A DNA stretch of 34,264 nt from positions 1 to 34,264 of the forward strand of contig JANYKI010000009.1 in the NCBI GenBank assembly GCA_025361645.1, read 5' to 3'. The notes beneath the pieces are model-generated. The model did not search any database. It saw only the letters and a list, made by a program, of their open reading frames with translations, and was not told where the DNA came from. Both the position numbers and the translations under genes were made by a program. This document shows positions 1 to 34,264 of the stretch, piece by piece. Position 1 is the first letter of the stretch; every line of letters begins with the position of its first letter. Source of the DNA: Methanothrix sp. Lineage in GTDB: Archaea; Halobacteriota; Methanosarcinia; Methanotrichales; Methanotrichaceae.

Positions 1-68
1 TTTTAGAGACCGCACCATTTACTTTTTTCTCAGAAGATTTAATGTGTTTTCCATTTGCTTCTTGCACT

Positions 69-99
69 TGTAGAGTCCCGAATGTTTGGAATTTATATC
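69..99 (+). mobile_element. IS-end-like sequence
   Basis: This stretch reads TGTAGAGTCCCGAA followed by a TTTG block and TTTATAT. It resembles the presumed left end of the insertion sequence that begins near 33922, at roughly 20 of 25 aligned positions counted by eye. It lies just where the first hicB-like copy stops matching the second (matching begins at 108/1744). I infer a truncated IS end or a recombination scar. It could instead be a chance match around a TATA-like tract. Confidence 0.3.
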
Positions 100-338
100 T
101 TATCTAATTCCACAGTCACTCTGCACTCGATGAGGTCGTCCTCTACGGGAACGGGCTCGCCATCCTCAATGAGGCTCTCCACATAACCCGTGATTGCATC
201 CCTGGACATCTCGATGGCCTCTTCCACCGTCTTTCCATAGGTGACACATCCTGGAAGTGCAGGGACCAGCACGGTATAACCTCCTTCAGGCTCTTTTCTA
301 AGAGTGATTCGATAACTAAGAGTCCTCATAGTAGGCAT
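93..338 (-). CDS. HicB-like antitoxin domain protein (copy 1, solo)
   Basis: An 81-residue protein of the HicB fold, the antitoxin partner of HicA mRNA interferases. It has the typical pattern of an alternating N-terminal strand, EGGYTVLVPALPGC, then GKTVEEAIEMSRDAITGYVE. It is short and ends after the HicB core, with no added DNA-binding domain. No hicA-like ORF is seen next to it, although the left edge of the window is only 92 bases away. It is nearly identical to the copy at 1717-1974 except for the last residues (VTVELDKI here), because the shared DNA ends at 108. A TATA-like element (GTTATATTTCAT on the minus strand, near 351-362) lies about 27 bases before the second in-frame ATG at 329, so that Met may be the true leaderless start. 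Function as a stand-alone regulator is inferred. Confidence 0.75.
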   Translation of the reverse strand: MPTMRTLSYRITLRKEPEGGYTVLVPALPGCVTYGKTVEEAIEMSRDAITGYVESLIEDGEPVPVEDDLIECRVTVELDKI

Positions 339-403
339 AAACTACTGATAATGAAATATAACTTGCGGCCAGTTAATTCTCTCTGCAAGGTAGCCTTCCC
401 ATC

Positions 404-643
404 TGGCCAAAGGTCGTGCCATGGTCGAGAGCCTGGGCCCGCATGACCGGGCCCGAGAGCGTCCGGACGGGCCGGCGGTCGGGGCGGAAAGCTGCACGGG
501 GCCAGCGGGCACGGCCAGGAGCACCCGGATTGTCATGGCGCGGACGGTGGCGGGATTTGTGGCCGGAGAGACGCGGATCGACAGGGCGGAGGCGGTGGAT
601 GCGAGCTATCCGGGATTCTTCCAGCTGATGGCTGGGAGCGAGG
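404..643 (+). pseudogene. aroA-like (EPSP synthase) C-terminal relic, copy 1
   Basis: The plus strand here reads as a decayed C-terminus of 3-phosphoshikimate 1-carboxyvinyltransferase, the shikimate-pathway enzyme. Recognisable pieces are RERPDG, then in another frame GGKLHGA, then back in frame VAGFVAGETRIDRAEAVD and SYPGFF. They lie in the order and spacing of the family's last ~80 residues (RERPDG, GGxLHGA, DHRIAMA, VAGxxAEGET, SYPGFF). The catalytic DHRIAM stretch is degraded to TRIVMA, two residues are lost before GETRID, and there is no upstream enzyme body. Two more versions lie at 2041-2165 and 2899-3163. The relic adjoins the divergent hicB-like gene. The family assignment is from memory of motifs, not a search. 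Confidence 0.6.
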
Positions 644-959
644 GCAGAGATTGGGTGAAGTGGCACGTTAAGGATCTTCGCTATCTATTTTTAAACGCAA
701 TACCCCGCAGCTTGCTGCGTTGGTGTATCGCCGCCGTTTCACTCCACTTTCCTCAGATTTACTGTGATCGTTGCCCTCGATCACGAGGCCCGCCTGCACG
801 ATGATCTTTTCAGGGCCATGCTGGAGGAGCTGATGATCGGAAGGCGGGCGGCGAGGAGATTGGTGGACAAAGGATCTTGAAGGAGCAGTGTCCAGGGGAG
901 AAGATTGAATAGCAAGAAGTTGAAATATACAGATTCTACGCGAAGAAGGAGACTTGAGC
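644..959. other. Intergenic stretch, no confident gene
   Basis: Between the aroA relic and the toxin-antitoxin pair I see no intact gene. A short open stretch at about 768-879 (plus) reads VIVALDHEARLHDDLFRAML and ends at a TGA near 880. It has no start or recognisable family and may be the tail of a lost gene. A GC-rich palindrome sits at 706-719. The ribosome binding site AAGAAGGAG for the next gene lies at about 944-952. Confidence 0.5.
700..728. repeat. REP-like imperfect palindrome
   Basis: CGCAGC and GCTGCG (706-711 and 714-719) form a tight stem with a two-base loop. Partial outer pairing extends it (ATACC with GGTGTAT). The shape resembles REP-type intergenic palindromes. I see only this one clear copy in the window, so the repeat status is inference. 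Confidence 0.3.
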
Positions 960-1151
960 ATGAGTGCCAGTGAGACCATTGAATGTGTATACGAAGGCGG
1001 CGTCTTCAAACCGGTGGAAAATGTAAATCTAGAGGAAGGAACCAAGCTAAAGATCAAAATCGAAAAGGTAGATCTTTCGAAATACTACGGCATGTTTGGC
1101 AAAGCTTCTGCAGAGAGGCTCGAAGAGCTTGAGGGCGAGGTCTACCTTTGA
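960..1151 (+). CDS. DUF104/AF2212-like antitoxin
   Basis: A 63-residue protein beginning MSASETIECVYEGGVFKPVE, the signature of the DUF104 (AF2212-like) family. Its members sit directly before PIN-domain toxin genes in archaea and act as putative antitoxins. The N-terminal half forms a small beta barrel with the VYEGGVFKP motif. The C-terminal half (KYYGMFGKASAERLEELEGE) is a probable toxin-binding helix. The start is ATG 960, with a strong AAGAAGGAG ribosome site seven bases upstream; a TTG at 954 is less well placed. Its stop overlaps the start of the PIN gene by four bases (TTGA), so the two are translationally coupled. Confidence 0.85.
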   Translation: MSASETIECVYEGGVFKPVENVNLEEGTKLKIKIEKVDLSKYYGMFGKASAERLEELEGEVYL

Positions 1152-1597
1152 TATTTATTGATACTAATGTATTTTATAATGCCTTCTTTGACACAAAATT
1201 TTCTAACTCAGCCAGGAGATTTTTTGATCAGAATCACAAACTTGTCACATCATCTACGGTCATACATGAGCTGATTCTTGTATCGGTTCGGGATCTGTGC
1301 GAAGAGCGTTATGGAACTAAAAACCATACCTCATTCAAGAGGTTCATCGTTGATAACGGCTATGGCCCATTTGAAAAAGAGATCGATGCAGTATTCCGCT
1401 TCATCGATGCAAGACGCATTTCCCTCGTGCCGGTCAATGATGATATGAACCATTGGCGGGAGACCATGCTGAAATACAGGCTTCTGCCATATGACGCGCT
1501 AATAGCTTCAACCTGCTTTCGCAACGAGATTTTGAAGATCGCAACCTTCGATAGGGATTTTAGAAGAGTTGACTTTCTGGAAGTAATAGAGTTCTAG
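1148..1597 (+). CDS. PIN-domain ribonuclease toxin (VapC-like)
   Basis: A 149-residue PIN-domain protein, the likely toxin of the pair with the preceding DUF104 gene. PIN toxins are Mg-dependent RNases that cut tRNA or other RNA. The acidic active-site residues are visible: Asp5 in FIDTNVF, Glu41 in VIHELIL, Asp116 in LLPYDALIAST, and Asp135/Asp137 in ATFDRDF. The length is normal for the family. The gene starts at TTG 1148, overlapping the antitoxin stop, with no ribosome site of its own, consistent with coupled translation. The set of acidic residues looks complete, so the toxin is probably active. The target RNA cannot be read from sequence. Confidence 0.85.
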   Translation: MIFIDTNVFYNAFFDTKFSNSARRFFDQNHKLVTSSTVIHELILVSVRDLCEERYGTKNHTSFKRFIVDNGYGPFEKEIDAVFRFIDARRISLVPVNDDMNHWRETMLKYRLLPYDALIASTCFRNEILKIATFDRDFRRVDFLEVIEF

Positions 1598-1627
1598 TAC
1601 GGCTGGGCCGAAATAATCCAATGCATA

Positions 1628-1678
1628 GGCTTCGCGCCTTTGCGTGAAACCGTACCCTGTTGAATCTCACGCGAAGCC
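1628..1678. repeat. Intergenic inverted repeat
   Basis: GGCTTCGCG (1628-1636) and CGCGAAGCC (1670-1678) are exact inverted arms around a 33-base loop that itself contains TGCGTGAAACC. A related palindrome built from the same CTTCGCG words lies at 6513-6565. This suggests a dispersed intergenic repeat family. It could fold in the RNA after the PIN gene. Confidence 0.55.
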
Positions 1679-1716
1679 TTGATCGGCGCGAAGAAGACAA
1701 CCATGAATGGCTTTAA

Positions 1717-1974
1717 TTAAGCCTCGCCGTACGGTTCACGAGCTTCCACAGTCACTCTGCACTCGATGAGGTCGTCCTCCACGGGAACGGGCTCGCCATC
1801 CTCAATGAGGCTCTCCACATAACCCGTGATTGCATCCCTGGACATCTCGATGGCCTCTTCTACCGTCTTTCCGAAAGTGACACATCCAGGAAGGGCCGGG
1901 ACCAGCACGGTGTAACCTCCTTCAGGTTCTTTTCTAAGAGTGATTCGATAACTAAGAGTCCTCATAGTAGGCAT
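1717..1974 (-). CDS. HicB-like antitoxin domain protein (copy 2, solo)
   Basis: An 85-residue HicB-fold protein. It differs from the copy at 93-338 by one residue in the shared part (Phe for Tyr in GCVTFGKT) and by its tail (VTVEAREPYGEA). The nucleotide match runs without indels at an offset of 1636 bases from 108/1744 through the gene and on through the promoter into the divergent aroA relic. The copies therefore arose by duplication of a larger unit. No hicA-like ORF accompanies it: downstream (below 1717) lies only an inverted repeat and then the PIN gene. The TATA-like element on the minus strand near 1987-1998 is conserved. A second ATG at 1965 could be the leaderless start. Its role as a regulator without toxin is inferred. 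Confidence 0.78.
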   Translation of the reverse strand: MPTMRTLSYRITLRKEPEGGYTVLVPALPGCVTFGKTVEEAIEMSRDAITGYVESLIEDGEPVPVEDDLIECRVTVEAREPYGEA

Positions 1975-2040
1975 AAACTACTGATAATGAAATATAACTG
2001 GCGGCCAAGCAATTCTCTCTGCAAGGTAGCCTATCGATCC

Positions 2041-2165
2041 GGCCAAAGGTCGTGCCGTGGCCGTGGAGCCTGGGCTCGCATGGCAATGGTCCGGGAGAGG
2101 CGGGACGGGCCGGCGGTCGGGGCGGAAAGCTGCACGGGGCTGGCGGGCATGGCCTGGAGGGCCGA
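2041..2165 (+). pseudogene. aroA-like relic, copy 2 (short)
   Basis: This is the part of the duplicated unit next to the second hicB-like gene. It shares GGCCAAAGGTCGTGCC and the GGCGGAAAGCTGCACGGGGC block (which encodes GGKLHGA in one frame) with copy 1. It diverges just before the DHRIAM-equivalent region and lacks the GETRID/SYPGFF tail. It is heavily frameshifted and cannot encode an enzyme. Confidence 0.5.
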
Positions 2166-2243
2166 ATTATCATGTGGCTGATGTGGGTGAATGAGTGTTC
2201 AAAAAATAGTTTTATTTAGAGAGTCTGAGTTTGTCATCCTTCT

Positions 2244-2750
2244 TCAAACAAAGACCCTATCTTTTCCATCAAATGCAGGCATAAAGAAAGTCATGATCTG
2301 GAAGGTCTCATTTCCCACAGCCACATAATCATGCACATTGAATGGGGGAATATAGATCAAATCCCCGGCTTTGACGGGATAATCCTTGCCGTTCATAGTC
2401 AAATTCGCCTGGCCCAGAACTACGTAACCGATCTCATCCGTGGCACTATGGTAATGCGCTCCTAAATGGCTGCCTGGCATGTAAAGAGTCATGTTGACGC
2501 TGGCGTTCTTTCCGGAAATGACTTCTTTTCTCATATAGCCGAGTTTGGGATCGAGGGGATTTTCTTCTGCAATTTGGAAGATGTTCACCATGGTAAACTG
2601 ATCGCCAGAGGGGATGCTCGAATTTACCAGTTCGGAGCCATTTGGAGTAGCATTACTGGCGGCAAGTGGTTCGCTTGCTTCTTGTTGCCCGAGAGCTGGC
2701 GAAATGACGAAGCAGAGCGCCAGGATCAATAAGAATGCATTTTGTTTCAT
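2244..2750 (-). CDS. Secreted cupin-domain protein
   Basis: A 168-residue protein with an N-terminal signal peptide (MKQNAFLLILALCFVISPAL) and a single cupin barrel. Cupin motif 1 is visible as HYHSATDEIGYVVLG (two His, a Glu and a Gly) and motif 2 as AGDLIYIPPFNVHDY with the metal-binding His. It probably binds a metal outside the cytoplasmic membrane; substrate unknown. The start is ATG 2750, because a longer reading frame back to 2825 adds 25 residues before the signal peptide. The gene stands alone. NATPNGSELVNSS and NASVNMT contain N-glycosylation-type sites, in keeping with export. Many cupins are enzymes or sugar-binding proteins, so the exact job is open. Confidence 0.8.
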   Translation of the reverse strand: MKQNAFLLILALCFVISPALGQQEASEPLAASNATPNGSELVNSSIPSGDQFTMVNIFQIAEENPLDPKLGYMRKEVISGKNASVNMTLYMPGSHLGAHYHSATDEIGYVVLGQANLTMNGKDYPVKAGDLIYIPPFNVHDYVAVGNETFQIMTFFMPAFDGKDRVFV

Positions 2751-2898
2751 GATACTACGAGAGGTAGATCTTCGGCAATAAACTTTTACATGCAACGTTT
2801 TCGTAAGTTTCGACCAAGAATCCAAAAAAAATCACCAGATCTCTGGATAGCGCCTTAGCGAGATGCGATTTATTAAAAGCAAGGGAGCCTTCCGATCT

Positions 2899-3163
2899 GG
2901 CCAAAGGTCGTGCCATTGCCGAGGAGCCTGGCCTGCATGGCAGGGGCCGGGAGCGGCCGGACGGGCCCGTGCGAGCGCGAGCGGAAAGCTGCACGGGTGG
3001 GCGAGCGGGCAATGCCAAGAGCGCCAGGATTGGCATGGTGTGGGTGGTGGCGGGATTTGTGGCGGGGGAGACGCGGATCGATAGGGCGGAGGTGGTGGAC
3101 GTGTCTTATCCGAGATTCTTCGAGCAGATGGCGGGGCTGGGGATGAGTGTGCGGATGAGGTGA
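2899..3163 (+). pseudogene. aroA-like relic, copy 3
   Basis: The third and longest-preserved tail relic. The plus strand reads VVAGFVAGETRIDRAEVVDV then SYPRFFEQMAGLGM, matching the last residues of EPSP synthases. The catalytic stretch has decayed to SARIGMVW. It begins with the same GGCCAAAGGTCGTGCC as copies 1 and 2, but it is not preceded by a hicB-like gene. Each copy carries different substitutions, so the copies have aged separately. No intact aroA is in the window. Confidence 0.6.
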
Positions 3164-3547
3164 AGGAAGATTAGGCGAGCCAGATGAGATTGTCCTTAAA
3201 ATATTGTGTTTTTATCATTGATCGAAAAAGAAGGGATTATCTTTATTACTATCGAGCGAAACCTCATTGACAATCAGAGGGATAGTGGAGAGTCGATGAA
3301 CAGAACATTTGATTATGGCGTTTTTCTAAATTGTAGTTCTAGGACTGAGAGGCTATACGAACTCTGGCTGAGCCTCTGAACCATGATAAATGAGTAGGAG
3401 TAGGTATATCTGCTGAATAATGGAAGCACGCCGACAATGATATGCAAAAGAACTTACCTTTAGGTGTGAAGTGCGCACTTTAGAGGTGTACAGATACGAG
3501 TGGGGGGCATTGCCTGTCTGTAAATCGAATTTAAAAAGGAACTGACC
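3164..3547. other. Intergenic region upstream of the ROCO gene
   Basis: No supported gene is seen in this AT-rich stretch. A 27-codon ORF at 3296-3379 starts MNRTFDYGVFLNC and then stops. It may be a chance ORF or the stub of a lost gene. The ribosome binding site AAAGGA at 3535-3540 sits seven bases before the ROCO start codon. Confidence 0.5.
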
Positions 3548-6079
3548 ATGCCAAAAAAAAACTACCCTGAATATAATGTTGATAAATACAGGCGAAAAAT
3601 ACAAAAAACACCGATTGAATTAGCAGAAGAACGGATTGAGATTTATAAATTTAAGCATTTTGGCGGCGACTTCAATTCGTTCGAATTAACCCGTTCTCTA
3701 AATCTAAGAAATATGGGACTACAAAAATTTCCGGAAGGCTTGCGCACCTTGCGGGATATTGAATTTATTGATCTATCCGGTAATTATATACGAGAAATAC
3801 CACAATGGATTAAGGATCTATCATCACTTAGGGAACTTCGCTTTACTCATAATTGCCTAAAGACACTACCAGATGATATTGGTTGGTTGCATCAACTAAA
3901 AATTCTTGATTTGAGCTGCAATCGCCTTACCGTGCTACCAGAGACACTCTATCAACTGTCGCTCAAACAGCTAGAATTGGATGGAAATCCCGGACTGCAA
4001 ATTCCCGAAAGCCTGCTCAAAGGGCGACCAGAAGAGATTCTCCGCTATTATTTTGAATCACGTGATGAAAAAGGAGGGCCGCTGCTTGAGCTAAAACTGC
4101 TACTAGTAGGAAGCGGAAAAGTTGGGAAGACAACGCTCTTGAAGCAACTGGCCGACGAGGAGCCAGATGCAAACGAATCTGAGACCCATTCTATCGCAAT
4201 CCGCAAACTTACTCTTAGATGCAACCGTGGCCGCGTCCGGGTACACGCATGGGATTTTGGTGGACAAGAAATTCTCCATTCAACGCACCAGTTTTTCTTA
4301 ACCGAGAGAAGTCTTTATCTGCTCGTGTTGGAACCACGAATGGGGCTCGCGCAACGCGATGCTGAATATTGGCTCAAGCTCATTGAGACGCAGGGTGGCA
4401 GATCTCCGACAATCGTGGTGTTAAATTGGAGTCATGAACGCTATTGGCAAGTAGATAAAGTAAAACTACTGCGGAAATTTCCTTTCATTGTGGATTTCAT
4501 CGCAACTGATGCACTCTTTGGTAAGGGTATTGAGGAATTGCGCCGCACTATTCTGAAGACTGTTGAGGATAGGATGCAAGATGTTTGGCTTCCATTTCCA
4601 GGGCGTTGGCGGAAGATTAAGTATGCTGTCGCAGGAATGGATGAGAATTTCTTCACCTATAAACGATACGCCGAACTATGCGAGAAATTTGGTGAGAGTG
4701 ATCCTGCGGCACAGACTGATTTAGCTGGTATTCTTCATGCGTTGGGTTTGGCGCTCTACTTTGGCAAAGATCCCCGATTACATGATACGAGAGTTCTTAA
4801 TCCCAGATGGGTTACCGGCGGGGTCTACGCAGTAATTCGGGCGTCATTTGTGGCGGAAAATGATGGCCAACTCGCGGTTAGGGATATGCCCCTTGTTTTG
4901 CAAAAAGCTGAAGAACAAAAGGCGATCAAGGCGAGCGATTACCCAGTCGAAACACATCGCTTTATTCTTGAGTTGATGCGCGCCTTCCAGTTGTGCTATG
5001 CAAGCGAGGTGGGGAAAGATGAGCTTGTAGGGCGGGCCAGCGATAAAGAAGAGCTGAAACCGGTTCGTTACCTTGTACCAGAGTTGCTGCCGGAATTCGA
5101 GCCTGAGATGAACGAGAAATGGGAGAAAGCGCCGGTGCATCTCCGATACCGTTATGAAGTCCTATTGCCAGGGCTGCTCCCGCGTTTCATTGTTCGCACT
5201 CACCCATTGAGTGATGGCGCACCACATTGGCGGCACGGCGTTGTCCTGCGCCACGCAGAAGCCAAGGCGCTGATTCGAGCTGAGTCGGATAGACAAGAAC
5301 TTCATGTCTTTGTGCAGGATGGCGATGCTGAGACGCAGCGCGTGCTCGTAGCAATGGTGCGCCGGGAATTGGAAATGCTCCATGCAGATATGAAGATACA
5401 GCCTGTGGAGGAACTAGAGCTGACAGGCGAGGGCGAGCAATGGATAAGCGTTAAGGCTCTGCGTGATCTCGAACAACCTGGGATGGCGACACTGAAGCTA
5501 CCTATTCAACCGGAAGGGACTGCAGAAATTAATGTGACTCGTGAACTTAACAAACTTATTCCGGTAGAGGCACGGGCAATTGACCGTGATCCGGCCATCG
5601 CGCCGGTCCCAGTGCGAGTCTTTGTAAGTTATGCGCACGACGATGAGAAACAACTCGATCGTCTAGATAAGCTTCTTGGTGTGCTCGAACAGCAGCATGG
5701 TCTGTCTTCATGGCGCGACAGACGACTCATCGCTGGCGATGAATGGGATGAGGAAATTCGCCGACGCCTGGAAGATATGGACATTTTCATTTTCATTGCC
5801 AGCCAGACCTCGCTTGTTCGGCCTTACATCAAGGACCCAGAACTCAGGAGAGCCAAAGAGCGCCGAGAAGCTGGTGAAGTAGAAATCGTGACGGTGAAGC
5901 TTGAGCCGTGTGCGTGCGACGACGATCCTTTTCTCAGCAAGTTGCAGCGATTGGCCCCCTGGATTAAGAGTGTCGTCGAAACATCGCCAAGGTCCAAAGC
6001 ATGGGATCAAATTAGAAAGGATCTAATCCCTGTCATCCAGCGGGTGCGGGATAAGAAGAAAAAGACCGCTAAGGGCTAG
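3548..6079 (+). CDS. LRR-Roc-COR-TIR protein (ROCO family)
   Basis: An 843-residue multidomain signalling protein. Leucine-rich repeats lie at about 46-155 (LNLRNMGLQKFPEGL, LDLSCNRLTVLPETL). A Roc GTPase domain is at about 181-345, with P-loop GSGKVGKT at 188-195 and switch motif DFGGQE at 236-241; the usual NKxD is replaced by NWSHE near 293. A COR dimerisation domain spans about 350-600. A TIR domain runs from about 689 (VRVFVSYAHDD) to about 810, with a Glu near 765 in the position of the NADase glutamate. Family knowledge: Roc-COR proteins are GTP-regulated dimers, and prokaryotic TIR domains often cleave NAD in defence or cell death. I infer a sensor-switch-effector protein, possibly anti-phage. 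It is intact and not in an obvious operon. A class III cyclase relic follows directly. Confidence 0.9.
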   Translation: MPKKNYPEYNVDKYRRKIQKTPIELAEERIEIYKFKHFGGDFNSFELTRSLNLRNMGLQKFPEGLRTLRDIEFIDLSGNYIREIPQWIKDLSSLRELRFTHNCLKTLPDDIGWLHQLKILDLSCNRLTVLPETLYQLSLKQLELDGNPGLQIPESLLKGRPEEILRYYFESRDEKGGPLLELKLLLVGSGKVGKTTLLKQLADEEPDANESETHSIAIRKLTLRCNRGRVRVHAWDFGGQEILHSTHQFFLTERSLYLLVLEPRMGLAQRDAEYWLKLIETQGGRSPTIVVLNWSHERYWQVDKVKLLRKFPFIVDFIATDALFGKGIEELRRTILKTVEDRMQDVWLPFPGRWRKIKYAVAGMDENFFTYKRYAELCEKFGESDPAAQTDLAGILHALGLALYFGKDPRLHDTRVLNPRWVTGGVYAVIRASFVAENDGQLAVRDMPLVLQKAEEQKAIKASDYPVETHRFILELMRAFQLCYASEVGKDELVGRASDKEELKPVRYLVPELLPEFEPEMNEKWEKAPVHLRYRYEVLLPGLLPRFIVRTHPLSDGAPHWRHGVVLRHAEAKALIRAESDRQELHVFVQDGDAETQRVLVAMVRRELEMLHADMKIQPVEELELTGEGEQWISVKALRDLEQPGMATLKLPIQPEGTAEINVTRELNKLIPVEARAIDRDPAIAPVPVRVFVSYAHDDEKQLDRLDKLLGVLEQQHGLSSWRDRRLIAGDEWDEEIRRRLEDMDIFIFIASQTSLVRPYIKDPELRRAKERREAGEVEIVTVKLEPCACDDDPFLSKLQRLAPWIKSVVETSPRSKAWDQIRKDLIPVIQRVRDKKKKTAKG

Positions 6080-6414
6080 CGGAAGATTGGCTGCACCATC
6101 AAGAACTCCAGTTACAAGGAAATACGGGCCATCCTCAGATCCAAATTCGTGCAGGAATTCATATCGGGCCGATGCATGTGGAGGAAGGCGATGTGTTTGG
6201 CGGCACAGTGAACTTCGCCTCCCGCGTGGTCGGAGCCTTCAAAGGCGCAGAGATCTGGCTGAGCGATCGGGCCAAAGAAGACATCGATCGGCTTGGAGCG
6301 GTGCAGCACAAGCGGCTGGGATGGCAGCGGCACGATGGCGTGACCATGAAAGGCTTTCCCGGCACATTCACGCTGTGGGCGGTGCGAAAGGGGCCTGGCC
6401 AAAGAAATCGGTAG
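6073..6414 (+). pseudogene. Class III adenylate/guanylate cyclase C-terminal relic
   Basis: An open stretch with no credible start, following an in-frame TAA at 6070. It reads IQIRAGIHIGPMHVEEGDVF and GGTVNFASRVVGAFKGAEIW, then SDRAKEDIDRLGA and VTMKGFPGTFTLWAV. This is the second half of a class III nucleotide cyclase catalytic domain (family pattern RxGIHxG, GDVFGxTVNxAxRV, ELKGFxxPxxxY). The first half, with the metal-binding aspartates, is missing. It begins inside the last codons of the ROCO gene in another frame, so the break probably reflects a deletion or the junction where the ROCO gene arrived. An ATG at 6172 would give an 80-residue product, unlikely to be an active cyclase. Confidence 0.65.
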
Positions 6415-6512
6415 GCGTGCATTCTTGTGATCGGCGGTTGGCGAGAGTCAGGCAGTGGATCAATTATGGGCAGGAATTTGTTTCTGCCAAAATTGTCCTT
6501 CTCTCATCGAGA

Positions 6513-6565
6513 CTTCGCGGCTTCGCGCCTTCGCGTGAGCTGGAACCCGGTGCAAAGCCGCGAAG
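6513..6565. repeat. Intergenic inverted repeat
   Basis: CTTCGCGGCTT (6513-6523) and AAGCCGCGAAG (6555-6565) are exact 11-base inverted arms with a 31-base loop containing CGCGCCTTCGCGTGAGC. It shares words with the palindrome at 1628-1678 and is probably the same dispersed repeat family. Confidence 0.55.
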
Positions 6566-6652
6566 GGCACGAAGGAGCCACGATCGCAAGCATTAGGCTA
6601 CGACCAAAACGGCCAACCAAATATTGCATCACGACCGGCAAGAGGTTAAACG

Positions 6653-6660
6653 TTTATATA
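6653..6660 (+). promoter_or_regulatory. TATA box for the acylphosphatase/coiled-coil gene
   Basis: TTTATATA, followed by AAAAG, is centred about 27-28 bases upstream of ATG 6685. That is the spacing expected for an archaeal leaderless transcript. Confidence 0.55.
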
Positions 6661-6684
6661 AAAAGAGAGCTACGAATAAATGTG

Positions 6685-7488
6685 ATGCAGAGGCTAAACG
6701 CTTACATCTCCGGCAAGGTCCAGAAGACCGGCTACAGGGCAAGAGTTGTCACCATTGCTCAGAATTTAAGACTGAACGGGTATGTGCAGAACCTTGAAAA
6801 TGGACTGGTCAAAGTTGTGGCTGAGGGCGAGACCGCTAATTTGGAGGAGTTGCTTAAGGCTATTGATATTAAAAACACCCTTATCAATGTAACCGATATC
6901 CGGAAAGAGTACTCTCCTGCAATAGGTGATTTTGACAGCTTCTTCAAGGCTGTATCCGGAGGCGAGACGGATCAGAGGCTTGATGCGGCTGCGCATTTAC
7001 TAAAAAAACTTATTGTAGTAAATGAAAAAATATTGGGTGTAATCACTGCCACTCATGAAGAATTGAAGGAAACACATGAAGAAATTAGAGGCTCACGCGA
7101 AGATATTAGGGGCTCATGTGAAGATATTAGAAGCTCTCGTGATGCCATTGTTGGCGAGATAAGAGCTTCACGTGATGCCACTGTTTGCGAGATAAAAGCG
7201 TCACGTGATGCCACCATTGGCGAGATAAGAGCTTCACGTGACGCCACTGTTTGCGAGATAAAAGCGTCACGTGATGCCACCATTGGCGAGATAAAAGCTT
7301 CACGTGATGCCATTGTTGGCGAGATAAGAGCATCAAACGACGTAATTGCAGGAGAAGTCAGTGAAGCACGAGACGCTATTGTCGGCGAGATTGGAGAGCT
7401 TCGTGTTGATCTAAAGGAAAGCGTTGATGATAGAATGACGAGAATAGAATCCAACATCTCCCAAATTAAAGAAAAGGTAAGCCTCTAA
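6685..7488 (+). CDS. Acylphosphatase-like domain fused to hendecad-repeat coiled coil
   Basis: A 267-residue protein. Residues 1-75 match the acylphosphatase fold (ISGKVQKTGYRARVVTIAQN, then LNGYVQNLENGLVKVVAEGE), where GxVQxxGYR is the phosphate-binding loop with its Arg. Acylphosphatases are normally about 90 residues and stand alone. After a helical linker (about 76-130) the rest is a long coiled coil, including about eight tandem 11-residue units of the form GEIRASRDATV / CEIKASRDATI. Hendecads form right-handed or straight coiled coils. Two Cys-bearing units alternate with Gly-bearing ones. The start at 6685 is chosen because the acylphosphatase fold begins there and a TATA box lies 27 bases upstream. 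The open frame extends to 6427 but is intergenic in character. Function unknown: perhaps a scaffold, sensor or membrane-tethering rod. Confidence 0.75.
   Translation: MQRLNAYISGKVQKTGYRARVVTIAQNLRLNGYVQNLENGLVKVVAEGETANLEELLKAIDIKNTLINVTDIRKEYSPAIGDFDSFFKAVSGGETDQRLDAAAHLLKKLIVVNEKILGVITATHEELKETHEEIRGSREDIRGSCEDIRSSRDAIVGEIRASRDATVCEIKASRDATIGEIRASRDATVCEIKASRDATIGEIKASRDAIVGEIRASNDVIAGEVSEARDAIVGEIGELRVDLKESVDDRMTRIESNISQIKEKVSL
7156..7287 (+). repeat. Two tandem 66-bp units inside the coiled-coil gene
   Basis: Unit 7156-7221 is repeated at 7222-7287 with one visible difference (GATGCC/GACGCC). Each unit encodes two 11-residue hendecads (GEIRASRDATV plus CEIKASRDATI). Weaker 33-base units flank them on both sides. 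The near identity points to recent in-frame expansion or contraction. Confidence 0.85.
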
Positions 7489-7665
7489 AGATTTTTACCA
7501 CGAGTAGGCGACGTTCGGAAATTTCAGGGGCGGATTTTGCGCAGATCAGATCCTTCTTGCCCCGAAACTCCTAGGATAGTCCATTGCTGGATAAGATTGA
7601 GGCAGATTCCAAAAAGATAAGAGAGAATGCGAGGTCGAGAATTTGACCGTCCTGGATATGAGTCT

Positions 7666-8018
7666 ATGAGAATACCGCTATACCATGTCGATGCCTTCAC
7701 CTCCGAGGTCTTTTCCGGCAACCACGCCGCAGTATGCCTCCTGGATTGCTGGCCTGATGACCAGATCCTCCAGGCCATGGCTGCTGAGAACAACCTCTCT
7801 GAAACGGCTTTTTTGGTCCGCAATGCCATAGGATTTGACATCAGATGGTTCACTCCTCTCACAGAGGTCGCGCTTTGCGGCCATGCCACATTGGCGAGCG
7901 CTTTTGTTCTTTTCAATTCTCGAAGAGAGGCGGCGAGTTATTCTGCACCAATGCAGGCGACCGCGTAAAGATATCAGGAAGAGCAGCTCTCTATCTGGAG
8001 GGCATGATAACGGCTTGA
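7666..8018 (+). pseudogene. phzF-like isomerase/epimerase relic
   Basis: The N-terminal third of a PhzF-family protein: MRIPLYHVDAFTSEVFSGN, AAENNLSETAFLV, and the hallmark GHATLASAFVLF. The normal length is 260-300 residues. The frame is lost near 7920, where a shift moves the reading into GGELFCTNAGDRVKISGR and then LYLEGMITA before a TGA at 8016. After that the remainder of the gene is absent. The catalytic Glu (NLSETAF) is retained, but the second lobe is missing, so no active enzyme is expected. The start is ATG 7666; an in-frame ATG at 7627 lies before the family's usual beginning. The substrate of the original enzyme is unknown. Confidence 0.75.
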
Positions 8019-8052
8019 TGCAAATTCAAGAAGGTTATTGATCGAGGATAAA

Positions 8053-8496
8053 ATGGCCGAATACGGTGAATGGAATCGAAAGGGCGCAACGCTCAGCGAC
8101 AAAACGGCAAAGAAAGAGTACAAGGTGGATCAGGAATTCATCATCAAAGGCATTGAGACCGGCAAACTTGAATGCCGCTACGCCTCCGTTTGGGGAAGTC
8201 CTTTTATCAAAGTTCTAAGACGCCAGCTTGAAGAATACATCACATCCGAGCTGGGACCGGAATACCTGGCAAAAGCTACGGGCAAGATTGAGCTGCAGAA
8301 AATCAAGAAAGAGATAGCTGAAATAGAGCTACAGCTAATCGTGCTTTCGACCAGGAAAGCTGGGCTTGTGGCCAAGAAAGCCAAGCTTGAGGAAATTATG
8401 GCAACACCGGCTGACGGCAAATCACCCAAGAAACCAAAGCTAAAGCTCAAAGCGCCGAAAAATAAATTGAGCAGCCTCACGACTTCCCGTGAATAG
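8053..8496 (+). CDS. Conserved-type hypothetical protein with helical, Lys-rich tail
   Basis: A 147-residue protein that I cannot assign to a named family. The N-terminal half (residues 1-65) looks like a compact winged-helix or excisionase-like fold (KEYKVDQEFIIKGIETGKL, ECRYASVWGSPFIKVLRRQL). Residues 75-120 form a strong amphipathic coiled coil (KIKKEIAEIELQLIVLSTRK, then LVAKKAKLEEIM). The tail is Lys/Pro-rich (KSPKKPKLKLKAPKNK), typical of nucleic-acid contact. The start is ATG 8053, with GAGG six bases upstream; the frame extends to 8038 but lacks a ribosome site there. The next gene follows about 50 bases later and may be co-transcribed. A DNA-binding role is inference only. Confidence 0.7.
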   Translation: MAEYGEWNRKGATLSDKTAKKEYKVDQEFIIKGIETGKLECRYASVWGSPFIKVLRRQLEEYITSELGPEYLAKATGKIELQKIKKEIAEIELQLIVLSTRKAGLVAKKAKLEEIMATPADGKSPKKPKLKLKAPKNKLSSLTTSRE

Positions 8497-8546
8497 CTTG
8501 CAGATGCAGCAGCAAAAAAAAGAGAAATCGACGAGGATAGATCCAG

Positions 8547-8963
8547 ATGGCTACATTCGACGAGATTCATGATGCATTCCTATTCGTCAGCTCAGACGGA
8601 TACGGGATGAATAGAGCGGTCCTCTGCCTGGACAACGGAGAAATATATTTTCACTCCGAAGATGGAGTCTTCGATGAGCTGGATGAAGACGAATTCGACT
8701 GCGATAATTTCATCGTGATCCCCCACAAGAATGACCTTGATTTGGGCCAGAGCCTTGTCTTCGAATTTGTAGAGCAGCAAATGCCGAACGACTTTGGCCG
8801 TGTCCAGGGGATCTTCAGCCATCGCGGAGCCTACAGCAGGTTCAAAGACCATCTGGAGCACAGGGGACTATTGGAGAACTGGTACGATTTCGAAAGCCAT
8901 CGTGAGGAAGAGGCCCTGCACGAATGGTGTCGGGAAAACGAGATCAAGCTAAAATCCACATAA
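8547..8963 (+). CDS. UPF0158 family protein
   Basis: A 138-residue acidic protein resembling the UPF0158 family. It has an N-terminal FDEIHDAFLFVSS segment, a middle YFHSEDGVFDELDEDEF segment, and a C-terminal RVQGIFSHRGAYSRFKDHLE plus ENWYDFESHREEEALHEWC block (the F-D-W-Y-x-FE pattern is characteristic). No enzymatic activity is established for the family. The start is ATG 8547, with GAGGAT about nine bases upstream. It lies just before the ribosomal operon but is separated from it by that operon's promoter. Confidence 0.75.
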   Translation: MATFDEIHDAFLFVSSDGYGMNRAVLCLDNGEIYFHSEDGVFDELDEDEFDCDNFIVIPHKNDLDLGQSLVFEFVEQQMPNDFGRVQGIFSHRGAYSRFKDHLEHRGLLENWYDFESHREEEALHEWCRENEIKLKST

Positions 8964-8966
8964 GTC

Positions 8967-8975
8967 TTTTATATG
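8967..8975 (+). promoter_or_regulatory. Candidate TATA box of the rps13 operon
   Basis: TTTTATATG lies just after the upstream gene's stop codon and about 120 bases before the rps13 start. Transcription would begin near 8998, leaving a GC-rich 5' leader of about 95 bases. A structured leader is usual for ribosomal operons that are autoregulated, but no specific site is identified. Confidence 0.45.
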
Positions 8976-9093
8976 AGGAGCGTAGCTTCACTTTGGTTCA
9001 ATGGATTATTTCGCCCCCCATCGTGGTGAGCGGGCGGCGTCGGGCTCTGACCCGGGGCTGATCCAGAGGATTTAGACTCCCTGGAGGACAAAC

Positions 9094-9645
9094 TTGGCTA
9101 AACCAAATGCAGGAAAAGAGAAGCCTAAAAAGGTTGAAGAGAAGCCTAAGAAGACTGTTGTCGATGAAAATCTTAGGTACATAGTTCGCATTCTAAATAC
9201 AGACCTGGTGGGAAAGCAGCAGGTCCACATGGCCCTGACGGGCATCAAAGGTGTGGGCCGCCGATGCGCCAAGGTCTTTACCGATAAGGCAGGCGTGGAT
9301 CCATTTGCCACACTGGGCCTACTTCCCGATTCGGAGATAGACAAGCTCAAGAAGGTCATCGAGGAGGACGCCACCAAGGTCCTGCCTGTCTGGATGGTCA
9401 ACCGGCGCGGTGATATTGAAACCGGCACTGATATCCACGTTATGGCCATGGACCTCAACATGACGCTACGCGAAGACCTAGACCTCATGAAGAAGATGAG
9501 GAGCTACAAGGGCATCAGGCACGAGCGGGGACTGCGTGTTAGAGGCCAGAGGACCAGATCTTCCGGACGCACGGGCGCCATCGTTGGTGTCAGCCGCAAG
9601 AAGGAAGGAACACCAGCCGCAGCACCAGCTGCAACCAAGGAGTAG
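9094..9645 (+). CDS. rps13: 30S ribosomal protein S13
   Basis: A 183-residue archaeal uS13, which sits in the head of the small ribosomal subunit and contacts the P-site tRNA and large subunit. The core is clear: RIVRILNTDLVGKQQVHMAL-type N-terminus, then GIKGVGRRCAKVF and the basic C-terminus YKGIRHERGLRVRGQRTRSS. It has a Lys/Pro-rich N-terminal extension of about 20 residues and an Ala-rich tail (AAAPAATKE), making it longer than typical archaeal S13 (about 150). The start is TTG 9094, fixed by GGAGG at 9083-9087. First gene of the rps13-rps4-rps11-rpoD operon, with rps4 11 bases downstream. Confidence 0.96.
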   Translation: MAKPNAGKEKPKKVEEKPKKTVVDENLRYIVRILNTDLVGKQQVHMALTGIKGVGRRCAKVFTDKAGVDPFATLGLLPDSEIDKLKKVIEEDATKVLPVWMVNRRGDIETGTDIHVMAMDLNMTLREDLDLMKKMRSYKGIRHERGLRVRGQRTRSSGRTGAIVGVSRKKEGTPAAAPAATKE

Positions 9646-9655
9646 GTGGTAAATA

Positions 9656-10192
9656 ATGGGATATCCAGGCAAGAGCCGCAAGATGTACGAGCGGCCCCGC
9701 ACTCCCTGGCAGGCGGAGCGCATCGCTGGGGAAGTAGAGGTCGTCAAGGCCTTTGGCCTTAGAAACAAGAGGGAACTGTGGAAGGCCCAGGCTTTCCTCA
9801 GGAAGTACAGGCAGATCAGCAGAAAGATGCTCGCCGCCGTCTCCATCGGCCAGGCACCCCAAGAGGCAGAAGCCATTCTCGCTCGCTTAAAGAGGCTGGG
9901 AATGCTCAAAACGGAAGGGGATCTCGATGCCGTCCTTTCCATGAAGGTAGCCGATGTTTTGGAGAGAAGACTGCAAACGCAGGTCTACCGCCAGGGTCTC
10001 GCCAATTCCTTGAAGCAGTCCCGACAGTTCATAGTTCACGGCCATATCCAGGTCTCCGGACGCAGAGTTGACGTTCCGGGATTTCTGGTAAAGCGGGGCG
10101 AGGAAATGAGCATTGATTATTACATGGGTTCCCCAATGGCCAAGGAAGGCCATCCAGAGAGGGCATCCCGAACGTCCAAGGTGGGTGCATAA
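9656..10192 (+). CDS. rps4: 30S ribosomal protein S4
   Basis: A 178-residue archaeal uS4, a primary 16S rRNA binder and assembly initiator. The N-terminus MGYPGKSRKMYERPRTPW and the S4 RNA-binding domain (RRLQTQVYRQGLANSLKQSR, then QFIVHGHIQVSGRRVDVPGF) are typical. The start is ATG 9656, with GGTGG upstream. The stop TAA (10190-10192) directly abuts the ATG of rps11, so translation of the two is coupled. Nothing unusual in length or motifs. Confidence 0.97.
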   Translation: MGYPGKSRKMYERPRTPWQAERIAGEVEVVKAFGLRNKRELWKAQAFLRKYRQISRKMLAAVSIGQAPQEAEAILARLKRLGMLKTEGDLDAVLSMKVADVLERRLQTQVYRQGLANSLKQSRQFIVHGHIQVSGRRVDVPGFLVKRGEEMSIDYYMGSPMAKEGHPERASRTSKVGA

Positions 10193-10582
10193 ATGGCAGA
10201 AGGAAAATGGGGCATTGCCCATATCTACTCGTCCTTTAACAACACGCTTATTACCATCACCGACATAACCGGAGCCGAGACAATGGCGAAGATCTCAGGC
10301 GGCATGGTGGTAAAGGCAGCCAGAGACGAAAGCAGCCCCTACACCGCCATGCAGATGGCCATGCAGGTCGCTGACGCTGTAAAAGATAAGGGGATTGTCG
10401 GGGTTCACGTTAAAGTGCGCGCTCCGGGCGGCAACAAGCAGAGGTCTCCTGGGCCAGGAGCTCAGGCAGCCATACGTGCTCTTGCTCGCGCTGGTCTACG
10501 CATTGGCAGAATAGAGGATGCGACCCCCATACCCCACGACGGCACCAAGCCTGCCGGCGGAAAGAGGGGTCGAAGGGTGTAG
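10193..10582 (+). CDS. rps11: 30S ribosomal protein S11
   Basis: A 129-residue archaeal uS11, on the platform of the small subunit near the mRNA exit. The family pattern is complete: [49 protein letters not shown], and the C-terminal [20 protein letters not shown]. The start ATG immediately follows the rps4 stop. The rpoD TTG start is three bases after its own stop. Confidence 0.97.
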
Positions 10583-10585
10583 AGT

Positions 10586-11380
10586 TTGAAGTTTGAACTG
10601 TTGCAGCTCGAGGAGGACCGCATCCGGTATCTCCTCAGCGGCGTCACAGCCGCTTTCGCCAACGGCATTCGCCGCGCCTGCATGAGTGAAGTGCCTGTGC
10701 TGGCCATAGACGAGATAGGTCTCTATGACAACACATCGGTGCTCTTCGATGAGCAGATTGGACTACGCTTAGGAGAGGTGCCCTTACGGGCTGAGGATCT
10801 GGATATCTTCTGCCAGCCAGAGGATTGCCAGTGCGGCGGAACCGGCTGTCCCGGATGTCGTGTGGAGTTCATGCTCTCCTCGGAAGGGCCGGGCATGGTC
10901 TACTCCAGGGACATTCAGTTCACCGACCCAGGTGTCAAGCCCGCCTTCGACAAGATTCCCATCGTCATCTTGGGCGATGGCGAGAAGCTGGTCATTGAGG
11001 GCTATGCCACAAAACATGTGGGCACCGAGCACACCAAGTGGCAGGCCGGAACGTTGTGCGGCTACAAGAATCAGCCCTGCATAGTAGTGGCAGATTCCTG
11101 CGACGGATGCGGAAAGTGCGTTGAGGTCTGCCCCAGAAACCTTCTGTCTGTGGAAGGCGGCAGAGCGAAAACTACAAATATGCTGGAATGCTCTCTGTGC
11201 AAGCTCTGTGTTGATGCGTGCGAGCCGGGGGCCATAAAGCTCTCGCCCATCATGGACTCATTCGTGGTGTCCATTGAAAGCAGCGGCACTTTGCCCGCCA
11301 AGGATCTGGTGGCGAAGGCGGCTGAAGAGATCAAGAAGAGGGCAGAGGACTTAGACGCAAAGCTGGCAGAGCTAGCTTAG
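10586..11380 (+). CDS. rpoD: DNA-directed RNA polymerase subunit D with two [4Fe-4S] sites
   Basis: A 264-residue archaeal RNA polymerase subunit D (equivalent of bacterial alpha and eukaryotic Rpb3), which forms the assembly platform with subunit L. The dimerisation parts flank an inserted domain that carries a polyferredoxin-like module: CDGCGKCVEVC and CSLCKLCVDAC, each a CxxCxxCxxxC set, enough for two [4Fe-4S] clusters. A further Cys-rich loop, CQPEDCQCGGTGCPGC, lies near residues 72-87. Methanogen RpoD proteins are known to bind clusters needed for assembly. The start is TTG 10586, three bases after the rps11 stop, so it is co-transcribed and probably coupled. Oxygen or redox control of polymerase assembly is a literature idea, not shown here. 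Confidence 0.96.
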   Translation: MKFELLQLEEDRIRYLLSGVTAAFANGIRRACMSEVPVLAIDEIGLYDNTSVLFDEQIGLRLGEVPLRAEDLDIFCQPEDCQCGGTGCPGCRVEFMLSSEGPGMVYSRDIQFTDPGVKPAFDKIPIVILGDGEKLVIEGYATKHVGTEHTKWQAGTLCGYKNQPCIVVADSCDGCGKCVEVCPRNLLSVEGGRAKTTNMLECSLCKLCVDACEPGAIKLSPIMDSFVVSIESSGTLPAKDLVAKAAEEIKKRAEDLDAKLAELA

Positions 11381-11384
11381 AATC

Positions 11385-11405
11385 AGATCGGCCCAAGGCC
11401 GATCT
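11385..11405 (+). terminator. Perfect 9-bp hairpin between rpoD and tRNA-Leu
   Basis: AGATCGGCC, loop CAA, GGCCGATCT lies five bases after the rpoD stop. There is no T-tract, so it is not a classic terminator. It may instead be an RNA-processing or stability element that separates the mRNA from the downstream tRNA. Confidence 0.4.
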
Positions 11406-11420
11406 ACAAACCCATTTCGA

Positions 11421-11505
11421 GCGGGGGTTTCCAAGCCAGGTCAAAGGAGCAGGGTTGAGGGCCCTGTCGCGCAGGCGTTCACGGGTTCAAATCCCGTCCC
11501 CCGCA
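11421..11505 (+). tRNA. tRNA-Leu (anticodon GAG)
   Basis: The acceptor stem GCGGGGG pairs with CCCCCGC. The D stem is TCC/GGA. The anticodon stem CAGGG/CCCTG encloses the loop TTGAGGG with anticodon GAG. A long variable arm (class II, as in Leu) follows, then the T arm ACGGG-TTCAAAT-CCCGT and discriminator A. CCA is not encoded and there is no intron. No clear TATA box lies 25-30 bases upstream, where the rpoD hairpin stands, so it may be transcribed with the ribosomal operon and processed out. Confidence 0.95.
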
Positions 11506-11540
11506 TATTATTCGCCAACGAGCGAACACTTTTTGCTTTG

Positions 11541-11935
11541 CTACATCTGTTTATCTCCTGTCTGACTTCTGCCGTAATGAATTATAATTCCATTCGGGTC
11601 TTTTGATACATTAAAACCCAAAAAACCCTCGTTTAATAGCTTCTTCTGCGCTTCAATATCTGAGCTTTTAATAATCATGACATCCTGCCAAGTTGGATGA
11701 GCACTAATACAGATATTTTTAAATAATATGCATCTGATCAATCCACCATACTTCTTCGTTATCTCCTTGATTAAAAAGCCACTTTGAAACATATTTCGTA
11801 GGCTATAATAGTTTTTAGGCGATACTGTGCATAAGACGTGGCAACATCCGATACTATTAATAACATCCAGAGTATATTGTATTAATTTTAGTTGAAAGGA
11901 GTTCCCTCTATAATCGGGATGAACAAAAGAAAATT
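11541..11935 (-). pseudogene. GNAT N-acetyltransferase, C-terminal part (split by ISL3 element)
   Basis: The 3' half of an acetyltransferase gene on the minus strand. It contains the acetyl-CoA binding region FVHPDYRGNSFQLKLIQYTL, then SPKNYYSLRNMFQSGFLIK and YGGLIRCILFK. The other half lies at 13240-13647. Removing the insertion sequence plus one copy of its 8-bp target duplication joins the halves in frame as VAHIKFSFVHPDYRGN and restores a 264-residue protein. The natural substrate is unknown. The gene is probably inactive in this strain. Confidence 0.85.
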
Positions 11936-13239
11936 GGTTCCTCGCCGTTCTTAGTGGGAAAGGGGCAAAGTTTAATAATATCCCTGGTTGAATTATTACC
12001 CGTGACTCAATCACAGGAAGACCTACTTAAACTCGCATTGACTCTCCAAGATCCTTGGTATGTCAAATCCATAGAATTCAACAATGCAGAAAAGCGAATT
12101 GACATAAATATTGATTTTGTGGCAGGCAGTCGATTTGAATGCGTATTGTGCAAAACGCCGAACAATAGCATTCACGACACAAAAAATAGAGTATGGCGTC
12201 ATCTTAATTTTTTCCAATTCAAAACATACATTCATGCCCGAGTGCCGCGCACAAAATGTCAGAAATGCGGGTCCATAAGGTTGATTGATGTTCCATGGGC
12301 TAGGAGAAGCGTCCATTTCACATTGCTAATGGATTCAATGATACTGCTTTTGGCCCAGAATATGCCAGTTATGGCTGTAGCTGAGATAATAGGTGAGCAT
12401 GATACAAGGATTTGGCGGGTTTTATCTCACTATATTCCGGAATCGAGGTCTAAAGAGGATCATTCTAATGTAAAAAGAGTTGGAGTTGATGAGACCTCAT
12501 GCGCCAAAAACCATAAATATGTATCGCTATTTGTTGATCTTGACAATAATAAAGTTTTATATGTATGCGAAGGAAAGGACGCAAGTGTTATCAGCTCATT
12601 TAAGGAAGACCTTGAGAATCATAATGGCGCATCGAAAAATATAGATATGTTCTGCTCGGACATGTCTCCTGCATTCATCTCAGGTATAACGGAACAGTTT
12701 CCAGAATCGTCACTTACTTTTGACAAATTTCATGTTGTGAAGATGGTCAATGAAGCAGTAGATCAAGTGCGTCGCGAGGAGCCGCACCACAATGCAGAAT
12801 TAAAGAATACTCGATATATATGGCTAAGAAACCCAAACAAGCTTTCATTGGCTGAAAAAGAAAAGCTTGGCTCTCTCAAAGATATGAATTTAATGACTTC
12901 TAAAGCATACAATTTCAAGCTAAGTCTAAAAGACTTTTGGACGTATAATGATAAGCTCCTTGCGGAGGATTTCCTTAAAAACTGGTATTATTGGGCGTCA
13001 CATAGCCAAATTGACCCAATTATTGATGCAGCCAAAACCATAAAGAGACATTGGACCGGCATAATAAATTATGTAGACACCAAAATATCAAATGGCGTGT
13101 TAGAAGGAATAAACAGCATGGTTCAATCAGCAAAGAGCAGTGCGAGAGGCTTCAGGACAACGAAGAATCTCATTCTAATTATATATCTTAGACTCGGAAA
13201 AATCCAATTCAATCTTCCCACATGAAGCAGCGAGGAACC
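11936..13239 (+). mobile_element. ISL3-family insertion sequence (complete, 1304 bp)
   Basis: The ends are imperfect inverted repeats: GGTTCCTCGCCGTTCTTAGT at the left and, on the other strand, GGTTCCTCGCTGCTTCATGT at the right, both followed by GGGAA. The first ten bases are identical and about 19 of 25 match. The element is flanked by an exact 8-bp target duplication AGAAAATT at 11928-11935 and 13240-13247. It contains one ISL3-type DDE transposase gene. It sits inside a GNAT gene, and both flanks still read in frame, so the insertion is recent. The 8-bp duplication is typical of ISL3. Confidence 0.95.
11954..13225 (+). CDS. ISL3-family transposase
   Basis: Up to 423 residues. The N-terminal zinc-binding region has two Cys pairs (FECVLCKTP and TKCQKCG), followed by a helix-turn-helix-like part (MAVAEIIGEHDTRIWRVLSH). 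The DDE nuclease core follows, with Asp in VGVDETSCAKNHKYVSLFVD, Asp in FCSDMSPAF, and Glu in SNGVLEGINSMV; FDKFHVVKMVNEAVD is a classic ISL3 segment. The ORF can start at GTG 11954 inside the terminal repeat, but GTG 12002 (just before TQSQEDLLKLAL) fits family starts better. The frame is intact with no internal stops, so the element may still be mobile. Confidence 0.93.
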   Translation: MGKGQSLIISLVELLPVTQSQEDLLKLALTLQDPWYVKSIEFNNAEKRIDINIDFVAGSRFECVLCKTPNNSIHDTKNRVWRHLNFFQFKTYIHARVPRTKCQKCGSIRLIDVPWARRSVHFTLLMDSMILLLAQNMPVMAVAEIIGEHDTRIWRVLSHYIPESRSKEDHSNVKRVGVDETSCAKNHKYVSLFVDLDNNKVLYVCEGKDASVISSFKEDLENHNGASKNIDMFCSDMSPAFISGITEQFPESSLTFDKFHVVKMVNEAVDQVRREEPHHNAELKNTRYIWLRNPNKLSLAEKEKLGSLKDMNLMTSKAYNFKLSLKDFWTYNDKLLAEDFLKNWYYWASHSQIDPIIDAAKTIKRHWTGIINYVDTKISNGVLEGINSMVQSAKSSARGFRTTKNLILIIYLRLGKIQFNLPT

Positions 13240-13647
13240 AGAAAATTTAATATGAGCAACCTTTTTTAAATCTTCTTTTGACATTGCGATATCACGTCCG
13301 AGGTTATCCTGCTCATCTCCAGGTGTATGGATGCAGCTAAAGCCAATAAGACCTTCACCTGTTAACACTCCAAGCGCGAAAGTCTTTTCACTGAGATATT
13401 TCTTTAATTTTTCTTGGGATGCGGGGTAGTAGATTTCGGGGTCTTTGAGATCATGGAGAACAATTTCCTGCAATTTTATGACATCTTGTAGGTCGTATTC
13501 GGTCAGAAACCTTATTATGTATTTCGACCTTGCTTCATGAGAATCCCCTCTGCCTTTCAAATAACCTACTTCGAGAATTGAATCCTTTTGGCTCGCCTTA
13601 ATAGCTATGACCTCCCCACCGAGAAGCTTCTTGAATCCAATAGCCAA
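13240..13647 (-). pseudogene. GNAT N-acetyltransferase, N-terminal part (split by ISL3 element)
   Basis: The 5' half of the gene whose 3' half is at 11541-11935. It begins at TTG 13647 (MAIGFKKLLGGEVIAIKASQ) and includes the first GNAT strand and helix region (YIIRFLTEYDLQDVIKLQEI) and the substrate-facing FALGVLTGEGLIGFSCIH strand. It runs to AHIKFS at the insertion point. Beyond that the frame runs into the IS end and would add foreign residues (GSSLLHVGRLNW). A truncated product without the acetyl-CoA site is predicted. Confidence 0.85.
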
Positions 13648-13791
13648 TGATATCTAAATTTTGCGGCTCTCTTGGAGCGTGATTAGTGAGCTTTCTGGTG
13701 ACAGGATTCTTTTTTAGGTGTCGAGGTTTGCATGCCTGGGCCAAATCTTAAATATAAACGATGCATAAAATTCTTGGCAATAGGAAGCAGG

Positions 13792-14150
13792 ATGAACAAG
13801 AAAAGGTCGATCATAATTTTCTCAATCATACTATTAATATCATTATCCGCTGCACAGTATCAGCCGCCGCCCCTGCCAGCCCCCGCGCCCCAGCCGGCGA
13901 TTGGGCCGCAACTGCAACCTCTCGGCCCGGCTGGCATGATCGCCGGTGCTGCCATCCCGCGCCCCAGCCGGCGATTGGGCCGCAACTGCAACAGCAACAG
14001 ATCAACGGAGACCTGGCCCCCCTCACCACCCACCAATTCTCTCTTCAGTTTATAGAAACCTCCTACGATCTCAAGGATGTGGCTTTCCTGAACAAGGATC
14101 TGGGATGGGCGACGGGTGCTCCTCACTGGAATCTGCCGGGAATAAATTAG
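13792..14150 (+). pseudogene. Secreted Ycf48/BNR-like protein, frameshifted and truncated
   Basis: It starts at ATG 13792 with a signal peptide (MNKKRSIIIFSIILLISLSA) and a Pro-rich linker (QYQPPPLPAPAPQPAIGPQL). The frame is then lost at a duplicated 37-base segment. In another frame the continuation is QQQINGDLAPLTTHQFSLQF, SYDLKDVAFLNKDLGWATGA, then a stop at 14148-14150. DVAFLNKDLGWATG is the repeat pattern of Ycf48/BNR beta propellers, which normally run 300 residues or more. Copies of the 37-base segment start at 13882 and 13956, an offset of 74, which is not a multiple of three. Deleting 74 bases restores one frame to the stop. The remainder of the propeller is absent. Confidence 0.7.
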
Positions 14151-14218
14151 CTTGAATTAAGTAAAGCTTATTGGAGTTCGAATGTGTATCATGCTCATCG
14201 ATACAGGAGATACATCAA

Positions 14219-15715
14219 ATGAATACAAATTCAAATTCAAATCCGAAAACCACAGACACCCAGAACCGCACCACCCTGCAGAACATCGCCCGGCGAGTCA
14301 TGCTTACCCGAGGACTGCTCCCCGAATTTTCCTCCCAGGCCGTCTCCGAGCTTGCCATGATTCAGTCCCCGGCAAAGGTAAGCCTGGCCTCAAAGGCGCG
14401 TGACTTGAGAGACCTGCTCTGGGCTTCCATTGACAATGACGATTCTGAGGACCTTGACCAGCTCACCTTTGCCGAAGCGATGCCTGAGGGAAAGACAAAG
14501 ATTTACGTGGCCGTGGCGGACGTGGATGCTCTGGTCAAGAAAAATTCCGCCATCGACCAGGACGCTTCGCACAACACCACCTCAATCTACACCGCCGCCC
14601 AGATATTTCCCATGCTGCCGGTAAAGCTGTCCACCAACCTCACTTCCCTGAATCTGAACGAGGACCGCCTGGCCATGGTAGTGGAGATGACCATCGGCCC
14701 GGACGGATCGCTGTTGGACTCGGACGTCTACCGAGCGGCAGTACGTAATCATGCCAAGCTGGCCTACAATAGCGTGGGTGCCTGGCTGGAGGGAAAGACG
14801 TCCGTGCCAGAGGCTGTGGCAGCTAAAGAAGGGCTGGCCGAGAATCTGCTGCTCCAGGATCAGGCGGCTCAGAAGATGAAGAGCCTTCGCCATGCTCAGG
14901 GCGCGCTCAGCCTGGAGACCATTGAGGCAAAGTCGGTGTTTGAGGGCGACAAAATCAGCGATCTGCAGGTGGAGAAAAAGAACCGGGCCAAGGAGATCAT
15001 CGAGGACTTCATGATTGCCGCCAACGGCGTGACGGTGCGCTACCTCTCCGCCCGAAATATCCCATCCATCCGCCGCGTGGTGCGTATTCCTAAGAGATGG
15101 GACCGAATCGTGGAGATCGCCGCAGAGCATGCCTTCAAGCTTCCCAAGAATCCCGATGCCCGAAAGCTGGAGATGTTTCTGACTATGATGAAAGAGGCCG
15201 ATCCGCTGCGCTTCCCGGATCTCTCTTTAGCCGTGATCAAGCTTCTGGGAAATGGCGAATACGTAGCGGAGCTGCCCGGAGAGGAAGCCACCGGACACTT
15301 TGGCCTGGCGGTCAAGGATTACACCCATTCCACCGCCCCCAACCGCCGCTACACCGATCTGATCACGCAGCGCCTGCTCAAAGCCGCCATTGAAAAGAGA
15401 CCCGTGCCCTACAGCCTGGACGAGCTGGATTCTCTGGCTGAGAATTGCACGAAAAAAGAGGATGAAGCCAACAAAGTGGAGCGGCAGGTGGGCAAATCTG
15501 CAGCCGCGCTTCTGCTTCAATCGAGAATTGGAGAGCGCTTTGATGCCATGGTTACCGGGGCATCGGAGAAAGGCACCTGGGCCCGGCTTTTGGATATTCC
15601 CGTGGAAGGAATGCTCAAGAGCGGAAGTAAAGGCCTTGACGTGGGAGACCAGATAATCGTAGAGCTGGTGTCTGTAGACGTGGAGCAGGGATTTATCGAT
15701 TTCATGAGAAATTAA
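14219..15715 (+). CDS. RNB-domain exoribonuclease (RNase II/R family)
   Basis: A 498-residue 3'-5' exoribonuclease of the RNase II/R family. The catalytic Asp-rich motif appears as ASIDNDDSEDLDQLTFAEAM near residues 68-87. The middle has TTSIYTAAQIFPMLPVKLST and LTSLNLNEDRLAMVVEM. The RNA-gripping motif STAPNRRYTDLITQRLL near residue 375 matches the family's SPxRRYxDLxxxRxL. The C-terminus (about 445-498) looks like a small S1-like barrel (DAMVTGASEKGTWARLLDIP). It lacks the N-terminal cold-shock domains of bacterial RNase R. The start is ATG 14219, with GGAG about nine bases upstream; the frame extends to 14171. RNA turnover is the likely role. Confidence 0.88.
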   Translation: MNTNSNSNPKTTDTQNRTTLQNIARRVMLTRGLLPEFSSQAVSELAMIQSPAKVSLASKARDLRDLLWASIDNDDSEDLDQLTFAEAMPEGKTKIYVAVADVDALVKKNSAIDQDASHNTTSIYTAAQIFPMLPVKLSTNLTSLNLNEDRLAMVVEMTIGPDGSLLDSDVYRAAVRNHAKLAYNSVGAWLEGKTSVPEAVAAKEGLAENLLLQDQAAQKMKSLRHAQGALSLETIEAKSVFEGDKISDLQVEKKNRAKEIIEDFMIAANGVTVRYLSARNIPSIRRVVRIPKRWDRIVEIAAEHAFKLPKNPDARKLEMFLTMMKEADPLRFPDLSLAVIKLLGNGEYVAELPGEEATGHFGLAVKDYTHSTAPNRRYTDLITQRLLKAAIEKRPVPYSLDELDSLAENCTKKEDEANKVERQVGKSAAALLLQSRIGERFDAMVTGASEKGTWARLLDIPVEGMLKSGSKGLDVGDQIIVELVSVDVEQGFIDFMRN

Positions 15716-15740
15716 TATCTCAAGAAACGGGGGTATTCAT

Positions 15741-16814
15741 TTGAAAATTCGTTCCAGGTTAGCCGTAACAGCTTTAATGATATTGATTTCGTGCATTTGG
15801 ATGGGGGGCAACGCCGCAGATGCAAACACAGGCGCGAGCGCGCCCCTGCCTTCATCTCATATGATTGCCAATGTTCCCTGGCACCAGCAAATGAACGGCC
15901 TATTCTGCGGAGAAGGGGCTTTAGAAGGAGCATATGATTATTATGGCCCGGACATCAATCAAAAAGAGATCGCAGATGTGGCCCGTAGCTCTTCCGCGGG
16001 CACGTGGTCCTTTGATATGGTGAGAGCCGGCCACTTCAGCTCCATGAGTTCCGCTCAGGGGAGATTCTTCCCGGCTGAGGCCCCCTCAGCCGGATATCCG
16101 GAAAGGGCTTTAGGTTATGCATCATTCCCCTATTCCTCAGATCTATTCTGGCTGGCGGAATTGAAGGCCCTGATTGCGGCGGATACGCCGGTAATCCTGC
16201 TCATGACCTTCGAGCCGAATGGCGGAGGCGGCCACTACCGGACAGCGATAGGATACGACGACGTAAAAGGCATAATGTACTTCAGCGATCCCTGGGGAAG
16301 GGACCAGAAACACCAGACAGACAAGACGGGAATCACCACCTGGACTTACCAGGAGCTGCAAAGCGGCTGGAACTACACTGCTGAGGGAGAATCTCATCCC
16401 TACTGGGGGATGGTGATGATGCCCTGGAATGTAAGCGTCAAGACCTCAGGATCATTAAAGCCGGGCTCAACGGCGACGGTTACGGCGGACGTCACCTACC
16501 CTTGCCCAACGCCATTCAACTCATCACTGTATCCTGCCAAAGATGCTGTGGCCGTGATAGCATTGCCGGATGGGATGGGCCTCGATTCCACAGGGTCCAG
16601 AAAGACCCTGGGAGAGATGAAGGCAGGGTCAACTGCTAGAGCAACCTGGAAGGTAAAGATTGATGGGCCAGTTAGCGGCAAGACGATAGCCGTGCAGGCC
16701 CAGGGAAAGGTATCCGGCCAGGTGCCAGAGGCGCATTGGACTGGGATGAGCGTATCGTATCCGCCCTACAGCTATACAGATGCCATTGGAGGAAACGGAT
16801 CGGTTAAATTGTAA
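15741..16814 (+). CDS. Secreted C39-like cysteine peptidase domain protein
   Basis: A 357-residue exported protein. The signal peptide is MKIRSRLAVTALMILISCIW. The papain-like C39 fold has Cys56 in QMNGLFCGEGALEGAYDYYG, His165 in GGGGHYRTAIGYDD and Asp183 in MYFSDPWGRD, a plausible catalytic triad in the right order. The C-terminal third (from about 232) is a beta-rich adhesion-type domain (LKPGSTATVTADVTYP, GSTARATWKVKIDGP), similar to CARDB-like modules that recur in methanogen surface proteins. The start is TTG 15741. It stands 25 bases after the RNase gene and may share its transcript. A substrate is unknown; cell-wall or surface protein turnover is inference. Confidence 0.8.
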   Translation: MKIRSRLAVTALMILISCIWMGGNAADANTGASAPLPSSHMIANVPWHQQMNGLFCGEGALEGAYDYYGPDINQKEIADVARSSSAGTWSFDMVRAGHFSSMSSAQGRFFPAEAPSAGYPERALGYASFPYSSDLFWLAELKALIAADTPVILLMTFEPNGGGGHYRTAIGYDDVKGIMYFSDPWGRDQKHQTDKTGITTWTYQELQSGWNYTAEGESHPYWGMVMMPWNVSVKTSGSLKPGSTATVTADVTYPCPTPFNSSLYPAKDAVAVIALPDGMGLDSTGSRKTLGEMKAGSTARATWKVKIDGPVSGKTIAVQAQGKVSGQVPEAHWTGMSVSYPPYSYTDAIGGNGSVKL

Positions 16815-17115
16815 TACGATGGAGAGTGAACTCCTCTCAAGTTCTTGAAGGGTGGAGGGTCCCACTTCACCCTTCGCAATCCCATGAGCTATAACCATAA
16901 AAATACCGCAATGCAGATACGAGTTTGGTACACTTGATCACGGAGAGGTGCAAGCGGGGCGAGATTTCCGGACGTGGAGTGGAGGAGGAGGCGAGGCTGC
17001 ATGCCTGCCCGCCCGCGCGGGTGAGCGTGCACGGTTCACACCAGAAGGTATCTGGAGAGAGACAGATGGCGATAGATATTGCGATTGGTATAAAAAAACC
17101 ATAAAATATCGTGAT
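16815..17115. other. Intergenic region with terminator-like hairpin and GC-rich block
   Basis: A hairpin sits at 16847-16875. A GC-rich, non-coding-looking block runs from about 16945 to 17045 (GAGGAGGCGAGGCTGC, CGCCCGCGCGGGTGAGCG). The frame of the next gene stays open through it, but the residues it would add (Gly/Arg/Ala-rich) do not look like protein. A TATA-like TATAAAAAAA lies at about 17090. Confidence 0.45.
16847..16875 (+). terminator. Hairpin after the C39-like gene
   Basis: GAAGGGTG (16847-16854) pairs exactly with CACCCTTC (16868-16875) across a 13-base loop, about 30 bases after the stop codon. No T-tract follows, so termination is only suggested. Confidence 0.4.
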
Positions 17116-17274
17116 GTGGATTACGAGACCGCCAAAAAGGAAGTTATGGGGTACTTCCAAGGAAGAGGGGAAGCATATCCTTCTGATATCGAAGAAGACC
17201 TGGAACTCGATTATAAATTGATATGCCAGATTGTAGAAGAGTTGAAGAGAGAGGGACGTTTGGAAGTTCTTTGA
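17116..17274 (+). CDS. Small winged-helix-like protein
   Basis: A short acidic/basic helical protein of about 52 residues if it starts at GTG 17116 (VDYETAKKEVMGYFQGRGEA, then YPSDIEEDLELDYKLICQIV, EELKREGRLEVL). The pattern of two helices, a turn, a recognition-type helix and EGRLE at the wing is that of a minimal winged-helix DNA-binding domain. The same frame is open back to 16948 (108 residues), but the extra part is low-complexity and lies in a GC-rich block. The true start is uncertain. The target is unknown. The opposite-strand ORF over this region is membrane-like only by antisense chance. Confidence 0.5.
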   Translation: MDYETAKKEVMGYFQGRGEAYPSDIEEDLELDYKLICQIVEELKREGRLEVL

Positions 17275-17431
17275 CGGAGTACTATTTGGATGTTGACGCC
17301 ATACACAGCCAACGGATCGGGACGCAAGCCAGAAAGATCCGCATCCCGCAAATGCCATCATCGAACGAAAACTGGGATGGATACCTGAGAGATAGGCATA
17401 TCCAAACGTGTCCTATCGTGTAAGATTGAAT

Positions 17432-19378
17432 TCACCTCACCGGCTGCTGCTGGCTGATGCAGTGGATCGTGCCCAGCCCGTGCACCATCTCCCGGCAGTT
17501 GATGCCCAAGACCTGCCGCTCCGGGAAAGCCTCCCCAATTATCTTCAGCGCCACATTGTCGTTCCTGTGCCCGAAGACCGGCACCATGACCACATCGTTG
17601 CCGATGTAAAAGTTGGCGTAGCTGGCGGGCAGTCGTGGCTCCGCGCCCACGCGTCCGGGCATGGGCAGCTTGATCAACGTCAAGGGGAGGCCGTCCTGGT
17701 CCGTCTCCCGGCAGAGCAGCTCGTAATTCTGCTTCAGGGCCGGGTAGTTCTCATCCTCAGGATCGTCCTCGTAGGCGCATAGAACCGTGGTCGGATTCAC
17801 AAACCTGGCAATGTCGTCCACATGCCCGTCTGTGTCGTCTCCGGTGATGCCCTCTTTCAGCCAGATGACCTTCTGCACACCCAGGAATTCCCGGAGATAG
17901 CTCTCGATATCCTCTTTATTCAATGATGGATTTCGGTTCTTATTGAGCAGGCACTGCTCCGTGGTCAGCACGGTTCCGCAACCGTTCACATCGAATGAGC
18001 CGCCCTCCATGACGATGCCGGGGCGGAAGCACTCCATCTTGAGATCACTGTTGATGAGGCTGCCTATCCTTGCGTCTGCCATCAGCTCCTCATACTTCTC
18101 GCCCCAGGCGTTGAAGACCCAGTTAACGGCCGCGACTCCTTTTCCTGCCTCATTCTCACGGACCACAAAGGTGGGGCCGTAGTCCCGGAACCACACGTCC
18201 GCATAGTTTAACAGATGGAAGTGAACCCGGCGCAGATCGACCTTCTCATTTTTCAGTCGGTCCACTACGGCACGAAGCAGCATCTCATCTTTGACCAGCA
18301 GGTTGACAATCTCGCTCTGGTGAATGGCTTTGATGATGGCCAGGTAGGCCTTCTCCACGGCCTCGATCTTTGGGAAGCTGTTTAGATCGTAAGGCCAGGA
18401 GAGCCAGATGGCCTCGTGACGCTCCCACTCCGCCGGCATGTGGTAGCCCAACGAGCGCGGCGTGTCCTTTAGGCTGAGCCCTGCCTCCTCCTTTTTCCCG
18501 GGCTTTGCCATATCCCCCTCCTGCACCATCTCGATGAGCGGCCAGTAGACATCCGGCCGGCGATTGCGGAAGAAGCCCCAGCCCTCCCGCACCTCTTCGT
18601 TGTGGCCCAGATCAAGCTCCACCACCAGCACCTCTTCCGCGCTGCTGCTGGCTTTGGCCAGGATTTTGCCAAAGCAGTCGCAGACAAAGGAGCTGCCCCA
18701 AAATACCAGGTCCTCCTCCCGGCCCACCCTGTTGGCCGCAGCCACACAGACGCTGTTGGCAATGGCGTGGCTCCTTTGCACCGTCTCCCAGGCGTCGTGC
18801 CAGTCGCCCTCCACCGGGTCCTCCTCGCCTTTTATCCAGCCGATGGCCGTGGGATAGAATATGATCTCTGCGCCAGCCAGGGCGGCTACGCGTGCCGCCT
18901 CCGGGAACCACTGGTCGTAGCAGATGAGCACCGCAAATTTGGCATAGCGGGTATCGTAAACCCGGATCTCCTCGCCGGGGGTAAAGTAACTCTTCTCGTA
19001 AAAGAGAGGATCATGGGGAATATGCACCTTTCTATAGGTGGGAAGAAGGCTGCCGTCCGCGTCAATTACAGCCACGGAGTTGTAGAAGCCGACTTCGTCT
19101 CGCTCGAAGACAGGTACTATTACTACTATCTGCAGTTCTCTGGCCAGCGCAGAAAAGGCCTCTGTGGACGGGCCGGGAATGGTCTCCGCCAGGGCCGCGG
19201 CATCTTTTTGATCCCACTGAGGAAAGTAGCGCGTGCGGAAAAGCTCCTGCAGGCAGACGATCTTTGCGCCTTTGCTTGCGGCCAGTCTTACCTTTTCCAT
19301 AGTTCTCTTCAGATTGAGATCGAGATCCTCGGAGACAGAGGTTTGAATCAATGCGATAGTGATCTTTTTTGCTGCCAT
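17432..19378 (-). CDS. N-carbamoylputrescine amidase / agmatine deiminase fusion (AguB-AguA)
   Basis: A 648-residue bifunctional enzyme. Residues 1-290 are a nitrilase-superfamily amidase like AguB, with triad Glu45 (CLQELFRTRYF), Lys117 (TYRKVHIPHDP) and Cys153 (AVLICYDQWFPEAAR). Residues about 308-648 are a complete agmatine deiminase like AguA: YHMPAEWERHEAIWLSWPYD, VMEGGSFDVNGCGTVLTTEQ, TDGHVDDIARF, and the catalytic Cys640 in GLGTIHCISQQQ. AguA converts agmatine to N-carbamoylputrescine plus ammonia, and AguB splits that to putrescine, CO2 and ammonia. One chain would therefore catalyse both successive steps, which are usually two genes. A linker at about 290-307 joins them. All active-site residues visible are intact. 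Start ATG 19378; stands alone on the minus strand. Confidence 0.93.
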   Translation of the reverse strand: MAAKKITIALIQTSVSEDLDLNLKRTMEKVRLAASKGAKIVCLQELFRTRYFPQWDQKDAAALAETIPGPSTEAFSALARELQIVVIVPVFERDEVGFYNSVAVIDADGSLLPTYRKVHIPHDPLFYEKSYFTPGEEIRVYDTRYAKFAVLICYDQWFPEAARVAALAGAEIIFYPTAIGWIKGEEDPVEGDWHDAWETVQRSHAIANSVCVAAANRVGREEDLVFWGSSFVCDCFGKILAKASSSAEEVLVVELDLGHNEEVREGWGFFRNRRPDVYWPLIEMVQEGDMAKPGKKEEAGLSLKDTPRSLGYHMPAEWERHEAIWLSWPYDLNSFPKIEAVEKAYLAIIKAIHQSEIVNLLVKDEMLLRAVVDRLKNEKVDLRRVHFHLLNYADVWFRDYGPTFVVRENEAGKGVAAVNWVFNAWGEKYEELMADARIGSLINSDLKMECFRPGIVMEGGSFDVNGCGTVLTTEQCLLNKNRNPSLNKEDIESYLREFLGVQKVIWLKEGITGDDTDGHVDDIARFVNPTTVLCAYEDDPEDENYPALKQNYELLCRETDQDGLPLTLIKLPMPGRVGAEPRLPASYANFYIGNDVVMVPVFGHRNDNVALKIIGEAFPERQVLGINCREMVHGLGTIHCISQQQPVR

Positions 19379-19439
19379 TCTTGCTTCCCCACAGATTTAA
19401 AGGGCGGCTGGTTTAACTAGCTGGCGGGATTTTTTGTTA

Positions 19440-20192
19440 TCACAATGGCTTTCTGCCTGCCATCAAGGCAATGCAAAGGTACTGCCAGAGCACATTGACC
19501 TGCACATATCCCGCTTGCCTCCACCACTCTTCCTTCTCAGCCTTGCTGCAATAGTAGTGCGTCTCCTTCTCGTCCCGCAGCCGGGCCACAAAGTCGGATA
19601 GCTCTGGATCGACGGCTTTGCGCCGCTGCTCCATCTCTTCAAAAAACCACTCTTGCATATCGCTTCCTTCCTCTGCGTAGCCCTCCGCTGCCAGGAGCCA
19701 GCCGCCCGGCTTGAGCCGTCGGTAGCATTTTGCTATGGTTGCTTTGTAGCGATCAAAAGGCAGATGCTCTAAAACCAGTGTGGAGACTACGGCGTCATAC
19801 CCTTCGCCCACCAGGCCCTGGCCCTCGATGCCATCGTCCCAATCGCTTCTCGCAAGGTCCGCCATCCTACAGCCCAGGATCGCCTCCGGGTGGGTGCGGG
19901 AGATCTTCTCCGCAGCTACCTTCACCATTCTTCCCGAGCCGTCGATGAGAAAGATCCTGGCCGAAGGAATCTTTCGCAAAATAGCCAGGGAGGCATTGCC
20001 TGTTCCGCAGCCCAGATCGATGATCTTCGCCTCTTCTGGCAGATAGCGTCGGCAAGCCTCGGCCACGAGGTCGAGCATCTCCTGATAACCGGGAACCACG
20101 GCCGACTGGTAGAGGTCATAATCCTTGGCGTGCCGATCGTAGCATGAGACGGTTGAGTCCTCGTTCATCGTTTTTTTGTCTGTTTTTATCAT
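19440..20192 (-). CDS. Class I SAM-dependent methyltransferase
   Basis: A 250-residue Rossmann-fold methyltransferase. Motif I is IIDLGCGTGNASLAIL, followed by the acidic end of strand 2 (RIFLIDGSGRMVKVA). Motif IV-like AVVSTLVLEHLPFDRYKATI and post-motif LKPGGWLLAAEGYAEE are also present. The N-terminus has the YDRHAKDYDLYQ segment common to this broad family (SAM-binding cap). The substrate cannot be read. The start is ATG 20192; ATG 20168 (MNEDSTVSCYDRH) is also possible. An AT-rich promoter with TTATAAAATA lies about 30 bases upstream on the minus strand. It lies divergent from the SNase-like gene, sharing a 95-base intergenic region. Confidence 0.87.
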   Translation of the reverse strand: MIKTDKKTMNEDSTVSCYDRHAKDYDLYQSAVVPGYQEMLDLVAEACRRYLPEEAKIIDLGCGTGNASLAILRKIPSARIFLIDGSGRMVKVAAEKISRTHPEAILGCRMADLARSDWDDGIEGQGLVGEGYDAVVSTLVLEHLPFDRYKATIAKCYRRLKPGGWLLAAEGYAEEGSDMQEWFFEEMEQRRKAVDPELSDFVARLRDEKETHYYCSKAEKEEWWRQAGYVQVNVLWQYLCIALMAGRKPL

Positions 20193-20287
20193 TATTTAAG
20201 CATTTTTATGTGTTTTCTGATATTTTATAACATAATGAAAAAATTTAAATCCTAATAATAACTCAGTACTAAAAATAGGTGATATGA

Positions 20288-21145
20288 ATGTCGTTTACTC
20301 TGATCAAAGGAACCTTCCACGTGTTGGGCTACAGTCCTGATGGCGATTCGATTAGATTCAAGGCCAAAGACACCACTCTTTGGAAGAAGCTCTCCGGCCC
20401 GGCTGTGGAACTGAATGCGCGCGGGCATGCACAACTGCGCATCGAGGCCGTCGATGCTCTGGAAACGCACTATCAGGGCGTCTGCCAGCCACAGCAGCCT
20501 GCCCGGGCCGCCACCAGCTACCTTCTCTCTCACCTGGGAATTAATGAGGTCGTCTGGGATGAAACGCATAGCACTGTGATCAAAGCCCAGGACGGAACGG
20601 ATGGGTTCATCCTGGTCCGCAGCACTGAGAGCTACCGCCGCCCGGTAGCCTTCGTCTTCGCCGGTGATACCGAGGAGAAAGACGGAGCAGAGATCACATT
20701 GAATGAGTCGATTCTCAAAGAGAGCTATAACTACCATCTCCTTGCCCAGGGCCTCTCCTATCCCATGTACTACAACGGCCTCTTCTCAGATCTGCGCCTT
20801 CCATTGACCGAGGCCGTGACAAACGCCCGAGCGGAAGGAAAGGGACTCTGGCCAAACGACAAGACCACGCGGGGATTTTCCGTATCCAGCCTGACGGCCA
20901 TCACAAAAGAGGTGGCCATCCTCCCCAAGCTCTTCCGCCGCATTGTGGATTACATGGGGGAAGGCGGCAGTATTGATGGCTTTAAAGAGCACCTCCAGAA
21001 GGGGTGCGAGCCCCTGGTTAGGATACAGCAGGTCCACTTCACCAGGCTCGATGCCATTGTGGATGTGCGGGGAGAAAAGGTAAGGCTGGCAGAATTGCCT
21101 GAGAATCTGATATTCATGGACAAGGTACTGTGCAAGAAAAGCTGA
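20288..21145 (+). CDS. Staphylococcal-nuclease-like (SNase) domain protein
   Basis: A 285-residue protein whose first 190 residues resemble an expanded SNase/OB-fold nuclease: LGYSPDGDSIRFKA, then the LRIEAVDALETHYQ motif holding the Arg, Asp and Glu of the active site, and a helical ATSYLLSHLG segment. DLRLPLTEAVTNARAEGKGL matches the family's C-terminal AExxARxxxxGLW pattern and is followed by W in GLWPND. The last 90 residues are a separate part (IVDYMGEGGSIDGFKEHLQK) of unknown role. The start is ATG 20288, with AGGTGA five bases upstream. No signal peptide is seen, so it is cytoplasmic, unlike most SNases. Ca-dependent nucleic-acid cleavage is inferred. Confidence 0.75.
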   Translation: MSFTLIKGTFHVLGYSPDGDSIRFKAKDTTLWKKLSGPAVELNARGHAQLRIEAVDALETHYQGVCQPQQPARAATSYLLSHLGINEVVWDETHSTVIKAQDGTDGFILVRSTESYRRPVAFVFAGDTEEKDGAEITLNESILKESYNYHLLAQGLSYPMYYNGLFSDLRLPLTEAVTNARAEGKGLWPNDKTTRGFSVSSLTAITKEVAILPKLFRRIVDYMGEGGSIDGFKEHLQKGCEPLVRIQQVHFTRLDAIVDVRGEKVRLAELPENLIFMDKVLCKKS

Positions 21146-21732
21146 TGCCTCATCAGGTCATATTCAGCACCGCAAAGGTGAGTGGGACAAGGACTAGCGA
21201 GAAGCAGGTGTATCATGATGAGCGCGGAAGTAGTGTCGCTTGCGTACCTGTAATGCGTGGCGAAGACCGATCCCAAGACCGCGGCAGGCAAGGCGCTTAT
21301 GAGCGTGAGCACCTGAGTCTGTTCGACACTGAGGTGGTAAAGTTCAGTCTGCACGTGAGCTATCCAAGGCTGCAACCCCATCTGGCCTCCTGCCCCTGAG
21401 CACGCACGTGCCGGCGGGCCCGCTTGGCAAGCGGCGACGCTAGCCACCGGACGGCAGCCACGAGCTGTGGTCTAAACCATGCGAAGAAAAAGTCTATATC
21501 TCATCGACGATTATATTTCGTTGATGTTTGCTGAGTATATTCAGGCTGCACTAATTCGTACCACGAAGGGGCTCAAAAAAAAGGCTACCCCCCCGGTTCA
21601 ATTAGAACCTTTGTGCATAGGCCTATTGTCGGCAGGATCAAAACCTGGGTTCCATCAAGCGAGATAAAACAAATGCATGAATCGACCTATGGCTTTGGCC
21701 TACGTCCAAAGTAAGCGTCGGTTCGTCGAAGC
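21146..21732 (+). other. 590-base stretch without a confident gene
   Basis: The first 330 bases are GC-rich with several small inverted repeats (GCCCGCTTGGCAAGCGG near 21418; AGCCACGAGCTGTGGT near 21456) and look like decayed or structured RNA sequence. An 89-codon frame (21130-21399) overlaps the SNase gene end and has no family I recognise. The second part (21480-21732) is AT-richer. It has GGTTC/GAACC arms at about 21594-21608 and a 62-codon ORF of unlikely reality. It ends in the IS200/IS605-like terminal hairpin, so much of it may be the remains of such an element. No transposase is readable. Confidence 0.4.
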
Positions 21733-21768
21733 CAGGAAGCCCCATCCTTTAGGGTGGGGAGGAAGTCA
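21733..21768 (+). mobile_element. IS200/IS605-type right-end-like hairpin (remnant)
   Basis: AAGCCCCATCCTTTAGGGTG followed by GGGAGGAAGTCAC has the form of the subterminal hairpin that ends IS605/IS1341 elements and the 3' end of TnpB guide RNA. The stem CCCCATCC/GGGTGGGG (21740-21747 with 21752-21759) has one wobble and a TTTA loop. Upstream in frame, FVEARKPHPLGWGGSH resembles a TnpB C-terminal tail, but no TnpB body remains. The GGAGG within it lies nine bases before the NUDIX start codon. Confidence 0.5.
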
Positions 21769-21771
21769 CCG

Positions 21772-22266
21772 ATGAGCGTACATAGCGGCGGAATTCTCTT
21801 ATTCAGGATAAAAGACAAAAGGCTCGAGGTGTTGCTTGTCCATCCTGGTGGCCCTTTTTGGTCCGGAAAGGATGATGGTGCCTGGTCGATACCCAAAGGG
21901 GCGTTTGAAGGGCAGGAGAGCCCACTCGAAGCCGCTAAAAGGGAATTCAAAGAGGAAACCGGCTCTGAGGTTACAGGGCGGTTCACAAATCTTGGCACAA
22001 TAAGGCAGCCCAGCAAAAAGATTGTGCACGTGTGGGCACATCAATCGGATTTAGATGTGGCTTTTGCCACTAGCAATAAATTTACTATGGAATGGCCGAG
22101 AAAATCAGGAATCATAAGAGAATTTCCAGAGGTCGATAAAGCCGAATGGTTTGATATTGAGATAGCCAGGAAAAAGATCCTGAAAGGGCAAGCCGGTTTT
22201 ATTGATAGACTTCTGGGTGCGGTCAATTATGGGCCAAAAAAAGAAGCTATTAGAGGGCCTTCTTGA
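21772..22266 (+). CDS. NUDIX hydrolase
   Basis: A 164-residue NUDIX protein that cleaves nucleoside diphosphate-linked compounds. The full Nudix box GAFEGQESPLEAAKREFKEE-TG is present (Gx5Ex7REUxEExGU). It begins with SGGILLFRIKDKRLEVLLVH and has the GPFWSGKDDGAWSIPKG loop found in diadenosine-polyphosphate or NTP-type members close to DNA repair ligases. The start is ATG 21772; its ribosome site GGAGG lies in the IS-like hairpin directly upstream. The 3' end overlaps the convergent mfnB gene by 17 bases. Substrate not identifiable. Confidence 0.9.
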   Translation: MSVHSGGILLFRIKDKRLEVLLVHPGGPFWSGKDDGAWSIPKGAFEGQESPLEAAKREFKEETGSEVTGRFTNLGTIRQPSKKIVHVWAHQSDLDVAFATSNKFTMEWPRKSGIIREFPEVDKAEWFDIEIARKKILKGQAGFIDRLLGAVNYGPKKEAIRGPS

Positions 22267-22948
22267 CCTTATCCACCAGCTCCGCCCGAATGGCGCTTCT
22301 GCGGTCTCCACCGCAGACAATGCCTCGTACGCCGATGATGTCCGGCTGCAGTCGCCCGAGAAGCTCCAGGTGGGCGAAGCTGATGCTTCCGGCAATTGCC
22401 ACCTCCAGACCGGCGGCATGACCCAGAGCAATAAAATCCAGCAGATCCTGCTCGCTCATGAAATCAAAGGTAGGCTTTCCGTCTTTGATGGCCGTGTCCA
22501 CCATGACCAGGTCTGCCCCGGCTTTGGCAGCAGCCGCGCACAGGAGCCGGGGCGAGATGGATCCGACACGGGCGTAGTCGGAGTAGCCTGATGCAACTAC
22601 CTTCTTCCCGGCATCGAAGTCCTTGACCGCTCGCACAATGCCCACCAGCATCTCTTCCGCTTGAGCCGGAGTCTTCACGCCCAAAAGGCCCGCCTTTACG
22701 TACTCGGCACCGGATACGGCCGCGCCTAAAGCCGCCAGGCTCGCTGTACCCGGTTTGAAATCCAGGTCGCCGATGGTGGCGGAAACCGGCACCCTGCCTT
22801 TGGCCAGGTCTGCCACAGCCCGGATGGCCCAGGGAAAGTTCGCGCCAAGTGATCCCTCTTTGGGATTTTTTACGTCTATTATGTCTGCACCGCCGGCCAG
22901 AGCCGCTTGTGCTTCATCGATATTCATGGGGCTAACCAACAATCTCAT
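22250..22948 (-). CDS. mfnB: (5-formylfuran-3-yl)methyl phosphate synthase
   Basis: A 232-residue TIM-barrel enzyme of the MfnB family (DUF556), which condenses two glyceraldehyde-3-phosphates to 4-(hydroxymethyl)-2-furancarboxaldehyde phosphate, the first step of the furan ring of methanofuran. Family motifs: MRLLVSPMNIDEAQAALAGG, ADIIDVKNPKEGSLGANFPW with the catalytic-type Lys, VSATIGDLDFKPGT, EYVKAGLLG, and DLVMVDTAIKDG. Methanofuran carries the C1 unit in methanogenesis, so this supports methanogen origin. The start is ATG 22948 (alternative 22954); the reading frame is open further to 23023 but that would run into the divergent gene. The gene lies back-to-back with the HisA-like gene, 27 bases apart. 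Confidence 0.94.
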   Translation of the reverse strand: MRLLVSPMNIDEAQAALAGGADIIDVKNPKEGSLGANFPWAIRAVADLAKGRVPVSATIGDLDFKPGTASLAALGAAVSGAEYVKAGLLGVKTPAQAEEMLVGIVRAVKDFDAGKKVVASGYSDYARVGSISPRLLCAAAAKAGADLVMVDTAIKDGKPTFDFMSEQDLLDFIALGHAAGLEVAIAGSISFAHLELLGRLQPDIIGVRGIVCGGDRRSAIRAELVDKVKKAL

Positions 22949-22975
22949 ATTCATCCAATCCCGAAAGGAGCAGTC

Positions 22976-23665
22976 GTGCGATGCATCTATGTCCTCGATA
23001 TACTTAATGGTGCTGTTGTCCATGCCGTGCGCGGAGAAAGAAGCAGTTATGAACCTATAGCCGGCTTTTCTAGAATCGTTTCCACATCAGAGCCGCTGGG
23101 CATTCTGCAAGAGCTTCGTCCCAGGGAGGTTTACGTCGCCGACCTTAACCTGCTGACAGGCCGGGGCGATAATCTGGCGGTCATAAAAAAGATATCGGCC
23201 GTGACCAGGACCATGGCCGATACGGGGATTTCGAAGTACGACGATCTGGATCGTCTGCCGGCATCCGTCTCTTTGGTATTGGGCACGGAGACAGCCTCGC
23301 TGCAGCTCATTGAAGAGGCGGCAAGAGAAAAGAGGGTAGTAGTAAGCATCGATATGATGAAGAGGAAGGTGCTTGCCCGCGATCCCGAACTGGCCGGGCA
23401 GACGCCCTTGCAGCTCTTGCAGAGGTTAAACGGCCTGAAACTGGAAGGCGTTATCCTGCTGGAGCTGGATCGGGTGGGCACATCTGCAGGACTGGACGGA
23501 CCGTTTCTGGAGGAGGCAACGGCAATCGCTAAGCATCCCCTCATATTGGGAGGCGGCGTGAAGGGGGAAGAAGACCTTATGGCTTTGCAGGAGATGGGCT
23601 TTTCGGGAGCGCTGCTGGCCACGGCACTGCACAATGGCAGAATACCTGTAGCGCGAGTGCAGTGA
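22976..23665 (+). CDS. HisA-related TIM-barrel protein (COG1411-type)
   Basis: A 229-residue TIM-barrel protein related to ProFAR isomerase (HisA) but of the separate archaeal branch that is often near methanofuran genes. Visible features: N-terminal YVLDILNGAVVHAVRGERSS (the HisA xDxxxGxxVxLxxG pattern), EVYVADLNLLTGRGDNLAVI, VVVSIDMMKRKVL, and the C-terminal phosphate-binding LILGGGVKGEEDLMAL and GALLATALHNGRI. The start is GTG 22976, with AAGGAG five bases upstream; the frame before that belongs to the divergent gene. It is not the histidine-pathway HisA by context. A role in cofactor synthesis with MfnB is inferred from adjacency and the divergent promoter. The reaction is unknown. Confidence 0.85.
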   Translation: MRCIYVLDILNGAVVHAVRGERSSYEPIAGFSRIVSTSEPLGILQELRPREVYVADLNLLTGRGDNLAVIKKISAVTRTMADTGISKYDDLDRLPASVSLVLGTETASLQLIEEAAREKRVVVSIDMMKRKVLARDPELAGQTPLQLLQRLNGLKLEGVILLELDRVGTSAGLDGPFLEEATAIAKHPLILGGGVKGEEDLMALQEMGFSGALLATALHNGRIPVARVQ

Positions 23666-23677
23666 TCTGACAATCAT

Positions 23678-23926
23678 TCATTCCTGCAATAACATATTGT
23701 TAACTTTACTTATGGTTTCATACATATTTGTGCCTTCTCTTGTGGTCTTGTATAATATGTGATTCTCTTGGCTGGCCTCTAACAAATTATTTTTAATAAG
23801 GATTTGCAGATAGGGATTTACCGTTCTGAAGTTAAGATTGGCTTGATATACGATTCTTGTCTTGCTGGCACCATTTATACATATTTCCAGTATTCTTGAA
23901 AATATCTCTTGTTTGCTTCTTTTCAT
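23678..23926 (-). CDS. Archaeal winged-helix transcriptional regulator-like protein
   Basis: An 82-residue protein of the small archaeal winged-helix type (similar to the ArnR1/HTH_45 group). It begins MKRSKQEIFSRILEICINGA and continues SKTRIVYQANLNFRTVNPYL (recognition helix) and QILIKNNLLEASQENHILYK. The start is ATG 23926 with AGGAAG nine bases upstream; the frame extends to 23983 without support. Such proteins bind DNA as dimers and are frequent in methanogens. The stop is 12 bases from the convergent HisA-like gene. An upstream palindrome at 24040-24057 could be its operator. Confidence 0.78.
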   Translation of the reverse strand: MKRSKQEIFSRILEICINGASKTRIVYQANLNFRTVNPYLQILIKNNLLEASQENHILYKTTREGTNMYETISKVNNMLLQE

Positions 23927-24039
23927 GGTCAAACTTCCTGCATTTTTATCATCACATATAGAGAAGAGATCATCTTGGATCATATAGACGATTAAGTAAA
24001 GTTAGAAACTACAGATCTGACCAACACTATTCTCCTTAA

Positions 24040-24057
24040 CATTGATTCGTATCAATG
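24040..24057. promoter_or_regulatory. Perfect palindrome, possible operator
   Basis: CATTGAT and ATCAATG are exact arms around TCGT. It lies between the winged-helix gene (which starts at 23926 on the minus strand) and the 3' end of the peroxiredoxin gene, about 115 bases before that start. It could be an operator or a transcription-end hairpin. Confidence 0.4.
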
Positions 24058-24128
24058 ATCACTGGCTATAGATTTTTTCAGAAAGCACGATGATGGGAAG
24101 TAAAAAAATATGAAATGAACTGGTTCTT

Positions 24129-24857
24129 TTACAGCTTCCGATGGCAGAACCACCAGTCTATGCAGACCATATCTCCACCGGTCTTCCTGGTCGCGGCGGT
24201 CTTTTCATCGCCAGGAGGCGGAATGATCACCTGATCGCCGATAAGCTCATTGTTGGGCCAGTTAGCAGGAGCTGCTACCTTGTTCTTATCCACAACCTGC
24301 AAAGCCTTTACAGCTCTTACGATCTCATCCATATTCCTGCCCACTTCCTGGGGATAGAAGAGTATCAGGCGGACGGTTGCCTCTGGGTCGATGATGAACA
24401 CCGCCCGCACGGTGTTGGTGGCTTTTCCAGGATGGATCATGCCCATTCTCTGTGCAATCTTTCCCTGATCATCGGCAATGATGGGGAACTTGATCTCTAC
24501 CTTTAGATTCTCTTTGATCCACTCTGTCCACTTCATATGGGAGAAGACCTGATCGATGGACAGGCCGATTAGCTCGCAATTGAGCTTCTCAAACTCCCCT
24601 CGCCTCTTTTCAAAGGCCACAAATTCCGTTGTGCAGACTGGCGTAAAGTCTGCAGGATGGCTGAAGAACACAAACCACTTTCCTGCGAAGGCATCTGGCA
24701 AGGTCATCATGCCGTGGGTGGTCTTCACCTCCATCCTGGGCATCTTGTCCCCAATAAGCGGAAAGCCACTCTCGCTTCCACACATGTTATGCATCATTCC
24801 CATATGCTTCATTCCCATTTCCATATGTTTTCCCATCGGCGTTTCCATCTGACACAT
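24129..24857 (-). CDS. Peroxiredoxin (Prx6-type) with Met/His-rich N-terminus
   Basis: A 242-residue thiol peroxidase that reduces peroxides. The peroxidatic Cys75 is in [14 protein letters not shown]. The C-terminal CIDWWFC carries Cys232 and Cys238, the resolving pair of archaeal Prx6-type enzymes. [17 protein letters not shown] and [20 protein letters not shown] are typical. The unusual part is residues 1-28: ten Met, three His and two Cys ([20 protein letters not shown]), which looks like a copper- or other soft-metal-binding tail and is not part of the normal fold. It is either a real extension or an alternative, shorter start at Met40 or nearby. GAGG eight bases before ATG 24857 supports the longer start. 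Confidence 0.92.
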
Positions 24858-25068
24858 GTATTTTTCCTCATTTTACAACTATGAGATTTACAGTCAACCC
24901 AGTAATTAAAGGTTACTATCATCAGGTGAGCAAAAATGATCCCATACAGACTCAAAGGTCGGTTACCATGCGGCATACGAGGAGTGATCCGAAACATGCG
25001 CGACAATAATGGCTTGAGCTAATTTTGTCTGCTGCAATTATTCAAGATTAAGATGCATGCACTATGGC

Positions 25069-25353
25069 TCACGCTTTTACAGGATTAGTCCGATTTACCG
25101 GCCCATAACCTCTAGAGTTTTCTGAAAATCTATCCGATGCCATGGACCCAGGATAAACTACAGCTCTTTTAGCCAGAGCATTCCAGCATCCTCGGCAATT
25201 TAGCTTTTTCTCCAGTTCTTCAGCTACCCAGACGGGAGCATTGGACTGGCGTATCTCGGCTAAGATTAAATGCTTCATGATACTGCAATCTCGTTCGTCT
25301 TCTGCGTCACAGGTGTGTTCAAAAAAAATGCCTTCCTCAATGAATTCGCCCAT
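25069..25353 (-). CDS. Small Cys-containing hypothetical protein
   Basis: A 94-residue protein with no family I recognise. It begins MGEFIEEGIFFEHTCDAEDE and has four Cys (HTCDAEDERDC, then LNCRGCW), arranged to bind one metal ion or form disulfides. The middle is helical (SIMKHLILAEIRQSNAPVWV, AEELEKKLN). The tail is basic and disordered. The start at ATG 25353 is chosen because the TATA box TTATATAG lies about 29 bases upstream, giving a leaderless message. The frame is open to 25494, but that overlaps the divergent permease gene. Function unknown. Confidence 0.6.
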   Translation of the reverse strand: MGEFIEEGIFFEHTCDAEDERDCSIMKHLILAEIRQSNAPVWVAEELEKKLNCRGCWNALAKRAVVYPGSMASDRFSENSRGYGPVNRTNPVKA

Positions 25354-25370
25354 AATATAACTATTAAGCG

Positions 25371-25386
25371 TTATAAAACTATATAA
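25371..25386. promoter_or_regulatory. Divergent TATA region
   Basis: TTATAAAA (25371-25378) followed by CTATATAA (25379-25386). Read on the minus strand, TTATATAG lies about 29 bases from the ATG at 25353. Read on the plus strand, it could serve the permease gene whose GTG start is at 25445. Confidence 0.5.
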
Positions 25387-25444
25387 TCCTTGCCGCCAAT
25401 CCACTAACTTGATAACCCATAACGCGGCATAAAGGCTAGCAGAG

Positions 25445-26626
25445 GTGCCGGCCCTGCCCAACATAATTCCCGACTTTGAGCTCTCTGTAGTCATGCGGCA
25501 TATCGCCTACAAAAAGAGAGGCACTTTCCTCTCTGTGGCGGCTATTGCAATAGCTGTGGCCATATCTCTTATATCCGTCTCCATGCAGGATGGATTTCAG
25601 GGTATGCTTTTTGATATAATCGTTGAGGATCTTCCTCACATCACAGTCACACCCAGGGAAGGAGATGACTACATTTACCTTTACAAGAGCCTCATGGACA
25701 GGATATGGTCCATTCCCGGTGTGATTGCCGTTTCGCCCAGCCTTGGCACAGAGGTGACATTCACCTACAAGGACAACGTGGAAAGCGTAGCCCTGTCTGG
25801 CGCAAATCCGGTCGATGTAGACAAAATCTACCACATAGGAAAGTATGTCTTCCAGGGTGACCTCTCTTCTATCCAGAATGGCAAGAAGGTGGTCCTGGGG
25901 GAAAAGCTGGCCGATCGGCTGAAGGTCAAGTTGGGACAGACGATCTTTGCCGGCATTCCCGATGAAGGAGGCAGCAACCTGGTGGTCTCCGGAATCTTCA
26001 GACTGCCCACGGGATGGCCCGAGAATATCGCCTTCGTATCCCTTTCCACAGCCAGAGACTTCACCGGCAAAGGAGATGTGGTCTCCTCGGTCGATGTAAA
26101 GCTGGAGGATGTCTATTTGGCGGATGGCGTTGCCGCAAATTTGCAAAGGCACGGATACAAGGCGGAAAGCTGGCAGACGCTTTACCCCGAGATCTTGAAG
26201 ACGCTGGCCATAGAGCAGTTTCAGAATCGACTGATTATGTTATTGATAATGATAATAGCCGCCTTTGGAATAGGCAGCGTAATGTATATGCTAGTCAATG
26301 AAAAGACCAGCGAGATTGGCATGTTCATGGCCATGGGAGCCTGCGGCAAGAACATAAGAAATATCTTCCTCATGGAGAGCGCAGTCTTGGGTTTGATGGG
26401 CGGCTTGCTGGGAAGCATCCTGGGGCTTGCCGTTGCCCTTTATCTGAAGAGCCTGGAGATCAAAATGGAAGTGCCCGGTGGTCAGGAGATCACTCTGCCC
26501 GTGGTGATCAATGCAGGCAGCTTCCTAACAATAGTACTGGTGGCAGCAGGGCTCAGCGTGATTGCTGGCATGTATCCAGCCTGGAAGGCATCCCGGCTTG
26601 ATCCCGCTCTGGCCATCAACAGTTGA
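25445..26626 (+). CDS. FtsX/MacB-type ABC transporter permease 1
   Basis: A 393-residue permease with one N-terminal membrane helix (FLSVAAIAIAVAISLISVSM), a large outside domain (about 45-260), and three C-terminal helices. The last two show the FtsX hallmark (EIGMFMAMGACGKNIRNIFL; AGMYPAWKASRLDPALAIN). Such proteins use an ATPase partner to drive mechanotransmission, lipoprotein release or peptide export. No ATPase gene lies beside it, so the partner is elsewhere. The start is GTG 25445; ATG 25493 (MRHIAYKKRG) is another candidate. Followed by a second permease after 48 bases. Confidence 0.9.
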   Translation: MPALPNIIPDFELSVVMRHIAYKKRGTFLSVAAIAIAVAISLISVSMQDGFQGMLFDIIVEDLPHITVTPREGDDYIYLYKSLMDRIWSIPGVIAVSPSLGTEVTFTYKDNVESVALSGANPVDVDKIYHIGKYVFQGDLSSIQNGKKVVLGEKLADRLKVKLGQTIFAGIPDEGGSNLVVSGIFRLPTGWPENIAFVSLSTARDFTGKGDVVSSVDVKLEDVYLADGVAANLQRHGYKAESWQTLYPEILKTLAIEQFQNRLIMLLIMIIAAFGIGSVMYMLVNEKTSEIGMFMAMGACGKNIRNIFLMESAVLGLMGGLLGSILGLAVALYLKSLEIKMEVPGGQEITLPVVINAGSFLTIVLVAAGLSVIAGMYPAWKASRLDPALAINS

Positions 26627-26674
26627 GCGAATTAAAACGAAGATGTGGGATGAGGATTTAGCAAGGAAGGCAAA

Positions 26675-27835
26675 ATGTACGAGTTAACCGTAGCCAAAAG
26701 TCACATCCTCAGAAATCCTAAGCTGGCATTCTTCACAATCGCGGCAGTGACGCTGGCCGTGGCTGTAATCGTTGTCTTCATGGGCCTTTTGGGCGGCTTT
26801 GAGGAGGAGATCATCACTACAACTGTCGAGAACAATCCTCACATTTACGTCCAGCCCAAGTCGGACGAGAAATACATCTATCTCTACAGGACGGTCTCCA
26901 CCCATTTGTGGGATTATCCGGGAGTGGAAGCGGTCTCGGCGAGGTTGATGGGAAAGGCTGCAGCCAGGTACAAGGATAAGGTAAGAGGAGTCGAATTCCT
27001 GGGCGTTGATCCGGCGGATGAGGACCGGCTGATGAAAGTTGCAAAGGATATTGTCATCGGCAACTTTCAGGATCTACAGAGCAGAAAGTTTTCCGCCTTC
27101 ATGGGAACCAAGCTGGCCGAAGAGCTGAAGCTACAGCCTGAAGACGATTTTATTCTGGCGAGAGGAAACATATCCATGCGGCTGAGAGTTGCCGGTCTCT
27201 TTGAGACGGGATCTGCCAAAGACAAATCTCTGGTCTACATTCCTCTAACCACCGCCCAGGATCTGGTGGGGAAGGGAGATGTGGTCTCAGAGGTGGACGT
27301 TCGGATAAGAGACATCTACCAGGCGCCTTACATAGTCTCCGATCTCAACTCAATATTTCGCTACCATTCCAAATCCTGGCAGGATATGAATGCAGATATC
27401 CTCAAGCTGATTCAGACCCAGTCCTTCTTCTCCTGGATATTCTATATTCTCATATTCGTCATAGCCGGCTTTGGCATAGCCAACACCATGATAATGATAA
27501 TAAGCAGGAGAACAAAGGAGATAGGCATTCTTATGGCCATGGGAGCCACCCGCCGGTCGATTCTCAAGATATTCATGCTGGAGAGCCTGATCCTGGCCCC
27601 TCCTGCAGCACTGCTAGGAAGCCTTTTGGCTTTTCTGACAGCCCAGCTCATCATGTCCTACGATATCCAGCTTCCCTCCGAGATCTACATGGTATCCAGG
27701 ATGACCATCACCATGAAGCCGGAGTTTTTCATTTATGCCATTGTCTTCGCCCTGGCTGTGAACTTCGTGGCCGGTCTGTATCCTGCCTGGAAGGCCTCCC
27801 GCATGGACCCGGTGGAGGCTATAGGAAGCATATGA
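26675..27835 (+). CDS. FtsX/MacB-type ABC transporter permease 2
   Basis: A 386-residue paralogue of the previous permease, with the same layout: N-terminal helix (LAFFTIAAVTLAVAVIVVFM), a soluble ectodomain, then three helices with EIGILMAMGATRRSILKIFM and AGLYPAWKASRMDPVEAIGS. Matching segments (NPHIYVQPKSDEKYIYLYR here and ITVTPREGDDYIYLYKS there) show that the pair arose by duplication. The two probably form a heterodimer with two copies of an ATPase encoded elsewhere. The start is ATG 26675, with GGAAGG upstream. The stop is one base from the convergent engB gene. Confidence 0.9.
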   Translation: MYELTVAKSHILRNPKLAFFTIAAVTLAVAVIVVFMGLLGGFEEEIITTTVENNPHIYVQPKSDEKYIYLYRTVSTHLWDYPGVEAVSARLMGKAAARYKDKVRGVEFLGVDPADEDRLMKVAKDIVIGNFQDLQSRKFSAFMGTKLAEELKLQPEDDFILARGNISMRLRVAGLFETGSAKDKSLVYIPLTTAQDLVGKGDVVSEVDVRIRDIYQAPYIVSDLNSIFRYHSKSWQDMNADILKLIQTQSFFSWIFYILIFVIAGFGIANTMIMIISRRTKEIGILMAMGATRRSILKIFMLESLILAPPAALLGSLLAFLTAQLIMSYDIQLPSEIYMVSRMTITMKPEFFIYAIVFALAVNFVAGLYPAWKASRMDPVEAIGSI

Positions 27836-27836
27836 A

Positions 27837-28424
27837 TTAGTTATCAGAACCTGCTTTTTTCCCCGAAAGTTTTCTCCCGATAATGCTTCGAAGCGGCTGG
27901 ATCTGGCCGCGTTTGGCGCTCATGGGGGCGATCTTATCCGTCCACTGCGTCCAGGGGGGCATCATGCCCAGCCGCTCGCAAATAAGATCCAGTGCTCCAT
28001 CCACGTCCACCTTGGCTATGCGATCCATCTTGTTTGCCGCCAAAACCACATCCAGCCCCATATCGACTAAGAACTCCCAGAGCTCTATCTCAAAAGGCAC
28101 CTCGCCCCGCCCTTCCCAGCGATCGGCGATATCCAGGAAGGAGGCGGCATCGATTACCTGTATGGCCATGATGATATCTTCTGCATTCTGCTCGATATAC
28201 TGCACAATTAAGTCCTTGGTCTTCTCCTGATCGGCAGGAGAAGCTTTGAGCATGAAGCCGTATCCAGGCATATCCACATAAAAGATGTCACCAACCTTTG
28301 CCTTGAAGGGGTACTTAGTGATTCCGGGACGTTTTCCCACTCGGACCTTAGTTCCTGTAAGCTCCCAAAAGAGGGTGGATTTGCCGACATTTGACCTGCC
28401 GATGAGGACGATCTCCCTGGACAT
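27837..28424 (-). CDS. engB: EngB-type ribosome-associated GTPase
   Basis: A 195-residue GTP-binding protein. G1 is GRSNVGKSTLF. G3 is DMPGYGFM (EngB uses DxPGYG). G4 is AANKMDRI. GKRPGITKYPFKAK is the switch region typical of EngB/YihA. In bacteria it supports 50S assembly; the archaeal members are less studied. The start is ATG 28424 (MSREIVLIGRSNVGKS); the frame begins at 28445 but adds little. Its 3' end abuts the permease gene. It is divergent from the YkgJ-type gene. The product is complete. Confidence 0.93.
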   Translation of the reverse strand: MSREIVLIGRSNVGKSTLFWELTGTKVRVGKRPGITKYPFKAKVGDIFYVDMPGYGFMLKASPADQEKTKDLIVQYIEQNAEDIIMAIQVIDAASFLDIADRWEGRGEVPFEIELWEFLVDMGLDVVLAANKMDRIAKVDVDGALDLICERLGMMPPWTQWTDKIAPMSAKRGQIQPLRSIIGRKLSGKKAGSDN

Positions 28425-28482
28425 AATTATCATAGGGAAGGGCAAGATTGAAAAGGATGCCTATGCAAAGATCCTGGCAGAA

Positions 28483-29088
28483 ATGATAGAAAAAACAGGA
28501 TTGACGAAATTGGAGAGAGATCCAAAAAAGGTCGCTTTGCAACTCCTCTCTGCCACATCCTTGTCGGACTGGGAGGTCTTCAGGGACCTGGACGCTCCCC
28601 GCTACACCACAGTCGATTACTATCGTATGGCCTGCCACATGATCTTTGCGTGCCAGAGGTGCGGAAATTGTTGCACTACGGGCGACCCGATAAGGCTGCG
28701 ACCGGAGGATGTGGCTGCCATAGCTAAGAGCCTTAAGATCCCTCTCAACAAGGCTCTTAAGAAGTATACTATTCAGGATCCGAAAAAAGCGGGAGTACTG
28801 GACTTCAAGCATATCCTGCCCTGCAAATTTTACGATTTATCAGCCAAGGGCTGCAAGATTTATGACATCCGGCCCTGGTCCTGCCGCATCTTTCCCTTCC
28901 TGGGAATCTATGGATCTGAGGATCGAGTCTTGGTGAACGAATTATGTCCCGGATCGGTCGAGACCATGAAGATCCTGAAAGAGGCAATAAAAATCGTCAG
29001 GGCTGATGCGAAGATGTCTAATGTTGCCGATCCTGCAAAAGTAAGAGGCGCAAAATTGTTTTTAAGGGAAGCGTTGAATTCGATTTAA
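28483..29088 (+). CDS. YkgJ-family Fe/Zn-binding cysteine cluster protein
   Basis: A protein of about 201 residues of the YkgJ (zinc/iron-chelating) family. Its metal-binding cysteines are CQRCGNCCTTGDP (CxxCxxCC) and the later LPCKFYDLSAKGCKIYDIRP, WSCRIFPFLG and NELCPGS. Family members bind an Fe-S cluster or zinc. Function is not known; some assist protein modification. The start is uncertain: ATG 28483 is inside a protein-like stretch (KIEKDAYAKILAEMIEKTGL) whose upstream part has no clear start. ATG 28402 is an alternative, overlapping the start of engB. Confidence 0.8.
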   Translation: MIEKTGLTKLERDPKKVALQLLSATSLSDWEVFRDLDAPRYTTVDYYRMACHMIFACQRCGNCCTTGDPIRLRPEDVAAIAKSLKIPLNKALKKYTIQDPKKAGVLDFKHILPCKFYDLSAKGCKIYDIRPWSCRIFPFLGIYGSEDRVLVNELCPGSVETMKILKEAIKIVRADAKMSNVADPAKVRGAKLFLREALNSI

Positions 29089-29111
29089 TAATCTATTCAT
29101 CGTCTTATGGC

Positions 29112-29125
29112 GATATGTTTATATC
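29112..29125 (+). promoter_or_regulatory. TATA box within a palindrome, candidate ArsR operator
   Basis: GATAT, spacer GTTT, ATATC forms an inverted repeat. It overlaps TTTATATC, centred about 30 bases before the arsR-like start ATG 29152, so the message would be nearly leaderless. A repressor bound here would block TBP. That is a common arrangement for autoregulated ArsR genes, but this is inference. Confidence 0.5.
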
Positions 29126-29151
29126 AGAATACGTTTTAACCAGGTTTTATC

Positions 29152-29496
29152 ATGACACAGAAATCCGTCTCAGATTTGCGCGTTAAGATCCTCAGTGCCT
29201 TATCCGATCCCACCAGGCTTGAGTTGCTGGAATATTTATCGGGAGGCGAGCGCTGCGTCTGCGAGATTCTCCCCGCTTTCCAGAGGTCCCAATCCACCAT
29301 ATCCAAGCATCTGAATATCCTCTACGAAGCAGATATCCTGGAGCGCAAGGTAGACGGCAAAAGGACAGTCTACTGCATAAAAGACCCACAGGTATTCGAA
29401 ATAATTCGCATGGTAGATTCACTGGCCTTAACGCAGATATCACAGCTTGCAGAGGCCGGAAAAATTTTGGAGAAATCATTGAACAACAGGAGCTGA
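29152..29496 (+). CDS. ArsR-family transcriptional regulator
   Basis: A 114-residue winged-helix repressor. The helix-turn-helix reads FQRSQSTISKHLNILYEADI. The metal-sensing motif GERCVCEIL contains Cys35 and Cys37, the position of the ELCVCDL thiolate site of arsenic(III)-type sensors. ALSDPTRLELLEYL is the usual N-terminal signature. It heads a row of four genes (permease, CcdA-like, thioredoxin, rhodanese) on the same strand; the gap to the permease is 22 bases. Release from DNA by a thiophilic metalloid is the likely mechanism, by family knowledge. Confidence 0.92.
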   Translation: MTQKSVSDLRVKILSALSDPTRLELLEYLSGGERCVCEILPAFQRSQSTISKHLNILYEADILERKVDGKRTVYCIKDPQVFEIIRMVDSLALTQISQLAEAGKILEKSLNNRS

Positions 29497-29518
29497 GTTT
29501 ACGGTTACCTACACGATT

Positions 29519-30592
29519 ATGGCGGCCCTGCAAGCAGGACTGCAAACATTGCTGGAATATTTATCAGCACACGTTTTAACCTGTCTGATACCAGCATTTT
29601 TTATAGCGGGGGCCATAGCCGCCCTCCTCAAGACGGAAATGGTGCTGAAATACTTTGGAGCAGCTGCTCCCAAGTGGCTATGTTACAGCGTAGCAGCTAC
29701 ATCCGGAACAATACTGGCGGTCTGTAGCTGCACCATCCTGCCCATGTTCGCGGGAATAGAAAAGAAAGGTGCAGGGATAGGTCCAGCCACCGCTTTCCTC
29801 TTCTCGGGTCCTGCCATAAATCTCCTGGCCATAGTTCTCACTGCCAGAGTTCTTGGATTGGATCTGGGAATTGCCAGGGCGGTAGCAGCAGTATCTATGG
29901 CGGTTATTATCGGCCTGATCATGGCTGCAATATTCGAGAGAGGCCGTAAGAAGTGTGAGATTCCAGCAAAAAATGCACCAGCTCAAGCTGCCCATGCGAC
30001 GACCGAGCCCTATAAAGGCGGCCAAACTGAGCGCATATCTGTATTATTCATTGCGCTCCTAATCGGAGTGTTGCTATCTGCCACCTCGAAATTAGACTTC
30101 TCGATTAAATGGACGATAGTAGCAGCATTCATAGTGGCTGCTGCTTTTGTGCTGACAAGATATTTCTCCTCCGAAGAGAAGAGCGCCTTCTTTGGCGAGA
30201 CCTGGTCTCTGACCAAGAAGATCTTCCCCCTACTGGTGATTGGAACCTTCATAACGGGCATTATTGGTTACTTTATGCCCACCGAGCTGCTCAGGACCTA
30301 TTTAGGCTCGAACAGCTTCCTATCGTGCTTTACAGCCTCTATAATCGGGGCTTTGCTCTATATGCCTACCCTGCTGGAGGTACCAATAGTAGGGACGCTG
30401 TTCGGTTACAGTACAGGAATAACGGCTGCAGGTCCGGCGCTTTCTCTGCTCCTGGCCGGTCCATCGCTGAGCCTACCAAGCATGATAGTGATCACGAGAA
30501 TCATAGGCCTAAAGAAGGGGGGTGTTTATATCGGCCTGGTCGTGATAGTCTCCACCATCGTAGGTATGCTCTACGGAGCGATTGTCTCATAA
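29519..30592 (+). CDS. ArsP/SO_0444-type permease
   Basis: A 357-residue membrane protein of the DUF318/ArsP-like permease family, with about eight to ten helices in two halves. The hallmark TSGTILAVCSCTILPMFAGI contains paired Cys in a membrane segment. The second half has ASIIGALLYMPTLLEVPIVG. Members export trivalent organoarsenicals or other soft compounds. The central loop (KKCEIPAKNAPAQAAHATTE) is cytoplasmic. The start is ATG 29519, 22 bases after the arsR-like stop. Co-regulation with ArsR implies a metalloid or thiol substrate, not proven here. Confidence 0.88.
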   Translation: MAALQAGLQTLLEYLSAHVLTCLIPAFFIAGAIAALLKTEMVLKYFGAAAPKWLCYSVAATSGTILAVCSCTILPMFAGIEKKGAGIGPATAFLFSGPAINLLAIVLTARVLGLDLGIARAVAAVSMAVIIGLIMAAIFERGRKKCEIPAKNAPAQAAHATTEPYKGGQTERISVLFIALLIGVLLSATSKLDFSIKWTIVAAFIVAAAFVLTRYFSSEEKSAFFGETWSLTKKIFPLLVIGTFITGIIGYFMPTELLRTYLGSNSFLSCFTASIIGALLYMPTLLEVPIVGTLFGYSTGITAAGPALSLLLAGPSLSLPSMIVITRIIGLKKGGVYIGLVVIVSTIVGMLYGAIVS

Positions 30593-30629
30593 TTTATGAA
30601 AAATATTACATCCATCCGGAAAGACTAGA

Positions 30630-31454
30630 ATGAAGGCCGCCAAATATTGTATCATAGCAATTTTGCTGATAGTAGCCTTAGTCATGGCTTTATCGCCTGC
30701 CTTCGCCAGTGATAACTCTCAGATCACCATAATTACATCTCCGGGATGTGCTTCTGAAAATGCTCTCAAAGATCTTACCATATCGTCCATGGCTACCGTC
30801 TTTGCAGCTGGCCTTTTAGCGGGCTTCAACCCCTGTCTTCTGGCCATGCTGGCATTTCTGGCAAGCTCAATGATGGCAAGTACGGGCCAGAGAAGAGATA
30901 TCTTGACAATGGTGGCCTTCTTTTCCTTGGGTACATTCGTGGTCTACATTATTTTTGGAGTGGGCCTATTTAGCGTTCTACAGGAAAAGTCCACTGCCGC
31001 TATGTTTCGCTTTGTCCTGGCCGATATCTTATTGGTATTGGGGATAATGCAGTTGGAGGACGCGAGAAGGCTGCATAGTGGTGGCACGTCCCTCTTCCGC
31101 ACGGATTGGACTAAGAAATATGTCAATAGTGTCATTGCCAGCCGGAGGCTCAGCTCCTATTTCCTCTTAGGAGCGCTCTTCTCGCTGGTAAGGGCCCCCT
31201 GTGTGGGAGGGGTCTACATCGCTATCATCGGCATAATCTCCAGCCATGGATTTGCCTCGTCCGGGCTAGTTTATCTGATGATTTATAACCTGGGCATAGC
31301 ACTTCCAGTGCTGCTCCTGGGAGGAATCATCGCATTAGGTATGAGTCCACAGCAAGTGGATAATTTCCGGAACAAACACAGAGTTGCCATCCGGTTGATA
31401 ACGGGAATCACGCTATTATCTCTGGCTCCGCTCATCTACTGGCAACTGATTTAG
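30630..31454 (+). CDS. CcdA/DsbD-like transmembrane electron-transfer protein
   Basis: A 274-residue protein with a signal peptide or first helix (MKAAKYCIIAILLIVALVMA) and a six-helix CcdA-type membrane core. The two redox Cys needed for passing electrons across the membrane appear as GFNPCLLAMLAFLAS in the first helix pair and RAPCVGGVYIAIIG in the fourth. CcdA takes electrons from a cytoplasmic thioredoxin and gives them to an extracytoplasmic thiol protein. The neighbours are a small thioredoxin (next gene) and an exported rhodanese, which fits. The start is ATG 30630. The extracellular acceptor is inferred. Confidence 0.88.
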   Translation: MKAAKYCIIAILLIVALVMALSPAFASDNSQITIITSPGCASENALKDLTISSMATVFAAGLLAGFNPCLLAMLAFLASSMMASTGQRRDILTMVAFFSLGTFVVYIIFGVGLFSVLQEKSTAAMFRFVLADILLVLGIMQLEDARRLHSGGTSLFRTDWTKKYVNSVIASRRLSSYFLLGALFSLVRAPCVGGVYIAIIGIISSHGFASSGLVYLMIYNLGIALPVLLLGGIIALGMSPQQVDNFRNKHRVAIRLITGITLLSLAPLIYWQLI

Positions 31455-31533
31455 GCTAAAAAGAATGAACTCAAGTTTATTCGATAAATAGAAGATTGAG
31501 AAAAAGGCAAATTAAACACTAGTGGTGAATGAA

Positions 31534-31770
31534 ATGGTGAAGATAGAAGTCTTAGGAACAGGCTGTGCCAAGTGCAAGAGCTTGGCAAAGAACGTAGAGA
31601 AAGCAGTCCAGGAACTGGGCATTCAGGCCGAGATCATGAAAGTAGACAGCATCCAGGAGATTATGGACAGGGGAGTGATGATGACCCCCGCCCTGTACAT
31701 CGATGGAAAGTCCGCAATGATGGGCAAGACGGCTACGGTGGAAGAGATCAAGAGAATGCTCAAGAAATAA
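31534..31770 (+). CDS. Mini-thioredoxin (redox-active disulfide protein 2 type)
   Basis: A 78-residue thioredoxin-fold protein. The active site is GCAKCKSL with Cys11 and Cys14 (CxxC), and the cis-Pro loop is MMTPALYIDGK. It is the short glutaredoxin-like type found next to ArsP/CcdA genes. The start is ATG 31534, with GGTGA upstream; GTG codons at 31522 and 31525 are possible. It would donate electrons to the CcdA-like protein or, in the cytoplasm, to ArsC. Confidence 0.92.
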   Translation: MVKIEVLGTGCAKCKSLAKNVEKAVQELGIQAEIMKVDSIQEIMDRGVMMTPALYIDGKSAMMGKTATVEEIKRMLKK

Positions 31771-31803
31771 GAAGGACAATTTTGATTCGTGGTGATAAGG
31801 TTG

Positions 31804-33168
31804 ATGATTACACTGAGTAGGCCACCAAATAATTCATATCCCTGCAATGAAGAACGCAAGGGATTCTCCATAGCGAAGACGATGATCATTTACGGGATTA
31901 TTTCCATTCTTCTGTATGGCCTGGTCTTGACTTCGCCCGTCCTGGCGGGCACGGATACGGGCAGGTTTGCGAAGGTGCTTGTCTCCCCCGAGGATGTCTC
32001 CACAAAAGACATTGTGCTCGACATCAGCCCCAGCGCGACCAAGTACATGGAAGGTGCCATCAATATCAACTACGAGGGCTTCTTAGGCGAAGGCGGTCAG
32101 CTCAAGCCCGTGTCGGATATCGCAAAGCTGCTGGGAGATGCGGGCATTTCCCAAAATGATTCCCTGGTTATCGCGGGCGAGTGTCTTCCCTGCGGCGGCG
32201 GGCCATCCCCGGCGATCTTCTCCTACTGGCTGCTCAAGTATCTGGGGCACGACAAAGTTAGAGTCCTGGACGGCAACATGGATGACTGGGCAGCAGCCGG
32301 GCGAAATATCAGCAATAAGTCGGCCACAAGACAAAAGACTGAATATGTTCCCCAGCTTAAGCCGGAGCTTCTCGCCACCTATGAATTTGTCGTTAACGGC
32401 GGGGCCCAGATCGTAGATGCCAGGCCGGCCAGGGACTACGGCATAGGCTCTATTCCTGGAGCCGTAAACATTCCTTACGAGAAAGTGCTGGTGAATGAAA
32501 GCATAAAGCCAGAGGAGGATCTGCAGAAGGTCTTGGCCGGGCTGGAAAAGGATCGGCCTGTTGTAGTCTACACCAACGTAGGCGTTGAGGCCTCACTGGT
32601 GTGGTTCGCACTGACCCTTTCCGGTTACGATGCCAGGCTCTATTCCTGGCGGGACTGGTTGGAAAATCAGCCCAAATTCAACTTCGAGCTGACGGATGTC
32701 GAGGCCAAACCCAACCCAGTGAAAACCGGCTCGACTACGACCATAACGGCATCCTTCCAGGAGAAACAGATGGCTACTGCGGGCAATTCCTCAGGCGGAG
32801 AGGCCAAGCTCACGATAAAAGCGGGATGTTCCACCTGCGGATTTGAGGGGTTCGCTTTGGGCACATCTGGCGCCTCGGGTGCCTCTGCAAACAAATCTGG
32901 GACGATTCAACTAAGCTCCTCCGGCAAGACCGCGCAGTCAAGCACCGCAGCGCAGACTGCGGATAGTGCCCTGCGCTGCACCGCCATCGTAAACGGCCCA
33001 GATGGCTCCGAGGTAGCAAGTACAAGCCTACTGCGCACCTCTGGATACAAATTTGTAGGGATCTGGAATGCCAAAGTCGATCCGGGCGTGTACAAAGTGA
33101 GTATAGTCGCTTCGGTGTCTGGTTCCTCCAAGACCTTCCCAGACGTACTGGAGGTTAAGGTAACGTAA
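31804..33168 (+). CDS. Exported tandem rhodanese-domain protein
   Basis: About 454 residues with an N-terminal membrane anchor (MIIYGIISILLYGLVLTSPV), two rhodanese domains and a C-terminal beta domain (about 300-454). Rhodanese 1 (KDIVLDISPSATKYMEGAIN) has a Cys-bearing loop, GECLPCGGGPSPA. Rhodanese 2 is well formed (QIVDARPARDYGIGSIPGAV, then LYSWRDWLENQP), but its active-site loop is VVYTNVGVEASLV, with Asn where the catalytic Cys usually is, so the second domain is probably inactive. The C-terminal domain has a further CSTCGF pair and a Ser/Thr-rich stretch. Sulfane-sulfur transfer outside the membrane is inferred. The start is ATG 31804, supported by GGTGAT; GTG 31789 is possible. Confidence 0.85.
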   Translation: MITLSRPPNNSYPCNEERKGFSIAKTMIIYGIISILLYGLVLTSPVLAGTDTGRFAKVLVSPEDVSTKDIVLDISPSATKYMEGAININYEGFLGEGGQLKPVSDIAKLLGDAGISQNDSLVIAGECLPCGGGPSPAIFSYWLLKYLGHDKVRVLDGNMDDWAAAGRNISNKSATRQKTEYVPQLKPELLATYEFVVNGGAQIVDARPARDYGIGSIPGAVNIPYEKVLVNESIKPEEDLQKVLAGLEKDRPVVVYTNVGVEASLVWFALTLSGYDARLYSWRDWLENQPKFNFELTDVEAKPNPVKTGSTTTITASFQEKQMATAGNSSGGEAKLTIKAGCSTCGFEGFALGTSGASGASANKSGTIQLSSSGKTAQSSTAAQTADSALRCTAIVNGPDGSEVASTSLLRTSGYKFVGIWNAKVDPGVYKVSIVASVSGSSKTFPDVLEVKVT

Positions 33169-33225
33169 GGGATGCGAAATACCAGTCAACTGAGATAGCC
33201 ATGGAGCCGGACCCGGTTCCTGGGA

Positions 33226-33687
33226 TTATCTCCCGAAGGTCTGAGTGATCCAGTCTTTTATCTCGTCTCTGACCCTTCGGAAGGCCTCAAACTGCTCCTC
33301 CGCCTCCGCAGCAGCGGCAGGGTCCGCAAAGCTTCTGTGAATGACCTCTTTCGCTCGGGGAGACTGGCTAGGAAGCTGTAACTGTGTGCTAAAAATGGGG
33401 CAGGCCTGTTTGGCCCGGTCGCAGACTGTGACTGCCAGATCGAATATCGTATCCGGGAATTTTTGGGACGATTTGGAGCGCTGCGCGGAGATATCAATGC
33501 CGATTTCCAACATGGCCCGCACAGCACGAGGATCGAGCGAGGTAGCGATAACGCCGGCGCTGTAAGCTTCATATCGATCACCGTGCATGGCCTGCAAGAG
33601 GGCCTCGGCCATCTGGGAGCGAGCGGAGTTGTGGGTGCAGAGAAAGAGAACCTTTTTCTTGCCCTGACCACTTGCGTCTGCTGTCAT
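33226..33687 (-). CDS. arsC: Arsenate reductase (thioredoxin-coupled, LMW-PTP type)
   Basis: A 153-residue ArsC of the Staphylococcus pI258/LMW-phosphatase type. The P-loop is LFLCTHNSARS with the nucleophile Cys17. The two other catalytic Cys are at 89 and 96 (VTVCDRAKQACPIF). This 17/89/96 spacing is the same as Cys10/82/89 in pI258 ArsC. It reduces arsenate to arsenite, then is reset by thioredoxin. It converges with the rhodanese gene (58 bases between stops), so it is not in the same transcript but completes the arsenic island. The start is ATG 33687; TTG 33699 is an alternative. Confidence 0.93.
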   Translation of the reverse strand: MTADASGQGKKKVLFLCTHNSARSQMAEALLQAMHGDRYEAYSAGVIATSLDPRAVRAMLEIGIDISAQRSKSSQKFPDTIFDLAVTVCDRAKQACPIFSTQLQLPSQSPRAKEVIHRSFADPAAAAEAEEQFEAFRRVRDEIKDWITQTFGR

Positions 33688-33845
33688 CTTGTGTCTCAAT
33701 GCTCATCGTAGTAGATCAGCATTTTGATTGGTCTATATGATCCTCAAAAGCCACGCCCTCATGGAGAAAAGTTAAATTGAAATCCCATGCGCAACTTTTG
33801 CTGACGATGATCCAGGACGAGCTGGTGCGTACAGAGAAACGACCA

Positions 33846-33858
33846 TGACTTTAAGTCA
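33846..33858. promoter_or_regulatory. Short palindrome upstream of the IS
   Basis: TGACTT and AAGTCA flank a single T. It sits in the otherwise empty 33700-33921 region between arsC and the IS. Possible operator; nothing else supports it. Confidence 0.2.
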
Positions 33859-33921
33859 CCCATGTGGATGAAAATGGACGAAAGCCATATTTATGAGCAT
33901 CTCGTTTATTCAATTATGATG

Positions 33922-34264
33922 TGTAGTCCCGAAACCTTTGACTTTATATACCCATCAATGGGGCATGGGAAAGAAGAATAAAGTCGTAAAGCTAACAGAT
34001 AAGAAGATCAGATATATCATTCGGGCCAAAAAGAGAGGCGAGAGCACCAAAAGGATCGCGGAGGATATGAAGTTGAGTCCGTCCTCTGTGAAGCGTGCCT
34101 GGATGCACTGGACGAAAACCAAGATGCCCCAAAACATTAAGAAATTTGGAAGAAAGAAAAAGACCCTGGATGAAGAGTCAGTTAATCTGATACTTGAAGT
34201 CCACAAAGAGCAAAATTTTGGCGCAATACGGCTGGAACGGATCATTGATTTCCAGCACGGGAAG
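33922..34264 (+). mobile_element. IS481-like insertion sequence, left part (runs off the window)
   Basis: The presumed left end is TGTAGTCCCGAAACCTTTGA, followed by TTTATATA and a transposase start at 33965. The right end is outside the window, so neither the inverted repeat nor a target duplication can be checked. A similar end sequence occurs at 69-99. Confidence 0.5.
33965..34264 (+). CDS. IS481-like transposase, N-terminal part (partial)
   Basis: One hundred codons are seen and the frame stays open to the window edge. It begins MGKKNKVVKLTDKKIRYIIR. A helix-turn-helix follows (STKRIAEDMKLSPSSVKRAW), then a basic linker (KKFGRKKKTLDEESVNLILE) and EQNFGAIRLERIIDFQHGK, which resembles the region before the DDE core in archaeal IS481 transposases. 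The DDE residues lie beyond the window. An alternative start is ATG 33958 in another frame, which is not supported. Whether the gene is intact is unknown. Confidence 0.6.
   Translation, partial: MGKKNKVVKLTDKKIRYIIRAKKRGESTKRIAEDMKLSPSSVKRAWMHWTKTKMPQNIKKFGRKKKTLDEESVNLILEVHKEQNFGAIRLERIIDFQHGK

Follow-up and report, generated by a model that had tools for sequence, protein, structure and literature searches.

The 34,264-nucleotide stretch of Methanothrix DNA analysed here (the window) encodes, in the open reading frame at 6685–7488 on the forward strand, a protein of 267 amino acids (G000:C22 in the survey) in which an acylphosphatase head is followed by a neck, a long predicted helical rod of repeated units and a conserved C-terminal cap (Table 1). 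The protein belongs to a real and conserved family, in which a known enzyme domain is placed in a new architecture. The architecture, not recognised in the original prediction, is not unique to this protein, which is part of a large multi-copy archaeal family, of which 131–132 tailed proteins, with tails of 33–190 residues, were collected here. The surprising points of the family are its copy number and the evolution of its rods.

Table 1. Positions of the promoter and of the protein segments in the window
Feature	Position	Strand	Evidence
Archaeal TATA-like core promoter TTTATATAAAAAGAGAGC, about 25–30 nt before the ATG	6653..6670	+	Conservation in orthologs
Acylphosphatase head, residues 1–89	6685..6951	+	PF00708, AlphaFold, Foldseek
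Cradle GKVQKTGYR, residues 10–18 of the head	within 6685..6951	+	
Neck, residues 95–126, start of the long helix; motif GETDxRLD followed by hydrophobic residues	6967..7062	+	Motif conserved among group A members
Seven-residue-type repeats HEELKET/HEEIRGS/REDIRGS, 21-bp array	7063..7122	+	Tandem Repeats Finder, 7073–7142, period 21
Rod of eight units of 11 residues (33 bp) each, in part alternating to give a 66-bp unit; residues 147–234, register read by eye	7123..7386	+	Tandem Repeats Finder period 33/66, hydrophobic period
Conserved C-terminal cap, residues 235–267, ending DRMTRIESNISQIKEKVSL	7387..7485	+	Cap pattern among tailed representatives

Architecture of the window protein

The acylphosphatase-type domain proposed in the original prediction is borne out both by domain search and by structure prediction. 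Residues 6–86 match PF00708 with an E value of 6.6e-18 and 65.2 bits, above the curated cutoff of 22.5, and the AlphaFold model of the head displays the alpha/beta sandwich fold of acylphosphatases, superposing in Foldseek on the solved acylphosphatase 4ojh with a TMt of 0.93 and an r.m.s.d. of 1.2 Å. Arg18 and Asn36, equivalent to the catalytic Arg23 and Asn41 of bovine acylphosphatase, are both present; in acylphosphatases the arginine binds phosphate and the asparagine orients the catalytic water (PMC8147672). The canonical VQGV cradle, with a glycine after the glutamine, is absent from the window protein, which has Lys14 in its place, this glycine (bovine Gly19) being dispensable for PF00708 membership. 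Among the NCBIfam acylphosphatase equivalogs the best match, NF011007, reached 60.2 bits, below the cutoff of 100, and the protein is not a HypF, since the head is followed by a helical tail only, with no carbamoyltransferase domains. A run hydrophobic enough for a membrane anchor was not found in P0001, where the highest 19-residue Kyte–Doolittle mean is 1.19.

In the AlphaFold model, a single chain built with 32 aligned relatives, the tail forms one unbroken predicted helix of 171 residues (residues 95–265; mean pLDDT 92). The low pTM of the window protein (0.46) probably reflects the lack of a fixed position of the head relative to the rod. Together with this continuous helix, the 33-nt units, the eight-unit register and a hydrophobic period of 3.64 residues bear out the predicted hendecad rod of about eight 11-residue repeats. 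On the other hand, the core of the rod is rich in Ala, Ser and Arg, which is weak for a coiled coil and counts against self-association, and the tail is covered by none of the Pfam coiled-coil families, its matches to them being weak and below the cutoff. The near-identical 66-bp DNA repeats described originally were likewise recovered: Tandem Repeats Finder located a 33/66-bp array at 7131–7335, with 3.1 copies of the 66-bp unit at 91% matches, a 64-base piece of the unit is repeated at 7165 without a mismatch and at 7231 with one (chance expectation 0.00), and a repeat search of the gene gave a 33-nt spacing across seven copies. An assembly artefact, the weakness foreseen for this array, is unlikely, as the units bear individual substitutions and the same kind of array is found in paralogs from genomes assembled in one or two contigs. 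The suggestion of redox cross-linking between rods found no support and was rejected, because tail cysteines are rare (57 in 14,050 residues, with any cysteine in 48 of 132 tails) and are absent from the tails of L052, L053 and L055, the closest orthologs.

A TATA-like element lies at an equal distance from the ATG in the orthologs L052, L053, L055, L056 and L057, as well as in the paralog C33. Its retention among orthologs of the window subfamily supports a near-leaderless and independently promoted gene, as had been read from the short promoter gap, and the transcript of the window gene probably starts at a promoter of its own and has hardly any leader or none. The open reading frame also extends upstream to a start at 6427, which is a mechanical extension only. 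In the close ortholog L053, a stop codon directly follows the conserved start position (ATG TAG, L053:4001–4009), and the copy is perhaps inactive or uses a different start.

Conservation of the head

In the non-redundant set of tailed heads, only Met1 is better conserved than Arg18 and Asn36, which rank above the residues of the fold and are each kept in 129 of 131 tailed members. The glycine after the cradle glutamine, present in 72 of 88 short proteins, is retained in only nine of the 131 tailed ones; in most of these it is replaced by Lys, Arg, Asp, Glu or Met, a systematic change of the phosphate loop that could lower or change activity. The dN/dS ratios of heads between close pairs range from 0.06 to 0.33, and the heads are under purifying, not diversifying, selection.

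Distribution and phylogeny

A profile search of the window genome returned 14 PF00708 matches, among which C131 is an ordinary short acylphosphatase; most of the others have tails of varying length, and some are broken or cut off by the end of a contig. Between two and 22 matches per genome (median about nine) were found in 24 congeners, in contrast to one to three in 16 other Methanosarcinia. By a hand count over a phylum-wide sample, five or more matches occur in eight of 13 Methanotrichaceae and in about 19 of some 280 other genomes. The neck motif alone is present in 15 of 295 genomes, and relatives detected with the neck profile belong to Methanotrichaceae and other Halobacteriota; one tailed member (L084) occurs in a Nitrososphaeria record. 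Tailed genes form tandem clusters in G111, with five copies in 3.7 kb, and in G062.

A quick tree, built from 159 heads, unites 50 untailed acylphosphatases (SH-aLRT 92) apart from the tailed proteins, most of which belong to either group A (60 of 68 rows) or group B (30 of 36 rows); several short rows inside these groups are truncated copies, and full-length HypF rows form a separate group. With its few columns, its many open forks and the 13 changes that the tail label requires on it, the tree does not demonstrate a single origin of the tail.

Turnover of the repeats

Tandem arrays were detected in 89 of 132 tailed genes and in 37 of 394 neighbouring open reading frames of at least 120 amino acids, a control that includes frames antisense to members and frames running across CRISPR repeats; for strong arrays (score of at least 80) the counts are 77 of 132 and 10 of 394. 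Without exception, the 89 repeat periods are multiples of 3 nt, so that the frame is never broken, and 81 of them correspond to 7a + 11b residues, the remainder being of 10, 17 or 24 residues. Periods of this kind retain the register of a coiled coil, and most of the rods tested have a hydrophobic period of about 3.5–3.64 residues. The syntenic orthologs of C52 (L068, L070, L071 and L073, with synteny judged by shared neighbours) have near-identical heads and unequal counts of IELQKET-type units, while the window ortholog L052 has fewer hendecads and an expanded THEELKE heptad instead; another ortholog, L057, has a short rod and a total of 180 amino acids. Such differences between orthologs indicate that tail length shifts by gain and loss of repeats, in steps of seven and eleven residues, with the register kept, and the recent length change of the original prediction is supported. 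The cap pattern is found in 61 of 84 tailed representatives, compared with five of 84 mid-tail positions and 0.3% of shuffles.

Genomic context

Most copies stand alone among housekeeping genes in syntenic positions. A conserved operon partner was rejected, as recurring neighbours only reflect the synteny of orthologs. One tailed member (L235:3001–3558) lies on an IMG/VR contig, next to portal, head-morphogenesis, head-protease and anti-repressor genes. Scans of viral contigs with the group B profile gave zero matches, and collections of phage and plasmid records gave partial head matches only, none spanning 80% of the protein. Two clusters of copies lie near cas genes or a CRISPR array, and a general CRISPR association was rejected because most copies have no such surroundings. 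In G307, a CRISPR array of 33 repeats (L195:9700–12100) is located about 1 kb downstream of three tailed genes. Identity with an anti-phage defence system was also rejected, PADLOC having returned no convincing model match, only a weak one of the rod to ZorA (E = 0.007).

Within the genus, acylphosphatase counts correlate with those of response regulators (rho = 0.49), but the correlation vanishes once genome size is removed (partial r = 0.07, p = 0.74), and other Methanosarcinia in that sample possess 5–30 response regulators yet just one to three acylphosphatases; a link to two-component signalling is hence unsupported. In a single case (G004:C1:366075–366950, L157), a short tailed acylphosphatase directly precedes a response-regulator gene that has the same orientation.

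Directly upstream of the gene, the window encodes an LRR-Roc-COR-A/COR-B-TIR protein of 843 amino acids (3548–6079, forward strand), the TIR domain of which matches ThsB-like models, possibly pointing to defence or signalling. Decayed genes flank the gene on either side, a fragment similar to the final part of an adenylate cyclase (6172–6414, forward strand) and a truncated PhzF-like gene (7627–7968, forward strand). Elsewhere in the window are two near-identical HicB-like antitoxin genes 1.4 kb apart (93–338 and 1717–1974, reverse strand), an ISL3-family transposase (11954–13225, forward strand) and a single open reading frame (17432–19378, reverse strand) that joins a carbon–nitrogen hydrolase (PF00795) to an agmatine-deiminase-type domain (PF04371), probably placing two steps of putrescine synthesis in one chain.

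Discussion

The explanation preferred here, given an even chance of being correct, is that these proteins are cytoplasmic acylphosphatases borne on a self-associating coiled coil, with active heads clustered on a rod of adjustable length. The conservation of its catalytic residues suggests that the head is an active acylphosphatase, and the sequence periodicity of the rod is consistent with oligomerisation. Identical chains would associate in parallel through rod and cap, the assembled rods would bring several active heads together, and either cap or rod would dock them to a partner or site, with a reach set by a rod length that is free to drift or to be selected. The ligand bound and hydrolysed by the heads would be an acyl-phosphate, possibly an aspartyl-phosphate on a protein or, alternatively, another that is not handled by the single untailed acylphosphatase, and the many paralogs may serve different partners or conditions.

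That tailed members have systematically lost the cradle glycine but retained the arginine and asparagine could also indicate that the head is a non-catalytic sensor of phosphate or acyl-phosphate, in which binding at the Arg/Asn pocket would be relayed along the coiled coil to a partner bound at the cap. This reading is modelled on small alpha/beta sensor domains joined to coiled coils, such as BLUF-cyclase; indeed, Foldseek also matches the BLUF adenylyl cyclase, in which a coiled coil comes after an alpha/beta sensor, and the many paralogs and the absence of metabolic gene neighbours point the same way. However, Asn36 orients the catalytic water and would not obviously be needed by a pure binder, yet it is as well kept as the arginine, and a sensor is considered somewhat unlikely. 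A mainly structural cytoplasmic rod or scaffold (filament or spacer), with the head as an end cap, would account for the long rods of most members, the drift in repeat copy number and the conserved cap, but not readily for catalytic residues that are more conserved than those of the fold, and is very unlikely.

It is also quite unlikely that the family is one of genome conflict, its copies spreading with viruses and Borg-type elements and its rods diversifying to evade or reach changing partners. The member on a tailed-virus contig, the Borg acylphosphatase with KLVEGQN repeats (PMC9879509), the tandem arrays, the damaged or truncated copies, the two clusters near cas genes or a CRISPR array and the TIR-bearing gene just upstream in the window would all fit such a family. 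This has to be set against a single viral contig with a tailed member across three completed viral scans, the solitary and syntenic housekeeping surroundings of most copies, PADLOC families without a convincing match, and selection on the heads that is purifying rather than diversifying. A broader proposal, itself unlikely, is that the proteins constitute an unrecognised archaeal family of acylphosphatase rods of adjustable length, expanded in Methanothrix and present also in at least one tailed virus and probably in a Borg. Natural gain and loss of seven- and eleven-residue units would here alter the reach of clustered heads, and the family would make up a dedicated system of phospho-signalling or conflict based on acyl-phosphates.

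Methanothrix, one of the major producers of methane, is generally considered to activate acetate by a route that does not involve acetyl-phosphate. Its genomes contain up to 22 acylphosphatase-domain matches each, which a domain search reads just as acylphosphatases; if the heads are active, acyl-phosphates would have a role in these archaea that has apparently never been looked for. The rods also provide a natural series of coiled coils of stepwise lengths with one type of head and one type of cap, usable for studying the evolution of length through repeat gain and loss.

Comparison with known systems

Acylphosphatase (AcP, EC 3.6.1.7; PF00708), exemplified by the enzymes of Sulfolobus solfataricus and Pyrococcus horikoshii, shares with the tailed members its fold, the catalytic Arg and Asn and the cradle loop. 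Known AcPs are single domains of about 90 residues, to which the tailed members add their tails; these members usually also lack the cradle glycine and have many paralogs per genome. HypF is likewise a longer protein with an N-terminal acylphosphatase domain, but goes on to carbamoyltransferase domains, whereas the tailed members have a helical rod only. Hendecad and heptad coiled-coil rods have in common with the tails the seven- and eleven-residue units and the hydrophobic period, although here no Pfam coiled-coil family covers the tail.

The family appears to be undescribed as such: in the open-access literature, which is weak evidence of absence, no description of the architecture was found besides the listing of a Borg protein. 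This protein, subfam0779 of the Red Borg aaTR proteins, is an acylphosphatase with the repeat KLVEGQN (PLoS Biol 2023, PMC9879509), given there as a single table entry under carbon and energy, with no family context. Compared by description only, it resembles the tailed members in combining an acylphosphatase with in-frame heptad tandem repeats, the units being divisible by three. Most such repeats are taken as disordered in that study, whereas the tails described here are predicted to form one helix.
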